64,000 nucleotides of DNA from Celerinatantimonas diazotrophica (GTDB lineage Bacteria; Pseudomonadota; Gammaproteobacteria; Enterobacterales; Celerinatantimonadaceae), in NCBI RefSeq assembly GCF_004339545.1, contig NZ_SMGD01000013.1, positions 1 to 64,000 on the forward strand. The letters are read 5' to 3'. Position 1 is the first letter of the stretch. Each line of letters starts with the position of its first letter. The position numbers and the translations under genes were made by a program. Under the pieces are notes generated by a model. It did no database searches, was not told the DNA's origin, and worked only from the letters and a program-made list of their open reading frames with translations. Positions 1 to 64,000 of this stretch are shown here, in pieces.

Positions 1-94
1 TGGTATTGGTTCATGGTTTTACTTTTGGCGAAGCAAATTATAACCCTTTACCATGCCGTTCAAAAAACCACCACGAAAGATCAACAGTCCCTAG
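1..94. repeat. Right terminus of another element of the GGACTGTTGACC family
   Basis: The last roughly 35 bases before position 94 match the right end of the small elements in this window (accaccacgaaagatcaaca followed by gtccctag), but the bases further left do not match their interior. This could be the end of a longer relative, perhaps one with a transposase gene lying outside the window, or a diverged small copy. No transposase reading frame is recognisable in the 94 bases available. Its flanking CTAG at 91-94 is shared with the next element. Confidence 0.5.
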
Positions 95-285
95 GGACGG
101 TTGACCTTTTGTGATTAGTTTCGCAGAAATCTGAGAGGGATTTAGGCAAGGCAAACGTTGTGCCGTGTAGTAATTGGCCACAAAGAACGTTTAACGCTGG
201 ATAAATTCCTCTCAGATACTGCCCTTGGGGTTCATTTAAACGCATTTTGAACAAAATTCAACCACCAAAGATCAACAGTCCCTAG
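91..285 (+). mobile_element. MITE-like element copy A, short variant
   Basis: CTAG at 91-94 and at 282-285 bracket a 187-base element that starts GGACGGTTGACCTTTTGTG and ends with the inverted counterpart AAAGATCAACAGTCC. The interior shares the family sequence (ggcaaacgttgtgcc, gaacgtttaacgctgg, cctctcagatactgcc) but lacks about 73 bases present in the other copies, namely the block between the two copies of the tttaaacgcat stem. It contains no reading frame. It lies about 75 bases upstream of the acetyltransferase gene at 361 and abuts the element end at 1-94. Confidence 0.85.
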
Positions 286-360
286 AGCAAACCCATTCAT
301 ATTGCTGACATTTAAATGCTCTACCCTAGTCTTAATCTCAGTAACTGATTCAGTACTCAT

Positions 361-945
361 ATGGATATAATCTCTAACCGACTGATTTTACGAAAACCCA
401 ATAGCAACGATCTATGTGACTTTTATCGTATTTATGCCGACCCGGCCACCAATGTTTTTAATCCTAAAGGGCCAATTGAGAATATTGAAATCGCACAAGA
501 CATACTGCAGCTGTGGATTTCTCAGTGGCAGCAAGATGGATTTGGCATGTGGGTGATTAGTCCCCGTGAGGATGAATTTAATATCTTAGGATTTGGTGGA
601 TTTACCCATCGGCAATTTGCCGGTCAACCTATTATTAATTTAGGATATCGGTTTGCAGTACAAGCTTGGGGCAATGGTTATGCAACTGAAGCCACGAAAG
701 CTATGTTACAAGCGGGGTTTGACCAATGCCAGCTCCAACTCGTCAATGCTACCGTGCGAATTAACCATCGAGCATCACAAAAGGTATTGGAAAAATCAGG
801 CTTTGTTTACAAAAAAACAGTTCAAGATCAACCCCATGTATTACCCGCTCATGTTTATCAATACAACATCTCAAAGTGGCGAGTTGAACGCTTAAATCAT
901 TACCGTAATCAGGCCATCCAGCACATTAATCATAATCAACTTTGA
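361..945 (+). CDS. GNAT family N-acetyltransferase, RimJ/RimL-like
   Basis: A 194-residue protein of the GNAT fold expected to transfer acetyl from acetyl-CoA to an amine. The N-terminus TNRLILRKP-like (seen as SNRLILRKPN) is the usual beta-1 of RimJ/RimL-type enzymes, followed by GFGGFTHR on beta-4 and the acetyl-CoA loop YRFAVQAWGNGYATEA. The VNATVRINHRASQKVLEKSG segment near residues 127-146 is the typical C-terminal half. The substrate cannot be read from the sequence. It stands alone, with a repeat element upstream and a terminator hairpin shared with the convergent gene downstream. The first ATG fits the family start. Confidence 0.85.
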   Translation: MDIISNRLILRKPNSNDLCDFYRIYADPATNVFNPKGPIENIEIAQDILQLWISQWQQDGFGMWVISPREDEFNILGFGGFTHRQFAGQPIINLGYRFAVQAWGNGYATEATKAMLQAGFDQCQLQLVNATVRINHRASQKVLEKSGFVYKKTVQDQPHVLPAHVYQYNISKWRVERLNHYRNQAIQHINHNQL

Positions 946-970
946 TAAAATAAATAGCGTTCATAAAATT

Positions 971-997
971 AACGAGTCAAAATCCTCATGACTCGTT
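971..997. terminator. Bidirectional terminator between convergent genes
   Basis: AACGAGTCA and TGACTCGTT form a nine-base-pair stem with a short loop, followed on the plus strand by a T-rich run. It sits in the 60-base gap between the stops of the convergent genes at 945 and 1007. Confidence 0.7.
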
Positions 998-1006
998 TTA
1001 CACAGG

Positions 1007-1651
1007 TTATGACTGTATTTGTTTACTACGACAGGTGAACACATAGGCAGGTGGCAAATTCGCCCAACTTCGCTCGATAAAAGTGATATCAAACCAAGTC
1101 GTAATTGTTTTAACCTTCATGAGGCTGTATTGGAATAATATAAATCGGCCATTCGGTGACAAGGCTTTATTTACTGTCGAAAGAATATTAGTTGAAACCT
1201 GAGCGGGTAAACTTGAGAAAGGGATCCCGGATACGATGTAATCAATGTGTTCAATTCCATACTTCATTTTATACAGATTGATTTTCTCACCAGAGTCATG
1301 AATAATTCGGACATTGTCTAAGTGTCCATAACGTTCGTTAAGCTGTTGCACAAATACTTCGTTCGTCTCAATCAGAATAATCTCACAATGATCCGAGCGT
1401 CGTTTGATCAATAAATCAGTAAAAACGCCAGTACCGGGACCAATTTCGACGATACAACGCGCACTATTAAAATCAATCTGTTCAACCATTTTACGAGCTA
1501 AAAAACGAGAGCTGGGAGCAATAGCACCCACTGTGCGCGGAGTTGAGAGAAATTGACGGGCAAAAAGAATCTTAGAATGGATAAAATTAATTTGGAAAAA
1601 CGCACTCATCGGTGCCGTCAAGCGCCGAAACAATGATTGATTTTCTGGCAT
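1007..1651 (-). CDS. Class I SAM-dependent methyltransferase, phospholipid N-methyltransferase-like
   Basis: A 214-residue protein with a Rossmann-type methyltransferase core. VEIGPGTGVFTDLLI near residue 68 is motif I for SAM binding, IILIETNEVFVQQL follows as motif II, and VSGIPFSSLP resembles the substrate-loop motif of rRNA adenine and phospholipid N-methyltransferases. The N-terminal segment FLSTPRTVGAIAPSSRFLA is characteristic of bacterial phospholipid methyltransferase-like proteins. I infer lipid or nucleotide methylation, with lipid more likely. It is monocistronic and convergent with the gene on its left. Confidence 0.75.
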   Translation of the reverse strand: MPENQSLFRRLTAPMSAFFQINFIHSKILFARQFLSTPRTVGAIAPSSRFLARKMVEQIDFNSARCIVEIGPGTGVFTDLLIKRRSDHCEIILIETNEVFVQQLNERYGHLDNVRIIHDSGEKINLYKMKYGIEHIDYIVSGIPFSSLPAQVSTNILSTVNKALSPNGRFILFQYSLMKVKTITTWFDITFIERSWANLPPAYVFTCRSKQIQS

Positions 1652-1866
1652 TACTCCCCCATAAAAACAAATAAAATATACATGACTAGCCTGATTAAAA
1701 GCTTACTGCCATTAAACCAATGCAGGAGCTATCTATAGTTGCCCACACATTTAACTAATCATCCCCGAAAGTATTAGACGTTGCAAGGCCCAAAAGTTCC
1801 CTTCAATAAGCACGATATGCAATATAAAGTCACTTTTTAAAGTCATATTGAACCCACGAACATATT

Positions 1867-2250
1867 TTATTGGCCATCTTCATGATGGAAATTAGCCGAT
1901 GAACACAACGAAGCTTGATGGAAAACCATTTGCCAATTTTCGCCATTCCAGCGCCATAAACTGGTGCGTCGCGTATATTTAACAGGTCGGTTTGGCAGTT
2001 TAATCATGCATAAATAGATCAACTGATGAGTATCTTGAGAAATTTGGCGATGCTCCAACGCATGAATCTCCACATCCCAACTGTCCCCATAAACTTCCGA
2101 CATGGTTTCTGCACGCTCTAAGCGTTCACCTTTCGCTGTAATTTCAACAAAATCATCAGCTAGAAGCGCATTGAATTGCTCCATACAATGACGAATCGCT
2201 GGACTAAGCAAAATTTTTTCCAAACTAATGAGCTGTTCACCAATGTTCAT
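1867..2250 (-). CDS. DUF4440 / NTF2-like domain protein
   Basis: A 127-residue protein of the cone-shaped NTF2/SnoaL superfamily. It begins with the helix that pairs with LLADDFVEITAKGE, the usual start of DUF4440 proteins, and ends with YTRRTSLWRWNGENWQMVFH, the typical last two strands. Members are small ligand-binding or steroid-isomerase-like proteins and the function here cannot be set. An AGGAGATAT ribosome-binding site precedes the ATG. Its start lies 33 bases from the stop of the DUF72 gene, so the two may share a transcript. Confidence 0.75.
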   Translation of the reverse strand: MNIGEQLISLEKILLSPAIRHCMEQFNALLADDFVEITAKGERLERAETMSEVYGDSWDVEIHALEHRQISQDTHQLIYLCMIKLPNRPVKYTRRTSLWRWNGENWQMVFHQASLCSSANFHHEDGQ

Positions 2251-2283
2251 AATATATCTCCTGGTTAACTTACGAGCGATTCG

Positions 2284-3183
2284 CTAAAAAATATCGATTT
2301 GTTGAGCAGCCGGTGATTCAGGTAATTCTAAACTAGGTAATACGATGTTTGTTTCACGCTGATAAAAATCAGCCAACTGTTGATATAAATAAACCGCGAA
2401 CTGCGGTGCTAATACGTTATCTGGCGTATGAATAAACAGATGAGGGTTTAATCCATTACTGAGCCAAATTGATAGTTTAGCTAACCAAGGCCGAAAAAAC
2501 TGGTCATTGGCCGACATTTGCGGATGCGCGATAAAACGAATAATTGGCGTTTGGCCCGCCACAAGGACATGCACCGGAACATGCGGCTTTTTAGCGTGCG
2601 CCTCAACAACCGCGGCAGTTGTCGCAGGGGCAGCAAAAACAGCTCGGGTATCCATCATGATTCGCTCAACCTTTTGAGCCATTAATAACTGATTCAGCTG
2701 CTGCTCTGCGGAACCTTTGGTAAAAAATTGCGGATGACGGACCTCGACACCAAAGGTTCGATCTTTGGGTAACTGTGCCAAAAAAGATTCTAAATTAGGG
2801 AGTTGTTGCGGACCAAACTGCTTAGGTAATTGGATCATCCAAACACTGGTCTGCTCGGCTATTGGCGCCATCGTTGCAAAGAATTCACTTAACAATCCCT
2901 GACAATGACATAATTGCGCTTGGTGAGTGATGCTTTTTGGTAATTTAAACGTAAATCTAAATGATGGCCCAACAGCGCGACTCCAATTACGCACCGATTC
3001 AATCTTAGGAAGTGCATAAAAAGTGGTATTCCCTTCTACCGTTGAGAAGACCTTTGCGTAATCTTCCAGCCATTGCTCCCGTGGACCACAATAGAGACTC
3101 CCACGCCATTGTTCGTGTGACCACATTGCCATGCCTACTCGCAATATCCCGGTATCTGCCGATGTCATTTGTTTTTCAATCAA
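2284..3183 (-). CDS. yecE: DUF72 family protein (YecE-like)
   Basis: A protein of about 295-299 residues carrying the DUF72 TIM-barrel-like domain. LRVGMAMWSHEQWRGSLY at the start corresponds to the family GTxGWxxxxWxGxFYP region. FSTVEGNTTFYALP, FRFTFKLPKSITHQ, FGVEVRHPQFF and the late FIHTPDNVLAPQFA are the family landmarks. The biochemical role of DUF72 is unknown. The frame opens at a TTG at 3183, but the ATG at 3168 is an equally possible start and removes five residues before TSADTG. It probably shares a transcript with the DUF4440 gene downstream. Confidence 0.85.
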   Translation of the reverse strand: MIEKQMTSADTGILRVGMAMWSHEQWRGSLYCGPREQWLEDYAKVFSTVEGNTTFYALPKIESVRNWSRAVGPSFRFTFKLPKSITHQAQLCHCQGLLSEFFATMAPIAEQTSVWMIQLPKQFGPQQLPNLESFLAQLPKDRTFGVEVRHPQFFTKGSAEQQLNQLLMAQKVERIMMDTRAVFAAPATTAAVVEAHAKKPHVPVHVLVAGQTPIIRFIAHPQMSANDQFFRPWLAKLSIWLSNGLNPHLFIHTPDNVLAPQFAVYLYQQLADFYQRETNIVLPSLELPESPAAQQIDIF

Positions 3184-3186
3184 ACC

Positions 3187-3285
3187 TTACCCTATTTTTC
3201 TTAAACCGTTGACCCAAAACCCAATCAGAATTGTCACTGCAAAACTAGCTAAAGTGTCAGCCATAATATATTCAGTTTTTGCCAT
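3187..3285 (-). CDS. Possible 32-residue membrane peptide
   Basis: A short frame encodes a peptide starting MAKTEYIMADTLASF with a hydrophobic stretch (FAVTILIGFWV) and a basic end (GLRKIG). An AAGG sequence lies eight bases before the ATG. Its stop is three bases before the TTG start of the DUF72 gene, so it could be a leader or small membrane protein of that transcript. I do not recognise a family, and chance cannot be excluded for a frame this short. Confidence 0.35.
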   Translation of the reverse strand: MAKTEYIMADTLASFAVTILIGFWVNGLRKIG

Positions 3286-3315
3286 AAGAATACCTTAATT
3301 TGTCTAAATCAAATG

Positions 3316-3354
3316 TAATGGCAATAGAGCGTTCCAACAATTCAATTGCCATTA
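3316..3354. repeat. Inverted repeat TAATGGCAAT / ATTGCCATTA
   Basis: Ten perfectly paired bases at 3316-3325 and 3345-3354 flank a 19-base loop in the gap downstream of the minus-strand acetyltransferase gene. There is no T tract, so it may be a weak terminator or a transcript-end stabilising hairpin. Confidence 0.4.
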
Positions 3355-3395
3355 CCCCCTGCTCCCCGGATTTCAATATACATTCGCGCAACTTG

Positions 3396-4040
3396 TCATC
3401 GAGGAAAGACGCACTGAGGTTTTACTAGGGACTGTTGACCTTTTAATTCCCGCCATTCTTGGCGCAAAATACCGTATTTGACACTATCGTAATAATGCCC
3501 TTTGTAATAACGAACTTTGCGTAACCTTGCTTCTTGTTTCAGCCCAACTTTCTGAGCGCAACGCATCATGCCAGGATTCCCTGACCAGGTGGTCAATCCA
3601 ACACGCTCAATAGCAAGCACTTGAAAAAGGTGCTCAATCCAAAGAGGCAACGCTTGACTGGCAATACCTCGCCCCCAATACTGAGAATCATAAATAATCA
3701 CACCCATTTCTAGCCAACGAGTCTGTTCACATTCCCAATAAAAACTAACTGAACCAATCGGATTATCGTTCACACAAATCAACTGCATATCCTCACCGTT
3801 ATACAGCCTGAGAAAAACGTTTTGTGCAAATTGTTCTAATGTCGGTTCCTGATATGGAAAATATGGGCCATTAAATTCAGTCCATAATGGATCTTTCGTC
3901 ACTAATGCATGCAAAAATTCAAGTTCATCTAGTTTGGATTTACGAATAGAGATCGTATTTTCAGAGTTCAAAGTTTGCCTTCCCTCATTTGCTGACGAAG
4001 CTAGTTTAGTTTGAGCAGTTGCTAATTCCCATACTTCCAA
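3396..4040 (-). CDS. GNAT family N-acetyltransferase with a C-terminus altered by a repeat end
   Basis: A protein of up to 214 residues. The GNAT domain starts near residue 30 (ISIRKSKLDELEFLHALV). It continues through IGSVSFYWECEQTRWLEMGV, the acetyl-CoA loop SQYWGRGIASQALPLW and GLTTWSGNPGMMRCAQKVGL, the usual RimJ/RimL-type C-half. The first 25 or so residues look unlike the family, so the true start may be internal. The last residues after EWRELK are encoded by a remnant of the mobile repeat (CTAG plus the 15-base terminal repeat) and sequence beyond it, so the original C-terminus has been replaced. The substrate is unknown. Confidence 0.75.
   Translation of the reverse strand: MEVWELATAQTKLASSANEGRQTLNSENTISIRKSKLDELEFLHALVTKDPLWTEFNGPYFPYQEPTLEQFAQNVFLRLYNGEDMQLICVNDNPIGSVSFYWECEQTRWLEMGVIIYDSQYWGRGIASQALPLWIEHLFQVLAIERVGLTTWSGNPGMMRCAQKVGLKQEARLRKVRYYKGHYYDSVKYGILRQEWRELKGQQSLVKPQCVFPR
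3426..3445 (+). repeat. Solitary element end inside the acetyltransferase 3' end
   Basis: CTAG followed by GGACTGTTGACCTTTT matches the terminal repeat of the elements exactly, but the next bases are acetyltransferase coding sequence, not element interior. The rest of the element is missing. This looks like a deletion derivative of a former insertion. Confidence 0.75.
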
Positions 4041-4143
4041 TGAGTTTTAAAGGGGCAGTATGACATTCCCCCTAGCTAATAAGCTGCTTTTAGTCTAGAC
4101 TTGCGACTCATTTTGTCGTGTCTTTTATAACGTGTGAGTTGCT

Positions 4144-5406
4144 ATGTCTTTTGCCGAACTAGGCTTATCTAAACCCATTACCGAATCCTTAAATGCGCTC
4201 GGTTATTCCAAGCCAACCCCTATTCAAGCCCAATCGGTTCCAGTGATTCTCAAAGGCAAAGATGTATTGGCAGCAGCACAAACAGGCACAGGTAAAACAG
4301 CTGCATTTGTATTACCGCTACTTGAGCGGTTACGTCAGCAAAAGCCATCACAAACTAAAGAAGTTAAGGTACTTATTGTTACCCCGACTCGAGAATTAGC
4401 CGCTCAAATTGATACCAATATCGATGCTTATGCCAAAAATTTACGCATCCGTCACCAAGTGATCTTTGGGGGAGTCAGTGCTAAAAGTCAAATCCGCCAG
4501 TTAATTCCTGGCTGTGAACTATTGACAGCAACACCGGGTCGATTACTGGACATGTGCTCGCAAGGAATGTTAGATCTATCTAAAGTGCAGACACTGGTAC
4601 TTGATGAAGCAGACCGAATGTTGGATATGGGATTTATTCACGATATTCGTCGTCTGTTGAAACTACTGCCCAAAAAACGTCAAAATTTACTTTTTTCAGC
4701 AACCTTTGCAGGTGCAATTCGCCAACTAGCGCAATCACTTCTGGATCATCCTATTGAAATTACCGTGGATCGTGAGAATCAGACCGCTCGTAAAGTTGAA
4801 CAATATTACACCTTAGTTGATAAAAACGATAAAACAGGGTTACTTAAACAATTAGTAACTGAAAACAAATGGCAACAAGTTTTAGTGTTTACTCGCACCA
4901 AACATGGCGCCAACCGTCTAACCCAACGTCTAGAACGGGCGAATATAAATGCGGCAGCCATTCATGGTAATAAAAGCCAGAATGCTCGAGTCAGTGCGCT
5001 CAACGGGTTTAAAGATGGTCGTATTGAAGTCCTTGTTGCAACTGATATCGCCGCGCGTGGGCTTGATATCAAACAACTCCCACAAATTGTCAATTTTGAT
5101 TTGCCAAACATTCCTGAAGATTATGTCCACCGGATAGGTCGCACCGGGCGAGCAGGACAATCAGGAACTGCCTATTCACTGGTCAGTGAAGAACAACTAT
5201 TGCTCTTAAACGACATTGAGAAATTCATTAAATCTCCCATTCATGAACTCAGTGTTGATGGCTTTAATGCGTCATTTAACCGTCAAAGCGCTCAACTGGC
5301 CCAAAAAACGCCAAAAACGCCAAAAACGCCAACCAGTCAACGACATGGAGCTCCGAGTCGCAATCGCCCTCGTAAGAATGCCTCATCAAAATCATCATCG
5401 AGATAA
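4144..5406 (+). CDS. rhlE: DEAD-box ATP-dependent RNA helicase RhlE
   Basis: A 420-residue cytoplasmic RNA helicase. All core motifs are visible: Q motif (GYSKPTPIQAQSVP), motif I AAQTGTGKT, PTRELAAQ, TPGRLLD, DEAD as LVLDEADRMLDMGF, SAT in LLFSATF, and the second-domain motifs VLVATDIAARGLDI and YVHRIGRTGRAG. Length and the short basic tail fit RhlE, which unwinds RNA and assists ribosome assembly and cold adaptation. The tail holds a near-perfect nine-base tandem repeat giving KTPKTPKTP, which may vary in length. The gene is monocistronic. A TTTATAAC box about 15 bases before the ATG could be its -10, but that is close for a promoter. Confidence 0.93.
   Translation: MSFAELGLSKPITESLNALGYSKPTPIQAQSVPVILKGKDVLAAAQTGTGKTAAFVLPLLERLRQQKPSQTKEVKVLIVTPTRELAAQIDTNIDAYAKNLRIRHQVIFGGVSAKSQIRQLIPGCELLTATPGRLLDMCSQGMLDLSKVQTLVLDEADRMLDMGFIHDIRRLLKLLPKKRQNLLFSATFAGAIRQLAQSLLDHPIEITVDRENQTARKVEQYYTLVDKNDKTGLLKQLVTENKWQQVLVFTRTKHGANRLTQRLERANINAAAIHGNKSQNARVSALNGFKDGRIEVLVATDIAARGLDIKQLPQIVNFDLPNIPEDYVHRIGRTGRAGQSGTAYSLVSEEQLLLLNDIEKFIKSPIHELSVDGFNASFNRQSAQLAQKTPKTPKTPTSQRHGAPSRNRPRKNASSKSSSR
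5301..5330 (+). repeat. Nine-base tandem repeat within rhlE
   Basis: Three consecutive units of ccaaaa(a)acg encode the KTPKTPKTP stretch in the disordered tail of RhlE. Replication slippage here would change tail length without breaking the frame. Confidence 0.75.
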
Positions 5407-5536
5407 AATCTAAATGATTACCGCTTTTTGTTAATGGTTGTTTGTTAAAAAACAGCCCCTGGGAAACTGCCTATTTGGGCACTTTATCAAAATGCGGTAT
5501 GATTTATAGTAAGTATGATTTAATGTCGAGGTAGGT

Positions 5537-6631
5537 ATTACTCAGCCTATATCCAAAAATCAGCAGCCATTCTCCCAGTGGATAAATCGCTATCGCTGGT
5601 GTATTCCAGTTTTATGCTGTGTATTGGTGGTTGCATCACTCTCTCTAGCACGTTCATTTTTATTTCCCATTGTTGCTTCGTGCCTCTTAGCGCTGATGCT
5701 TTCTCCTCCAGTGCAGTTGCTAATACGTTGGCATGTTCCCAAGATCCTAGCCAGCCTCATTATGATCACTTTCAGTTCCAGTTTAGTGATCGGTGCCGGC
5801 TATTTGACCACACCCGCGATTACCCATTGGATCAAACAAGCACCAATCAGCTTAGTCAAAATGCTCGATGAAGAACAAGAACTCAAAGATACCATCAGCT
5901 CAATTAAGAAGACATCTAAGCAAGTATCTAATGCAGTAAGCCAGATCATTAGCCAGTCAGATACGCGTCGGCAAGTTCTCTATCAGCAGCAAGACTGGCT
6001 GAATAAGTTGCTGAACGAATTAAAAACCAGTATGACATTACTGCTGTTGATTATGACTCTCACGCTTTTTTTACTGGTCAGTGGCGATGGTCTTATTTTT
6101 AATTTAATACGGCTCAACCATAACCGTCTAACACGACGCCAATTGATTGCCCTTTGGCGACGACTGCCCGGTGAAGTTGGTCGTTATTTAGGTGCTGCAT
6201 TTCTCACGAATCTGGTAACCGGACTGATCACTAGTTCGATACTCTGGTATTTAAATGTTCCAATGCCATGGGTCTGGCTGGTGCTCGTCACCTTTGCCCG
6301 GTTTATTCCATATATTGGGGTTGCCGCTGTTACTTTGCTTATTTTTGCAGTGGCACTGAGTGATTTTCACCATTTTTGGTTGGCTTTCACTCCAGCTGCT
6401 ATCTTTTTAGTTTTAACCACAATTATCGGCATGTTTGTTGATCCGCTGGTCCACGGCATGCGACTTAAAGTTAATCCAATTGTCGTATTTGTCTCAGTTA
6501 TCTTTTGGGGATGGTTGTGGGGAATCGTCGGCGCAATCATTGCGGTTCCTATGCTCACTGTGGCGTTAGTCGTATCACAAAGCATGGGGTGGCACACGCT
6601 TACTCGAATTGTTACAACGAGGTCATCATGA
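5537..6631 (+). CDS. AI-2E family transporter (PerM-like membrane protein)
   Basis: A membrane protein of the AI-2E/PerM family with about eight transmembrane segments: paired hydrophobic segments at the N-terminus, a polar central region (DEEQELKDTISSIKKT) and a C-terminal membrane block. RFIPYIGVA and the GIVGAIIAVPML end are strong family landmarks. The conserved family N-terminus (WINRY before the first membrane helix) lies upstream of the first usual start codon, TTG at 5624. The open frame continues upstream to an ATT at 5537 preceded by GAGG, so I place the start there with low certainty. Transported substrate is unknown. Its stop overlaps the amidoligase start as ATGA, making it the first gene of a four-gene operon. 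Confidence 0.8.
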   Translation: MTQPISKNQQPFSQWINRYRWCIPVLCCVLVVASLSLARSFLFPIVASCLLALMLSPPVQLLIRWHVPKILASLIMITFSSSLVIGAGYLTTPAITHWIKQAPISLVKMLDEEQELKDTISSIKKTSKQVSNAVSQIISQSDTRRQVLYQQQDWLNKLLNELKTSMTLLLLIMTLTLFLLVSGDGLIFNLIRLNHNRLTRRQLIALWRRLPGEVGRYLGAAFLTNLVTGLITSSILWYLNVPMPWVWLVLVTFARFIPYIGVAAVTLLIFAVALSDFHHFWLAFTPAAIFLVLTTIIGMFVDPLVHGMRLKVNPIVVFVSVIFWGWLWGIVGAIIAVPMLTVALVVSQSMGWHTLTRIVTTRSS

Positions 6632-7623
6632 AAAGACTATTTTTTCAACCTGAGCAAACCACCACTAGTCAAGCACAACCCCGTCATGTCGGATTCGAGC
6701 TGGAATTTTCAGGGATTGATCTGAAAACCGCCGGCCGAGTGATGGCTGAAGCATTTAATGGCGAATTCTTGCTGATCTCAGAAGCGGAAGGAAAAGTCAA
6801 AACCAGTCTGGGTACATTTAAAATCGAAATTGACTGGCAGTTTGCTAAAACAACAGCTCGAGAACGCATTGCCCAACGAGCCCAAGAACTAGGAACGACC
6901 AAGGCCGATGATCCATTTATGGAATGGATGGCAAAACTGGCAACCATTGCAGTGCCCGTTGAAGTGGTTTGCCCACCTATTGCTTTCAATGAACTTGATA
7001 AGTTAGAACCAATGGTTGAAGCACTCCGCAATAATGGCGCTTTAGGCACTGGAAAATCATTAATCTACGCCTTTGGAGTGCACATTAATCCAGAACTCCC
7101 CAGCTACGATAGCGCGATGATTATCCGTTACATAAAAAGTTTCGTACTAGCACAACACTGGCTGGTTAAACGCCATAAAGTTGATCTCATTCGCCGAGTA
7201 ACACCTTATATTAATCTTTATCCTGAGCCTTACAGCGAACTGGTCATTGGTTATCAAGGCGATGAACCCCTGTCACAGATTATCGACGATTATCTGGCTT
7301 TTAACCCAACACGCAACAGAGCATTAGATATGTTGCCTCTTTTCATGTACTTAGATGAATCACGGATTATTAGCAAGTTAAATGATCCTCTCGTGAATGC
7401 CCGACCAACATTGCATTATCGATTGCCGAATTGCGAGATTGAAAAGGCGGATTGGAGTTTGTCTCAAAGCTGGAATATCTGGTGCACTGTTGAAGCGATA
7501 GCCGCAAACCCGACCTTGCTGGCACAAATGAGTCAAGACTGGATTGCGGATGACCGCTTGGCTAATCGTTATTCGGAGAAAGTATGGCAAAAACTCGACC
7601 AAATCGACAAAAACCACTTATAG
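6628..7623 (+). CDS. Putative amidoligase enzyme
   Basis: A protein of 331 residues of the glutamine-synthetase-fold putative amidoligase family. HVGFELEFSGIDLKTAG near the N-terminus is the signature start, with acidic metal or ATP-site residues. GTFKIEIDWQFAKT, EVVCPPIAF and FGVHINPELP are later conserved parts. Published comparative genomics predicts that these enzymes form amide bonds in small molecules or peptides, with a partner glutaminase supplying ammonia. The ATG at 6628 overlaps the stop of the AI-2E gene, and the glutamine amidotransferase gene starts 40 bases before its stop, so translation is probably coupled. No substrate can be read from the sequence. Confidence 0.85.
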   Translation: MKRLFFQPEQTTTSQAQPRHVGFELEFSGIDLKTAGRVMAEAFNGEFLLISEAEGKVKTSLGTFKIEIDWQFAKTTARERIAQRAQELGTTKADDPFMEWMAKLATIAVPVEVVCPPIAFNELDKLEPMVEALRNNGALGTGKSLIYAFGVHINPELPSYDSAMIIRYIKSFVLAQHWLVKRHKVDLIRRVTPYINLYPEPYSELVIGYQGDEPLSQIIDDYLAFNPTRNRALDMLPLFMYLDESRIISKLNDPLVNARPTLHYRLPNCEIEKADWSLSQSWNIWCTVEAIAANPTLLAQMSQDWIADDRLANRYSEKVWQKLDQIDKNHL

Positions 7624-8285
7624 GCGTTACCGGCAATGCGAAGTACTGGTCACCCTCATGGTTTGCATTGTCGAGTATTCTGCGTTGCTGTGGCGCCCAA
7701 GCAAAACGGATTAGTATTCGCCATAGTGCGAACATCAATCGCCTGGATGCACTGATTATCAGTGGTGGGGATGATATTCACCCATCACTTTATGGCGAAG
7801 AGGAAATGCCTAAAGCCAAATACGATCAACCACGAGATGAACTTGAAATCCATTACATCCGTTACGCGTTGGAACAAAATTTACCGATGCTGGGGATTTG
7901 TCGCGGCTATCAATTATTAAACGTTGTCTGCGGTGGCTCACTCTATGACGATATCCGCCCCATGCGTCAAAAAACCTCAAACTTCAATACAATTTTGCCG
8001 CGGAAAACCGCATACTTGACCGAGCAAACCCAGCTTTTTCAACTTGTTAATCGACCTAAAATCCAAATCAACAGCCTCCACCACCAAGCAATTTATCAGG
8101 TAGCGCCCGAGTTTAAGGTTGCGGCAACTGATAAAGATGACTTTATTCAAGCCATTGAGCATATGAATCACCATACAATGCTAGGTGTGCAGTGGCACCC
8201 TGAATATCTGTTCTACCGACATAGCCAACGCCAACTATTTCATTGGCTCATCGCACAAGCGAAACTATACCGCCGACACCAATAG
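7584..8285 (+). CDS. Class I glutamine amidotransferase-like protein (peptidase C26 / PuuD-like)
   Basis: A 233-residue class I amidotransferase-fold protein. IISGGDDIHPSLYG is the oxyanion strand region typical of gamma-glutamyl-GABA hydrolases. LGICRGYQLLNVVCGG carries the nucleophile cysteine, and MLGVQWHPEYLF supplies the His-Glu pair, so the triad is complete. It either releases ammonia from glutamine for the preceding amidoligase or hydrolyses a gamma-glutamyl amide. GGAG lies five bases before its ATG, inside the amidoligase gene. The operon position strongly suggests the two enzymes act together. Confidence 0.88.
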   Translation: MAKTRPNRQKPLIGVTGNAKYWSPSWFALSSILRCCGAQAKRISIRHSANINRLDALIISGGDDIHPSLYGEEEMPKAKYDQPRDELEIHYIRYALEQNLPMLGICRGYQLLNVVCGGSLYDDIRPMRQKTSNFNTILPRKTAYLTEQTQLFQLVNRPKIQINSLHHQAIYQVAPEFKVAATDKDDFIQAIEHMNHHTMLGVQWHPEYLFYRHSQRQLFHWLIAQAKLYRRHQ

Positions 8286-8289
8286 GACA

Positions 8290-8730
8290 ATGATGCTTAG
8301 CTATCTTATTTTATTCGCTGCCTCTTTTCTGGCTGCAACTATCTTGCCGTTTTATTCAGAAATTTTTCTATATGCGATGCTCAATCAAGGACATAGCGCA
8401 GCATTACTCGTAATTGTTGCAGCCTTAGGTAACACGCTCGGCTCTGTCGTAAACTGGTATTTAGGTTTATATATCCTGCGTTTTAAAAACAGACGATGGT
8501 TTTATTTTAAAGACAAACAAATTGATAAAATGCAGCGCTGGTTTAATCGATATGGTCAGTGGAGCCTATTATTCGCTTGGCTTCCCGTCGGAGGCGATGC
8601 ATTAACGTTGATTGCAGGGATCATGAAAGTTAACATAGTAAACTTTCTGATTTTGGTCGGAATTGGTAAAACAGTGCGTTACATTGGGGTTATCTATTTA
8701 GCCCATCTAACGCATGGATGGCTTACTTAA
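8290..8730 (+). CDS. YqaA family membrane protein
   Basis: A membrane protein of about 146 residues of the YqaA/SNARE-associated (DedA-like) type. It has an N-terminal hydrophobic hairpin, AALGNTLGSVVNWYLG as the family signature, a central polar loop (FKDKQIDKMQRWFNRYG), then WLPVGGDALTLIAGIMKVN and a final helix. Two adjacent ATGs at 8290 and 8293 lie just after the stop of the amidotransferase gene (8285), so it is the last gene of the operon. Function is not known; DedA relatives are linked to lipid transport. Confidence 0.85.
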   Translation: MMLSYLILFAASFLAATILPFYSEIFLYAMLNQGHSAALLVIVAALGNTLGSVVNWYLGLYILRFKNRRWFYFKDKQIDKMQRWFNRYGQWSLLFAWLPVGGDALTLIAGIMKVNIVNFLILVGIGKTVRYIGVIYLAHLTHGWLT

Positions 8731-8756
8731 GCATGCACTCCGATAGGAGCACATGC
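8731..8756. terminator. Weak hairpin between convergent operons
   Basis: GCATGCACTCC and GGAGCACATGC pair with two mismatches around a four-base loop, immediately after the yqaA-like stop and before the stop of the convergent MFS gene. No clear T tract follows. Confidence 0.4.
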
Positions 8757-8767
8757 CAGTAACACGC

Positions 8768-10072
8768 TTAAACTTCAGGCAACCTAGTCGCCAACAACGC
8801 ACCTAAAAAACCCATCATCGCTAACACAGCTAAAATTCCAGCTAAGCCAATTAACGGTTGCAACAAACTAACAAAGCCAGTCAATAGTAAAATGACCCCA
8901 ATGAGCGTATTACTCACTGAAACATAATCAGTTCGTTTATTTCCTTTACCCAGATTAACCAAATACGTTTTCCGCCCTAGCCTCACGCCCTGATGAGCAA
9001 TAGTGAGCAAAAAATACGCTCCTGGGATAAACCAAGCACCATAGTGACCTATTAAGGCTGTGCCAACAGAGATAGCAATCACAGCCCCTAACAGCGCACT
9101 AACCAAGGAGGCAATAATCATGACTTTACGGCTCGATATATCTGCAAACCAGCCCCAAAAAGGACCCGAGATGAGTTCAGCAAGACCACCAGCAGCTAGA
9201 AAAAATGACAATTGCAATAATGTTGATTGCCCTTGTTGCTGAGCAATCGCCACATAATATGGAGCACTTAAGGCGGAACAAAGCATCAGCGCACGAGCTA
9301 GCACAAAATAGCCAAACGGCTTATCTTTAAAGATCAGTGACAACCGTTTAAACGCTAACCATAATCCATTACGACCCCCATCAACAGCGCCTGGTTGTTC
9401 TATAACGCGGCTATAAATTAGTGCACCGAACGCCCAGCAGGCGGCCGCCAATACAAAGGCTAAGGTATATACAGTTAAGCTATGTCGCTGGGCAATATCA
9501 AGACTAACGCCCACCGCGACCAAGACAGTCACTAACCCGGCACCACTAGTAGCAAAACCACTGATGCGACCTCGGCGCTTTTTCTCTACGGTCTTACCCA
9601 AAACATCTTTAAAAGCAACCGAGTTAAGCCCTCTTGACAAGCTGAAAATACTTAGGAATAAAATGATCAACCAGCCTGCTGTCATTGCGTGGCTAAAATG
9701 AATACATAGCGCCACGGCGATCATCGACAAACTCATCAATAGGCTGCCGACAACCCACACATTGTGTCGAACGGCCAACTTTCTGACAAAATTGGCGATA
9801 ATAAGCTGAGGTAATAATGACCCCGATTCACGAATGGGTACAAGCCACCCTAAAAATACAGCCGGAACTCCTAATGACTGCATCACCCAAGGCAATGTGA
9901 CTTTAGGGTTCATTAAGGCATCGCCACTTTTACTTAAAAATTGAGCAAGAAGGATTTTAAAGAAGTTGCCTGCCACAATTTGGCACTGTGAATCATCAAT
10001 ATCTTGGCAAGCTCTGGCATCCTCTTCACTGCCGATTTTTTCATACAGTGCTTGTGATACTTTCCCAGCCAT
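8768..10072 (-). CDS. Major facilitator superfamily transporter
   Basis: A 434-residue inner-membrane protein with about twelve hydrophobic segments. GWLVPIRESGSLLPQ and GRISGFATSGAGLV mark the N-half, and the second half begins after the polar stretch around residues 215-235. Loops are short and basic on the presumed cytoplasmic side, for example VFKDVLGKTVEKKRRGRIS. An N-terminal extension of about 40 residues with two cysteines precedes the first helix. No substrate-specific motif is recognised. It appears to be monocistronic. Confidence 0.8.
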   Translation of the reverse strand: MAGKVSQALYEKIGSEEDARACQDIDDSQCQIVAGNFFKILLAQFLSKSGDALMNPKVTLPWVMQSLGVPAVFLGWLVPIRESGSLLPQLIIANFVRKLAVRHNVWVVGSLLMSLSMIAVALCIHFSHAMTAGWLIILFLSIFSLSRGLNSVAFKDVLGKTVEKKRRGRISGFATSGAGLVTVLVAVGVSLDIAQRHSLTVYTLAFVLAAACWAFGALIYSRVIEQPGAVDGGRNGLWLAFKRLSLIFKDKPFGYFVLARALMLCSALSAPYYVAIAQQQGQSTLLQLSFFLAAGGLAELISGPFWGWFADISSRKVMIIASLVSALLGAVIAISVGTALIGHYGAWFIPGAYFLLTIAHQGVRLGRKTYLVNLGKGNKRTDYVSVSNTLIGVILLLTGFVSLLQPLIGLAGILAVLAMMGFLGALLATRLPEV

Positions 10073-10162
10073 GACCCCTCCTAAAAATAGCGATCGTATT
10101 TATACAGCAACAGACTAAAACAGGATGATAACTGCGCAGCCATGAACAAGCTGCGCGATACT

Positions 10163-10594
10163 TTACTTAGTATTACGAACAATAACACTATGACGGGCAC
10201 TACAGATAAGTCGATCAGGGTGAGCTTGATCACGAATATCAATATGCCATAGCTGCAATAATCCGCCCAAACGAATCGGTGTGGCTTTAGCGACCACCTG
10301 ACCAGATTTCATGGGCAGAAGATGGTTAGCACTAATATCAACGCCTAGGATATGACACCCTTGCGGACAAGCAAAAAAGCCTGCAATACTACCGACCGTC
10401 TCCGCTAAAGCAGCGCTAGCACCACCATGTAGCAACCCTACGGGTTGTCTTACGGCATTAGTCACTGGCATAGTTGCACATAGATAATCATCTCCAAACT
10501 CGCAAAAACGTGTCTGGGTAGCTTCAAGCATAGTACCTGGGATCAGTGCATTTAATCGCTCTAAACTGATCTCTTTTTGCCAAATCTGACTCAC
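10163..10594 (-). CDS. menI: Hotdog-fold acyl-CoA thioesterase, MenI-like
   Basis: A 143-residue protein matching E. coli MenI (YdiI) closely along its length as I remember it. It starts with IWQKEISLERLNAL and contains QPVGLLHGGASAALAETVGS, whose glutamate is the catalytic residue, and GVDISANHLLPMKSGQV. MenI hydrolyses 1,4-dihydroxy-2-naphthoyl-CoA in menaquinone synthesis. Its start abuts the stop of the ydiJ-like gene, the same neighbour as in E. coli, so the two form an operon. A related broad-range thioesterase (EntH-like) is the alternative, but the context favours MenI. Confidence 0.88.
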   Translation of the reverse strand: MSQIWQKEISLERLNALIPGTMLEATQTRFCEFGDDYLCATMPVTNAVRQPVGLLHGGASAALAETVGSIAGFFACPQGCHILGVDISANHLLPMKSGQVVAKATPIRLGGLLQLWHIDIRDQAHPDRLICSARHSVIVRNTK

Positions 10595-13500
10595 TTAAAC
10601 TCCTTGGACAATATGTAACAAAGCCTGTACAGGATGTAATAATTTGACGCCTTCAAATCGTTTTACCTGACAACGACACGAATAGCCAGTTGCTAAGCAC
10701 TGATCTTTAGGTAAAAATTCTAAAGTCTTCTGCCAGCTCATGGCATAAATTTCTTTTGATGTCTCTAACTGACTGGCATCATGACCATAAGTTCCGGCCA
10801 TGCCACAGCATCCCACTGATTGGACTTCACAATTTGCGCCAAAATGAGTAAAAATTTTGGCCCAAATGCTATCAGAACCGGGCAGCAAGGCTTTTTCAGT
10901 ACAATGGCCTAACAGATAAAATGGCGCATGGGAACTCTTCGGATAACTGTCAATGGCAGCTAAAATTTGAGAGAGCCACTCCTGAGCCAAGAGCACATTA
11001 AAATTGCCCCGCTCTTCTTTCAGTATCGTTTTATATTCGTCGCGATAACATAACACCATCGCCGGGTCGACACCGGCCATAGCAATACCAAGGCTTGCCA
11101 CCTGGTTTAAAAATTCAGCACAACTACGCGCGGTTTTCTCAAATTGTGCTAAAAAGCCCTGAACATGCTGAGCTTTGCCGTTTGGTTTAAAAGGAACCAA
11201 CACCGGATGATAACCTAACGCAGCCACCAGTTTCACAAAATCAGCCACAACATCTGCTTCATAAAAGCTGGTAAATGGGTCTTGTATAATGAGCAACGTT
11301 TTCGCTTTCTCGTCAATGCTGAGCCGTTTTAATGCCGCAAAGTCAAACTCAGTTTTGAGCGATTTAGGGATCCATTCGCGCAATGGTGGATAACTCAACT
11401 TAGGTAAACTAACCAGTCCAACCATTTGACGAGTCATGTTTTGCGCCATTTTCGATGACATAGTCCAGTTCATCAACCGTGGCATTCTGGCCATAACTGG
11501 CAGATAACTTTCAACATATCCAACTACATAATCTTTTAATGGCCGCAAATAGCGACTGTGGTAGAGGAATAAAAATCGGCTGCGAAATTGCGGAACATCC
11601 ACTTGAATAGGACATCCAGTTGCACATGCTTTACAAGCGAGGCAAGTCTGCATTGCCGCCATTACTTCATGGCTAAAATCATATTCACCTTGCCGCTTTG
11701 CCATAGTGTGGCGAATTTTAGACAACCAGTGATCCGCTGGCTTTTTACCATTTAAAGCCTGTTGTTCAAGTTCAAATGGATCGATCCCCATCTGCGAAAA
11801 CTGGCGCAACCATTCCCGCATTAATCCAGCTCGCCCTTTGGGAGAAAAACGCCGGTCATAACTGACCTTAAATGATGGACACATCGGTGAGCTCGTGTCG
11901 TAGTTAAAGCACAACCCATTGCCGTTACAATCCATCACGCTGTGAAAGCTATCCCGAATATTGACCGGAATTTGTCGATCAAGCGTCCCGCGTTTTACAC
12001 TATCAACTGAAACCAGTGATGCATCACTATTTAACGGGGTACAAATTTTCCCAGGATTAAGTTGATTATGCGGATCAAAAGCAGCTTTAATCTTTCTCAG
12101 CTGCGTAAATAATTGTTCACCAAAAAACGTGGGACTATATTCAGAACGAAACCCTTTCCCATGTTCTCCCCACATCAACCCGCCGTATTTAGCAGTCAAG
12201 GCCACAACCTGATCAGAAATCGAGCGCATCACTTTTTCCTGTTCAGGATCGCATAAATCCAAAGCTGGACGCACATGTAATACCCCGGCATCAACATGAC
12301 CGAACATGCCATATTGCAAATTATGTGAATCAAGCAGAGAACGAAACTCCATAATGTAATCAGCCAGATTATGCGGAGGAACACAAGTATCCTCAGTAAA
12401 CGGAACTGGTTTTTGCCGTCCTTTGGTATTCCCCAACAAACCTACAGCCTTTTTTCGCATCGCATAGATTTGTTGAATGCTCGCTAAATCATCGCACAAC
12501 TGATATCCCAAAATTGTTCCATCCTGTTGGGCTTGATCTAGTTGGGAGCATAGCGCGACAACTTTTTCATGTTGCGATTTATAATCATTGCCGGCAAATT
12601 CAACAATATTAATGCCATCCATCGGCTGGTCATTAACCTGTTTAAACAGATGGTGAACACTATGCCAAATAATATCTTCACGAGCCAAATTAAGCACTTT
12701 GGAGTCGATGGTTTCAACAGACAGAGCCTGCGCTTGAACTAATGCTGGAGCATGACGCAAAGCTGCTTCAAATGAGGCATATTTGATATTCACCAATGTG
12801 CGATATTGCGGAATAGGCGTCAGATCAAGTTTCGCTTCACAGATAAATGCCAAAGATCCTTCACTACCACACAGCAATCGAGTTAAATCGATTTCATCAA
12901 GTTCAGTATCATAAGCATGTTTAAGATCATAGCCAGTCAGAAACCGGTTCAATGGTGGGAATTTTTCATCAATTAGAGCCCGATTATCAACACAAACTTC
13001 AGTGGCCGTTTGCAGCATAATGTTACCACTGTGACGAGCCACGTTAGTTGCTATTGGGGCTGTAGTTAAGCGCTCACCATCCATTGTCACTGCGGTCAGT
13101 TCCAGAACATGATCACTCGTTTTGCCGTATTGCAGCGACCCTTGACCAGAAGCATCTGTATTGATCATACCCCCGAGTGTTGCGCGATTACTCGTTGATA
13201 AATCTGGAGCAAAAAACAAACCATGTTCTTTCAATAATTCGTTTAGTGCATCTTTAACCATTCCGGTTTGCACTTTAACCCAGCGCTGCTCAACATTTAA
13301 TTCAATGAGCTGATTCATATGCCGTGATAAATCGACAACAATACCATCGGTGAGCGATTGGCCATTGGTTCCCGTCCCTCCACCGCGCGGAGTTAAAGAT
13401 ACAGCTTGCATTGCTGGGTCATTCGCCAAGCGTGTCGCAATCTGAATATCATCAATCGTTTTAGGAAAAATAACTGCCTGAGGCAAAAGCTGATACACCG

Positions 13501-13636
13501 AGTTATCAGTTGCCACAGCCAGACGACTCGAATAACGGGTTTCAATTTCACCGCGAAAGCCATTTTGTTTAAGCTGCTCAAGATAATTTTGATAATTTGC
13601 CGCCAAAGGAGGCGTTTCAGACAATCTAGGAATCAT
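10595..13636 (-). CDS. ydiJ: FAD- and Fe-S-containing dehydrogenase YdiJ
   Basis: A protein of about 1013 residues, against 1018 for E. coli YdiJ. The N-terminal FAD-binding domain carries TPRGGGTGTNGQSLTDG. The FAD-linked oxidase C-terminal domain includes GHVDAGVLHVRP and WGEHGKGFRSEY, and a ferredoxin-like cluster site follows in CLACKACATGCPIQV. The C-terminal part has cysteine-rich CCG-type motifs (SVGCCGMAGTYGHD and LATGYSCRCQVKRF). E. coli YdiJ is reported to oxidise D-2-hydroxyglutarate. The ATG at 13636 giving MIPRLSETPP matches the E. coli start better than the one eight codons upstream. It is followed directly by menI. Confidence 0.92.
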   Translation of the reverse strand: MIPRLSETPPLAANYQNYLEQLKQNGFRGEIETRYSSRLAVATDNSVYQLLPQAVIFPKTIDDIQIATRLANDPAMQAVSLTPRGGGTGTNGQSLTDGIVVDLSRHMNQLIELNVEQRWVKVQTGMVKDALNELLKEHGLFFAPDLSTSNRATLGGMINTDASGQGSLQYGKTSDHVLELTAVTMDGERLTTAPIATNVARHSGNIMLQTATEVCVDNRALIDEKFPPLNRFLTGYDLKHAYDTELDEIDLTRLLCGSEGSLAFICEAKLDLTPIPQYRTLVNIKYASFEAALRHAPALVQAQALSVETIDSKVLNLAREDIIWHSVHHLFKQVNDQPMDGINIVEFAGNDYKSQHEKVVALCSQLDQAQQDGTILGYQLCDDLASIQQIYAMRKKAVGLLGNTKGRQKPVPFTEDTCVPPHNLADYIMEFRSLLDSHNLQYGMFGHVDAGVLHVRPALDLCDPEQEKVMRSISDQVVALTAKYGGLMWGEHGKGFRSEYSPTFFGEQLFTQLRKIKAAFDPHNQLNPGKICTPLNSDASLVSVDSVKRGTLDRQIPVNIRDSFHSVMDCNGNGLCFNYDTSSPMCPSFKVSYDRRFSPKGRAGLMREWLRQFSQMGIDPFELEQQALNGKKPADHWLSKIRHTMAKRQGEYDFSHEVMAAMQTCLACKACATGCPIQVDVPQFRSRFLFLYHSRYLRPLKDYVVGYVESYLPVMARMPRLMNWTMSSKMAQNMTRQMVGLVSLPKLSYPPLREWIPKSLKTEFDFAALKRLSIDEKAKTLLIIQDPFTSFYEADVVADFVKLVAALGYHPVLVPFKPNGKAQHVQGFLAQFEKTARSCAEFLNQVASLGIAMAGVDPAMVLCYRDEYKTILKEERGNFNVLLAQEWLSQILAAIDSYPKSSHAPFYLLGHCTEKALLPGSDSIWAKIFTHFGANCEVQSVGCCGMAGTYGHDASQLETSKEIYAMSWQKTLEFLPKDQCLATGYSCRCQVKRFEGVKLLHPVQALLHIVQGV

Positions 13637-13854
13637 AATAAGTGTGCCGCAACGAGACAATTAGTGCTAAAAAGATGTTGTGTTAAACGTCTATAAACGT
13701 TTTATTTTTTGCTCAATGCACCGATATAACTTAAGTAAAAACAAGATAATAAATATATCAAAAGCTTTGGTAAAACTGAGTTATAGCGATGTAATAAGGT
13801 TTAGAAATCATCAGCTAACGATAATTTAATAAAATCAGTATACCATGAAAAAAG

Positions 13855-13879
13855 CCCCTGTCTTGCAAAGACAGGGGCA
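13855..13879 (-). terminator. Strong rho-independent terminator after the btuCD transcript
   Basis: GCCCCTGTCTT and AAGACAGGGGC form a perfect eleven-base-pair stem with a three-base loop. On the minus strand it is followed by TTTTTTC. It ends the minus-strand transcript carrying the 42-residue gene and probably btuCD and astE. Confidence 0.92.
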
Positions 13880-13896
13880 AAAACAAAAAGGGCAAA

Positions 13897-14025
13897 TTAG
13901 CGGCGCAGCCGGCGTCGGCTATGGGTAAGCCGATGACGACGTTTAGCAGCACGCTTACGTTCATCTCTGTTGTGTTCTAAATAAAAGAACGCTTCATCAT
14001 TGTCCGACTGATTCTTCCAAATCAT
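13897..14025 (-). CDS. Small highly basic protein, 42 residues
   Basis: A short gene missed by length cut-offs. It has a strong GGGAGG site before the ATG, a 42-residue product starting MIWKNQSDNDEAFFYLEHN and ending in an arginine-rich tail (ERKRAAKRRHRLTHSRRR), and a strong terminator 18 bases after its stop. The acidic N-half and basic C-half suggest a nucleic-acid or ribosome-binding peptide, but I recognise no family. It lies 46 bases downstream of btuD on the same strand. The spacing, ribosome site and terminator make it very likely to be expressed. Confidence 0.7.
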   Translation of the reverse strand: MIWKNQSDNDEAFFYLEHNRDERKRAAKRRHRLTHSRRRLRR

Positions 14026-14071
14026 CAGTTGCCTCCCGTGCAACTTTTAGATGGACCAACAAGACGGAAAC

Positions 14072-14830
14072 TCACGCTAATATCAATTGGGTGTGACCAT
14101 TGATATTAATTTGAGCCATCGAAACGCCGAATAACTCAGCAAGCCGCGGTGCAGTTAAAACCTGCTGAGCAGGCCCCATTATTTTATGCCTCCCTTGATG
14201 AAGTAACAATACATCCATGGCATAAAAAGTAGCTAAATTTAAATCGTGCAGAGACAAAAGAATACTTTGCCCTTGCTTACATCGATCTTGTAAAAGATGA
14301 ATCACGGCATGTTGAAATTGCGGATCTAGAGCACTTAAAGGCTCGTCAAGCAATAATAGGCAGTGCTCCGGTTTGAGCCTCAAATCACTGCCAATGAAAA
14401 TACTGGCTAAACTGACTCGCTGCAACTCTCCACCAGAGAGTTCAACTAAGCGCCGTTTGAGTAACGCCGACAAAGATAACTGCTCAATGATTTCATCAAT
14501 CACCTGATAGGCAAGCGGCCGACTATGTCCGAACAATGATTGTGCAGCCAATTGCAACTGTTCATTCACACACAGATAAACGCGTTGTTGAGATTGTTGA
14601 GCCAACCAACTTCGATATTGTGATAGCTCAGCCACACCATAACTGGCTATAGGTTGGCCAAGAAATTGAATCGCACCGCGACTCGGGGCAATATATCCAG
14701 CGAGCGTCTCTAAGAGAGTTGATTTACCGGCGCCATTAGCACCACACAAGGCAACCATTTGCCCTCTGCCAATTTGCAGCTGTTCGATAACAAGATAATT
14801 TCTAACCTCAAGATCCGTTATCTCAATCAT
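14072..14830 (-). CDS. btuD: Vitamin B12 ABC transporter ATP-binding protein BtuD
   Basis: A 252-residue ABC ATPase. Walker A is GANGAGKSTLLETLAG near residue 30, the signature is LSGGELQRVSLA near residue 128, and Walker B is LLLLDEPLSALD, followed by the switch histidine in LLSLHDLNLA. The order after a BtuC-like permease and the length (E. coli BtuD is 249) point to cobalamin import. A haem or ferric-siderophore importer is the alternative. Its ATG overlaps the end of btuC by eight bases. Confidence 0.85.
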   Translation of the reverse strand: MIEITDLEVRNYLVIEQLQIGRGQMVALCGANGAGKSTLLETLAGYIAPSRGAIQFLGQPIASYGVAELSQYRSWLAQQSQQRVYLCVNEQLQLAAQSLFGHSRPLAYQVIDEIIEQLSLSALLKRRLVELSGGELQRVSLASIFIGSDLRLKPEHCLLLLDEPLSALDPQFQHAVIHLLQDRCKQGQSILLSLHDLNLATFYAMDVLLLHQGRHKIMGPAQQVLTAPRLAELFGVSMAQININGHTQLILA

Positions 14831-15803
14831 AGGGATGTCTCAACAACAAAAAGAACAAAATCGGCCCACCAATCGTGGCGGTAATCACGCCAATAGGCAA
14901 TTCCTGTCCGGGAATAATCGTCAACGCTAACGCATCAGCAATCAATACAACTGCCGCCCCCAGTATCGCACTTAACCATAATAATTGGCGCTGCTCATCG
15001 CCATAAATACGCCGAATCACATGAGGCACTAATAAACCAATAAAACTGATCGTTCCAGCACACGCAACGCTAATGGCGCTCAATAACGAAACCCATAGGA
15101 TCAGCCGTGGACGTACCTTATGAATGTCAACGCCAAGCGAGAAAGCATAGCGGTCCCCCAGTAGCAACCAGTTCAGATAGCGACTGTCATATATAAGCAA
15201 AACAAAAACTGATAAAAATAGTGGGCTCAGATGGTAAACCTGACCATGGGCAAAACTTAATGATCCCATTAACCAATATAATAGCTGCCTGAGATTCTGC
15301 TCGGGAGAAAAATACAAACACCAAGTAATCCCCGCGCCAGCAATAATACCAATGACCACCCCAAATAATAGCAGCGTGGCACTACCAAACTGGTAACGCT
15401 TAGCCATCGAAAAGAGTAATAAGGCAATCACAAGTGCTCCGATAAAGGCAGCTAAAGTAATCATCCAAATAGGTAGCGCCCAACCCAATAAAGCGCTTAA
15501 TACCATAGCAAGTACCGCGGCTAAACTAGCACCTGAGGAGATCCCTAATAACCCCGGCTCTGCCAGTGGATTATGCAATACGGTCTGTAAAATACTCCCG
15601 GAGGCGCCCAGCGATGCTCCGACTAATATTGCAGCTAGCGCGCGGGGCAAACGTAATTCAAAAAAGACTTGATGCGTCAATGACGATGAATTCAATAACG
15701 CCGACCAACTAAGAGCCATCTGCCCAATTTGCAAATGGACGACAAAAGCGACCAACAAAATAAAAGCAGCGCCGCCTAGACGCCTGATATTAAGCGGTTG
15801 CAA
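14823..15803 (-). CDS. btuC: Vitamin B12 ABC transporter permease BtuC
   Basis: A 326-residue inner-membrane permease of the FecCD/BtuC family, the same length as E. coli BtuC, with about ten membrane helices. LRLPRALAAILVGASLGASG at residues 51-70 is the family signature, followed by LHNPLAEPGLLGISSGASLA, and FIGLLVPHVIRRIYGDE near residue 255 is the coupling loop that contacts BtuD. The periplasmic binding protein BtuF and the receptor BtuB are not in the window. The gene lies between astE and btuD on the minus strand. Confidence 0.87.
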   Translation of the reverse strand: MQPLNIRRLGGAAFILLVAFVVHLQIGQMALSWSALLNSSSLTHQVFFELRLPRALAAILVGASLGASGSILQTVLHNPLAEPGLLGISSGASLAAVLAMVLSALLGWALPIWMITLAAFIGALVIALLLFSMAKRYQFGSATLLLFGVVIGIIAGAGITWCLYFSPEQNLRQLLYWLMGSLSFAHGQVYHLSPLFLSVFVLLIYDSRYLNWLLLGDRYAFSLGVDIHKVRPRLILWVSLLSAISVACAGTISFIGLLVPHVIRRIYGDEQRQLLWLSAILGAAVVLIADALALTIIPGQELPIGVITATIGGPILFFLLLRHPYD

Positions 15804-15813
15804 ATTCGTTATC

Positions 15814-16842
15814 CTATGAGTTAACTAAATGCTGGCACTGAGAGCGACTCATTGCTTTCACTAAAATCGCAGCCCGCTGACCAATCGCAACTTTAGCATT
15901 AGGAAACACGACTGCTTTAGGCCCATCCTTAACTCGAATCAGCCCACCGCCTTGTGTTGCTAAAAGCTCACCCTCTTCAAACAGCGTGAAGTTCGCTAAG
16001 TCGTCAGCAAAGTTAAACTCTAAGTTTTCATCTTGGCGAATAATCTCTTCAGTCACCTGATACCAATGGCATTGTTGATAACGAACCGTTCCCCAATCGA
16101 CCCGAACATGGGTAACTAACCGACGGATAGCACTATCGAGCGCACGGAGTCTAGACAAGTCATTGTGACCGAAAGGTTTCACCTGCCCTAGCTCAACCGT
16201 AAACGACTGAGCATCGTGAACGGATGCACTATGGTAACTGAACGTCTGAGTACTCTGATGATAAAACAGAACACAGTTAACATCACAGTGCTGCAAAAAT
16301 GCAAGTTGCGATAAATTATGGGGGCGCTGTGGTATATATGGCGCAACTGCAAATTTTTCGTGCACAGAACCCCGAATCGCCGTATGTAGATCATAGTGCA
16401 GCCGCTCGAGTGCAAAGCGCTCATAGAAATCAGACATCCATCCAGCTAACTGTGCCGCACGCTGATGTTCCAAGCTATTTCCCTGATGCCAAGCACCACA
16501 AAAGAGTCGGTTAAGATTAAATTCAAGTTCTCGCTTGGCCGCAATCATCGCATTAGGATGACCAAATAACAAAAGTAGTGGATGATGAGTGCGCAGTGTT
16601 CCCTTTAACAAATCATCTAACAGCTGATTCAGCCACTCAATGGGCGCTGTTTCATTACCATGAATTCCCGCCGAAAGAACAATCGCTTTACAGTGATTAG
16701 TAAAATGTTTAGGGGTAATGACCAGAGCACCAGCACCAATCAATTCAATTTTCTCACCACCAGGAAGTTCAGCTTGGGCATACTCCGAGTCACTGGGATG
16801 CGTTAAAAGGTAACTGAGATAATCAGAAGTAAAGGGCAACAT
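15814..16842 (-). CDS. astE: Succinylglutamate desuccinylase AstE
   Basis: A 342-residue zinc hydrolase of the AstE/aspartoacylase family. SAGIHGNETAPIEWLNQL supplies the zinc ligands His and Glu, HYDLHTAIRGSVHEKFAV supplies the third ligand and substrate-binding residues, and SFTVELGQVKPFG contains the catalytic glutamate. In the arginine succinyltransferase pathway it releases glutamate and succinate from N-succinylglutamate. No other ast genes are in the window, so the pathway genes are split or the enzyme works on a related acyl amino acid. It is ten bases upstream of btuC, an unusual pairing. Confidence 0.87.
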   Translation of the reverse strand: MLPFTSDYLSYLLTHPSDSEYAQAELPGGEKIELIGAGALVITPKHFTNHCKAIVLSAGIHGNETAPIEWLNQLLDDLLKGTLRTHHPLLLLFGHPNAMIAAKRELEFNLNRLFCGAWHQGNSLEHQRAAQLAGWMSDFYERFALERLHYDLHTAIRGSVHEKFAVAPYIPQRPHNLSQLAFLQHCDVNCVLFYHQSTQTFSYHSASVHDAQSFTVELGQVKPFGHNDLSRLRALDSAIRRLVTHVRVDWGTVRYQQCHWYQVTEEIIRQDENLEFNFADDLANFTLFEEGELLATQGGGLIRVKDGPKAVVFPNAKVAIGQRAAILVKAMSRSQCQHLVNS

Positions 16843-16913
16843 AACAAACTCCTTAGAAAGCTATCTTTATTATGCCCTTATCCTTGCGATTAATCCAAAA
16901 TCGTTGATTTGTA

Positions 16914-17189
16914 TTAGGAACTATAAACCTATCGTGGTGGAATTTCGTTCAAGTTAAATGCGTAATGCGTTTTGAAGGCGGCGCAGCCTGTGTCGCTTAA
17001 TGAGTTAAGCAAAAGGATCTAACAAGGATTCAGAATTTGTGTAAATAAACCAGAAGGGCAGCATCTGAGGCTAATTTATCCAGCGTTAAGCGTTCTTTGT
17101 AGCCAATGGCCACACGGCAAAACGTTTGCCTAGCCTAAACCAGCCTCATGTTGCTGAAAACATAATCAATAAAGGTCAAAAGTCCCTAA
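16914..17189 (-). mobile_element. Decayed copy of the MITE-like element
   Basis: The segment from TTAG at 16914 to CTAA at 17189 follows the element family from end to end in inverse orientation with many substitutions: gaactataaacctatcgtgg at the left end, ggcggcgcagcctgtgtcgc, agggcagcatctgaggctaa, tttatccagcgttaagcgtt and aaaggtcaaaagtccctaa at the right end. It lies in the gap between glgP and astE and is the oldest-looking copy. Confidence 0.8.
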
Positions 17190-17226
17190 CAACAGCCCGA
17201 AAAACGAGCTGTTATTTTATGTTTGC

Positions 17227-19707
17227 TTACTGCACCGCAGGATACTGCTTGAGTTTCCAGATCTCTTTAACATAGTCATCGATTGAGCGATCAGAATTAA
17301 ATTTGCCGACACAAGCAGCATTCATAATCGCCATCTTGGCCCATTTAGCCTTATCGCGATAGGTTTCATCCACTTTTTGCTGGGCATCAATATAACTTTG
17401 ATAATCTGCCAAACATAAGAATGGATCTCCGCCATCAAGCAAACTGTGCTTAATTGAAGAAAGTTGTCCAGGAGCATTCGGAGTAAAATAATCACTATCC
17501 AACCAATCTAAAACGGCTTTAAGTTCAGGATTGTTATAGTAATAATCCCGACTGTTATAGCCATTTTTTAGTTTAAGATCGACCTCTTCGGCCGTTAAAC
17601 CAAAAATGAAAATATTTTCATCACCGACTTCTTCACGAATTTCGACATTTGCACCATCCATGGTCCCAATGGTTAATGCGCCGTTTAAGGCAAATTTCAT
17701 ATTCCCCGTGCCCGACGCTTCTTTGCCTGCCGTAGAAATCTGCTCAGACAGGTCGCCTGCAGGAATCATTTTTTCAGCTAAAGTCACTCGATAGTTGGGC
17801 ATAAACACAACTTTCAGCTTACCGGCCACCCGCTTATCTTGATTTATTTTCTCTCCCACTTTATTAATGGCAAAAATAATATCTTTTGCGAGTCGGTAAC
17901 CGGGCGCCGCTTTGGCACCAAAAATAAAGACCCGAGGCTGAATATCTAAATTAGGATCTTGCAGAATTCGACGATATAAAGTCAGAATATGTAATAAATT
18001 CAGATGTTGGCGTTTATATTCATGTAACCGCTTAATCTGAATATCAAAAATTGCTTCAGGGTTAACTTCAATTCCCATTAAATCATGAATGAGCGTCGCC
18101 AGTTTTTGTTTATTTTTATGCTTGATCGCCATAAATTTTTGCTGAAAATCTTTCTCATCCGCATACTCAGCAACTTTTTTTAGCATCTCTAAATTAGTTG
18201 GCCAATGTATGCCAACACAATCATCATAGAGCTGGGCAAGCTCAGGATTACAGGCTTTAAGCCAACGTCGCGGCGTAATGCCATTGGTCACGTTGGTAAA
18301 ACGCTCAGGCCAAAGCTCATAAAATTTAGGGAACAGATCCTTTTTAACAAGTTCACTATGCATCTGCGCCACGCCATTGACTTTAAAACAACAAACCACA
18401 CACAAATAGGCCATGCGAACCATTCGCACAGAGCCTTCTTCGATAATCGACAGTTCGCGTTTAATCTCATCATTGCCCGGCCATTTTTTTGCAACCACAT
18501 CATCGAGAAAGCGGTGATTAATCTCATAGATAATTTCTAGATGGCGAGGCAAAACATTCTCAAATAAACCAACTTCCCATTTTTCCAGGGCCTCTGGAAG
18601 CAATGTATGATTTGTATAAGCGAATACTTTCTCACAAATGCCCCAAGCGTTATCCCAATCTAACCCTTCATCATCAATCAACAAGCGCATCAATTCAACA
18701 ATCGCAATAGTTGGGTGAGTATCATTTAACTGCATCACCACTTGCTCAGCAAACTGACTAAAGTCGTCATGACGGCGTTTATAACGTCTCACAATATCTT
18801 TCAGTGAACAACAACAGAAAAAGTACTGTTGAGTCAACCGCAGTTGTTTACCTGCAGGGGTTTCATCATTAGGATAAAGAACTTTGGATATGGCTTCGGC
18901 ACGAGATTTTTCGGCCTGAGCATCGACATACCCCCCTGCATTAAAGACGTCCCAATCAAAATAGTCATCGGCACGACTTTCCCACAACCGTAAAATATTA
19001 ACTGTATGCCCACCATAACCAACCACGGGGATATCCCACGGCACACCACGAACCATCTCGCCTGGATGCCATATTTTACGTAGCTGTCCGTCATTGCCAA
19101 ACACTGTTTCAACATAGCCAAACAGCGGAACTTTCTGGATGGATTCAGGTCGGCAAATTTCCCAAGGGTTGCCATAATCACGCCAACTATCAGGCCGTTC
19201 TATTTGTTGGCCATCACGAAATTCTTGGCGAAACAAACCATGTTCATAGTGAATCCCATAACCAATGGCTGGATATCCAAGCGTTGCCAGCGAGTCAATA
19301 AAACACGCCGCCAATCGCCCTAATCCACCATTACCCAACGCCATATCCGGCTCTTCATTACAAAGCTCTTCGATATCTAATCCAAGTTCGGCAAGCGCAT
19401 CACGAGCAGGCTCAAAAATGCCAAGGTTGTATAAATTATTACGAGTTAAACGCCCCATCAAAAACTCAAGTGACAAATAATGAACCGCTCGGGTATCAAT
19501 GTTGGAATGTGCTTTATGGGTTTCAGATAATCCGACAAACACTCGTTCATTGATTGCGGCACAGGTCGCTTTCCACCAAGCTTGGGGGTTTGCTTTCTCT
19601 TCAATGGTGCCTAAAGTACTGTGGAGATGATTCAGAACCGAATCTTTAAATGCATCTTTATCAAGATAAAACGGGAAGTCTTCAGCAGCTGCGGGAACAT
19701 TAATCAT
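17227..19707 (-). CDS. glgP: Glycogen/maltodextrin phosphorylase
   Basis: An 826-residue PLP-dependent glucan phosphorylase (E. coli GlgP 815, MalP 797) releasing glucose-1-phosphate from glycogen or maltodextrins. [20 protein letters not shown] and [20 protein letters not shown] are N-terminal family blocks. [18 protein letters not shown] and [19 protein letters not shown] hold the phosphate site and the pyridoxal-phosphate lysine. The product is the substrate of the phosphoglucomutase encoded just upstream on the same strand, with 288 bases between the genes. Whether glycogen or maltodextrin is the natural substrate is not decided; no glgABCX or malQ gene is nearby. Confidence 0.92.
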
Positions 19708-19965
19708 AAACTTACGATCCTATTTTAAACCAGACTTGATAATCGAATCGAACAACAATCTACAGGTTGAAATGATCACATCTCCCCGTTAAATTCAATC
19801 CGCTCTTACAACATCATAAGACTCTCAGACAAAGAACCAATATAATGTTACACATACTTAACAAGGTATAGCGCAATGTGTGGCAAATGTCACAGTTTAT
19901 AAAATAAGCAAAAGCATCAATAAAGAGCTGTTTATGCTGTTTTTCGTGGGCTTGAATATGAAATC

Positions 19966-19984
19966 GGACCAGCTACAGCTGGCC
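19966..19984 (-). terminator. Hairpin after pgm
   Basis: GGACCAGCT and AGCTGGCCC pair with one mismatch around a one-base centre, directly downstream of the pgm stop on the minus strand. No strong T tract follows, so termination before glgP would be partial. Confidence 0.4.
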
Positions 19985-19995
19985 CGTTGGAGACA

Positions 19996-21645
19996 CTAAA
20001 GACCAGCTTTAGCAAATGCGGCTGAAACAATTTGCTGAGCTTCTTTCTCAATCAGCTCTAGATGAGCTTTATCTTTAAAGCTTTCCATATAGATTTTATA
20101 AATATCTTCCGTCCCTGATGGCCGTGCGGCAAACCAACCATGTTCGGTCACGACTTTTAACCCACCAATTTCTGCGTCATTTCCAGGGGCGCTGGTCAGC
20201 TTAGCAATAATGGGCTCACCAGCAAGTTCTTTGGCTTCGACCAAAGAAGGGTCAAGCGACTTAAGCACCGCTTTTTGCTCGGCATTCGCGCTGGCTTCAA
20301 AACGCTGATAGATTGGAGCACCATAAGATTTAACTAATTGCTGATAATGCCAAGCCGGATCGTGGCCAGTAACCGCTATAATCTCAGCTGCCAATAATGC
20401 TAAAATGATACCGTCTTTGTCAGTACTCCAAACACTACCATCAAAGCGTAAGAAGGATGCACCAGCGCTTTCTTCGCCACCAAAACCCAACTCACCGCTA
20501 TAAAGACCATCAACAAACCATTTAAATCCCACTGGAACTTCACACAATTTGCGATGAAGCTTTTCAGCAACCTTATCAATCATCGAACTTGATACAAGTG
20601 TTTTACCAACGGCAGCATCTGTTGGCCAGTTTGATCGATGGGAGAACAAATATTCAATCGCAACAGCCAAATAGTGGTTTGGATTCATCAATCCAGCAGA
20701 CTTCGTGACAATGCCATGGCGGTCATAATCGGGGTCATTCCCCACTGCAATATCAAAGTGATCTTTGTACTGAATTAACCTTGCCATAGCATATGGTGAT
20801 GAGCAATCCATACGAATTTTGCCGTCTTTATCAAGCGACATAAAAGAAAAAGTCGGATCAACGCGGTCATTAACCACTTCAATATTCAAACCATAGGTTT
20901 TAGCAATCACAGGCCAATAAGCAACACCTGAGCCACCCAAGGTATCGACACCAATTTTAACTTGGGCATCTCGAATCGCGTTTACATCAATAACATTTTT
21001 TAAATCATCAACATAAGGTGTAATGTAGTCATACGCCTGAATTGAGTTACGCTGAATCGCTTGTGGGTAAGCTAAATGTTTCACCCCTTTTAAGCCATCG
21101 GCTAATAGTGCATTGGCTCGGTCCTGGATGATTTTAGTCACACCGGTATCTGCAGGGCCGCCATTGGGTGGATTATATTTAAAACCACCATCACGCGGGG
21201 GATTATGAGAAGGGGTTATCACAACACCGTCGGCTTGATCACTATGGCTGGCATTGTAAGTCAAAATAGCATGCGAAATCACAGGTGTGGGTGTAAAGCC
21301 AAATTCCTGCTGATAAAACACGCTTAACCCATTGGCTGCAAATACTTCAATAGCAGTGCGAAACGCGCTTTCGGACAGAGCATGAGTATCTTTACCTAAA
21401 AATAGAGGCCCTTGATAACCTTGTTCTTTACGATATTCAGCAATCGCCTGACTGATCGCTAAAATGTGGTCTTGATTAAACGCACCATCACTGGCAGATC
21501 CTCGATGGCCGCTGGTTCCAAAGCTCACTTGTTGGGCCACATTGTTAGGATCTGGCGATATGAGATAATAATCACTCATCAGCTGTGGGATATTGGTTAA
21601 ATCCTCCGCCTTGGCGGGCTGTCCTGCTCTTGGGTGAATTGCCAT
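19996..21645 (-). CDS. pgm: Phosphoglucomutase (alpha-D-glucose phosphate-specific)
   Basis: A 549-residue enzyme (E. coli Pgm 546) interconverting glucose-1-phosphate and glucose-6-phosphate. The phosphoserine loop [20 protein letters not shown], the metal-binding loop [12 protein letters not shown], the sugar-binding [12 protein letters not shown] and the phosphate-binding [13 protein letters not shown] near the C-terminus are all intact. It follows seqA by 44 bases on the same strand, the same pair as in enterobacteria. It links glycogen breakdown by the downstream phosphorylase to glycolysis. Confidence 0.95.
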
Positions 21646-21689
21646 AATTGATATTCCCCGTTAATAAGATAACTGCTCTTATACAAATG

Positions 21690-22184
21690 TTAAATAGTAC
21701 TAACAACAGACTCTATATCATCTTTCCCATAGCCCATTGAATCCATTAGTTGCGACAAAATTAGCCGCTTGCGACCCGTGTTGGTATTCGTGATCACCCA
21801 AAACGGCGATTGCGGAATTGCTTTTGGATTAGTCGTTTTCCCCGTAGCAAGCAACTGTTGTTCACTGGTTGCAAAATAAACACGTTTGCTTCCTTTAATT
21901 TCACTGGCATGAGTAAACGTTTGTGGATCGCTCTGATAAAGATGACTCAGCAGCGCTATAAATCGTTTTACCGAACTGCCAAGCCCCTTATATGACTCAC
22001 TAGCGATGAACGCATGGAGCTTTTCAAGGCAATCCTGAGCACTCTCCTCGGGCAGTTGGCTTGAGGATTCATTATGGTCAACGTCTAACAATCGCCGCAA
22101 AATTTGCGATGCACTCTCGCCAATATGCTGAGTTTGGCTAGCGATGTAGTGATAGAGTTCTTCATCAATTTCAATAGACTTCAT
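21690..22184 (-). CDS. seqA: Replication initiation negative modulator SeqA
   Basis: A 164-residue protein (E. coli 181). The N-terminal oligomerisation domain is MKSIEIDEELYHYIASQT, followed by a variable linker. The C-terminal DNA-binding domain holds the hemimethylated-GATC-contact region around WVITNTNTGRKRLILSQLMD and SMGYGKDDIESVV. SeqA sequesters newly replicated oriC, so the organism should carry Dam methylation. The shorter linker accounts for the length difference. It is the first gene of seqA-pgm and divergent from ybfF. Confidence 0.95.
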   Translation of the reverse strand: MKSIEIDEELYHYIASQTQHIGESASQILRRLLDVDHNESSSQLPEESAQDCLEKLHAFIASESYKGLGSSVKRFIALLSHLYQSDPQTFTHASEIKGSKRVYFATSEQQLLATGKTTNPKAIPQSPFWVITNTNTGRKRLILSQLMDSMGYGKDDIESVVSTI

Positions 22185-22381
22185 CTAAGTAAAAATAAAC
22201 CATTCTGCTCTGAATTCATTGCAAATATTATACAGAGTGACTGAAAGATCTCGACAACTTGTTGCCCGACAATTGAAAAATACCTATGATCTTGATTTAT
22301 ATTTGACGATATCACCTTAGGATTGAGCCTAAAGGTTCAATAACCGACAATAGATCGCAATACTTATCAATGATGTAAATT

Positions 22382-23170
22382 ATGCAACCACTCAATGTTC
22401 AGCAACTAAGCTATCAAGGAAGTGAAAAATCCCCTCAGAGCGTGCTACTCGTTCATGGCCTATTCGGCAGTGGCGACAATTTTAAAGCACTCGGTAAAGA
22501 GCTTAGTGAAAATTTCCAAGTTTACCTAGTCGATGCTCTCAATCATGGCCAATCTCCTCGCGCTAAATCAATGCAATATCACCAACAGGCCGATGCACTC
22601 ATTGCAACACTCGATGCTTTTAATATTGAGAGCTGTTATTTGCTAGGACATTCCATGGGCGGTAAATTGGCGATGGCAACTGCACTTTTGTATCCGCAAC
22701 GCGTGGATAAACTCATTGTTGCTGATATGGCCCCCATTGCCTACCAACATGGACATAATGCTGAATTCAAGGGCCTTCAAAGCGTTAACCTAGAACAAAT
22801 TCAAAATCGCCGAGATGCCGACGAGGTCCTTGCGAAATATATTTCCGATTCATCGATTCGCCAGTTTTTATTAAAGTCATTAAAAAAAGACCATAATCAA
22901 TGGCACTGGCTCTTTGATGTCGATAACCTTGAACAAACTTACCCACAGATGATTGACTGGCCTTTTACTGGGCAATCCTACCAAAAACCGACTTTATTTA
23001 TAAAAGGTCAGAACTCTGACTATATAAAAGAAAGCGATCAGCAAACGATAACCACTCAGTTTCCCAATGCCCGCTTCAAAGTCATCATGCAAGCAGGTCA
23101 TTGGCTACATGCCCAAAAACCGAGCATATTTAATCGTCTGGTAAAAGATTTTTTCTCCTCAGAAAATTAA
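22382..23170 (+). CDS. ybfF: Alpha/beta-hydrolase esterase YbfF
   Basis: A 262-residue alpha/beta hydrolase. LLVHGLFGSGDNFKALGKEL is the oxyanion region typical of YbfF, LLGHSMGGKLAMATAL contains the nucleophile serine in GHSMG, and MQAGHWLHAQKPSIF carries the catalytic histidine. E. coli YbfF hydrolyses short-chain acyl and thioester substrates in vitro. Its divergent position relative to seqA matches the enterobacterial arrangement. Confidence 0.92.
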   Translation: MQPLNVQQLSYQGSEKSPQSVLLVHGLFGSGDNFKALGKELSENFQVYLVDALNHGQSPRAKSMQYHQQADALIATLDAFNIESCYLLGHSMGGKLAMATALLYPQRVDKLIVADMAPIAYQHGHNAEFKGLQSVNLEQIQNRRDADEVLAKYISDSSIRQFLLKSLKKDHNQWHWLFDVDNLEQTYPQMIDWPFTGQSYQKPTLFIKGQNSDYIKESDQQTITTQFPNARFKVIMQAGHWLHAQKPSIFNRLVKDFFSSEN

Positions 23171-23251
23171 CACCGCCAGAAGCTTTGTGCTATAGTCCGC
23201 ATCTAAAATCACGCGAGGGCTATGGCATATCCCATGTGTCTTAAAAAAGCA

Positions 23252-23303
23252 TATAATGAGATAGAAGTTGTAGCCGCAGAAATCTGACAGGCTGGTCAGA
23301 TTT
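23252..23303 (+). promoter_or_regulatory. Promoter -10 and 24-base inverted repeat upstream of ybfE-fldA
   Basis: TATAAT at 23252-23257 is a consensus -10 sequence. Just downstream, AAATCTGAC (23280-23288) and GTCAGATTT (23295-23303) form a perfect nine-base inverted repeat around AGGCTG, about 25 bases before the ybfE ATG. It could be an operator over the early transcribed region or an mRNA hairpin near the ribosome site. It does not match the LexA consensus CTGT-N8-ACAG expected for ybfE. Confidence 0.55.
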
Positions 23304-23327
23304 GATAAAATGCTAGTATGTAGGTTT

Positions 23328-23621
23328 ATGGCAAAACAAAACACGGATCGGACAACAATCGATCTGTTTGCAAATGAAAAGCGTGCTGGCAGGCCTAAAA
23401 CAAATCCGCTCTCGAGAAAAGAACAACTCAGGGTTAATAAACGCAATCAGCTGCGTCGGGATCGCCAGAAAGGGCTAAAGCGAATAGAGCTGAAAGTTGG
23501 TAATGATTTGTTGAGTGCCCTGAATACCTTAGCCTCAGAGCAAGGACTCAGCCGCAGTGAACTCATTGAACAAGTGCTCATTGAGCATGTCGCCGTCTTA
23601 ATGACAGAATCACAACGATAG
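23328..23621 (+). CDS. ybfE: YbfE-like predicted DNA-binding protein
   Basis: A protein of 97 residues homologous to E. coli YbfE. It starts MAKQNTDRTTIDLFANE, continues with the basic block GRPKTNPLSRKEQLRVNKRN, and ends in a ribbon-helix-helix-like segment (LNTLASEQGLSRSELIEQVL). In E. coli the gene is LexA-controlled. I start at the ATG at 23328, matching the E. coli protein, instead of six codons upstream. It is 15 bases before fldA and should be cotranscribed with it. Confidence 0.88.
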   Translation: MAKQNTDRTTIDLFANEKRAGRPKTNPLSRKEQLRVNKRNQLRRDRQKGLKRIELKVGNDLLSALNTLASEQGLSRSELIEQVLIEHVAVLMTESQR

Positions 23622-23636
23622 ATACAGGTATAAGTT

Positions 23637-24164
23637 ATGGCAAGCGTTGGATTATTCTTCGGTAGCGATACCGGTAATACCGAAGCCGTTGCTCAGATGA
23701 TTCAGATTGAACTGGGCAAAAATATGGTCGATATATATGATATTGCCAAATCGACAAAAGAAGATATTGAACAATATTCGCTGATACTCATCGGGATCCC
23801 AACATGGTATTACGGTGAATCACAGTGTGATTGGGATGATTTTTATCCAGAACTAGAAAAAATTGATTTTACAGACAAAATCGTGGCTATTTTTGGTTGT
23901 GGCGATCAAGAAGATTATGCAGAGTATTTCCTTGATGCCATGGGTACAGTCCGCGATATCATCGAGGCTCGCGGGGCAACAATTGTCGGTCAGTGGTCAA
24001 CACAAGGCTACGAATTTGAAGCATCGAAAGCGCTGGTTGACGATAATCACTTTATCGGATTGGGGATTGATGAAGATCGTCAACCCGAGTTAACAGAGCA
24101 ACGTGTCAAACAATGGTGCAAACAAATTTATGATGAAATGTGCCTTGCTGAATTAGCGGATTAG
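23637..24164 (+). CDS. fldA: Flavodoxin FldA
   Basis: A 175-residue flavodoxin (E. coli FldA 176). The FMN phosphate loop GSDTGNTEAVAQMIQ begins at residue 9, the isoalloxazine loop includes GIPTWYYGESQCDWDDF, and FGCGDQEDYAEYFLDAMG and the long-chain insertion around GQWSTQGYEFEASKAL are conserved. It is an electron carrier for enzymes such as IspG/IspH, MetH activation and radical-SAM activases. It is in the ybfE-fldA operon and upstream of fur, as in enterobacteria. Confidence 0.95.
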   Translation: MASVGLFFGSDTGNTEAVAQMIQIELGKNMVDIYDIAKSTKEDIEQYSLILIGIPTWYYGESQCDWDDFYPELEKIDFTDKIVAIFGCGDQEDYAEYFLDAMGTVRDIIEARGATIVGQWSTQGYEFEASKALVDDNHFIGLGIDEDRQPELTEQRVKQWCKQIYDEMCLAELAD

Positions 24165-24185
24165 TTTTTCACTTCACTCGCATCC

Positions 24186-24212
24186 AAAGCTGACCTCTCC
24201 CGAGGCAGCTTT
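24186..24212 (+). terminator. Probable terminator after fldA
   Basis: AAAGCTG-A-CCTC and GAGGCAGCTTT form an eleven-base-pair stem with one bulge and a TCCC loop, just after the fldA stop. The downstream T content is only modest. Confidence 0.55.
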
Positions 24213-24277
24213 CGTTAAATATTTCTCACTTTCTGCCGCTACTTATATCTGTGAAGATACTTAAAAGATAATGTTTT

Positions 24278-24949
24278 ATGCGGCTTATTCTCATTTTTTT
24301 ACTCACCATGTGTTTTACCTCCACTGCATTTGCCGAAGTTTGGTACTGGCAAGATGCTCAGGGCCAAATGCATTTCAGTCAGACACAGCGCTCAGCAAAA
24401 TGGCGATTGTTAATGCGCACAGGAACAAGCAATGGTATGCCTGAGCGATTTCGCATCAAAACAGTCGATACGGCACAAAATGTCGCCACCGCCTTAATGC
24501 ATCGCCCACCGTTAGCTACGCAAACTCGGCTCTCGGACAAAAAGATAAAAGTAATATCTCATCGTCATCGGTTAACGCAACTTGTTCATTCAGCAGCAAA
24601 GCGCTATCAACTGCCACAAAAGTTATTAAAAGCCGTCATCAAAGTTGAGTCCAATTGGCGCCATAATGCCGTATCTCGAGCAGGAGCGATGGGATTAATG
24701 CAATTAATGCCTGCCACCGCCAAACGCTTTCATGTAAAAAATCCATTTGATCCAGCAGCCAATATTGATGCAGGTAGTCGCTATTTAAAAATGCTGCTCT
24801 CTGAATTTCGCTCCCCTCGTTTGGCATTAGCAGCCTATAATGCAGGAGAAAATGCGGTCCGCCGTTACAAGGGCATTCCGCCGTATCCAGAGACTCAACG
24901 CTACGTCAAAAAAATTATGGCCCTATATACACAAGAATTTTCGGGTTAA
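24278..24949 (+). CDS. Exported lytic murein transglycosylase (DUF4124-SLT)
   Basis: A 223-residue exported protein. A signal peptide (hydrophobic run LILIFLLTMCFTSTAFA, cleavage after AFA) precedes a short DUF4124-like stretch VWYWQDAQGQMHFSQTQR. The SLT domain occupies about residues 105-215, with catalytic glutamate in LKAVIKVESNWRHNAVS, then GAMGLMQLMPATAKRFHVKN and LALAAYNAGENAVRRY. It cleaves the glycan strand of peptidoglycan in the periplasm. It lies between fldA and fur, a place that in E. coli holds only the small uof frame. Confidence 0.9.
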   Translation: MRLILIFLLTMCFTSTAFAEVWYWQDAQGQMHFSQTQRSAKWRLLMRTGTSNGMPERFRIKTVDTAQNVATALMHRPPLATQTRLSDKKIKVISHRHRLTQLVHSAAKRYQLPQKLLKAVIKVESNWRHNAVSRAGAMGLMQLMPATAKRFHVKNPFDPAANIDAGSRYLKMLLSEFRSPRLALAAYNAGENAVRRYKGIPPYPETQRYVKKIMALYTQEFSG

Positions 24950-25121
24950 TCGTGCAATAGGTATGATTATTAAGTGAAATTCGTGCTATAGAACACTCTT
25001 AAATTAGTTTTACCGATAAATAATGTAAAATTGATAGGTATTAACATCAATTCGTGGTAAATTTAGTAAACTCTGTAGGCTTGGTTAGGAAAAGCCTTCG
25101 CTATTGCATGCAAGTCGGTAT

Positions 25122-25127
25122 TATAAT
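25122..25127 (+). promoter_or_regulatory. Candidate -10 box of fur
   Basis: TATAAT occurs 50 bases before the fur ATG in a 227-base intergenic region. A matching -35 is not obvious. An AGGCTT/AAGCCTT hairpin lies about 30 bases upstream. No good 19-base Fur box is visible. Confidence 0.45.
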
Positions 25128-25176
25128 GCTTAGTGCAGTACTTAATCGTTTCATTTAATCACGCGAATAGTTTCAT

Positions 25177-25608
25177 ATGCCAGATAACAACCAAGCACTA
25201 AAAAAAGCTGGATTAAAAGTGACATTGCCGCGGATCAAAATTCTTGATCTGATGCAACAACCAGATTCAGCGCATATTAGTGCCGAAGATTTATATAAAA
25301 AACTGATCGATCAAGGCGAAGAAATTGGCCTAGCGACAGTTTACCGAGTTCTCAACCAATTTGATGATGCCGGCATTGTCACTCGCCATCATTTCGAAGG
25401 TGGGAAATCTGTATTTGAGCTAAACAGTCAACATCATCATGACCATTTGGTTTGTCTTGATTGTGGAAAAGTCATTGAGTTTCGCGATGAGCTGATTGAG
25501 CAACGGCAAAAAATGATTGCTGATGAACATCATATCCAGTTGACCAATCATAGCCTTTACTTGTACGGGAATTGCCTTGATGACAATTGCCCGCATCATG
25601 AAAAGTAG
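25177..25608 (+). CDS. fur: Ferric uptake regulator Fur
   Basis: A 143-residue metalloregulator (E. coli Fur 148). The N-terminal winged helix includes LKVTLPRIKILDLMQQP and GLATVYRVLNQFDDAGIVTR. Metal-site residues are in HHFEGGKSVFELNSQHHHDH and the structural zinc cysteines in HLVCLDCGKVIEF plus YGNCLDDNCPHHEK. With ferrous iron it represses iron-uptake genes. It is transcribed alone, with a strong terminator downstream. Confidence 0.96.
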   Translation: MPDNNQALKKAGLKVTLPRIKILDLMQQPDSAHISAEDLYKKLIDQGEEIGLATVYRVLNQFDDAGIVTRHHFEGGKSVFELNSQHHHDHLVCLDCGKVIEFRDELIEQRQKMIADEHHIQLTNHSLYLYGNCLDDNCPHHEK

Positions 25609-25617
25609 TCACCAAAT

Positions 25618-25648
25618 AAAAGCCACTTCATAAAAGTGGCTTTTATTT
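25618..25648. terminator. Terminator after fur
   Basis: AAAAGCCACTT and AAGTGGCTTTT form a perfect stem around a short loop followed by ATTTTA, ten bases after the fur stop. It also serves the convergent gene ending at 25668. Confidence 0.9.
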
Positions 25649-25667
25649 TATCCAGTTAGCAGTTCTA

Positions 25668-27230
25668 TCAAGTTGCATACGGTTCGCAATGTTCAGCAAG
25701 AACTGGAAATTTAATTTGAGTTGCTTTAAATAATATTCGTAAGTTTCGAGCTGTTAATCTTTCCATATATCGTGGCACGTCTGGTAAAATTCCCAATTTC
25801 TTAATATCTTTTTCATGTAATACTCGAGGCACCGAGCCAAGATCCAAAAACCGAATCGCCGCAGGTTGTAAATGACTCGCATACCAGTGTGAGCGCAATT
25901 GCTCATCACTCAAAGGACTATATTTTCGACAATATGCGATAAATTGTTTTTCATTTTGCATCTGCGTATTGATTTCAACAACCACTCCAATACGAGAAAG
26001 TATCACCCCTTCGATAGTCCGGCATAAGAAAAATAGGATATCTGCTGATTGTAGTTCATAAGGTGCAATGCGAGTAATCAGTAGCTTAGTTAAGGCATTG
26101 TTCTGTGGTGAATGTTCTAACCGATGCAGCTTTCCCTGATAGCCTGTTGCATTGATTGAAAACAGCTGGTCATGATCCACTTCTCGAATCGGTACAAACC
26201 ATCCTCTGGCACAACTTAACGTGCTCGGATAAATATGACTGAGCAAACTTGTGCGCTTAATTTCACCTCGGTATAACGGACGCACCAAGACTCTCTCTAA
26301 AAAGTTATTTGAATGCTGACGATGTCCATGAAGTGAAAACCCCCACTTTTGTAATAATTCAATCAGACGCAGTTTCTCTTTTCCCTGATTAAATAATTCA
26401 ATATAAATCTCATCGACTTGATGTGTTTTTGCCGCTTCAAAAATAATTCTCATCATTCGTTCAGCGAGCTTAAAACCATTATAAGCCACTTTCATGAAGA
26501 CGATTCTAAGACGTTTTTGGGAGCGCAGCGCAGGTATGATGGCTCTTGAACGCTGCTCATAGGCCTCAATGTCTAGACATAAAAACGCTAAAACTTTTTT
26601 CTGGGCTGTTTGAGCAACATAGGCAAACTCTTTAGCCTTGGTTCTTTTACGTATCCAATCGTCAAACTCTCTATATTCATTACGAAAACTTTCAAAAAAA
26701 CTCTGTTTGAAATTCACCTCATGAATATATTGTTTTTGCAACGTCACATCTGAATCTGCTGAGGCGAGGCGTTTCTCAGCCACTAACTTTTCCAAAAATT
26801 CATCGGCGTTATAGACATAGTCATTCAGATTCAATCGCGTTGCTTTACGTTTAATTTCAGCCGACTCACTAATGATATAATCAATATGCTGACCATAGAG
26901 TTGATTTAATAACTGGGTGTCTAAACGTTTGCTATGATCATCACCGTCATAGTCATTAAAACTATGTAATGCGTAGGCGATATTTTGATCTTGCTGCAAG
27001 TTAACATAATGTATCTTATATTTATTTAGTAGTGGCACAAGTACATACATGAAATACCGAGCACAGACATTGTCATTAAATTTCGTATAAAAATAGACGG
27101 TTGCATCAATTTCAGTAAGTGCCATGAATAAGTTTTCAGGCTCGGCCGGAAATAAAAAATCCCACGAGTCAAAAATAAAATGGTCTAAATCAATCAGCAC
27201 CCTCACGAAACGCCTCCTGCGATATCTCAA
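25668..27230 (-). CDS. Large protein with PIN-like, GNAT and PUA/ASCH-like regions
   Basis: A 520-residue protein of no recognised named family. Residues 10-150 look like a Rossmann-type nuclease-like (PIN or HAD) domain: VLIDLDHFIFDSWDF, HIDYIISESAEIKRKA and the alternating beta-alpha pattern ending NADEFLEKLV. Residues about 165-310 resemble a GNAT domain: FAYVAQTAQKKVLAFLCL, then MKVAYNGFKLAERMMRIIFE and LIELLQKWGFSLHGHR. Residues 370-515 look like a PUA/ASCH/EVE-type RNA-binding barrel (SADILFFLCRTIEGVILSRI and the long C-terminal helix). The best reading is an RNA-linked acetyltransferase, possibly toxin-like or a modification enzyme, but no activity is proven. It is convergent with fur. 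Confidence 0.6.
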   Translation of the reverse strand: MRYRRRRFVRVLIDLDHFIFDSWDFLFPAEPENLFMALTEIDATVYFYTKFNDNVCARYFMYVLVPLLNKYKIHYVNLQQDQNIAYALHSFNDYDGDDHSKRLDTQLLNQLYGQHIDYIISESAEIKRKATRLNLNDYVYNADEFLEKLVAEKRLASADSDVTLQKQYIHEVNFKQSFFESFRNEYREFDDWIRKRTKAKEFAYVAQTAQKKVLAFLCLDIEAYEQRSRAIIPALRSQKRLRIVFMKVAYNGFKLAERMMRIIFEAAKTHQVDEIYIELFNQGKEKLRLIELLQKWGFSLHGHRQHSNNFLERVLVRPLYRGEIKRTSLLSHIYPSTLSCARGWFVPIREVDHDQLFSINATGYQGKLHRLEHSPQNNALTKLLITRIAPYELQSADILFFLCRTIEGVILSRIGVVVEINTQMQNEKQFIAYCRKYSPLSDEQLRSHWYASHLQPAAIRFLDLGSVPRVLHEKDIKKLGILPDVPRYMERLTARNLRILFKATQIKFPVLAEHCEPYAT

Positions 27231-27388
27231 TCATCCTTCTCTCTTAATAATAGAAAGGTAAATATAGTCTTGCTCAATTTACTTATAAATGGTTCTTGAG
27301 CATCGAACTGATGCAAAAAATCACAACAGGTTTTTCGAGTCATTGAGATCAAGTCCTGAGCAAATCAATCAGCTAGCAACACAAACTG

Positions 27389-28384
27389 TTAAATGACAGA
27401 TGATGAATTTAATTGCGCAGGAAAAGGAGCGAAATAGTATTGGATCTGTAGGTAGTCATCAGGATAATGGCGTAGATGGTGCTTTAAAATCTCAATCGGA
27501 GATGATAGCGGTAATAACCCTTGCTGATAACGTAAAATCATTTCAGTCAATGCGGTTTTATCTGACTTTTCTAGATGATTCTTAAAATAGCCCTGCAAAT
27601 GCATCAACACATTGGTATGCTTTTTACGTGTTGCCACACATGCTAAGCCCGCCATTAATATACAGAGATAATGCTGTGCAATCACTTCGATCGGCTGAGA
27701 TTTCAGATTAGCAAGCGACTTTCCCGCTTCACGATAGTGAGACTGACTATGGGCAAGTAACAAATATTTATGGCGACTATGAAACTCTAATAACCGTGCT
27801 GCATTTAGCCCTTCACGTAACATAGCCTGCCAACGAGCAAAACAAAACAGTCGAGTTAAAAAGCTATTTCTAAGTAGATCATCATTCAATCGTCCGTTTT
27901 CTTCACACGGTAACAGAGGATATTGGTGTCGGATTTTATCCGCAAATATACCACTGCGAGTTGCAACAAGTGGATTGCCTTTTTCATCATAAACCTTCAC
28001 ACGCTCCATACCACAACTGGGAGATTTAGCACAAAAAAGAAACCCTGTTAAGCCACTAGCTTGTTGACAAAGTTCATCACTTGCACGATTCAGTGTTTCA
28101 GTCACATCAAGTTGGGAATCCTTAGTCCCTACAACTCGCAACTCCGAGTCAATTTGAGCCAACCGAATGGCTGGGCGAGGTATTCCCAGTCCAGCCTTCA
28201 CCTCTGGGCAAAATGGGGTTATATTGACCCAAGGTAAAAGTTTATCTAAAAGAAAATCACACTTTTTATGGCCGCCATCATAGCGAACCTTTTCCCCCAT
28301 TAAACATGCACTCACTCCTAAATTAATGGGAGTCTGCGATGACAGAAAATCTTGCTCATCATAAAATGTATCGCTCAAGCTCAT
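27389..28384 (-). CDS. TudS-like (DUF523) thiouracil desulfurase fused to DUF1722
   Basis: About 331 residues. The N-terminal DUF523 region has the cysteines expected for a [4Fe-4S] site: [35 protein letters not shown] and [16 protein letters not shown]. This family includes thiouracil desulfurase TudS, which removes sulfur from thiolated uracil. The C-terminal DUF1722 (YbgA-like) domain starts around [15 protein letters not shown] and contains [18 protein letters not shown]. The ATG at 28384 overlaps the ubiX stop as ATGA; a TTG at 28402 is an alternative start. Translation is thus coupled to ubiX, although the pathways look unrelated. An iron-sulfur desulfurase role is inferred from family. 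Confidence 0.82.
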
Positions 28385-29064
28385 TCTCCATTTATACGGC
28401 AACCATTATATCCCCACGCAGGCATGATCGACTGATCAATATGAAGATGATCTAAAATCCGCCCTACCACATGGTCAATGAGATCATTAATCGTTTTCGG
28501 CTGATGATAGAAGCCAGGAGCAGCGGGCATAATTTCAACGCCCAGACGTGCCAGCTTGAGCATATTTTCCAAATGAATCGCTGACAGTGGCATCTCTCTG
28601 GGAACCAAAATCAGCTGCCCACGCTCCTTAATCACCACATCAGCAGCACGTTCAATTAAATTATCGGAACTCCCCTGACAAATCGCAGAAAGTGTTCCCA
28701 TGCTACAAGGGCATACAACCATCTGTTTAGGTGCAGATGAACCAGATGCAACGGGAGAAAACCATTGTTCTTTGCCCAGACACACAACTTGGGCACTTTT
28801 GGCATGAAATCGCTCACACATCAATTGATCAAATAGTTCATCGGATGACGGCCACTTTTGTGCCGTTTCAGTTGCCAAAACGACCTTTGCCGCTGAACTT
28901 AACAATAAATAAACTTGCCGTTCGGCACGGATCAACGTCTCTAATAAACGCAGTGCATAAGGTGCTCCTGATGCCCCCGTAATTGCTAATGTAATTGCTT
29001 GCAAGACCTTAACCCTATTAAAAGAAACCTGCTTAAGTCTGCCAAAATACAAGCCAAAGGCCAA
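28381..29064 (-). CDS. ubiX: Flavin prenyltransferase UbiX
   Basis: A protein of about 208-227 residues that makes prenylated FMN, the cofactor of UbiD decarboxylase in ubiquinone synthesis. [19 protein letters not shown] is the N-terminal signature, [20 protein letters not shown] the central block and [19 protein letters not shown] the conserved basic loop. The frame opens at 29064, but the first 19 residues are not typical; a TTG at 29007 preceded by AAGG would start directly before the conserved core. The gene ends in an ATGA overlap with the TudS-like gene. Confidence 0.9.
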
Positions 29065-29221
29065 GCAGACTCATTATCACACTACAATATAGTGGTAATT
29101 TACCTCGATTTTTCGATTATTTACTAATCCCACACTATAGTAATAGCAACACTCTGAATAAGTTGCAGTTTATTTGCATAACTAAAATCAAATTGGTTAT
29201 TGGTACTGGAGTATATAAGTT

Positions 29222-30454
29222 ATGTCGGTTAGCAAATTGCCGCTTAATAAACTTGAGATCGGCCATTATGTCTGCCTCCCGATTGGCTGGACCAATCACC
29301 CTTTTTTATTTAATAACTTTAAAATCAGAACTGAAGAAGAGTTAATTGTTTTACAAAATTTGCCATTTACTGAGATCGAAGTGAACTTCGCAAAATCGGA
29401 TGTGCGAGAATCACTGCCGCAGTCTCCCATGACTTATGAGCCCATTGCAGATAATCAGTCACAACTTAGTGAAGGCGAACAATTTAGCCATCAGGAGAAA
29501 AAGCGTCATCGACAAACGACTCGCTGGTATGTTGATCAAGTAGGTGTATTACAAAATGCTATAGCCCATTTTGCTTCCCAGCCGATACTTTCCTATACGG
29601 AACTGCTACATTGTGTTGAAAAACTCTGTGCTCCCATCTTTGAAAGTCAGCGGAAGCCGAATGTCTACTTAATTTTCAATACAAAACAATCTGATAACTT
29701 GTTCAATCACAGTATTAATATCTGTGTGTTAGCCATTTTAATTTCCAGAACATTAGGTTTTTCACTAAAAGCAACCCAAGATGTGGCTCTGGCTGCTTTG
29801 ATTCAGGATATTGGAATGCTTCGAGTCCCTTTTCAAATTCGCAATAAGAAGGATGCTTTAAATACTGCGGAAAAAAACTATTATCATGCCCATATCAATT
29901 ACAGCCTCGAACTTCTAAAAAGAAATCAAAATTTTCCACCGCAGATCATTGAACTGGTTGCAATGCACCATGAACGACTCGATGGCAGCGGTTATCCTAA
30001 AGGATTATTAGCCTCACAACTAAGTGAACATGCTCAAATACTACAAGTTGTTGATTCTTATGAAACATTCATTAACCCAAATCCCTGGCAAAAACCGATT
30101 CCACCACAATTAGCCATTGCATTACTGCTTAAACATTCTGACAAATTATTTAATAAAACTATTGTTGAAGCATTAGCCAATGCCTTAGGTATCTATCCTC
30201 CTGGCACCATTGTTCAACTTGAGAATGGCAAACTAGCATTAGTCAGTGTTAGTAACCATGACGATAAGCTCAATCCGTTTATCCGACAATTAAGCTCTCC
30301 GTTAACTCAGGAAATAGAAGATCTTCCTATCGAGAACTTAACCCTGATCTCATCAGGGATCGTCAAAACAGTTCAGGAGGCAGCAATACCGACAGATATC
30401 GCCCAAAAATGGGCGCATTTTCAGATTGGCTATTTATATGGATGGCCAAGCTAA
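29222..30454 (+). CDS. HD-GYP-like protein with DUF3391 and a degenerate HD site
   Basis: A 410-residue protein. The N-terminal DUF3391 region (LEIGHYVCLPIGWTNHPFL) precedes an HD-GYP domain from about residue 155. The family histidine-aspartate motif HDIGK is seen here as LIQDIGMLRVP, so the metal-binding histidine is replaced by glutamine. HHERLDGSGYPKGL is intact. True HD-GYP enzymes hydrolyse cyclic-di-GMP; with the H to Q change this one may have lost activity and serve as a sensor or scaffold. It is flanked by unrelated genes and is probably monocistronic. Confidence 0.85.
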   Translation: MSVSKLPLNKLEIGHYVCLPIGWTNHPFLFNNFKIRTEEELIVLQNLPFTEIEVNFAKSDVRESLPQSPMTYEPIADNQSQLSEGEQFSHQEKKRHRQTTRWYVDQVGVLQNAIAHFASQPILSYTELLHCVEKLCAPIFESQRKPNVYLIFNTKQSDNLFNHSINICVLAILISRTLGFSLKATQDVALAALIQDIGMLRVPFQIRNKKDALNTAEKNYYHAHINYSLELLKRNQNFPPQIIELVAMHHERLDGSGYPKGLLASQLSEHAQILQVVDSYETFINPNPWQKPIPPQLAIALLLKHSDKLFNKTIVEALANALGIYPPGTIVQLENGKLALVSVSNHDDKLNPFIRQLSSPLTQEIEDLPIENLTLISSGIVKTVQEAAIPTDIAQKWAHFQIGYLYGWPS

Positions 30455-30604
30455 TAACCCTTTTAGTTAACACTAAAATATCGTTATTTGCGAAATATCA
30501 ATAAAATATCTCCCAATCCCCTTTGCCCTTTGGGCAAGAAAAGGTACATTAGTCGTATCTAGATTTAAACTGATCATTTTAATAAAGAAAAGATTGGAGT
30601 TTTC

Positions 30605-30922
30605 ATGGAAAAACCAAACAATCAGCAGATGTCTCAAGTATTAGAGCTTGTATCTATGGCCCGTCGGCGTAACAAGCTCAAACGAGATATGATTGATGTT
30701 GCAAAAAAAATTCGCGATAACCGTAAACGTGTTGAGCTGTTGAATAACCTATCTGATTACATTCATGAAGATATGTCATTCCGTGAAGTAATGGCTATCA
30801 TCGAAAACATGAAAAACGATTATGAAGATCGAGTTGATGAATACACGATCCAAAACGCAGAACTCTCAAAAGAACGTCGAGAGTTGTTCCGCAAAATTCG
30901 CACAGCGAAAGCAGATAAATAA
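30605..30922 (+). CDS. tmaR: TmaR (YeeX) polar regulator of PTS enzyme I
   Basis: A 105-residue DUF496 protein that aligns over its length with E. coli YeeX/Tma[60 protein letters not shown] and [12 protein letters not shown]. The protein is almost entirely predicted coiled coil. E. coli TmaR clusters at the pole and controls localisation and activity of PTS enzyme I. A GGAG site seven bases before the ATG and a strong terminator downstream mark it as a single-gene unit. Confidence 0.9.
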
Positions 30923-30931
30923 ACACGCAAG

Positions 30932-30960
30932 GAGCCGCCTTTATGAAGCGGCTTTTTTTC
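30932..30960 (+). terminator. Terminator after tmaR
   Basis: AGCCGCCTT and AAGCGGCT form a hairpin followed by TTTTTTTC, just after the tmaR stop. Confidence 0.9.
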
Positions 30961-30971
30961 AACCAATGTGT

Positions 30972-31433
30972 TCATTTGCACACATCTACCCACGCTTTAT
31001 AGTTTGAATATTGCTCAAGTTCTAAGAGCGATAGCCGGATCGCGGAGTATGGGTCCCCTGCAGCAGGTATCACTTCAGCATATTTTTTAAGTGATACATC
31101 CAGATAGACATTCATCTCATTTTTCAGTCCAAAGGGACAAACTCCACCAATGACGTGGCCTGTTTCGGCCTCAACTTCATCAGGTTTCAGCATTTTCGCT
31201 TTTTTATAAAATTGCCCTTTATATTTTTGGTTATCAATCTTAGAGTTACCAGCGACTACAACTAAAATGGGCTGTTCATTCAGTCTAAACGACAAAGTCT
31301 TCGCAATCTGGTCCGGCTCGACATTATGGGCTTGAGCAGCCTCTTCAACCGTTGCTGTTGAATCAGAAAGGGTTACAACTCGGTGCTCTAGATCATACTG
31401 AGCAAAATACTCTTTCACTGCTTCAAGTGACAT
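30972..31433 (-). CDS. YbaK/ProX-type aminoacyl-tRNA deacylase
   Basis: A protein of 153 residues with the YbaK/proline-tRNA-editing domain, which hydrolyses mischarged tRNA such as Cys-tRNAPro or Ala-tRNAPro. DQIAKTLSFRL contains the conserved lysine, LVVVAGNSKIDNQKYKGQF and the C-terminal GGVCPFGLKNEMNVYLDVSL are family hallmarks. The ATG at 31433 is chosen because GGAGG lies five bases before it; the earlier in-frame ATG at 31457 has no such site. It is convergent with tmaR. Confidence 0.87.
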   Translation of the reverse strand: MSLEAVKEYFAQYDLEHRVVTLSDSTATVEEAAQAHNVEPDQIAKTLSFRLNEQPILVVVAGNSKIDNQKYKGQFYKKAKMLKPDEVEAETGHVIGGVCPFGLKNEMNVYLDVSLKKYAEVIPAAGDPYSAIRLSLLELEQYSNYKAWVDVCK

Positions 31434-31587
31434 GACTACCTCCATTTGGCCAGTCAAGAAATATCACTTAGGTATCTCTTCAGGCGCATCATAACGATAG
31501 GGGTTAATGAATGAAGATATATATTTATTAACCATTTTTCAATCAATTAAAATTATAATGTAAGCGCTTAGAGGTCAAGAAACATAG

Positions 31588-31749
31588 TATGAGTTAAATG
31601 CGGAAGCAATAGAAGCATCTGAGGTTTTAGCAAAACGAGTAAGGCTAACTGGCAAAATTCATTCAGGAAAAATCAATCGCAGTCTTCGTTCAAACATTAA
31701 GAGAGAGCAGATAGAAGAAAAGAAAAGCGATATTTGTGTCGTTAAATGA
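31588..31749 (+). other. Open 53-codon stretch without a start, in a 418-base gap
   Basis: Between the deacylase (31433) and the cold-shock gene no gene is recognised. One plus-strand frame stays open for 53 codons after a TAG at 31585, with residues such as EASEVLAKRVRLTGKIHSGK, but has no ATG, GTG or TTG start and no ribosome site. It may be the tail of a decayed gene. Confidence 0.25.
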
Positions 31750-31790
31750 AGCGCAACGCACTAATGAACACTTTATCCAAGACATAAAAA

Positions 31791-31815
31791 AGCAGACTAT
31801 AAAGTCTGCCTTTTT
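31791..31815 (-). terminator. Terminator of the cold-shock gene
   Basis: On the minus strand GGCAGACTTTATAGTCTGC forms a hairpin followed by TTTTTTATG, about 35 bases after the stop. Confidence 0.85.
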
Positions 31816-31826
31816 CAACCTAAATA

Positions 31827-31851
31827 CCTAGGGTTATTGTGAATAACCTAG
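31827..31851 (-). repeat. Second hairpin directly after the cold-shock stop
   Basis: CTAGGGTTATT and AATAACCTAG pair around GTG, with one bulged G, immediately downstream of the stop codon and before the terminator. It may protect the 3' end of the mRNA. Confidence 0.6.
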
Positions 31852-32061
31852 TTATTGAGGGATAATGTTTTCTGCCTGAGGGCCTTTTTTACCAGCAGTC
31901 ACAACAAACTCAACTTTCTGGCCTTCGGTAAGAGTTTTGAAGCCATTACCAGTAATGTTACTGTAATGAGCAAAAACGTCAGGACCTGAAGATTGTTCAA
32001 TAAAACCAAAACCTTTAGATTCGTTGAACCATTTTACTGTACCAATAACTGTATTAGACAT
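31852..32061 (-). CDS. CspA-family cold-shock protein
   Basis: A 69-residue single-domain OB-fold protein. [17 protein letters not shown] contains RNP1 and VFAHYSNI is RNP2 (usually VFVHFSAI). It binds single-stranded nucleic acid and acts as an RNA chaperone. The HYSNI variant resembles CspD/CspE-side paralogues of marine gammaproteobacteria; I cannot assign which Csp. A TCC TGTA-TT leader and a long 5' region are present upstream. Confidence 0.93.
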
Positions 32062-32282
32062 GTTTATATCCTGTATTAATCATTAAATAATGCCATTTTC
32101 ATGGCTAAAAAAGCGGAAAAATAAATTGAAATTTAGAAACTACAGGACGAAGAACTACAAATTGCTACGTAATGGAGATTTTAAACTGCGGACTTACTTT
32201 TAAGCTGAACAAATAATAAGTGTGAATTTCAGCTAAGTCAACAATTTTTTATTTATATTTTGCCTGGCACGCTATCTTGTCT
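32062..32282 (-). promoter_or_regulatory. Long AT-rich leader/promoter region of the cold-shock gene
   Basis: About 220 bases without a gene separate the cold-shock start from the next element. Csp genes usually have long structured 5' leaders, so part of this is probably transcribed leader. I cannot mark a certain cold box. A mobile element sits at the far end. Confidence 0.45.
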
Positions 32283-32550
32283 CTAGGGGCTGTTGATCTT
32301 TCGTGATTAGTTTTGCAGAAATCTGAGAGGGATTTAGGCAAGGCAAACGTTGTGCCGTGTAGTTATTCTCCACAAAGAACGTTTAACGCTGGATAAATTC
32401 CTCTCAGATACTGCCCTTGGGGTTCATTTAAACGCATCCTGAACTTTGTTGCCCCCTGCTTGCTTCACTCATAAGCGACGCAGGGGGCGCCGCGTTCAAA
32501 ATGCGTTTAATTTGAACAAAATTCAACCACCAAAGGTCAACAGTCCCTAG
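32283..32550 (+). mobile_element. MITE-like element copy B
   Basis: CTAG at 32283-32286 and 32547-32550 flank a 260-base element with terminal repeats GGGCTGTTGATCTTT and AAAGGTCAACAGTCC. Internal inverted repeats include atctgagagggattta with taaattcctctcagat, and tttaaacgcat with atgcgttta. No reading frame exists. It lies about 220 bases upstream of the cold-shock gene and about 205 bases beyond the GST gene. Confidence 0.92.
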
Positions 32551-32755
32551 ACATGAGAAATTTCATCCCAGATTACAACAAGAGGCAATCTCGACAGTAA
32601 CAATCGTCGACTTGAAGTAGAAAAAAGACCGGTTAGTGAACCGCGCACCGTTGCTATGAAATAAATTTTTACATGAACAATAGTCATGACGAACCATTCT
32701 GAGCGATGTAACCCAATAAACATACTTGAGCTGGCATAAAAGCCTATAACAATGC

Positions 32756-33355
32756 TTAAATCGTTGGCTCAGCACATTTAGCATCTGGGTCGCTTCGAAC
32801 ATAGCACAAATGCTCGTCATAGAATGGCAAATTCTGACATCCATGTTGCAAAGCCTTTTTATAAATCGATGCAACAAATATATCCGCAAGGCTAAAACGA
32901 CCACCTAATGCATACCCAGACTGACGACAGAGTTCAGAACTCAGATCTTGAAGACATTGGGTGATCCAATCACCTCGAAGTTGCTTCTTAGATTGCTCAT
33001 CTAAATCTGGCCGAAAGAAATTCAAAACCGTTCTATTTTGCGCCGAATGAATGGTTGCATTGACATATTCGCATATCCTTCTAATAGAAGCTTTTTCTCT
33101 GAGGCTTTCACCTAGCAGTGGCAGCTGAGGAAATCGCTCTTCAAGATATTCGATGATAGCCATCGATTCAGACAAGATACACTCATCGACACACAGAGAT
33201 GGAACATAACCAAAAGAGTTGATGGCGCGATATGATGTTGCTAATTCGTGACTAGAAACGTCTACTCGACGATAACCGATCTTTTTATAATTAAGTGTCC
33301 ACTCAACTCTTTGTGAACTATTCGAACCTGTGGCTGTATACAATGTAATCGTCAT
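32756..33355 (-). CDS. Glutathione S-transferase, zeta/maleylacetoacetate isomerase-like
   Basis: A 199-residue GST. The thioredoxin-like N-domain has LYTATGSNSSQRVEWTLNYK with the serine-rich motif of zeta-class enzymes, and GYVPSLCVDECILSESMAII with the glutathione-binding Glu-Ser pair. The C-domain includes YALGGRFSLADIFVAS, the N-capping box. It may isomerise maleylacetoacetate or detoxify electrophiles; no catabolic genes adjoin it, so the second is as likely. The first gene of a run of minus-strand single genes. Confidence 0.85.
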   Translation of the reverse strand: MTITLYTATGSNSSQRVEWTLNYKKIGYRRVDVSSHELATSYRAINSFGYVPSLCVDECILSESMAIIEYLEERFPQLPLLGESLREKASIRRICEYVNATIHSAQNRTVLNFFRPDLDEQSKKQLRGDWITQCLQDLSSELCRQSGYALGGRFSLADIFVASIYKKALQHGCQNLPFYDEHLCYVRSDPDAKCAEPTI

Positions 33356-33488
33356 TCATTCCCCATCATATATAATTTGATATTGCATCATCGAGTTTGC
33401 CAACGCTGAGAAACCGTTAAAGCCACTCATTCGGCTTTCACCTCTAACTTAACTCAATCATGTAGTGTTGCTCGTCAACGGACAGCTG

Positions 33489-33938
33489 TCAGACTAGCGT
33501 CTCAGATGAATTGCCTCCCCCACAATTCATGACGTATTCGGGATGTCCAGTATTAACATCGGTTTGCTCGCGAAGGACGTTGAATCCTTGAGACAAATAG
33601 AATTGATAACTCGCCTGGTTTTCCTTATAGACAGAAAGCGTTAGAGTTGCTCTGCGGTGTTTTGCATGATTCAGTAACTGCTTACCAATACCTTTGCCCT
33701 GACGGTGAGGGACAACGAACAAAGCTGCCAAATTATTTTCATATAGCGAAGAAAACCCAACGATTTCAGAGTCAATCACAAATACATAATTTTCCGAGGC
33801 TGGAATATAAACGTTTCGCATGTTCTCGACCTGAGAAATCCAAAAGTCAGCCGGAATAAAACAGTGTGCCAGAATAGACGTACTCAACCAAATCTGAAGA
33901 ACGGCCTCTATGTCATCCTCATCATATGCTCTTATCAT
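33489..33938 (-). CDS. GNAT acetyltransferase, YjaB-like
   Basis: A 149-residue GNAT protein. MIRAYDEDDIEAVLQIWLST and LAALFVVPHRQGKGIGKQLL (acetyl-CoA loop) with LSVYKENQASYQFYLSQGF match the architecture of E. coli YjaB, an acetyltransferase of uncertain substrate. Its start lies 15 bases from the stop of the VOC gene upstream, so the two are probably cotranscribed. Confidence 0.85.
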   Translation of the reverse strand: MIRAYDEDDIEAVLQIWLSTSILAHCFIPADFWISQVENMRNVYIPASENYVFVIDSEIVGFSSLYENNLAALFVVPHRQGKGIGKQLLNHAKHRRATLTLSVYKENQASYQFYLSQGFNVLREQTDVNTGHPEYVMNCGGGNSSETLV

Positions 33939-33952
33939 TTCTTCGACCTTAA

Positions 33953-34567
33953 TTATTGAGGTACGATGACTATCTCCAGATTCTCTATTAAATCGGAAAT
34001 AACTGTATTGCTAGCATTGGTTGATGCAAAAACAATTTGGTTTTTATCACCATAATCAATCGGAAAGTCATGACCCAAATTAACAGGACTGGTTTGATTG
34101 ATGACAAGAGATTTAAGGTGACCCAGATGTAACGTTCCTCCCCGACACGCAATAAAATCTTGCTCCTGGCGCTGACACCAACCACGGGTATCAAAGTGAT
34201 ATTGAACAAGAAAACAAGTAGGAAAAACTCGCTCTTCTTCAACCACCAGCGTCGTGTGTGCGTCACATACTTCTCCAACTCGGTAGCTTAATTCAGCTTC
34301 ACCGAACCTTTTTATAGCTTGCTCTATGGATTCTTCGGTTTTAAATGCGATGCCACTGAATCCATTAAATTGTTGACCTTCAATACCAAATCTGACATTA
34401 AAACGAATAAATTCAATATTGATATCACCAAAATTGACACCCATGCTGGTGTATTCATCCTTTGCCATTAAAGGCCATGCCAATGGCAACCCAAGCTGTG
34501 ACGATACCTCGGAGGCTACTTTTTGAGGGTCATCGACCTCGATCATGAGATGGTCTAATTCAAACAT
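33953..34567 (-). CDS. VOC/glyoxalase-like domain protein
   Basis: A protein of 204 residues with a vicinal-oxygen-chelate fold: FELDHLMIEVDDPQKVASEV at the start, ALAWPLMAKDEYTSMGVNFG-like early strands and GFSGIAFKTEESIEQAIKRF. A later pair CFLVQYHFDTRGWCQRQ could hold metal ligands. Substrate unknown. The ATG at 34567 has AAGGTG upstream; the earlier ATG at 34624 does not fit the domain start. It precedes the YjaB-like gene. Confidence 0.75.
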   Translation of the reverse strand: MFELDHLMIEVDDPQKVASEVSSQLGLPLAWPLMAKDEYTSMGVNFGDINIEFIRFNVRFGIEGQQFNGFSGIAFKTEESIEQAIKRFGEAELSYRVGEVCDAHTTLVVEEERVFPTCFLVQYHFDTRGWCQRQEQDFIACRGGTLHLGHLKSLVINQTSPVNLGHDFPIDYGDKNQIVFASTNASNTVISDLIENLEIVIVPQ

Positions 34568-34668
34568 GTTAAATTCACCTTGTAAATTCTGCGCCCCGAT
34601 ATGCTGAAGACCAACAGCGGACAATTAATAATATGACCAGCCGCAATATGCACCATATAATGGCAGCT

Positions 34669-35620
34669 TTAAACTAACCATTTGAATGATCTCGCTAAAA
34701 ACTGGCTAGGGACTGTTGACCTTTTGTGATTAGTTTTGCAGAAATCTGAGAGGGATTTAGGCAAGGCAAACGTTGTGCCGTGTAGTTATTCTCCACAAAG
34801 AACGTTTAACGCTGGATAAATTCCTCTCAGATACTGCCCTTGGGGTTCATTTAAACGCATCCTGAACTTTGTTGCTCCCTGCTTGCTTAACTCATTAAGC
34901 GACGCAGGGGGCGCCGCGTTCAAAATGCGTTTAATTTGAACAAAATTCAACCACCAAAGGTCAACAGTCCCTAGTATTCTCCTTAATAATTTCACCATGG
35001 GCCATGACCAATATTTGTGGCTCCCAAGCCAGCACTCGAGCAAGATGTTGACGAGCCTCCGCTTTACGAAACATAAAACTTAACCGCCAATCCAAGGGCA
35101 TTTTGCCGTTAGGCGCCATAATACCCACCCCTTTTGCAATAAATCGTTGCACGCAATTAAAATTGTGACCCGAAAAATTTTCGACTAAATCAGCAACAAT
35201 GAGAGTATTAGATCCTTTATGGAAAAACACACACTCTTCCATCAACGATGAACCAGAAAACAACTCTTGTTCTATATCAGTACTCCAGGGCCAACTTTGT
35301 AGCTGATTGAGCGATGCATCAAACGCAATATCATCACGCTTTTTGATCACTTCATTCGTTCCAAAGCATGTTGCATCCGGATAGGCCGTGATCCATTCAG
35401 ATAAAAATAAGTGATGTAAATGGTTAGGGGCAATCAAATACTTAACACAACCCAAACCATCAATCTGCGCTTTCCTATCTGGCGATAGTTTAATCGGACT
35501 ATGTATCCAAAGGTCATTATTTGGCAGTCGGACGACGGTCATCCGAGTGGAAAACGGCAACCCTAAAAACCAAACTGGCTCGCCATTAAATATCCAGATT
35601 TCTGGCGCTAATTGTTCCAT
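34669..35620 (-). pseudogene. DUF4336 protein interrupted near its C-terminus by a MITE
   Basis: The reading frame 35620 to 34961 encodes 219 residues of a DUF4336 (metallo-beta-lactamase-like) protein: NDLWIHSPIKLSPDRKAQID, YLIAPNHLHHLFLSEWITAY and VADLVENFSGHNFNC. Its last residues TRDC and its stop come from the inserted element. Joining 34975 to 34705 with a single CTAG restores an in-frame end, ENTSQFLARSFKWLV, with stop at 34669-34671 and a total of 228 residues. The family commonly ends in such an aromatic helix. The truncated protein keeps almost all the domain and may still fold. Confidence 0.9.
34706..34974 (+). mobile_element. MITE-like element copy C
   Basis: CTAG at 34706-34709 and 34971-34974 flank a 261-base element, almost identical to copy B by eye, with ends GGACTGTTGACCTTT and AAAGGTCAACAGTCC. 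It is inserted in the last codons of the DUF4336 gene. Perfect gene reconstruction on excision (see that entry) shows that CTAG is duplicated on insertion. Confidence 0.95.
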
Positions 35621-35886
35621 ATAATTCTATTCATACAGTAATTGATTAATACCTTGATTTAGAAAGGACTCTCTCTATGGTTGGCTAAATCTTCTTTCGC
35701 GCTTTTATTGAATACAAAAGTGGCACCTGTTGACCTTCAAATACTCTATCTTTGTCCTCATAGCAAAGAGTCCGATATAGCAAGGTGTTATAGACTGACA
35801 CAACACAGCAAATAATAGATGCACGCCTTACATTAATCAGCAAATCCGATGAGCAAGTTTTGCATGCCCTTTGTTAATTGCCCTTG

Positions 35887-36822
35887 TTAGTCACTGATTC
35901 GAGTTGAATTTTTAATTACACTGGCTACATTTTGAATACAACGCCTAGCTGATTGGCTCACACCCGACAACTGAAAGAAACCATGTATAACCCCCGAATA
36001 ATGTTCACAGTAGGCTTCTACCCCATGAGAAAGGAGTAACTGATGTAATTGCGCGACTTCATCTCGCAAGGGGTCAAACTCAGCTGTAATCAGTCGTGTT
36101 GGGGGTAACCCCTGAAAATCGTGTCTGGCTAATAAATTCAGCTCCGGCTCATTCGTCAAGCGCTCAGCATCACCGGCATACAGCTGAAAACCTGAAAGTA
36201 GCATTTGAGCCGTAATAATAAAATCAGTTCCGTTTTGCTGGTAGCTATCTGACTTACCCAGCGGATCGAGCATGGGATAAAGCAAAATCTGGATAGCGGG
36301 TAACCACAACTTTTGGTTTTTCAAACGAAAGGACGTTGCCAATGCTAACTGTCCACCCGCACTATCCCCCACAAAACAGATTTGCTCCGTATTACCACCG
36401 TATCTATTGCCCTGTTCTTTAATCCTTAACACTGCTCGATAAACATCATCATGAGCGGTTGGATAAATATGCTCCGGTGCTAATCGGTACTTAATACAAA
36501 TCACTATCGTTGCTGACAAATGAGCTAATTGTCTAAGCTGTATGTCATGTGTTTCAAAACCGCCACTGACAAAACACCCACCATGAAAATAAACGGTAAT
36601 GGGCAAATTAGCCCTCTCAAATGGTTTATAGACTTTAACCTGGATACCATCGAGCTCATCAATAAACTCTTGCGCCATTTCCGGACTAGAGCCAGCCAAA
36701 GCTGTACTTGCCAGATAACCAGCACGGCGTTCAGTAATCGTTTGTTTTGATGGACAAGGTTTACCACTGGCAATAAACTCTTCAACGAGTTCTCTAATCC
36801 CTTCCTCTAAATAGTTGGTCAT
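35887..36822 (-). CDS. Alpha/beta-hydrolase, hormone-sensitive-lipase family esterase
   Basis: A 311-residue esterase. TVYFHGGCFVSGGFETHD has the HGG oxyanion motif of the HSL family, CFVGDSAGGQLALATS carries the nucleophile serine, ITAEFDPLRDEVAQLH the aspartate and HYSGVIHGFFQLS the histidine. The four-part signature is complete, so activity on short acyl esters is likely. It is monocistronic. Confidence 0.92.
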   Translation of the reverse strand: MTNYLEEGIRELVEEFIASGKPCPSKQTITERRAGYLASTALAGSSPEMAQEFIDELDGIQVKVYKPFERANLPITVYFHGGCFVSGGFETHDIQLRQLAHLSATIVICIKYRLAPEHIYPTAHDDVYRAVLRIKEQGNRYGGNTEQICFVGDSAGGQLALATSFRLKNQKLWLPAIQILLYPMLDPLGKSDSYQQNGTDFIITAQMLLSGFQLYAGDAERLTNEPELNLLARHDFQGLPPTRLITAEFDPLRDEVAQLHQLLLSHGVEAYCEHYSGVIHGFFQLSGVSQSARRCIQNVASVIKNSTRISD

Positions 36823-36911
36823 ATTTTATTCGTCATACCTGCAAAGCGAGTCATATGTCCCTCAAGACATTATTTATATCCACTTCAATATATAAAACTA
36901 AACTGAGGGGC

Positions 36912-37466
36912 TTATAAAACCTCTTTTTCCATAAACATCTGCTTATACGATTTAGTTTGTAAGGATGCTCGAGTTAAACCAAATTGCTGAGCAAGCTCCT
37001 CAAGCTGGGCTTGATAAATAGATAACTTCGATTCGTCATCAGTCATAATGGCAAATTCCGCAAAATCACCAATCCCGGCTAATGAATCCACGGTAATATG
37101 AAAAGCACCAACAAAATAAATACTGCGTGTTTTCTGCGCTGTTAATACGACTTCAAAGCCCATTGTTTCTAACATGCTCATGGCGTTAGCTGCATTTTTA
37201 ATATCAGTCGCTTCACAACGGTCGGGTTCAGGGCCTTTAACAATCCATAACTGAATACCTGACGGTTCCATTTGCCGAATACAGATACTTTTATTTTCAG
37301 CTTCCAGCGATCTATCCGGACGATCAAAATACCGATCAACTTCAGTATTATCCTGGATCATTACCTCGTGAGGGATACTACTGAGTATATTTAGGAATTC
37401 TGATTTAGAATGCAGGCGGAATTTGAGTTCTACTTCATATTTGCCTTGAAAATGCCGATTAGCCAT
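36912..37466 (-). CDS. CYTH-domain protein, class IV adenylate cyclase-like
   Basis: A 184-residue protein of the CYTH (CyaB/thiamine triphosphatase) superfamily. The N-terminus KYEVELKFRLHSK has the ExExK metal/phosphate motif, ICIRQMEPSGIQLWIVKGPE gives the next basic-acidic strands and the tunnel continues with FHITVDSLAGIGDFAEFAI. CyaB-type members make cAMP or bind triphosphates; the activity here is not known. The gene stands alone near the esterase. Confidence 0.85.
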   Translation of the reverse strand: MANRHFQGKYEVELKFRLHSKSEFLNILSSIPHEVMIQDNTEVDRYFDRPDRSLEAENKSICIRQMEPSGIQLWIVKGPEPDRCEATDIKNAANAMSMLETMGFEVVLTAQKTRSIYFVGAFHITVDSLAGIGDFAEFAIMTDDESKLSIYQAQLEELAQQFGLTRASLQTKSYKQMFMEKEVL

Positions 37467-37593
37467 ATATAAATTTCAACCAAAAAACGAAAGACTACCA
37501 TAAATAAATAGACCCAGAACCTGAACTAACGCATAAGTCCGTAATTAGGGTACAAAAAAAGACCAACCCTTAGTTCACCTTGCTCTAAACCTT

Positions 37594-37959
37594 TTAATCG
37601 CGCCATGTTCCTTGCGTGTGCAATAACAAATGACCATTTTGCTTAATATCTAATACCCCAGACTCCAACACCGTATATGTAGTATTGCCATTTTTAAATT
37701 CATAGCCCAAAAATTCACACGGTGTTACACCATCGCTGCACATGCGATGAATCGTATGTCCTTTTAACGTTATTGATCTGCCCGACTTTTTGGATTGACC
37801 AATATAAGTAACATCATCACATGTAACATTCCCTTCTTCGCAATTTTGGCTGATACTTATAATGTAGTTTGTTGTAACCAGTGTAGCCCCATTCACAAAT
37901 GGACTCATAATCAGAAAAAATACGACCCCAAAAAACTTATACATCCTATTTCTTTTCAT
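37594..37959 (-). CDS. Small exported protein of unknown function
   Basis: A protein of 121 residues from the ATG at 37959. A signal peptide is clear: basic MKRNRMYKF, then FGVVFFLIMSPFVNGA. The mature part has four cysteines (NCEEGNVTCDD, MCSDGVTPCEF) that could form two disulfides, and a beta-rich pattern. I recognise no family. An earlier in-frame ATG at 37992 would add eleven polar residues before the signal and is less likely. It follows a small frame that ends five bases before it. Confidence 0.65.
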   Translation of the reverse strand: MKRNRMYKFFGVVFFLIMSPFVNGATLVTTNYIISISQNCEEGNVTCDDVTYIGQSKKSGRSITLKGHTIHRMCSDGVTPCEFLGYEFKNGNTTYTVLESGVLDIKQNGHLLLHTQGTWRD

Positions 37960-37963
37960 ATGG

Positions 37964-38164
37964 CTAAAATCTGTCATAGCATAGTGGCCCACAACTGAAG
38001 CCTCCGATTACACGCTTTGCAACACAGTTGCTAAATTTAGCAATAAGCATCTTCCCGCTAGAAGATTCAATTCTCAGTCTGATGGCATTAAAGCCAGATG
38101 GTTTAGATTGCATCGTCATACAGGGATATCCCAAAACTGCTCGAAATGTTAATGGCGTATGCAT
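37964..38164 (-). CDS. Possible 66-residue protein translationally coupled to the SDR gene
   Basis: An open frame starts at an ATG overlapping the SDR stop (TAATG) and ends five bases before the exported protein gene. It starts MHTPLTFRAVLGYPCMTMQS and includes SGFNAIRLRIESSSGKMLIA. No family is recognised. The junction spacing on both sides argues for a gene, its short length and lack of similarity against. Confidence 0.35.
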   Translation of the reverse strand: MHTPLTFRAVLGYPCMTMQSKPSGFNAIRLRIESSSGKMLIAKFSNCVAKRVIGGFSCGPLCYDRF

Positions 38165-38877
38165 TATCGCCCGCCCAAACTGCCACCACCATCGACAGCT
38201 AAAACTTGACCGGTAATATAGCTTGCTTGCGCAGAAAGCAGGTAACAAACTGCAGATGCGACTTCATAAGGCTCACCGAACCTGTGCATGGGAATGCTCG
38301 ACAAGGCTTGTGCTTCAGCTTCGCTACCGACTGGGTGTCCTTTTCGAAATAACTCAGTTTCAATTGGGCCCGGTGCAATAGCATTCACCGTAATACCATA
38401 TTCAGCAAGTTCAAGAGCCCAAGTCCGCGTACATCCGACCAACGCACTTTTAGCAGCCGAATATGCTGTTCTATTACGCGCTCCAAAAACTGCTCGGCTG
38501 CATATATTAACGATTCGGCCATACCCTTGCTGCTTCATCGGCTCACAGAAAAATTGGGTGACCTGAACAGCACTCCGAACGTTCAAATCAAAAACGGTTT
38601 CAAGGGTCGCCAGATCGATGCTCGACAACGGCTGCGGTAATGCAATACCTACATTATTGACAATTCCAATAATGGAAAACTTATTGCTGATTTGCCGCAA
38701 AGAATCATCCAGTTGTTTAGAATCTGACAGATCACAAGCCAGCAACGTGCCTGGAAAATCGTCATTGTGGCCATGCCGAGCTAAGCCGACCACATGTTCC
38801 CCCTGACTAGAAAGTTTCTGTGCGATGGCAAGGCCAATGCCCTTAGACGCCCCCGTAACAAGAACAGCACGATCCAT
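38164..38877 (-). CDS. Short-chain dehydrogenase/reductase, FabG-like
   Basis: A protein of about 237 residues. VLVTGASKGIGLAIAQKLSS binds NAD(P), NNVGIALPQP follows, and the catalytic Ser/Tyr/Lys lie in GRIVNICSRAVFGARNRTAY and SAAKSALVG. It ends LAVDGGGSLGGR as usual. The ATG at 38877 or the one just before it gives the standard start; the frame's earlier ATG at 38943 adds an atypical 22 residues. Substrate unknown. It may be cotranscribed with the small frame and exported protein downstream. Confidence 0.9.
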   Translation of the reverse strand: MDRAVLVTGASKGIGLAIAQKLSSQGEHVVGLARHGHNDDFPGTLLACDLSDSKQLDDSLRQISNKFSIIGIVNNVGIALPQPLSSIDLATLETVFDLNVRSAVQVTQFFCEPMKQQGYGRIVNICSRAVFGARNRTAYSAAKSALVGCTRTWALELAEYGITVNAIAPGPIETELFRKGHPVGSEAEAQALSSIPMHRFGEPYEVASAVCYLLSAQASYITGQVLAVDGGGSLGGR

Positions 38878-38943
38878 CATAATCCTCTCATCAAAGCTTA
38901 TTGCAGGAGTGATCGCTCCACTTTCAACTACTTGACTAAACAC

Positions 38944-39177
38944 AAGTAAACGAACATCCCGTACATTTTAATATCGGTTAAACGCCTTATGATACTTTTG
39001 GATAAACTAACTTGAAGGCCTCTACAGCTTTTTTGCCATCGACTTACTATCCAATTTTTCCCAATCTCGACTACAAAGTGCAATACTCAACACCACCATT
39101 GTATAGAAAACACTCAACATTGCTCAGCCACAACAGAGGGATTTCAGCCAGCAGCTAGTAGTTCCTCTCAAAAGGGT
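38944..39177. other. Intergenic gap without recognised features
   Basis: About 230 bases (300 from the SDR start) between the SDR gene and the quinone reductase gene. I see no gene, clear hairpin or repeat. Confidence 0.5.
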
Positions 39178-39759
39178 TTACCTCACTCGTCTCGCTAATT
39201 CCGCTACTTTCTTTAACCAAGCTTGTCTTTTATGACGATCAGAGTGAATAACTGGCCCAAAGTAGGTTGACGAGATGTTTTTGATGCCTGAAAAATCCAG
39301 AATAGCCTGTTTTAGCTGTTTATAAATCGCATTGCCTTGAATGTATTTATACCAAAATGGTGGACTATCCATTGTGATAATTAATTCAGATGTCCGCCCT
39401 TTCAGCAACTTTTCCTGCATGGTTTTACCAGTTACATATTTGAATGAAAAACCAGGTAAAAAAGCACGATCAATCGCCCCTTTTAATTTGGCTGGGATGG
39501 TCCCCCACCAAACTGGGCTGACAATAACAATATGCTCTGAGTCTAAGATCTTCTTCTGAAAATCCACTAAATCAGGTTCTAAATCAGTCACTTTATCATA
39601 GCCTTCATTTAGACTGATTTCGAAATGCAGGTCCCCAATATTGATTTGCTCAACGCTATGGTTGTCTGCCGCAACCAAGGCATATTGATCGGCCAAGGAC
39701 TGACATAAACTATTCGCTTTAGGGTTGGCATTAATCACTAACACTTTTTTCATAGGCAT
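39178..39759 (-). CDS. NAD(P)H quinone oxidoreductase, flavodoxin_2 family
   Basis: A 193-residue flavoprotein of the KefF/MdaB/NQO type. VLVINANPKANSLCQSLADQ binds FMN/FAD phosphate, IVIVSPVWWGTIPAKLKGAI is the isoalloxazine loop and FKYVTGKTMQEKLLKGRT follows. It probably reduces quinones or nitro compounds with two electrons. Its gene starts 40 bases from the stop of the MerR regulator, which is likely to control it. Confidence 0.88.
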   Translation of the reverse strand: MPMKKVLVINANPKANSLCQSLADQYALVAADNHSVEQINIGDLHFEISLNEGYDKVTDLEPDLVDFQKKILDSEHIVIVSPVWWGTIPAKLKGAIDRAFLPGFSFKYVTGKTMQEKLLKGRTSELIITMDSPPFWYKYIQGNAIYKQLKQAILDFSGIKNISSTYFGPVIHSDRHKRQAWLKKVAELARRVR

Positions 39760-39798
39760 CGATACACATACTGAGAAAAGTGTAGTTTAAACTTTTAC

Positions 39799-40158
39799 CT
39801 AAAGGTCAGAGTCAAGCCCTCGCAGACAATTATCAATCGACAACTGACAATCTTTGATACGCTGCTTTTGTAACTCTAACTCTTTGATGGTTTGATCAAT
39901 CGCTTGGCGCTTTTTTACGAGAAAATCACTGACCAATATCCAGTCAAAATCATCTTGTTCAGTTTTTAACGCAACCAGATCGGCAAGCGTAATACCGAGC
40001 GTTTGAGCTTCTTTAATGATCTTAATCAGATTGATATTCTGCTGGTTATAAACACGATATTTTCCTGACCGAGAAACCGTCAGTAAACCGAGCGACTCAT
40101 ATAACCGAATTGCTCTTTGTGTGGCCCCAGATAATTTAGATGCTTCACCGATAAACAT
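39799..40158 (-). CDS. MerR family transcriptional regulator
   Basis: A 119-residue regulator. The winged helix MFIGEASKLSGATQRAIRLY and ESLGLLTVSRSGKYRVYNQQ are typical of MerR, followed by the long dimerisation helix (LVKKRQAIDQTIKELELQKQ). A cysteine appears in KDCQLSIDNCLRGL at the C-terminus, where metal- or redox-sensing MerR proteins keep theirs. It is upstream of, and probably regulates, the quinone reductase gene. Confidence 0.9.
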   Translation of the reverse strand: MFIGEASKLSGATQRAIRLYESLGLLTVSRSGKYRVYNQQNINLIKIIKEAQTLGITLADLVALKTEQDDFDWILVSDFLVKKRQAIDQTIKELELQKQRIKDCQLSIDNCLRGLDSDL

Positions 40159-40260
40159 GAAAATTCCTTAAGCTTAAATAACCATGGCTAACACGCAGTA
40201 AATACCCGCTCAAAATAAAGCAATAGTGAATCATACAAACGTTGCGAAAGGCTTTATTGT

Positions 40261-40893
40261 TTAGTCAGTTGAACTTTGCCAAACATGGTACAGACCAGCA
40301 ATGTCAGACGAACACAGCAACGGCATTGCATTTTTAATTTGTACTAATGGCCAGTCCCACCATGCCATTTCCAGCAACATCGCAATCTCCTCATCAGAAA
40401 ATCGCTTTCTTATTGGCTGAGCAGGGTTTCCTCCCACAATCGTATATGGCTCAACGTTTTTGCTAACCAAAGCTCGACTGCCTATAACAGCACCATGTCC
40501 CACTTTAATACCTGGCATAATCATGGCTTCTGAGCCGATCCACACGTCGTTTCCTATCACGGTGTCACCTGCGCTTTGATATGCATTCACTGCTTCACTA
40601 AATGCAGGCTCCTCATCCATGTAAAAGAAAGGAAACGATGTCACCCAGTCGTGTCGGTGCCCCTGATTACCGGCCATCATAAAAGCAGCTCCCGAACCAA
40701 TGGCACAAAAACTACCAATAATTAATTTATCAACATCATCACGGTCAGGCAGAAGATATCGAGCACACTCATCAAATGAGTGGCCATGGTAATAGCCTGA
40801 ATAATAACTATAACGACCGACTTTAATATTAGGATTGGTGACCTGCTCGCTTAGAGGCTTGCCTTTAAACGGGCTATCAAAATAGTTTTTCAT
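40261..40893 (-). CDS. catB: CatB-type chloramphenicol acetyltransferase (xenobiotic acyltransferase)
   Basis: A protein of 210 residues closely resembling type B chloramphenicol acetyltransferases. The N-terminus [60 protein letters not shown] with the catalytic histidine, and the left-handed beta-helix repeats ([20 protein letters not shown]) are all present. It would acetylate chloramphenicol or a related hydroxyl substrate. The frame opens 15 codons earlier at 40938, but the CatB family starts at 40893. No integron integrase or attC site was found, so this is probably a chromosomal copy. Confidence 0.93.
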
Positions 40894-40947
40894 CTCATTT
40901 TCTACCAAAGCAGCAACGCCTAATGGATCGTCTTCCACATGGGCATA

Positions 40948-41589
40948 TTAATAAGCTTCTCGCGCTTTTAATTCACTAAAATCACTCATTATCGACTTTT
41001 GATAAGCCGATCTTGCTTTTAATCGGTCGAACCAACAACGGACATTCTCTGGTAATGGCACTGTGAGACCTTGGGATGTTAAACGATATAAAATAGCGCC
41101 TGAACAAACATCAGCTAACGAAATCTCACCACCTAGCAGATAATTTTTATCTGCTAAAGCTGCTTCAAGTTGATTGAGGCAATCGAAGCATTTGTTCAAA
41201 TCTGTCTCTATTTGGTTGATATCTCTTTTACTTTCTGGCGTCCGATAATATCCCCAAAATGTTCCCATAAATGCGGGTTGAAATATCAAATGAGACCAAT
41301 CCATCCAGCGTTCATATAGTGAGCGTTCATAAGGAGATTCTTTGTACCATGAATTTTTTCCATAGCTAGCGACCAAATATCTCAGAATCGTATGAGATTC
41401 CCAAATGACTTTATCATCATCGACTAAGACTGGTACTTTTTTCATTGGATTTATGCGAGCAAATTCAGGTGAATCTAGACCGCCAAATTTGCCGCCTATC
41501 TCAATATGCTCATAACTAAGATGCAACTCTTCAAGTAACCAAAGCACCTTTTGTACATTAAATGATGTTGCCCTTCCATATAACTTCAC
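40948..41589 (-). CDS. Glutathione S-transferase family protein
   Basis: A protein of about 213 residues. VKLYGRATSFNVQKVLWLLE opens the thioredoxin-like domain, NPMKKVPVLVDDDKVIWESH holds the glutathione-binding cis-proline and Glu-Ser pair, and YLLGGEISLADVCSGAILYR is the N-capping box of the C-domain. A GTG at 41589 after AAGGA is the likely start; the ATG at 41658 lies inside the upstream gene's end. It overlaps or abuts the LysE exporter gene. Confidence 0.87.
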   Translation of the reverse strand: MKLYGRATSFNVQKVLWLLEELHLSYEHIEIGGKFGGLDSPEFARINPMKKVPVLVDDDKVIWESHTILRYLVASYGKNSWYKESPYERSLYERWMDWSHLIFQPAFMGTFWGYYRTPESKRDINQIETDLNKCFDCLNQLEAALADKNYLLGGEISLADVCSGAILYRLTSQGLTVPLPENVRCWFDRLKARSAYQKSIMSDFSELKAREAY

Positions 41590-41620
41590 GAATTTTTCCT
41601 TGTCTATCTCGCCTAACTCG

Positions 41621-42271
41621 CTATTTAGTGAATGCTGATTTGACGATAGTGAAACCAATCAGGCCTAAGAGAGCCCCTGTACATTTGTCGATGTAATAAG
41701 CGACTTTAGAAAATTTGCGCCGTACCTTCTCTATCGATAGAACATAAATGACGCAGACGTCCCACAAGAAAACAACCAGCGTCATCCAGATTCCAAGCCC
41801 TACTTTAAAACCAAAGTTAACATCTTTAGTTAAAACAATGGTAAATAAACTGAGATAAAACAGGAGGTTTTTGGGATTTAAAATACCGGACATAAAGCCG
41901 GTCACGAACTCTTTTAAAAACGTTGTATTCGATTTATTTATTTGCGTTGCGCTAAATGCAATATCCTTATAGTCGGCTTTCTTTGCCTTTAACGCCATCA
42001 CAGCCAAATACATTAAGAACAAGCCACCAGCAATTTTCAAAACGATCATGATCATCACTGAACTTGCTAACAATGACCCAACACCGATTAAACATAAGGA
42101 AATATACAATGCGTTCGCACTGGCGATTCCTCCGGCAACCCCAATGGATTTTTTAGGGCCATTTTTTATGGCACTTTTAACAATTAATAAAAAATCAGGA
42201 CCAGGACTTAATAACGCAAGGAAATGGGCAACAGCCACAGTTATAAATATACTGAATAATGTCCAATCCAC
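41621..42271 (-). CDS. LysE/RhtB family amino-acid exporter
   Basis: A 216-residue inner-membrane protein with six hydrophobic segments. LALLSPGPDFLLIVKSAIKN and GPKKSIGVAGGIASANALYI are the family start, with the GxxGA-like repeat LKIAGGLFLMYLAVMALK and NPKNLLFYLSLFTIVL later. Family members export lysine, arginine, homoserine or threonine. Its substrate is not clear. The GST gene follows, probably in the same transcript. Confidence 0.88.
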   Translation of the reverse strand: MDWTLFSIFITVAVAHFLALLSPGPDFLLIVKSAIKNGPKKSIGVAGGIASANALYISLCLIGVGSLLASSVMIMIVLKIAGGLFLMYLAVMALKAKKADYKDIAFSATQINKSNTTFLKEFVTGFMSGILNPKNLLFYLSLFTIVLTKDVNFGFKVGLGIWMTLVVFLWDVCVIYVLSIEKVRRKFSKVAYYIDKCTGALLGLIGFTIVKSAFTK

Positions 42272-42425
42272 CTTCTATCTCCTTTTAATTTTTAAATATA
42301 GTTGACTTGCTAACAATATGAATTTCCTTACAAAAGTATAAAGCGCTGGGAAAACACTCGGTACTTCAGTCTATCAATCTGGGTTCATGTTGAGTCGCCC
42401 CTTAAACCGCCTTTATGTTTGCAGC

Positions 42426-43325
42426 TTATTGGACAGATAAAATCGCACCACTACCATCGACATCGGTTTCAAGAGTTTTTGGTTTACCTACATACTCAAT
42501 TCGTCCCGCGCCATTCACCCTAGCTTTTAATCTATCAGACAACTTCACCTTAACTAAGCCAGAACCATTAACGATGATATGCCCTTTGTGAGCATCAAGT
42601 GTCGATGCATTGACTTGGCCTGCACCATTGAGCGAAACATGAAGAGATTCAACCTTGCCAACAGCAGTTGTTCGCCCCGAACCATTGATAGTCACCTCCA
42701 AAATTTTTGTGTCTAATTTGGTAAGATGCACCTGTTCAGAGCCATTTATATTGAGATGAGTTAATGAACCATTGACTAAATTAAAGCTGAAACCTTTTTT
42801 AATCAAAACATGGTTTCTTAGACTAATTTTAAAAACCCCTTTGGCACAATGGTACTTCAGCAACTTTAATTCGCTGCGAACGCCTTTAACATGACCCAAC
42901 GATTCACCTTGAGCGACAAAATTTATCGTGGCAGGAACATCAACTGATAGTTCTGTGTAATGGCACTTCGGAATGCTGGTTTCAACAAAAGACTCACTGG
43001 CAAAGGCAAGATGACTACTAGGGACTGTTGATCTTTGGTGGTTGAATTTTGTTCAAATGAAACGCATTTTGAACGCGGCGCACCCTGCGTCGCTTAATGA
43101 GTTAAGCAAGCTGGGGCAACAAAGTTCAGGATGCGTTTAAATGAACCCCAAGGGCAGTATCTGAGAGGAATTTATCCAGCGTTAAACGTTTTTTGTGGAG
43201 AATAACTACACGGCACAACGTTTGCCTTGCCTAAATCCCTCTCAGATTTCTGCAAAACTAATCACAAAAGGTCAACAGTCCCTAGCCAAAAGCACAGCCA
43301 AACAACACATAGATTTTATTTTCAT
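42426..43325 (-). pseudogene. Secreted DUF2807 protein gene split by a MITE within its signal peptide
   Basis: The main frame after the insertion encodes residues such as HLNINGSEQVHLTKLDTKIL and LHVSLNGAGQVNASTLDAHK, repeating NGSG/NGAG turns of a DUF2807 beta-helix (head GIN domain). Beyond the element, at 43325, an ATG with GAGGG site starts MKIKSMCCLAVLLA, cut short by the insertion. Joining 43282 to 43017 with one CTAG gives the full signal peptide MKIKSMCCLAVLLASSHLAF with cleavage after AFA and continuous frame for 211 residues. As it stands the signal peptide is lost and translation stops inside the element at GGACTGTTGA. An internal ATG at 42899 could only give a cytoplasmic form. 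Confidence 0.92.
43018..43285 (-). mobile_element. MITE-like element copy D, inverse orientation
   Basis: CTAG at 43018-43021 and 43282-43285 flank a 260-base element. The orientation is opposite to copies A to C, with the ggtggttgaattttgttcaa end on the left. It interrupts the signal-peptide region of the DUF2807 gene, and excision with one CTAG restores the reading frame. Confidence 0.95.
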
Positions 43326-43683
43326 TCCCTCTTCCCTAAGAAAATCACATTCCGCTAGCGCAAGCCGGGGATAAAGCATATGCACTACAATTGCATCCAT
43401 TTCAACTGATAAGTTAGGATGAATGAGTCTTGATAGTTGTACTCGAGAACAAACGGATAGATAGCCGTATAAAATTCAAACAACGGATCTAAAATAGTAG
43501 TTAACTACTTGTAGTTTGAATAGAAATTGCTAGTTTAGCCACCTCATTTATTGCTCAATATTCAGCGTTAAATATCGCAGCAACCTGCCCCCAAATTTCC
43601 CCATTTTGAGCAATCATAGCAGATAATTAAATCTCAACCCCTTAAACAATTCACCCTGAAACATTCACACGGCCTTTATTTGT
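43326..43683. other. Intergenic region with a 14-base palindrome
   Basis: No gene is seen here. AGTAGTTAACTACT at 43496-43509 is a perfect palindrome, flanked by a CAAAC/GTTTG pair, about 170 bases before the DUF2807 start. It may be an operator of that broken gene or an unrelated binding site. Confidence 0.4.
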
Positions 43684-44154
43684 CTATACGAATTTTTCGC
43701 CGAGTTCTCTGCTCATAAAACGACTATAAGGATCCTCTTTATACTCAGCAAATGGTCCACAATAACCAAAACCGAATTTTTTATAGAGATTTCTAGCAGG
43801 AAGGAAGAAATCTTGAGATCCCGTTTCAAGACTCACTTTCTGATACCCTTTCTCAATCGCTACATTCAGTGCATGAGTTAGCAAGTGAGTTGCGACCCCT
43901 GACTGGCGAGCAGAATTTGAAGTTCTCATCGATTTCAATTCGATATGTTGCGCACTCAGGTGCTTAATCGCTAGACAACCTAGCAATTGCTCCCCCTGCC
44001 AAGCGCTAAAAAACGTAACTTCTGGAGATTTCAAAGCATCAGGATCTAAAGCATGAACACTCTCCGGAGGCGAATTGGCGTACATGTCCGCTAGATGCTC
44101 TTCGAGTAGCCGGATGACTTCGCCATTTGAAAGATCATCAAGTTTAATTTCCAT
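43684..44154 (-). CDS. GNAT family N-acetyltransferase
   Basis: A protein of about 156 residues. GEQLLGCLAIKHLSAQHIEL and KSMRTSNSARQSGVATHLL (acetyl-CoA loop) with VSLETGSQDFFLPARNLYKK are typical of the YsnE-like GNAT branch. The ATG at 44154 has AGGAAAA upstream; the frame's earlier ATG at 44232 gives a non-family N-terminus. Substrate unknown. Monocistronic. Confidence 0.85.
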   Translation of the reverse strand: MEIKLDDLSNGEVIRLLEEHLADMYANSPPESVHALDPDALKSPEVTFFSAWQGEQLLGCLAIKHLSAQHIELKSMRTSNSARQSGVATHLLTHALNVAIEKGYQKVSLETGSQDFFLPARNLYKKFGFGYCGPFAEYKEDPYSRFMSRELGEKFV

Positions 44155-44273
44155 ATATAAGTTTTCCTTCATTCTCAGATGATAAACAAGCGCTACTGTT
44201 TTAAACCAGCGCACGCTAAAGCTGCATGGCACGAGCGCTCATCTGTTGAGGAGCATAGATTCATCTTAATTCT

Positions 44274-44720
44274 CTATTTCAATGCGATGTAGACACTCAC
44301 TTTACTTGAACTTTCATAGTGTTCAAAGTCAGTTGTATAAGCCCGAGAGTGCTCACAATCAGGCGAGTTAAAATATGTCCAAACTGCCTGCCAAGCGGAA
44401 ATAATCGCGGATGGAAACTCACCCTCGGATTCGAATTTAATATAAGATCCCGCCACCACTTCGACTGACGTTAAATCGACTTTTGAGGATGAAACCTCTG
44501 TCGAGCCCATCAGAATATCAAATTGACCATTTACATCTGATTCATAGTTGTAATAAACACTATATGCTTGGGCCCCTGACTGATGATCAATCACTAAATT
44601 GGCGTCTACATACTGTACATGCTGAGCAATCATTGCAGTTTCAGGGTTCATTTCAACTTCATTACTGGTTCTTATTGCCAATCCTTTAACAACAAAATTT
44701 TTTATTTGTACCGTTTCCAT
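44274..44720 (-). CDS. GyrI-like effector-binding domain protein
   Basis: A 148-residue stand-alone SOUL/GyrI-like domain, the ligand-binding module of AraC- and MerR-type regulators. VKGLAIRTSNEVEMNPETAM is the first strand-helix, AYSVYYNYESDVNGQFDILM the second, SYIKFESEGEFP and HYESSSKVSVYIALK the last. It has no DNA-binding part. Such proteins bind small molecules or gyrase. A C-terminal remnant of a related gene lies just upstream. Confidence 0.82.
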   Translation of the reverse strand: METVQIKNFVVKGLAIRTSNEVEMNPETAMIAQHVQYVDANLVIDHQSGAQAYSVYYNYESDVNGQFDILMGSTEVSSSKVDLTSVEVVAGSYIKFESEGEFPSAIISAWQAVWTYFNSPDCEHSRAYTTDFEHYESSSKVSVYIALK

Positions 44721-44792
44721 ATTAACTCCATTTATATCACACAGATTAACAAGTGAATAACATATACAAAATCAGAAGGTTACTAATGGGGA

Positions 44793-44894
44793 TTAGCCAA
44801 TCGCGATATAAACTGTAGCATGACCAGTTTTACCATATGATCCATCGATTTCCATAGCGGCAACGACATAGTTTTTGTGTTTATCTATATGCAA
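44793..44894 (-). pseudogene. 3' remnant of a second GyrI-like gene
   Basis: A 33-codon minus-strand segment ends KTGHATVYIAIG after EIDGSYG, resembling the C-terminal VSVYIALK strand of the intact GyrI-like protein next door, and then stops. Upstream it runs into a TAG with no gene body. It may be the tail left from a duplicated or partly deleted gene. The match is short, so confidence is moderate at best. Confidence 0.4.
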
Positions 44895-45122
44895 CTAAAT
44901 AATCATCAACTCAATGAATTGCTAACCATTGACACAATAAAAATCGTGCAGATCTGTCTATTACATTATGAAAATCGGTATATAAATAAGCTACTGATAA
45001 TAAAAACACTGCCACTTGGTGTCTGGAAACGATGTATTGCTAAGAATTACAATGGCATCATGAGCCTCTTTGGATATGTTGAAACAAGCCTCACTGACAA
45101 ATAAACCGCATCTTTTCGGCTC

Positions 45123-45629
45123 TCATGATGAGTGTGTTTTTACGTATTTCTTTACTTTCTTCATTGCCATACGACGCTTTAATGGTGACAAGTAATCAAT
45201 AAAAAGATGGCCTAACAAGTGATCAATTTCATGCTGCATAACGATCGCAAGAAAGTCATCTCTTTCAATTGTAATGGGATTACCATTGCGATCGAGAGCC
45301 GAGACAACAACGGATGTAAAACGCTCAACTTCTGCGTAATAATCTGGCACCGACAAACACCCCTCTTGTCCCAGTGCTTTATTACTACCACTGACAACTT
45401 CAGGATTTACCAAAACTAAGGGTTCATTGCGACTTTGAGAAAGGTCAATCACAACCACCGCTTCCTCTCGTCCGACTTGGGGAGAAGCCAAACCAATACC
45501 ATTATCAGTTGCGTACAGGGTTTCCAACATATCGTCAATTAGCGTCTGAACAGCCGCTATATTCTGCACTTTTTTTGCCTTCACCCTAAGCTTTGGATCC
45601 GGGACGGTAAGAATTTTTAAAACTGCCAT
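45123..45629 (-). CDS. def: Peptide deformylase
   Basis: A 168-residue metalloenzyme removing the formyl group from new protein N-termini. Motif I is GIGLASPQVG (usually GIGLAAPQ), motif II is EGCLSVP with the cysteine metal ligand, and motif III is QHEIDHLLG with two histidine ligands and the catalytic glutamate. All catalytic residues are present. It is not next to fmt or rsmB, where the housekeeping def usually lies, so this is probably a second copy in the accessory region. Confidence 0.92.
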   Translation of the reverse strand: MAVLKILTVPDPKLRVKAKKVQNIAAVQTLIDDMLETLYATDNGIGLASPQVGREEAVVVIDLSQSRNEPLVLVNPEVVSGSNKALGQEGCLSVPDYYAEVERFTSVVVSALDRNGNPITIERDDFLAIVMQHEIDHLLGHLFIDYLSPLKRRMAMKKVKKYVKTHSS

Positions 45630-46009
45630 ATATACCTTACTATTCTTATATGCTCATAATGGAAAGAAAAACAATTGCTAAAATGAATCGCGCTGGGTTG
45701 CCTGTTATGAACCACTAACTACTCTACTTAATATAAATGAGCTCTTTACCCAACAAGTGTCATGCGAACTGAATAGCAATTTAAATCCAAAAACACAGGC
45801 ACATTCATACTAACACTGAACCACTCGACACATCACAGTTGTGTATTGAATCCCAAACGAGGTTGCGAAAGAATCCTGCGGCAATATAACAACCGTGGCA
45901 ACCTCCACTCTAACAGGATCCAGCGTTATTAATTCGATGACCTTATCTACTTTTAGCCTCGATGCACTCTATAAATACAATACTATCACTATGGTTCTCT
46001 TGAATACTG
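45630..46009. other. 380-base gap with no recognised gene
   Basis: Between def and the next GNAT gene I find no supported gene, repeat or RNA. Frames present are short and lack a ribosome site. Confidence 0.5.
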
Positions 46010-46483
46010 TTAAGAGAGACTTCTTTGCATTATATGCTGAGGGCCCGCCGGTCCACCGAGATACAATTGACCAGTATCTTCAAAACCACATTTGGCGTAA
46101 CAATCATAAGCCGCTGTATTGCGGCAATTTACCGTGAGTTGGAGAACCTCAAACTGCGGGTAATTTAAACGAGCATAATCAGGTAATGATGTGATGGCTT
46201 TTGTTGCAATCCCCCTGCCTTGAAAGCGATAGTCAACCACAAGGGCCCTAACCCCCAAAGCCTTAGAATGAGTGAAATGATGCGTCTTTGAATACAATAA
46301 ATCCAAAAAAAAGAAACCAACGACTTGATCATTTTCAATAATCACGTGAGGATGTTCATGTTGCTGTAAAGCTGCAATGACCTCATCGGCGTTACCCACT
46401 ATAAATTTCTCTTGCTCCTGTTTTACACGCAACAACCCCACTTGCGGCTCCCATTTATCACTATACTTTTCGATTGATATCAT
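46010..46483 (-). CDS. GNAT family N-acetyltransferase
   Basis: A 157-residue acetyltransferase. QVVGFFFLDLLYSKT is beta-4, ALGVRALVVDYRFQGRGIAT is the acetyl-CoA loop and LQLTVNCRNTAAYDCYAKCG the C-terminal half. Substrate unknown. It is one of several small GNAT genes in this accessory region. Confidence 0.85.
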   Translation of the reverse strand: MISIEKYSDKWEPQVGLLRVKQEQEKFIVGNADEVIAALQQHEHPHVIIENDQVVGFFFLDLLYSKTHHFTHSKALGVRALVVDYRFQGRGIATKAITSLPDYARLNYPQFEVLQLTVNCRNTAAYDCYAKCGFEDTGQLYLGGPAGPQHIMQRSLS

Positions 46484-46638
46484 AATATTGACCTCGATGT
46501 TTACTGATGACTAACGCTTGGTTGGGCAGCAACGACAAAGCATAGAGTAGTAAGCTTATAAAGTCACCAGAGCCCAAGCAGGCTTTATAATTGATATACA
46601 CAATAACTACATGATTTTATTTATAAAAATAGAGTTTG

Positions 46639-46788
46639 TTACAGAAGTAAAATCAATAATACCGAAGATATAACTCCGATAAGAAAACTTGGCAAATGAA
46701 GGTATCGTTTACGCGATGGACAGTATTCTATGGCCGGGGCCTCTTGAAAAGTTTTTTTAGCCAGTTCCTTGATATAGTTATTTTGCAT
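46639..46788 (-). CDS. 49-residue protein with a C-terminal membrane anchor
   Basis: From the ATG at 46788, with AGGGGA five bases upstream, the product starts MQNNYIKELAKKTFQEAP and ends in one hydrophobic helix (FLIGVISSVLLILLL) at its very C-terminus, a tail-anchored arrangement. A ribosome site this good supports a real gene. The frame also opens at 46857, but that start lacks a site. No family is recognised. Confidence 0.6.
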   Translation of the reverse strand: MQNNYIKELAKKTFQEAPAIEYCPSRKRYLHLPSFLIGVISSVLLILLL

Positions 46789-46857
46789 TCTGTTCCCCTG
46801 ATTGGCATTGTGAATTGAGAATAAAACCTCAAGATAGGTTGAGGTCAACGCCATCAT

Positions 46858-47496
46858 TTAATTTTTTATCTCTATATACATTTTTGCTGAGGAAGTTGGT
46901 CTCGAATGTCATGCGACAAAATCCTCCCAGTTTCTCAGGGGTAAATCACTAAGCAAAAGAGAGATAAGAAGACATAAAATAATTTTTTATTCACAGTGCA
47001 AAACCTGATTATTCTAATCGTTATCGACTTAAAATATTCAAGTTCAAAGTTTCCCAGAGATACTCTACCATCATTCTCTGATGTCGGGTGGGGTTGGTAA
47101 ACTGGCTCTATACAATGCAAGCACGAGTAGGCACAAGACCATTTTTCCGCTTTAAATTCATCCAAAATGCAAGAATGAATGGCCACTCGGTTGGTTTATT
47201 GCAGATTGCAGTTGGCGGCATTAAGGAAGTTTGACCGGTTGGAATTATTGATTGGAATTCGTATGCTCTTAGCATTGATTGCACCATTCTGATCAAAAAT
47301 GAATAAATAGCTCACAATCAATATAAGAAACAATATCACCACAAAACTTCAAGCTAAAAAGCAGCGTAAAATAATTAGCTTGAAGCAACCAATACTGTTT
47401 TTCGGATTATCAAACCAACAAGGCAGGTTGAATAGAACTGTAGTCACAGGCACAAAGCTATGCCATCAATGCTTGTGTATTCCAAACAATATCATT
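46858..47496. other. 640-base gap with no recognised gene
   Basis: Two overlapping minus-strand frames (47108-47296 and 46935-47186) exist but have no convincing start or similarity and may be parts of a decayed gene. I see no RNA, repeat or element. Confidence 0.45.
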
Positions 47497-47991
47497 TTAT
47501 TGAGTTGCCCAAGATTTATCATCCCAATCGTCATAACCTGATGTACCAGTAATTTTATGTTCCCAATCGATATTTTTATATTTAAACGAAACCACTTCCT
47601 GAGTATCAGCATCACTCATATGAACATGTGGCATTGAGTGATTAATCGCAAATATTTCAGCATTTTTAAGCGTAATAACATAGTAACACTCATTTAAACC
47701 ACTTGAATTTGTTCGATAAAGTTTCAGCTCGCAAGTAAGACGCTCCCCTCGACTCCAAGCCATCGCTAACATTGGAGATGCCTTATCAATACGTTTAGTG
47801 ATTTGCAAAGGGTGATGTTGCTGAGATTGGGCACTTAAACCACGAGATAACTGGTGATTCCAAGATAATACGGTAATTTCATCCTGATGAGCACTTTGGA
47901 AATGGTTTCCGATGGAATCGTGAGTATTACATCCCTGACTAATCGTTCCCTGATTTTCGCCAATAATAGATAAATACGCAACATTCGCCAT
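47497..47991 (-). CDS. hcp: Hcp family type VI secretion protein, orphan
   Basis: A 164-residue Hcp tube protein. MANVAYLSIIGENQGTISQG followed by CNTHDSIGNHFQSAHQDEIT is the family start, and KRIDKASPMLAMAWSRGE, LNECYYVITLKNAEIFA and HKITGTSGYDDWDDKSWATQ the later landmarks. Hcp hexamers form the secreted inner tube of type VI secretion. AAGGA upstream supports the ATG at 47991. No other type VI gene is in the window, so it is an orphan; orphan Hcp genes often serve distant clusters or carry effectors. No C-terminal effector extension is present here. Confidence 0.88.
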   Translation of the reverse strand: MANVAYLSIIGENQGTISQGCNTHDSIGNHFQSAHQDEITVLSWNHQLSRGLSAQSQQHHPLQITKRIDKASPMLAMAWSRGERLTCELKLYRTNSSGLNECYYVITLKNAEIFAINHSMPHVHMSDADTQEVVSFKYKNIDWEHKITGTSGYDDWDDKSWATQ

Positions 47992-48122
47992 ACAACTAAT
48001 CCTTGAGTATAAAAATAAAAAGGCCTTTATTGTACGCTTTAATAACAACTTTATCTATAATTGGAATTGTTTATAAAGATATCCATTCAATTTCACTCAA
48101 GCCAAAAGGCAATTCAGAATAA

Positions 48123-48139
48123 AAGATCAGCAGCCCTAA
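48123..48139. repeat. Possible decayed element end
   Basis: AAGATCAGCAGCCCTAA resembles the element's right end AAGATCAACAGTCCCTAG with two mismatches and one missing base, but no element interior lies next to it. It may be chance or a relic. Confidence 0.3.
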
Positions 48140-48255
48140 TAAAACACTTTACAACCTGTTATCAGGGTTTCTATTCCGTATTCTGGTGATATCAAAACAT
48201 GTAGCTATGGTTCGTAATTCGATGCTTATATGCATTAATATCACCCCCTCCAAAC

Positions 48256-49236
48256 CTAGCAGTGCTCTTCAAGTCGCTCTAAAATCAGTTGCGCTAACAG
48301 CTGAGCATGATCATCACCATCATTGAGTGCCGGATGGTAATAGAACTGCTCACCACCATTTTCGATAAACACGTCTTTGAGCTCACGACTTATCTCTTCT
48401 AAAGTTTCAAGACAGTCAACTGCAAATGCAGGACTTAAAATATCAACTGACTTAACCCCCTCTTTAGCAAGAGATGTTAGCAATTGATCAGTATAAGGTT
48501 GTAACCATGGTTCTTTACCAAAACGGCTTTGATAACTGAGCTTATAGGATGCGCTATCAAGCCCCAACAATTGCGCAACGGTATGGGCAGTCGCTTCACA
48601 TTGACGTGGATATGGGTCACCTTTTTTTTCATAGCGCACTGGAATACCGTGAAATGAGAACACCAGTGGGTGCTCGCTACTATAAGTGACTCCCCGGCTC
48701 TTTATCCGCTCAGCCAACATCTGGCAATAGCCAGGAAAATCATAATACTGGCGAATAAATTCAAATGATGGAATCGAAAAATTTTTCTTAAACACCCGCG
48801 CGCAGCCATCAAATACACTGGCCGATGTTGAAACCGAGTACTGTGGATAAAGCGGCAAAACGAGCAGCTTTTCACAACCGTTATCAATCTCTTTTTGCAC
48901 AACATCATCGATCAGGGGCTGCGAATAACTCATTGCTAATTTAACCTGAACTTTTCCCTGAACCAGCTGCGAAACCTTCGCCACCAAACGTTCGCTATAA
49001 ACCTGCAGTGGAGATCCCCCCTCCAGCCAGATTTTCTGGTACAGTTTTGCCACTCGAGGAGAACGCAGCGGTAAAATAATTCCTTTTAACAAAGGTTGCC
49101 AAAGCACATCAGGAAGCGACACCACTCGCTTATCGCTTAAGAAACGGTTGAGAAATGCCCGAACGGATGCGGCATCGGGTTTATCGGGAGTCCCCAAATT
49201 GACCAGAATCACTGTCACTTTCTCATTATGCGCCAT
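48256..49236 (-). CDS. hemH: Ferrochelatase HemH
   Basis: A 326-residue enzyme inserting ferrous iron into protoporphyrin IX at the last step of haem synthesis (E. coli HemH 320). VILVNLGTPDKPDAASVRAF is the signature start, VFSFHGIPVRYEKKGDPYP holds the catalytic histidine and SPAFAVDCLETLEEISREL the conserved glutamate. The neighbour adk is the same as in E. coli. It ends before a gap with no recognised gene. Confidence 0.95.
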   Translation of the reverse strand: MAHNEKVTVILVNLGTPDKPDAASVRAFLNRFLSDKRVVSLPDVLWQPLLKGIILPLRSPRVAKLYQKIWLEGGSPLQVYSERLVAKVSQLVQGKVQVKLAMSYSQPLIDDVVQKEIDNGCEKLLVLPLYPQYSVSTSASVFDGCARVFKKNFSIPSFEFIRQYYDFPGYCQMLAERIKSRGVTYSSEHPLVFSFHGIPVRYEKKGDPYPRQCEATAHTVAQLLGLDSASYKLSYQSRFGKEPWLQPYTDQLLTSLAKEGVKSVDILSPAFAVDCLETLEEISRELKDVFIENGGEQFYYHPALNDGDDHAQLLAQLILERLEEHC

Positions 49237-49296
49237 ATAAAGTCCTTGAGAGTCATAAAAACAGTTAAATTTAAACAGTTATTGGCAACACCCGAT

Positions 49297-49326
49297 AAAA
49301 AAGCTGACTTTAAGTCAGCTTTTTTA
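49297..49326. terminator. Terminator between adk and hemH
   Basis: AAAAAAGCTGACTT and AAGTCAGCTTTTTT form an almost perfect palindromic hairpin with a T run in both directions. It lies between the adk stop and the hemH start, so hemH probably has its own promoter. Confidence 0.92.
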
Positions 49327-49345
49327 ATGATATACAATTTGCCAA

Positions 49346-50020
<675 letters not shown>

Positions 50021-50222
50021 TTATAAAAACGTAAAATTTACACTCCCCGGCGCTTTTTCTCAAGTCGGACAATTGTTAACGCGGGGGAGAAATTACGACG
50101 AACCGGCGAATATATCTATTAAAACAAACGATTAAGAGCCACCTTTGCATATAGAAGAGAGCACTTAATATTTATAAAAAATTCACCTATCCTAAAAACC
50201 GATTAAAAATAGACCATTTAAA

Positions 50223-50256
50223 CAAAAAAATAGCAGAGAAATTACCTCTCTCTGCT
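50223..50256 (-). terminator. Terminator of the nuo operon
   Basis: On the minus strand AGCAGAGA and TCTCTGCT pair around a nine-base loop and are followed by ATTTTTTTG, about 40 bases after nuoN. Confidence 0.88.
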
Positions 50257-50291
50257 ACTCAAATTCTATTTAATGGCGAACGAAGCTGTGC

Positions 50292-51752
50292 TTAATGCAC
50301 ACTAAACTGTGCCATTTGAGCCAGTTCAATAATTGGCTGCGGAAATAGTCCAAAAATAAAGACAATCACCGCTGCAACCAACGTCACTAAACCGCCAGCT
50401 GTCGCGGCCCAATCATGGGCAGTATCGCGTTCAAACGCTTCACGGGGAGCCAAATACAAGCTAACCGTAACACGCAAATAATAGAACAAGCCAATCGCAC
50501 TGCCAATCACAACCCCTGCAGTCAGCCACCACAGATGAGCCTGTATACCAATCGCCAAGATATAGAATTTACCGATAAATCCTAATGTCATAGGGATCCC
50601 AGCCAGTGACAACAACATGACCGTCATCACTGCAGCTAAAATAGGACGATGCCAAAACAGACCTCGATAACTATACAAGCCGTCAGCATCACGGCCTTGG
50701 TATGGACTTGACATCAAGCTCACAACCCCAAAGGCACCAATACTAGCAAACAGATAACCAATCAGATATACACCGATCGTTTCCATCGCGAGTAGATGGT
50801 CTTTTACCGCGACTAAAGCCACTAGTAAATAACCCAGGTGAGCAATGGATGAATATCCTAATAACCGCTTAATATTACGCTGAGAGACGGCCATCAAATT
50901 ACCAAACAGCATCGAGAGAATGGCAATAATCCCTAACACCAGTTGTACCGACGAATCACTGGTCACTGGAGCATCGATGAAAAACCGAGTGATCACCGCA
51001 AAAATAGCTATTTTACTAGCAGTTGCCAGATAGGTAGAAACGGGTGTTGGCGAACCTTGATACACATCCGGTGTCCACAGGTGGAATGGAACCAGTGACA
51101 ATTTAAAAGCGATTCCGACAATCATCATCCCCACGCCGATGAGAACAACTGGCGCATGTAAAAGCTGTGTCTGCAAACTAGCCCCGACTTTTACAAAACT
51201 CAGAGAGCCTGCTTCGGCATATAACAGTGCAATGCCAAACAGTAAAAATGATGAGGCCGCCGCCGACAGAATCGTGTATTTGATTGATGCTTCCAGAGAA
51301 CGTTTTTGTTCAAATGCATACCCTGCAAGCCCAAACAAAGGTACAGAAACCAGCTCAATCCCCAGAAACAAAGCAGCCATATGGTTAGCGTAAGAAAGCA
51401 ACAAACCACCAGTCGTGGAGATTAAGACCAGCAAATAGAACTCTTCACGATTATGGGTATACCCTTTGAGATAAGAGTACCCCAAAATACAGGTCGCTAG
51501 TGACGCGATGAGCACCAACCCACTATAAAAAATCGTAAACCCGTCCGCCCTCATAAGCGGCTCGATATTAAGAGGCATCTCACTATGCACAGCACCTAGC
51601 GAGATAAACGCAATCACTAGTCCGATGACACTTAACCATGCCGCAACGGCATGGCAGCGCCGACAGACAATCGCTAGCATCACCACGACAACCGTTAACC
51701 CAACGATCAATAGTGGTAATAGCGCGATCAGTTGTTGATAAGTTATGGTCAT
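50292..51752 (-). CDS. nuoN: NADH-quinone oxidoreductase subunit N
   Basis: A 486-residue antiporter-like membrane subunit (E. coli 485) with about fourteen helices, last gene of the operon. [20 protein letters not shown] with key lysine/glutamate region, [20 protein letters not shown] and [15 protein letters not shown] are conserved proton-channel parts. It is part of the proton-pumping arm of complex I. Confidence 0.95.
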
Positions 51753-51758
51753 GGCAAA

Positions 51759-53285
51759 TTACAGCCCTGTATAAGAATTAGAAGAAACCGATGTAAACCA
51801 ATGTTGAATGTTTGCCATCGCTGCATGCGAAGTCACGAGGATTTCCTGCGGGAAGAAACCAAGCGCAACCAACAACACAACAATCGATAACAACATAATC
51901 AGCTCACGAGATGACATTGCAGTCATGGTTACAGTTGCTTTAGATTGGCCAAAATAAGCTCGCTGAATCATAATTAGTGAGTAAACTGACGCAAAAACCA
52001 GACCAAAAGCAGCGATAACAGCAACTACCGGCACAACTTTGTAGCTACCGATCAACATTAAGAACTCACCGACAAAGTTTCCAGTTCCTGGCATGCCTAA
52101 AGAAGCGACCGCAAAGAACATGGATAATCCGGGTAGATAACGAATTTTTCCCCATAAGCCACCCATCTGACGCATATCTCGAGTGCCTAGGCGTTCGTAC
52201 AACTGACCACAAATAATGAACAGACCAGCAGCAGATAAACCGTGGGCAATCATCATCACAACCGCGCCTTGATAGGCCAGCTGACTACCTGAATAGATAG
52301 CGACCATCACCAGTCCCATATGCGAAACACTGGTATAAGCGACGAGTCGTTTAATATCGGTCTGAATAAAGGCCATCCACGCACCATAGAAGATGCTGAT
52401 AACCCCGAGCCACATTGCAATTGGTGCAAATTCAGCGCTCGCATGTGGAAATAGCGGCAATGAAAAACGTAGCAACCCGTATGCAGCGGTCTTTAACAAA
52501 ATCCCAGCCAAGTCAACAGAACCCGCTGTCGGTGCCTGACTATGCGCATCGGGCAACCACCCGTGTAAGGGAACCAATGGCATTTTCACAGCAAAGGCGA
52601 TGAAGAATCCCAACATCAGCAAATAAGCAACTGTACTATTTAAATGCGTTCCCAGTAATTGCTCATAATTGAAGGTCCACACGCCTGTTGCACTATGATG
52701 AGCAAATACCAAGCCTAAGATAGCAATCAGCATAATCAGACCGCTAACCTGGGTATAAATGAAGAATTTTATAGCAGTGCGAATACGGGTTTGACCATCC
52801 GATCCTTTGTGTCCCCACAACGCGATGAGGAAATACATTGGAACCAGCATCATCTCCCAGAAGAAGAAGAATAAAAACAGGTCAATCGCAATGAATACGC
52901 CCATCACTGCGCCAATGATCCACAACAGATTTAAGTGGAAAAAACCTTCATAGCGTTCGATTTCACGCCATGAACAAATAACCGCTAACAATCCCAAGAA
53001 TGCGGTCAAAACGACCATCAGCAAAGACAAACCATCCAATGCTAAATGAATCGAAATACCAAAACGTGGGATCCATGGATATACATATTCAGCTTGCCAC
53101 TGGGGAATTCCCTGCGGTACAGCTAAGCTATAATGTCCCTGCCCCCAAAGCAGTAATGACACTAGCAAAGTAAGCGCCATCGATATCACCGCAATCCAAC
53201 GCGGCAAAACACGACTAAAACGCTCGCTCTGCCAGCACAACAAACCACCGATAAAAGGCAGAAGAATGAGCCAAGGTAATAGCAT
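51759..53285 (-). CDS. nuoM: NADH-quinone oxidoreductase subunit M
   Basis: A 508-residue antiporter-like subunit (E. coli 509). FFWEMMLVPMYFLIALWG carries the essential glutamate, LVPLHGWLPDAHSQAPTAGS and VAYTSVSHMGLVMVAIYSG the other channel helices. It ends seven bases before nuoN. A hairpin separates it from nuoL. Confidence 0.95.
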   Translation of the reverse strand: MLLPWLILLPFIGGLLCWQSERFSRVLPRWIAVISMALTLLVSLLLWGQGHYSLAVPQGIPQWQAEYVYPWIPRFGISIHLALDGLSLLMVVLTAFLGLLAVICSWREIERYEGFFHLNLLWIIGAVMGVFIAIDLFLFFFFWEMMLVPMYFLIALWGHKGSDGQTRIRTAIKFFIYTQVSGLIMLIAILGLVFAHHSATGVWTFNYEQLLGTHLNSTVAYLLMLGFFIAFAVKMPLVPLHGWLPDAHSQAPTAGSVDLAGILLKTAAYGLLRFSLPLFPHASAEFAPIAMWLGVISIFYGAWMAFIQTDIKRLVAYTSVSHMGLVMVAIYSGSQLAYQGAVVMMIAHGLSAAGLFIICGQLYERLGTRDMRQMGGLWGKIRYLPGLSMFFAVASLGMPGTGNFVGEFLMLIGSYKVVPVVAVIAAFGLVFASVYSLIMIQRAYFGQSKATVTMTAMSSRELIMLLSIVVLLVALGFFPQEILVTSHAAMANIQHWFTSVSSNSYTGL

Positions 53286-53320
53286 GGCGTTATACGTTCC
53301 TCTTTATATGATAACTCTGC

Positions 53321-53341
53321 CAGCCTCTCTTATAGAGGCTG
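53321..53341 (-). repeat. Hairpin between nuoL and nuoM
   Basis: CAGCCTCT and AGAGGCTG form a perfect eight-base-pair stem with a five-base loop in the only sizeable gap (72 bases) of the otherwise tight operon. It lacks a T tract and could stabilise or process the transcript between the two. Confidence 0.6.
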
Positions 53342-53357
53342 ACCCCAGCCTAGTAGA

Positions 53358-55187
53358 CTAACTTAAGAGCAATAGACCTAACACACACACAGCACCAATT
53401 CCCATCGATGCTATATACCAACGCACTTTACCGTTTTCAGTTAACGTCAGTGTCCAGTTACCGCCAAGTGCTAAATAACGCGAGCTATCCACCATTGCGT
53501 TGATGGGATCCGCTCGCAATAACCGAGCAATTTTTAGATATGGTTGTACAAACACTTTGTCATACAGCCAGTCAAATCCCCAAGCATTAAACCAATAACG
53601 GCTCACTAAGCGACATAGATAATGGTTGGATAGGCTTTCAACCCACTGGCGATTTCCTAACCAAATCCAAGCAGCCAACACTAAGCCAATAATGGCAGCT
53701 GAACCAGAAATCAACTGCACAGTGAGTGAATCGCCTGCAAAACTATGTGGCAATGCATCGCGAAGTGGCTGTGGAATAAGCGCACCGATAAAGGTTGAAA
53801 GGATCATCAGAATAATCAAAGGCAGATTATGCGCAAATCCTTTACCTGGATGGGCTTGAACATGACTTTTGCCAAAAAAGACAATAAAGATCATGCGGAA
53901 CGTATAGAGCGCCGTTAAAAGAGCCCCCACTAACCCGGCTGTTAACAGGTTAATGTGTCCACTGGCGAAAGCACCCGATAAAATCTCATCTTTACTATAA
54001 AATCCGGCGGTTAACAGCGGCAAAGCTGACAACGCACCGCCACCAACAATAAAGGCGGCAAATGCCAGTGGCAATTGCTTACGTAACCCACCCATTTTGA
54101 AGATATTCTGTTCGTGGTGGCACGATAAAATAACCGAACCCGAAGCCAAAAACAGTAGCGCTTTAAAGAATGCATGAATCATTAGGTGGAAAATAGCCGC
54201 ATCCCAAGCCTGAACGCCAAGAGCTAAAAACATATAGCCAATTTGACTCATGGTTGAATAGGCTAACACACGCTTGATATCGGTCTGAACCAAAGCTGAA
54301 AATCCAGCAATGACCAGGGTAATTGCACCAATAATGCCAACTAGATGCAACACTTGCGGTGCCATTAAGAACAAGACATGGGTTCTTGCAATTAAATACA
54401 CCCCAGCGGTAACCATTGTTGCAGCATGAATCAATGCTGAAACCGGTGTAGGGCCGGCCATCGCGTCAGCCAACCAAGTCTGCAATGGCAGCTGTGCTGA
54501 TTTACCAACCGCACCACCCAGCAACATCAATGTCGCCCAGAACATGACTGATGAGCCAACAGCAACCTTAGCAGGAGCAATCTGGCTCAACTCTGCGATA
54601 TTTAACGTACCGAACTGAGCATAAAGAATGAACAGTGCAATCGCTAAAAAAACATCGCCCACACGGGTCACGATGAATGCTTTCATCGCTGCTGCACCGT
54701 TGGCTGGGTTACCATAATAAAAACCAATTAATAGGTAACTACATAAACCAACACCTTCCCAACCTAGGTACAATACCAACAAGTTATCCGCTAAAACCAA
54801 CACCAGCATACTCGCGATAAACAAGTTGGTGTATGCAAAGAATCTCGAATAACCTTCCTCACCGCGCATGTACCAAGATGCAAACAAGTGGATCAATGTA
54901 CCAACGCCGGTCACCACGCCAAGCATGGTCAATGACAAACCATCCAAGTGCAGGGTAATCCCGATATTAAATGCCCCTTCATGTATCCAGGTCCACATCG
55001 GTAAATCAAAAGCTTGCTCAGAGTGAGCAAAGAAGTTAATCCCAGCATACAGGCCGATTAAAGCCGCAATAAATACTGACCCAATGCCGATTGTTGCTGA
55101 GGTATTTTCACTCCATCGACCGCGGGAAAATGCCAATAGCACAAACCCTATAAGTGGCAGGAGTATCGTTAAATAAAGTAAACTCAT
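53358..55187 (-). CDS. nuoL: NADH-quinone oxidoreductase subunit L
   Basis: A 609-residue antiporter-like subunit (E. coli 613) with the long lateral helix at its C-terminus. [56 protein letters not shown] and [20 protein letters not shown] are conserved. It overlaps nuoK by four bases. Confidence 0.95.
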
Positions 55188-55486
55188 CCGCGCATCTCAC
55201 TGACTGAATCAATATTTAAAGACTGTTGACGACGGTGCAATTGCAGTAACAACGCAAGTCCAATACTTGCCTCGGAAGCTGCCAGAGTGATTGCTAAGAT
55301 ATACATCACCTGCCCATCCGCTTGGTGCCAATAACTCCCTGCACCAACAAAGGCTAGCGCAGCTGCATTAATCATGACTTCCAAACTAATCAACATAAAC
55401 AATAAGTTACGACGAATCAAAAGTCCTACAAATCCTAAGACGAACAAAACTGCCGCCAAGATAAGGACATGCTGTAGCGCAATCAT
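55184..55486 (-). CDS. nuoK: NADH-quinone oxidoreductase subunit K
   Basis: A 100-residue three-helix membrane subunit, the E. coli length. [20 protein letters not shown] contains the conserved glutamate of the proton path, and [19 protein letters not shown] closes the protein. It overlaps nuoJ and nuoL by four bases at both ends. Confidence 0.95.
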
Positions 55487-56004
55487 TCTTTTTTCCCCTC
55501 CGTACGTGCTAAGGCTTCTTTATCCCGACCCAGATGGAAGGCCACTACGAGTCCGGCTAATAACAATAACGAAGCCAACTCAACTGCCAGAACATATGGT
55601 CCAAATAGCGCGATACCTACGGCTTTAGCGCCAATCATTTCAAATTGAATCATTGGCAAATGCAAACTAGAGATGGCATACAGCAGCACAATCAATAAAA
55701 GTGCAGATAAAACACCAGGGCCAATCCACAATCCCAGACGCAACCATTGGCGTTCTTGATCGATCGTTTCAGCACCTAGATTGAGCATCATTACGACAAA
55801 TACAAACAACACCATAATGGCCCCAGCATATACAATCAGCTCCAGAGCGCCCGCGAAATATCCCCCTAAAGAGAAAAAGACCACTGACACCGCTAGCAGA
55901 GAAACTACTAGGTACAACAAGGCATGGACCGGGTTAGTATGTGTAATCACTCGAATCGTCGCCAGTACAGCTACGACTGCGGCAACATAAAAAACAATAT
56001 CCAT
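55483..56004 (-). CDS. nuoJ: NADH-quinone oxidoreductase subunit J
   Basis: A 173-residue membrane subunit (E. coli 184) with five helices: [20 protein letters not shown] and [20 protein letters not shown], the central helix with a conserved glutamate and tyrosine, are typical. It overlaps nuoK by four bases. Confidence 0.94.
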
Positions 56005-56014
56005 CAGAAAATCC

Positions 56015-56557
56015 TTAAGGCATTAAACCTTTCACATCGATCGGTTTGGCTTCATTTTCAGCATCACCTTTTGGTTTACCGTCAATAGACATGCCAGCCA
56101 TTCGATAGAAGTTATAATCGGGATATTTCCCCGGCCCGGAAATCAGCAGGTCTTCTTTTTCATACACAAGATCCTGGCGATTAAACTCACCCAGTTCAAA
56201 ATCAGGAGTAAGCTGGATGGCAGTAGTTGGACAAGCTTCTTCACACATTCCGCAGAAAATGCAGCGTGAGAAATTGATCCGGAAAAATTCCGGATACCAA
56301 CGACCATCATCCTTCTCGGCTTTTTGTAACGAGATACAATCGACCGGACAAACAGCAGCGCACAAGTTACATGCCACACAACGCTCGTCTCCATCTGGGT
56401 CTCGAGTCAATACGATCCGCCCACGATAACGAGGAGGAACCGCAACAGGCACCTCCGGATACATCTGGGTTTCCCGTTTGGCAAAGGCATGCATGCCAAT
56501 CATCCACAAGCTGCGAACCTGGGTGCCGAAGCCAACCAGAATTTCTTTAATCGTCAT
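56015..56557 (-). CDS. nuoI: NADH-quinone oxidoreductase subunit I
   Basis: A 180-residue peripheral subunit, the E. coli length, carrying clusters N6a and N6b. The two cysteine motifs are [19 protein letters not shown] and [19 protein letters not shown]. It passes electrons from NuoG towards NuoB. Confidence 0.96.
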
Positions 56558-56570
56558 GGTTGTCTCCTAG

Positions 56571-57548
56571 TTAACTCTGTTGGAGTAAAATAATGGCAGC
56601 GGTAATAAGTAAGTTCACCAGTGTAATCGGCAAACAAACCTTCCATCCAAAAGCCATCACTTGGTCATATCGAGGTCGAGGCAGTGCGGCTCGAACTAAA
56701 ATAAACATCATCATAAAAAAGGCAGTTTTAATCGCGAACCAGATAAATCCGGGAAGCCAAGGCCCTTGCCAGCCACCAAAAAACAGCGTCACAATTAACG
56801 CAGAAATAGTCACAATTCCGATATATTCACCGACAAAGAATAAGCCAAATTTCATACCTGCATATTCAATATGGTAACCATCGGCTAACTCTTGCTCTGC
56901 TTCAGGTTGGTCAAAAGGATGGCGGTGACACACTGCAATCCCGGCGATCACAAACGTTACAAAGCCGAAAAACTGCGGAATGATATTCCATAAATGCGCT
57001 TGGTTAGCAACGATATCGGTCAGCTTAAATGACCCAGCTTTAGCCACAACCCCCATCAGTGATAACCCTAAAAACACTTCGTAACTTAACGTCTGGGCCG
57101 AAGCACGCATTGCTCCTAATAACGAATATTTATTATTACTGGACCAACCGGCAAACAACACCGCATAAACACCGAGACCGGCCATCATTAAGAAAAACAA
57201 AATGCCGATGTTTAAATCGGAAACAATCCAAGTAGGTGAAACCGGAACAATTGCAAACGACACTAATAAAGAAGTGAACGCAATCATCGGTGCCAATGTA
57301 AAAATGAATCGATCAGCAAACGGTGGGATCCAATCTTCTTTGAAGAACATTTTGATCATATCCGCAGCCAGTTGCAGCGAACCGCCCCAACCGACGCGGT
57401 TTGGCCCATAACGGTTTTGAAACAAACCGAGTAAACGACGTTCCCCAAAGCTCATAAATGCACCGCAAGCTACAACCACCAGCAAAATCACTAATGCTTT
57501 GGCTACAGCAATAATGCATGCGATGAGTGTAGGGGTGAAAATACTCAT
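56571..57548 (-). CDS. nuoH: NADH-quinone oxidoreductase subunit H
   Basis: A 325-residue membrane subunit, the E. coli length, at the quinone-site junction. [38 protein letters not shown] and [20 protein letters not shown] with key acidic residues are intact. Its ATG overlaps the nuoG stop. Confidence 0.95.
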
Positions 57549-60265
57549 AGGTGCCCCTCCTGCAATTGTGTAATGGTTTCCCCAGCCAAGACATTCGGCA
57601 GTGTTTCACATCCCAGTGGCAACCCCACCATTCCACAAGAAAGAGCCGAACTAAATTGAATCGGCAATGACCAGCTTGAACCATTGACAGAAAATTCAGC
57701 TACGCTTCCTTCGTTTAATCCTAACTGCTCAGCATCAACTGGATTCAGCGTCAAGTAATGCACTCCAGCCCGCTCGATCATAACCTCACTCTTAGCTGAC
57801 AGTTCATCACTTCCAAACAAACGATAATTCGCGGCAATCAGCCACTGTCCAGTTTTTGCATGAAACGCTTTTGGAATATCTGCAAAATACTCTAAAGAAC
57901 CTTCTTCACTGAACAACCGAACACCTGGATCACCATAACGTAAGTGCCCACCGACTTCATCTTGGAATTTATTCCAAGCTTGGGGTGAGTTCCAACCTGG
58001 AGCCCAAGCGAAAGCGACTTCATTACGTTGCGCATCTGGATTGTTATTCCCTTCCATTGAGAAAGAAAACGGTGAATCAACATCCTGCGGCTGACGAGGT
58101 TCATGAACGCTAATATTAGCTCGCATTGCAGTACGGCCACTATAACGGTGTGGTGAACGTGCCAGTTTCTGGCCTTGAACTCGAAAATCAGCATTCGGTG
58201 CAGCATCAACAATTGCAGCTAACTGCGGAATATTTTCACAAAGTGAACTGATAACATGATCCAGTGTGGTCCAATCAGGGTGCTCATCACGCAGCGCAGT
58301 TTCAATACCATGCAACCAACGCCAGCTTTCTAATATCACTGCCTCAGGATGATAATAACTTGGGTCAAATACTTGGAAAAAGCGTTGTGCGCGCCCTTCC
58401 ATATTCACCACAGTACCATCTGCCTCCGCAAAAGAAGCACTTGAGAAGATAAACTCAGCCTGTTCACTCAAACGATGCTGCTGATGATCGACCACCAACA
58501 AATGATCTATCTTGCTAATTGCATCTTCAATCTGTTTAGGATCTAAACGCTGATAAAGGTCGTTTTCTAACACAATCGCAGTATCAACATTGCCATGCAT
58601 AGCACTTAATGCATCATCAAGTGGCTTAGCTCCCATCATAGCTAATCCCATGCTATTAACTTCACGGGCAACATAGCTCAGACCAACAGCTTTATCCTGT
58701 TCTTTTAGCGCTTTAGCAATATTCGCCGCCGCATCAATGACTGCAATATTTCCAGCCTGAGAACCGCTGATAATCAATGGTTTCTGGCTCTGTTTAAGAG
58801 CAGATGCGATAAATTGTGCTTTTTGTGTTAACTCTTCGTCTAAATCAGACACCTGCGGTGCACTATCATCCAGCGCATGAGCAATAGCGAATCCGAGGCG
58901 AGCCTGATCGCTTGCTGATGCACTATAGCTCCAAGCCGCGACATCATCTAAACGAGTCGTATCAGTGTGGGTTATAAATAAAGGGTAACGCGCATGCTGA
59001 CCGATGTTTTGTACCGCAGCAATCTGCCAGTCGGCAACCCGCTGTTCCGACGCCATTTCACGCGCTTTACCTTTCACGGCTTGGCGAACAGATAATGCAA
59101 CCCTAGCTGCTGTTTGAGTGACATCTTCACCGAGAATAACCACGGCGTCATAATCTTCGATCTCACGTAAAGTCGGCGTGTGAATGCCACCGTCATTGAG
59201 AATTTTTAGCATCCGTTCCAGACGAAGTTGCTCGCTTGCTTCAATCCCACTATAAAAATTTTCTTTTCCAACCAGCTGTTGCAGCGCATAGTTACTTTCC
59301 AAGCTGGCTCGCGGTGAACCTATACCGATCATCTGCTTGGCATGTTTAAGCACACCACTGGCCGCTAAAGTTGCCTGCTCAGCATTAAGCTCGATACGAT
59401 CATCACCACGATAATGCACTGGCCGCTGAGGACGACTATCTAAGTTGACATAGCCATAACCAAAACGACCGCGGTCACACAAAAAATAGTGGTTAACGTC
59501 ACCGTTAAAGCGATTTTCAATGCGCCGTAACTCACCATAACGCTCACCGGGGCTGATGTTACAACCGACGCTGCACTGCTGGCAGATACTCGGTGCAAAC
59601 TGCATATCCCACTTACGGTTAAATCGACTCGAATGCGTTTTATCAGTGAACACCCCGGTTGGGCATACTTCAACTAAATTTCCTGAAAATTCACTTTGCA
59701 AAGTACCTGATTCAGTACGACCAAAATAAACATTATTGTGAGCGCCGTATACGCCAAAATCTTCACCATCCGCATAATCGTTGTAATAACGAACACAGCG
59801 GTAACAAGCGATACAACGGTTCATTTCATGTGAAATAAAGGGGCCAAGATCCTGATTTTCATGAGTACGTTTGGTAAAGCGATAATCACGCAAACTATGA
59901 CCGGTCATCACTGTCATATCTTGCAAGTGACAGTTTCCCCCCTCTTCACAAACAGGGCAGTCATGCGGGTGATTTGACATCAGCCACGATACAACGCTCT
60001 CACGAAATTCAGTTGCTTCTTCATCCTCGATTGAAATATAAGTATCGTCGGTCACAGGTGTCATGCATGACATCACCAAACGGCCACGTTTATCATCGGC
60101 ATCTTTATACTCTTTTACCGCACATTGACGGCATGATCCCACACTGCCTAAAGCAGGATGCCAGCAAAAGTAAGGCACATCGATACCCAACGACAAACAG
60201 GCCTGTAATAGGTTATCTGCGCCATCGACTTCATATTCTTTGCCATCTATATGAATGGTTGCCAT
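57545..60265 (-). CDS. nuoG: NADH-quinone oxidoreductase subunit G
   Basis: A 906-residue peripheral subunit (E. coli 908). The N-terminal 2Fe-2S region has [19 protein letters not shown], then [18 protein letters not shown] for the His/Cys-liganded cluster, [13 protein letters not shown] for the next cluster and [15 protein letters not shown] for the extra N7-type cluster. The molybdopterin-like domains follow. The ATG at 60265 giving [13 protein letters not shown] matches the family start; the frame opens 14 codons earlier. Confidence 0.95.
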
Positions 60266-60334
60266 ATTCTGTATGCTTCCCAATGAGCTGCGAGCTTTCG
60301 CAGACATTTAACTGTTCAAATTAAGTACTATGAG

Positions 60335-61666
60335 TTACGCCAGATTAGGTTGGATACCTTTGATGGCTCTGACATTGCCAACTTTTGAACCAATACCAGC
60401 TTCAAACTCACTACGGAAAAATTTAATTGCACTTTGCAGCGGTTCCACCGCTCCGGGAGCGTGTGCGCAGAAAGTTTTACCCGGCCCCAATTGATGACAA
60501 AGCCGTTCGAGCGTTTCGATATCGCCAACTTGCCCTTCGCCATTGACTAATGCCTGCAGAATTTTAACACTCCATGGCAATCCATCTCGGCAGGGTGTAC
60601 ACCAACCACAGGATTCACGAGCAAAAAATTCTTCTAGATTTAACAGCAACGACACCATGTTAATTCGATTATCAATAGCCAAACACAGTGCGGTCCCCAT
60701 GCGGCTACCCGCCTTACCAATATGATCATAATCCATCGGCAAATCGAGATGCTCTGGCAAAAGAAAATCAGTTCCCGCCCCACCAGGTTGCCAAGCCTTG
60801 AGTATCAATCCTTCTTGCATACCACCGGCATAGTCTTCGAAAAGCTCACGTACAGTCGTGCCCATTGGGAGCTCCCAAACACCGGGGTTATTGACGCAGC
60901 CGGAAAACCCCATCATTTTAGTGCCAGCATCGTCACTAATTTCAGCAGAAAGCCCTTTATACCAATCAGCTCCACGGTTTAAGATCCCCGGAACATTACA
61001 AAGAGATTCAACATTATTTACGCAGGTTGGTTTACCCCAAACCCCAGACATCGCCGGAAAAGGAGGTTTCGCTCGAGGGTTGGCTCGGCGCCCTTCTAAT
61101 GAATTAATTAACGCGGTTTCTTCACCGCAGATATAGCGCCCTGCCCCGGTATGAACAAACAGATCAAAGTCTTTGCCACTGCCCTGAATATTCTTACCCA
61201 GAAAGCCAGCCTCACGCGCTTCATCGATTGCTTTGCGCAGAATATTGGCTGCCTCAACATATTCACCGCGCAAGAAAATATAACCTCGATAAGCTTTAAC
61301 CGCTTTGGCTGCGATAATCATCCCTTCCACAAGCAAATGAGGCATTTTTTCTAGCAGATAGCGGTCTTTAAATGTGCCAGGCTCCATCTCATCGGCATTA
61401 CAGATCATGTAGCGGACATCCAAAGAATCATCTTTAGGCATCAGGCTCCACTTAACCCCTGTGGGGAAACCAGCCCCACCACGGCCTCGCAGTCCAGCAT
61501 CTTTGACTTGGGCAACAACTTCCTCTGGTGACATCGCCAACGCTTTTTCAGCTCCGACATATCCCTCTTTGGCTCGATACTCTTCAAACCAGACAGGTTG
61601 TCCGTCATCTCGAACACGCCATGTCAAAGGGTGTGTCTCAGCAGTCCGATTGATAGTTAAACTCAT
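60335..61666 (-). CDS. nuoF: NADH-quinone oxidoreductase subunit F
   Basis: A 443-residue subunit (E. coli 445) that binds NADH and [23 protein letters not shown] and [19 protein letters not shown] are the nucleotide sites, [13 protein letters not shown] supplies the N3 cluster cysteines. Its start overlaps the nuoE stop by four bases. Confidence 0.96.
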
Positions 61667-62181
61667 TGATACTGCTCCAAAATAGTTGGAATATCTGAAG
61701 GCTTCACACGTGAATGAACATCATCATCGATCATCATGGTCGGCCCTTGATCACAATTACCTAGGCAACAAGTGGGTAGTAATGTAAAACGACCATCTTC
61801 ACTGGTCTGGCCATTGGTAATATGTAGCTGTTTTTCCAAAGCTTCTAAAATTTGTTTAAAACCAGTTACATAACACGATACGCTATCGCAATACCGGATA
61901 ACATGACGCCCCACAGGCTGGCGAAAAATCTGACTATAGAACGTCGCGACACCTTCTACTTCACTCGCTCTGATTCCAAGGATGTCAGCGATAACGGCAA
62001 TGGCCCCATCAGGAACCCAGCCATAAGATTTCTGAACAATCTTTAACGCTTCAATGGATGCAGAACGGGGGTCTTCATAATGATGTTTTTCCTGCTCAAT
62101 CGCCTGAGCATCCGCTTCGCTTAGCGTAAACTCATTGCCGTACTCGACTTTCACCGAAATAGTTTGATTGGCTTGTTTCAT
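61663..62181 (-). CDS. nuoE: NADH-quinone oxidoreductase subunit E
   Basis: A 172-residue thioredoxin-like subunit (E. coli 166) with the N1a 2Fe-2S cluster. The cysteines lie in [19 protein letters not shown] and [19 protein letters not shown]. It starts three bases after the nuoCD stop. Confidence 0.95.
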
Positions 62182-62183
62182 GA

Positions 62184-63986
62184 TTAACGATCCACATCCG
62201 ACATAACAAAATCGATACTTCCGAGATAAACCACTAAATCGGAAACTAAACTTCCCCGAATCACTGATGGGATCTGCTGCAAATGCGCAAAACTAGGTGT
62301 ACGAACACGAGTTCGATAACTCACCGTATTACCATCAGAGGTCAGGTAATAACTGTTAATGCCCTTAGTTGCTTCAATCATCTGAAATGATTCGTTAGCT
62401 GGCATAACCGGGCCCCAAGAAACCTGTAAAAAGTGAGTAATCAAGGTTTCGATATGCTGCAATGCTCGCTCTTTAGGTGGCGGCGTTGTCAGCGGGTGAT
62501 CGGCTTTAAATGGTCCAGATGGCATGTTTTTTAAGCACTGGCGCAAAATATTCATGCTCTGACGGATTTCTTCCACTTTGAGCATGACACGGTTATAGCA
62601 ATCGCTCACCCCACCGCCGACCGGAATTTCAAAGTCGAAGTTTTCATATCCTGAATAAGGTCGCCATTTACGCACATCAAATTCAATCCCAGTAGCCCGC
62701 AGCCCTGCCCCTGTCACGCCCCAATCCAGTGCTTCTTGCGCATTGTAGGCAGCGACACCTTGAGAGCGCCCTTTTAAGACACTATTATGCAATGCAGCTT
62801 TGACATATTCATTAAGCCGCTTAGGCATCCATGCCAAAAATTCTTCAAGCAAACGTTCCCAGCCTTTGGGCAAATCATGAGCAACGCCGCCGATACGGAA
62901 CCAAGCTGGATGCATCCGAAAACCGGTAATCGCTTCGATTACATCATAAATTTTCTGACGATCCGTAAAGGCAAAAAATACCGGAGTCATGGCACCGATA
63001 TCTTGAATGAAAGTTGAGATATAAAGCAGATGACTGTTAATTCGAAACAGCTCGCTCAACATAACCCGAATTACTTCGGTACGTTCAGGCACTTTGATGC
63101 CGGCCAGTTTTTCTACAGCCAGAACATAAGGCATTTCATTCACACATCCGCCTAAATACTCGATTCGATCGGTATATGGAATGTAACTATGCCAAGACTG
63201 CCGTTCAGCCATCTTTTCTGCGCCCCGATGGTGATAACCAATATCTGGCACACAATCTTTAATTTCTTCACCATCAAGTTGCAAAACAATACGAAATGCA
63301 CCATGTGCAGATGGATGGTTAGGGCCCAAGTTAAGGAACATGAAGTCTTCATTTCCACTACTGCGCTGCATTCCCCATTCTTCAGGCTTAAAGGTAAGAG
63401 CTTCCATTTCTAGCTCTTCTTTCTGCCGAGTTAACTCAAATGGGTCAAATTCAGTCGCGCGAGCAGGATAATCTTTACGCAGTGGATTTCCCTGCCAAGT
63501 TGATGGCATTAAAATCCGTCGTAAATTGGGATGACCTTTAAAGGTGATGCCAAACATCTCCCAGGTCTCCCGTTCATACCAGTTAGCATTGGCAAAAACT
63601 TGCGTGGCAGTAGGTAGTTCCAAACTATCTTCGCTTAATGCAACTTTAAGCATGATGTCGCGATTACGATCAATCGAAAGCAGTTGGTAGAAAACCGTAA
63701 AATCTGCCTCCGGTAAATTTTCGCGATGGGTTCGCTGACGCTCATCAACACCATGCAGATCAAACAACATTGCGTATGGGCTTGGCATTTTTTTCAGGAA
63801 AGTCAGCACATCGATGATTTTTTCCCGCGCTACCCATACCACTGGCATACCGGTACGAGTAGGCTGCAAATAAACTGCCGATTTACCAAATCGATTAATG
63901 AGCTCAGGAATCACCGGATCATCATGGTGATCCATCGTTGGCCATGGCTCACTGGTGTGTTGTGTCATTGTTTGTGTCATATTCAT
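62184..63986 (-). CDS. nuoC: NADH-quinone oxidoreductase fused subunits C and D
   Basis: A 600-residue fusion (E. coli NuoCD 596-600). The N-terminal NuoC part has [13 protein letters not shown]-like [20 protein letters not shown] and [20 protein letters not shown]. The NuoD part has [20 protein letters not shown], the quinone-site [20 protein letters not shown] and [19 protein letters not shown], and ends [16 protein letters not shown]-like. The fusion itself is seen mainly in Enterobacterales and near relatives. The ATG at 63986 is preferred; a GTG at 63989 overlaps the upstream TAG. Confidence 0.96.
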
Positions 63987-63988
63987 CA

Positions 63989-64000
63989 CTATGTCGTTAA
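63989..64000 (-). CDS. nuoB: 3' end of nuoB, cut by the window edge
   Basis: Three codons and a TAG stop, overlapping the nuoCD start region, lie at the edge. Identity as nuoB rests only on the conserved operon order; nothing in the few bases shows it. Confidence 0.45.

Follow-up and report, generated by a model that had tools for sequence, protein, structure and literature searches.

The first 64,000 nucleotides of contig NZ_SMGD01000013.1 of Celerinatantimonas diazotrophica (the window) contain a tightly coupled four-gene operon in which an amidoligase and a C26/PuuD-type glutamine amidotransferase (GATase)-like protein are encoded between an AI-2E family and a YqaA-type DedA membrane protein. 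Together with a convergent MFS transporter gene, the operon seems to sit as an inserted block where a congener has an empty site, and related enzyme pairs are found elsewhere beside varied membrane proteins. We tentatively propose, at somewhat short of an even chance, that this module is a mobile, envelope-linked cassette for gamma-glutamyl-type amides.

A coupled operon within an inserted block

The genes run in the order AI-2E, amidoligase, C26, YqaA-type DedA, and all four products score above their Pfam cut-offs. The features of the region are as follows.

4144..5406, + strand: rhlE-like DEAD-box helicase gene, left flank, outside the module; in genome G434 the thioesterase gene lies 77 nt away
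5407..10162, no strand assigned: inserted five-gene block (the four operon genes plus MFS), between rhlE and the presumed PaaI-type thioesterase gene
5537..6631, + strand: AI-2E family (PF01594) membrane protein; PF01594 at 4.9e-45; same gene and order in loci L207 and L208
6628..7623, + strand: amidoligase (Amidoligase_2, PF12224), 331 aa; PF12224 at 8.8e-60; invariant residues in 75/75
7584..8285, + strand: C26/PuuD-type class-I GATase-like protein, 233 aa, putative triad C106-H205-E207; PF07722 at 3.4e-50, PF00117 at 3.9e-19; triad in 63/63; homologous to E. coli PuuD over its full length
8290..8730, + strand: YqaA-type (COG1238-like) DedA/VTT membrane protein, 146 aa; PF09335 at 6.5e-15; 41% identity to E. 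coli YqaA
8768..10072, - strand: MFS transporter (PF07690), convergent with the operon and within the insert; a relative adjoins the amidoligase cluster in locus L038
10163..10594, - strand: thioesterase gene, right flank, outside the module; adjoins a ydiJ-like gene in G434 too

The TGA stop codon of the AI-2E gene (6629-6631) is overlapped by the amidoligase ATG (6628-6630) in an ATGA motif, the C26 frame opens at ATG 7584 and overlaps the end of the amidoligase gene (7623) by 40 nt, and a 4-nt gap separates the C26 end (8285) from the DedA ATG at 8290 (alternative ATG 8293). The four-gene operon described in the initial annotation is thus confirmed in its junctions and, by Pfam, in its families. 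Its extent of 5537-8730 fits the four-gene unit but is too small for the inserted block, which also holds the MFS gene. Promoter and terminator scans gave chance-level results only, and the window contains no tRNA and no Rfam match.

The AI-2E frame opens at 5537 with ATT. Its first in-frame ATG, GTG or TTG is TTG 5624, and a start there would cut into the first segment of hydrophobic residues. Because two relatives have an N-terminal region that aligns with the stretch upstream of TTG 5624, the likely explanation is an AUU start or a quirk of the sequence or annotation.

The right-flank gene at 10163..10594 is one that we take to encode a PaaI-type thioesterase. In the same-genus genome G434 (L183), where the end of rhlE is at 5153 and that of the thioesterase gene at 5231, the two genes are separated by 77 nt, compared with 4,756 nt in the window. 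The amidoligase and a relative of the MFS protein are both absent from the 11 other family genomes examined, and AI-2E members in other family genomes are at most 27% identical to that of the window. Relatives of all five insert genes occur together again in L038. Neither end stretch of the insert contains a repeat of at least 14 nt, and no repeat links the two ends among those listed (5 of 11 direct families and 4 inverted pairs). A search in the order of genome G214 (2 genomes) added nothing.

Amidoligase loci in other genomes

Our survey of 74 other amidoligase loci found a C26 gene directly behind the amidoligase in 65 and no adjacent C26 gene in the remaining 9. Among the 63 other loci with a measurable amidoligase-C26 junction, 47 overlap and 57 either overlap or lie at most 10 nt apart, more than chance would give, which supports the earlier view of translational linkage as a single unit; a gap of 355 nt belongs to L043, for which no start position could be assigned. 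YqaA follows C26 directly in 15 of the 74 loci (one match partial), from about ten genera. AI-2E is present in 3/74, two of which (L207 and L208, one genus in another order) have the exact order of the window with overlaps of 1, 4 and 4 nt. The initial annotation had treated the loss of the AI-2E or YqaA genes from relatives' neighbourhoods as evidence against its unit, and both genes recur there. Since AI-2E is a minority partner, the core of the module is the amidoligase-C26 pair. We noticed no amidoligase-C26 fusion in these loci, although this was not a systematic search.

Loci L032, L046, L057 and L058 were dropped before counting for a weak, partial or missing amidoligase match on a window-based profile, and hits in G613 and G667 and plasmid hits H6, H7 and H9 (8 of 11 plasmid records covered) stand outside the counts. 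A family scan of the flanks covered 112 of 154 flanking proteins from 45 of the first 52 loci; 22 later loci (L206-L227) lie outside it, and seven near-duplicate loci, very long or short proteins and some others, including all of those of L104, were left out by hand. Two of the 112 proteins match Aldedh, two match DAO, and certain further FAD or NAD domains have two to three matches each. No enzyme for an intermediate step recurred in the flanks scanned.

Membrane proteins are only mildly richer among same-strand close neighbours (7/36) than in the background (47/557), a crude comparison in that the size limits differ (at least 100 aa for neighbours and at least 150 aa for the background). Within the class, AI-2E relatives (E <= 1e-30) occur in 7/17 amidoligase genomes versus 9/257 others, and MFS relatives (E <= 1e-20) in 9/17 versus 12/257, with the window's genome included among the 17 and kinship uncontrolled. 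We do not use this co-occurrence above expectation as proof because shared ancestry is uncontrolled.

The enzyme pair

The amidoligase belongs to PF12224 (203 bits, cut-off 22). Residues R19, E24, E26, D69, E112, N154, R229, D234, R259, H263 and R265 are identical in 75/75 sequences, E67 is found in 72/75, and position 152 is His in 59 and Gln in 16. The initial annotation had made its case dependent on conserved amidoligase residues, and the sites just named as identical in 75/75 are indeed conserved. In the search for a glutamine-synthetase-like (GS/GCS) fold, a structure predicted from two rows (window and L019) reached a pLDDT of 50.3 and had no PDB match at E <= 0.001; running the amidoligase profile against the PDB yielded chance-level matches only (best E 0.092), and comparison of the profile with single E. 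coli GshA and YbdK sequences found nothing. No relative was confirmed by a viral-contig scan with the profile, and tblastn of the window amidoligase against 50,697 phage records returned none; the protein from phage LUZ24 finds 302 phage records at E <= 1e-3. We found no assayed PF12224 amidoligase in the literature covered.

The C26 protein is a member of Peptidase C26 (PF07722, 171 bits, cut-off 20.5) and also passes PF00117 (69.5 bits, cut-off 22.8). The putative triad of C106, H205 and E207 is present in 63/63 sequences, as is Q110 of the Cys-x-Gly-x-Gln segment; the 63 comprise the window and 62 of the 65 coupled C26 proteins, with L037, L043 and L044 left out as partial. The best PDB matches to the C26 profile are Lin1909, 7d4r/7d50/7d53 and PuuD (119-165 bits), with GMP-synthase GATases at 54 bits or below, and HHalign aligns the protein with E. 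coli PuuD over its length (3.7e-31). By sequence, the nearest characterised relatives are gamma-glutamyl-amide hydrolases. The best NCBIfam model is PuuD at 79.1 bits, below the equivalog cut-off of 266 for PuuD proper. K141 is found in 58/63, whereas the aligned site in PuuD, Lin1909 and 7d4r is His, so the specificity of the C26 protein may have shifted.

Membrane protein partners

The AI-2E protein groups in a PF01594 tree with those of L138, L207 and L208 (100/99), away from TqsA and YhhT, on a long branch that makes its exact place less sure. AI-2E is thus a family label only and the name "AI-2E exporter" in the initial annotation finds no support; given the tree, we also do not read the protein as an indicator of quorum sensing. 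A relative in genome G072 has no module gene within the 14 kb covered.

The name YqaA-like, by contrast, proved right. The window protein is 48-64% identical to 12 module partners, and the module members share an RRWF segment that is missing in E. coli YqaA. The window protein has the YqaA/COG1238 pattern of an acidic residue in the first re-entrant segment and no basic residue in the second (WxPxGGDALT), with segment positions inferred from the motif and the pattern as given in PMC10127716. The score for the undecaprenyl-phosphate flippase UptA is 48.9 bits, below the NCBIfam cut-off of 300.

Other loci have AmpG, a DedA outside the YqaA-type set or an MFS exporter in the neighbouring place, which favours a membrane-linked role for the pair. 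In L044 and L096 such a DedA gene has a 4-nt overlap with the pair, as has AmpG in L033 (TIGR00901, 494.8 bits, cut-off 350), and AmpG lies 34 nt upstream in L215, a congener of L033. We do not take AmpG as general evidence for muropeptides because it is confined to one genus. The MFS protein of the window has no PDB sequence match, and in 7/9 class genomes with both, the window's included, the MFS gene lies apart from the amidoligase.

Possible functions of the module

In the cassette that we propose, the amidoligase would couple an amine, at the expense of ATP, to a side-chain carboxylate of the glutamate type, as its family suggests, and the co-translated C26 protein would cleave gamma-glutamyl-type amides, so that a single molecule class would undergo ligation together with either removal or trimming. 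The YqaA-type DedA may carry a membrane-bound form through the inner membrane, and a soluble form may be moved by AI-2E or, in other species, by AmpG, MFS or another DedA. Behind this reading stand the observed gene order, coupling, conservation, block at a site empty in the congener and varied recruitment of membrane proteins. It is also favoured by the gamma-glutamyl cleavage that C26 and the GGCT-like and UPF0131 partners found in other clusters share by family assignment. However, a ligase and a hydrolase acting on the same bond are futile unless a step lies between them. No transporter is obligatory, since 59/74 loci lack YqaA behind C26 and 71/74 lack AI-2E. Of the synthesis and export or envelope attachment read from this operon by the initial annotation, the linked unit and its membrane partners find support; the "ammonia donor" is not established and the "AI-2E exporter" is unsupported.

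The main rival, which we regard as possible though doubtful, is a glutamine-dependent amide synthetase in which the C26 protein, as a glutaminase, would pass ammonia to the amidoligase to amidate a carboxylate of the envelope or of a secreted molecule, in the way that MurT-GatD acts on the peptidoglycan of Gram-positives. The frequent overlap coupling suits two subunits of one glutamine-dependent enzyme and is equally expected under this rival, the PF00117 match and invariant Q110 are in keeping with it, and a class II glutamine amidotransferase adjoins the amidoligase in LUZ24-like phage clusters (PMC3890496), which also counts against the cassette. Yet the closest characterised relatives of C26 by sequence are gamma-glutamyl hydrolases, 9/74 amidoligases have no C26 gene next to them, and a GGCT-like protein stands in for it in C. 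difficile Tn6164. Given those relatives, and the GGCT/AIG2-like partners in the C. difficile transposon and in C. clostridioforme prophages, the ammonia donor of the initial annotation is not established. It is rather unlikely that the pair is a cytosolic two-gene system with AI-2E, YqaA and MFS merely carried along: this would agree with the low frequency of AI-2E and YqaA, the otherwise variable flanks and the separate MFS genes, but the four-gene order with its overlaps recurs in another order, two further DedA genes and one AmpG gene overlap the pair, and the YqaA proteins of the module are closely similar to one another.

A Puu-like amine use, in which the amidoligase would gamma-glutamylate an amine, other enzymes oxidise it and C26 free the product, seems improbable. 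C26 resembles PuuD and L103 has an aldehyde dehydrogenase gene upstream of the pair, but the insert holds neither the expected oxidase nor an aldehyde dehydrogenase, and the flanking proteins scanned offer only the few Aldedh, DAO and other FAD or NAD matches given above. We think it similarly improbable that the module is a mobile editor of wall fragments. AmpG or AI-2E would then import or export muropeptides or other gamma-D-glutamyl peptides, which C26 would cut and the amidoligase amidate, and the YqaA-type DedA would flip a lipid-linked product; if true, such editing would alter cell-wall recognition by phages, hosts or antibiotics.

Relation to known systems

The enzyme pair itself is already known as a prediction. 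Iyer et al. 2009 reportedly predicted amidoligase-GATase neighbourhoods and are said to have suggested a role in cell-wall or metabolite modification. Like those neighbourhoods, the operon pairs a PF12224-type amidoligase with a GATase-like gene; beside that pair we map here YqaA-type DedA, AI-2E and AmpG partners and a five-gene insert. The E. coli Puu pathway likewise combines a ligase (PuuA) and a C26 hydrolase (PuuD), whereas the ligase here is of PF12224, the insert is without an oxidase or dehydrogenase, and C26 falls below the PuuD equivalog cut-off. MurT-GatD also unites ligase and GATase genes, with an envelope target; its genes are co-transcribed for peptidoglycan amidation and MurT is described as similar to Mur ligases (PMC3267633, PMC5871853), unlike the PF12224 ligase and PuuD-like partner of the window.

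Mobile DNA elsewhere also carries PF12224 or so-named amidoligases whose partner is a GATase or gamma-glutamyl-active protein. They are seen in C. difficile Tn6164, where an AIG2/GGCT-like gene follows the amidoligase (Orf22-Orf23; PMC3485107), in C. clostridioforme prophages, with a gamma-glutamyl cyclotransferase in 2 of 3 listed regions with an amidoligase (PMC11318856), and in the LUZ24 and UFV-P2 phage clusters, with a class II GATase and a RimK-like or ATP-grasp gene (PMC3890496). These have a cyclotransferase or class II GATase where the window has C26. LUZ24 also has a UPF0131 gene in its amidoligase cluster, and the 12 kb of LUZ24 examined contain no annotated DedA or AI-2E gene.

Little is known of the cargo of YqaA-type (COG1238) DedA proteins (PMC10127716). 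The overlapping operon, the inserted block and the varied transporters suggest that the product of the ligase may be the cargo of DedA or its stand-in, and this could yield a first substrate for the COG1238 DedA proteins.

Operon structure and conserved residues

The initial annotation had described a linked operon of four genes, and its open reading frames and junctions were borne out at their window coordinates, each product matching its Pfam family over the cut-off:

5537-6631, + strand, AI-2E (PF01594) membrane protein
6628-7623, + strand, amidoligase (PF12224)
7584-8285, + strand, C26, a PuuD-type glutamine amidotransferase (GATase)-like protein
8290-8730, + strand, DedA, a YqaA-type membrane protein

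No ATG, GTG or TTG occurs in the AI-2E frame between 5537 and 5624. The first 29 residues, upstream of 5624, can nevertheless be aligned to the N-terminal part of two relatives, so AI-2E translation may begin with ATT at 5537, unless a sequence quirk is involved. The amidoligase has eleven putative active-site residues (R19, E24, E26, D69, E112, N154, R229, D234, R259, H263 and R265), all identical in 75/75 proteins, and the C26 triad is identical in 63/63; from this conservation and the families concerned, we infer that these residues are catalytic.

Origin of the gene block

Together with a convergent MFS transporter gene, the four genes form an insert between an rhlE-like gene and a PaaI-type thioesterase gene. 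From the rhlE stop to the end of the PaaI-type gene there are 4,756 nt in the window, whereas there are 77 nt in G434, the sole other genome of the genus seen; blastn matches to G434 end at 5192 and restart at 10236. Since neither the amidoligase nor relatives of the insert MFS gene were found in the other family genomes (0/11 examined for each), and their AI-2E family members are only distantly related (27% identity or less), gain of the block would be a simpler account than its loss in G434. No tRNA marks entry of the insert, none of the repeats shown joins its ends, and none of the seven genes family-scanned between 3396 and 10072 is an integrase. Relatives of the five insert genes are found together once more, in about 7 kb at locus L038, where FMN_red and Exo_endo_phos genes separate AI-2E and MFS. 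Perhaps by chance, C26 also has an rhlE-like gene within roughly 3 kb at loci L086, L087 and L089, which come from three genomes of a single genus in another family. In a relative, at locus L176 (genome G364), the YdiJ-like frame has one internal TAA.

Amidoligase loci and their membrane partners

PF12224 was detected in 24/398 phylum, 17/274 class and 11/197 order genomes and in 24/85 genomes from the order of genome G025, samples that overlap; tblastn also found relatives in 11 plasmid records. Across 74 wide loci with a strong amidoligase, the window excluded, C26 directly follows in 65 (the others being L047, L101, L102, L104, L106, L108, L109, L110 and L206), and 57 of the 63 measurable junctions are overlaps or gaps of no more than 10 nt. 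At L047 (7750-9521, genome G247) the genome's second amidoligase, lacking C26, adjoins an ExoD-family gene in the same orientation. The amidoligase without C26 at L106, on an Azospirillum argentinense plasmid, has a two-component system behind it and a DedA gene some 3 kb further along, and that at L206 (4597-6898, genome G805) precedes a multi-pass membrane protein, which we take by eye to be PqiA-like.

The amidoligase-C26 pair is already known from prediction. Among the papers listed in literature searches, none combined an amidoligase with either AI-2E or DedA, although earlier mention in Iyer 2009 is possible, and no assayed PF12224 enzyme was found in what was available of the amidoligase papers retrieved, among them PMC3890496, PMC10580990, PMC3485107, PMC11318856 and PMC10945688.

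In 15 of the 74 loci, from about ten genera (counting a partial match of 61 bits at L042), the gene behind C26 encodes a YqaA-type DedA protein; at L035 such a gene is two genes away. AI-2E occurs in three: L207 and L208, close relatives from one genus with the window's gene order and overlaps of 1, 4 and 4 nt, and L038, where AI-2E lies 24 nt behind the DedA gene. Other membrane proteins adjoin the pair elsewhere, namely an AmpG-family muropeptide transporter upstream at L033 (4-nt overlap) with a relative 34 nt upstream at L215 in the same genus, DedA-superfamily genes outside the YqaA-type set at L044 and L096 (4-nt overlap), and, 31 nt upstream at L107, a gene of MFS_3 exporter type. By a crude count, at least four hydrophobic segments are present in 7/36 close same-strand neighbours versus 47/557 genes overall. 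The remaining flanks vary from genus to genus.

The window AI-2E protein had been proposed to be an exporter. The available text of PMC7221264 places both an AI-2 exporter and Na+/H+ antiporters in PF01594. In our tree, whose details are unsure given several long branches, the window's included, this protein groups with those of L138, L207 and L208 (100/99), apart from TqsA, the family's AI-2 exporter, and YhhT. The L038 protein falls elsewhere, which suggests a second recruitment. Genome G072, the source of L138, encodes an amidoligase too, though on a different contig.

Two segments are common to the DedA set, an acidic SE segment and one of WxPxGGDALT type that lacks basic residues. By the criteria in the available text of PMC10127716, this speaks against undecaprenyl-phosphate flipping and in favour of uncharged or cationic lipids. 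E. coli K-12 (L113, 2814883-2816940) has another YqaA beside a glutamate ligase: its yqaA precedes gshA, which encodes a gamma-glutamyl ligase, by 72 nt in the same orientation.

Role of the C26 protein

The best NCBIfam model for C26 is PuuD (79.1 bits, under the equivalog cut-off), to which it can be aligned over its length. Its PDB profile matches are led by Lin1909 (165 bits), 7d4r/7d50/7d53 (134-140; presumably Pseudomonas SpuA) and PuuD (119); GMP-synthase subunits score no more than 54. By sequence, C26 thus groups with the gamma-glutamyl-amide hydrolases. Residue K141 (window 8004-8006), a possible specificity marker, is Lys in 58/63 module proteins and His in Lin1909, 7d4r and PuuD.

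The initial annotation had cast the GATase as an ammonia donor beside the ligase. The tight coupling of the two genes fits a two-subunit synthetase, and in LUZ24-like phages a class II glutamine amidotransferase lies beside an amidoligase (PMC3890496, in part). Elsewhere, an AIG2/GGCT-like gene follows the amidoligase in C. difficile Tn6164 (PMC3485107), and in C. clostridioforme both amidoligase and gamma-glutamyl cyclotransferase ORFs are listed for prophage regions 13-alpha and 13-epsilon, prophage 5 having the amidoligase without the cyclotransferase (PMC11318856), as far as the available text of these sources goes. Because these partners and C26, of different folds, both by family cleave gamma-glutamyl bonds, gamma-glutamyl chemistry is favoured. 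On balance, a hydrolase role for C26 would stand slightly ahead of that of a synthetase subunit.
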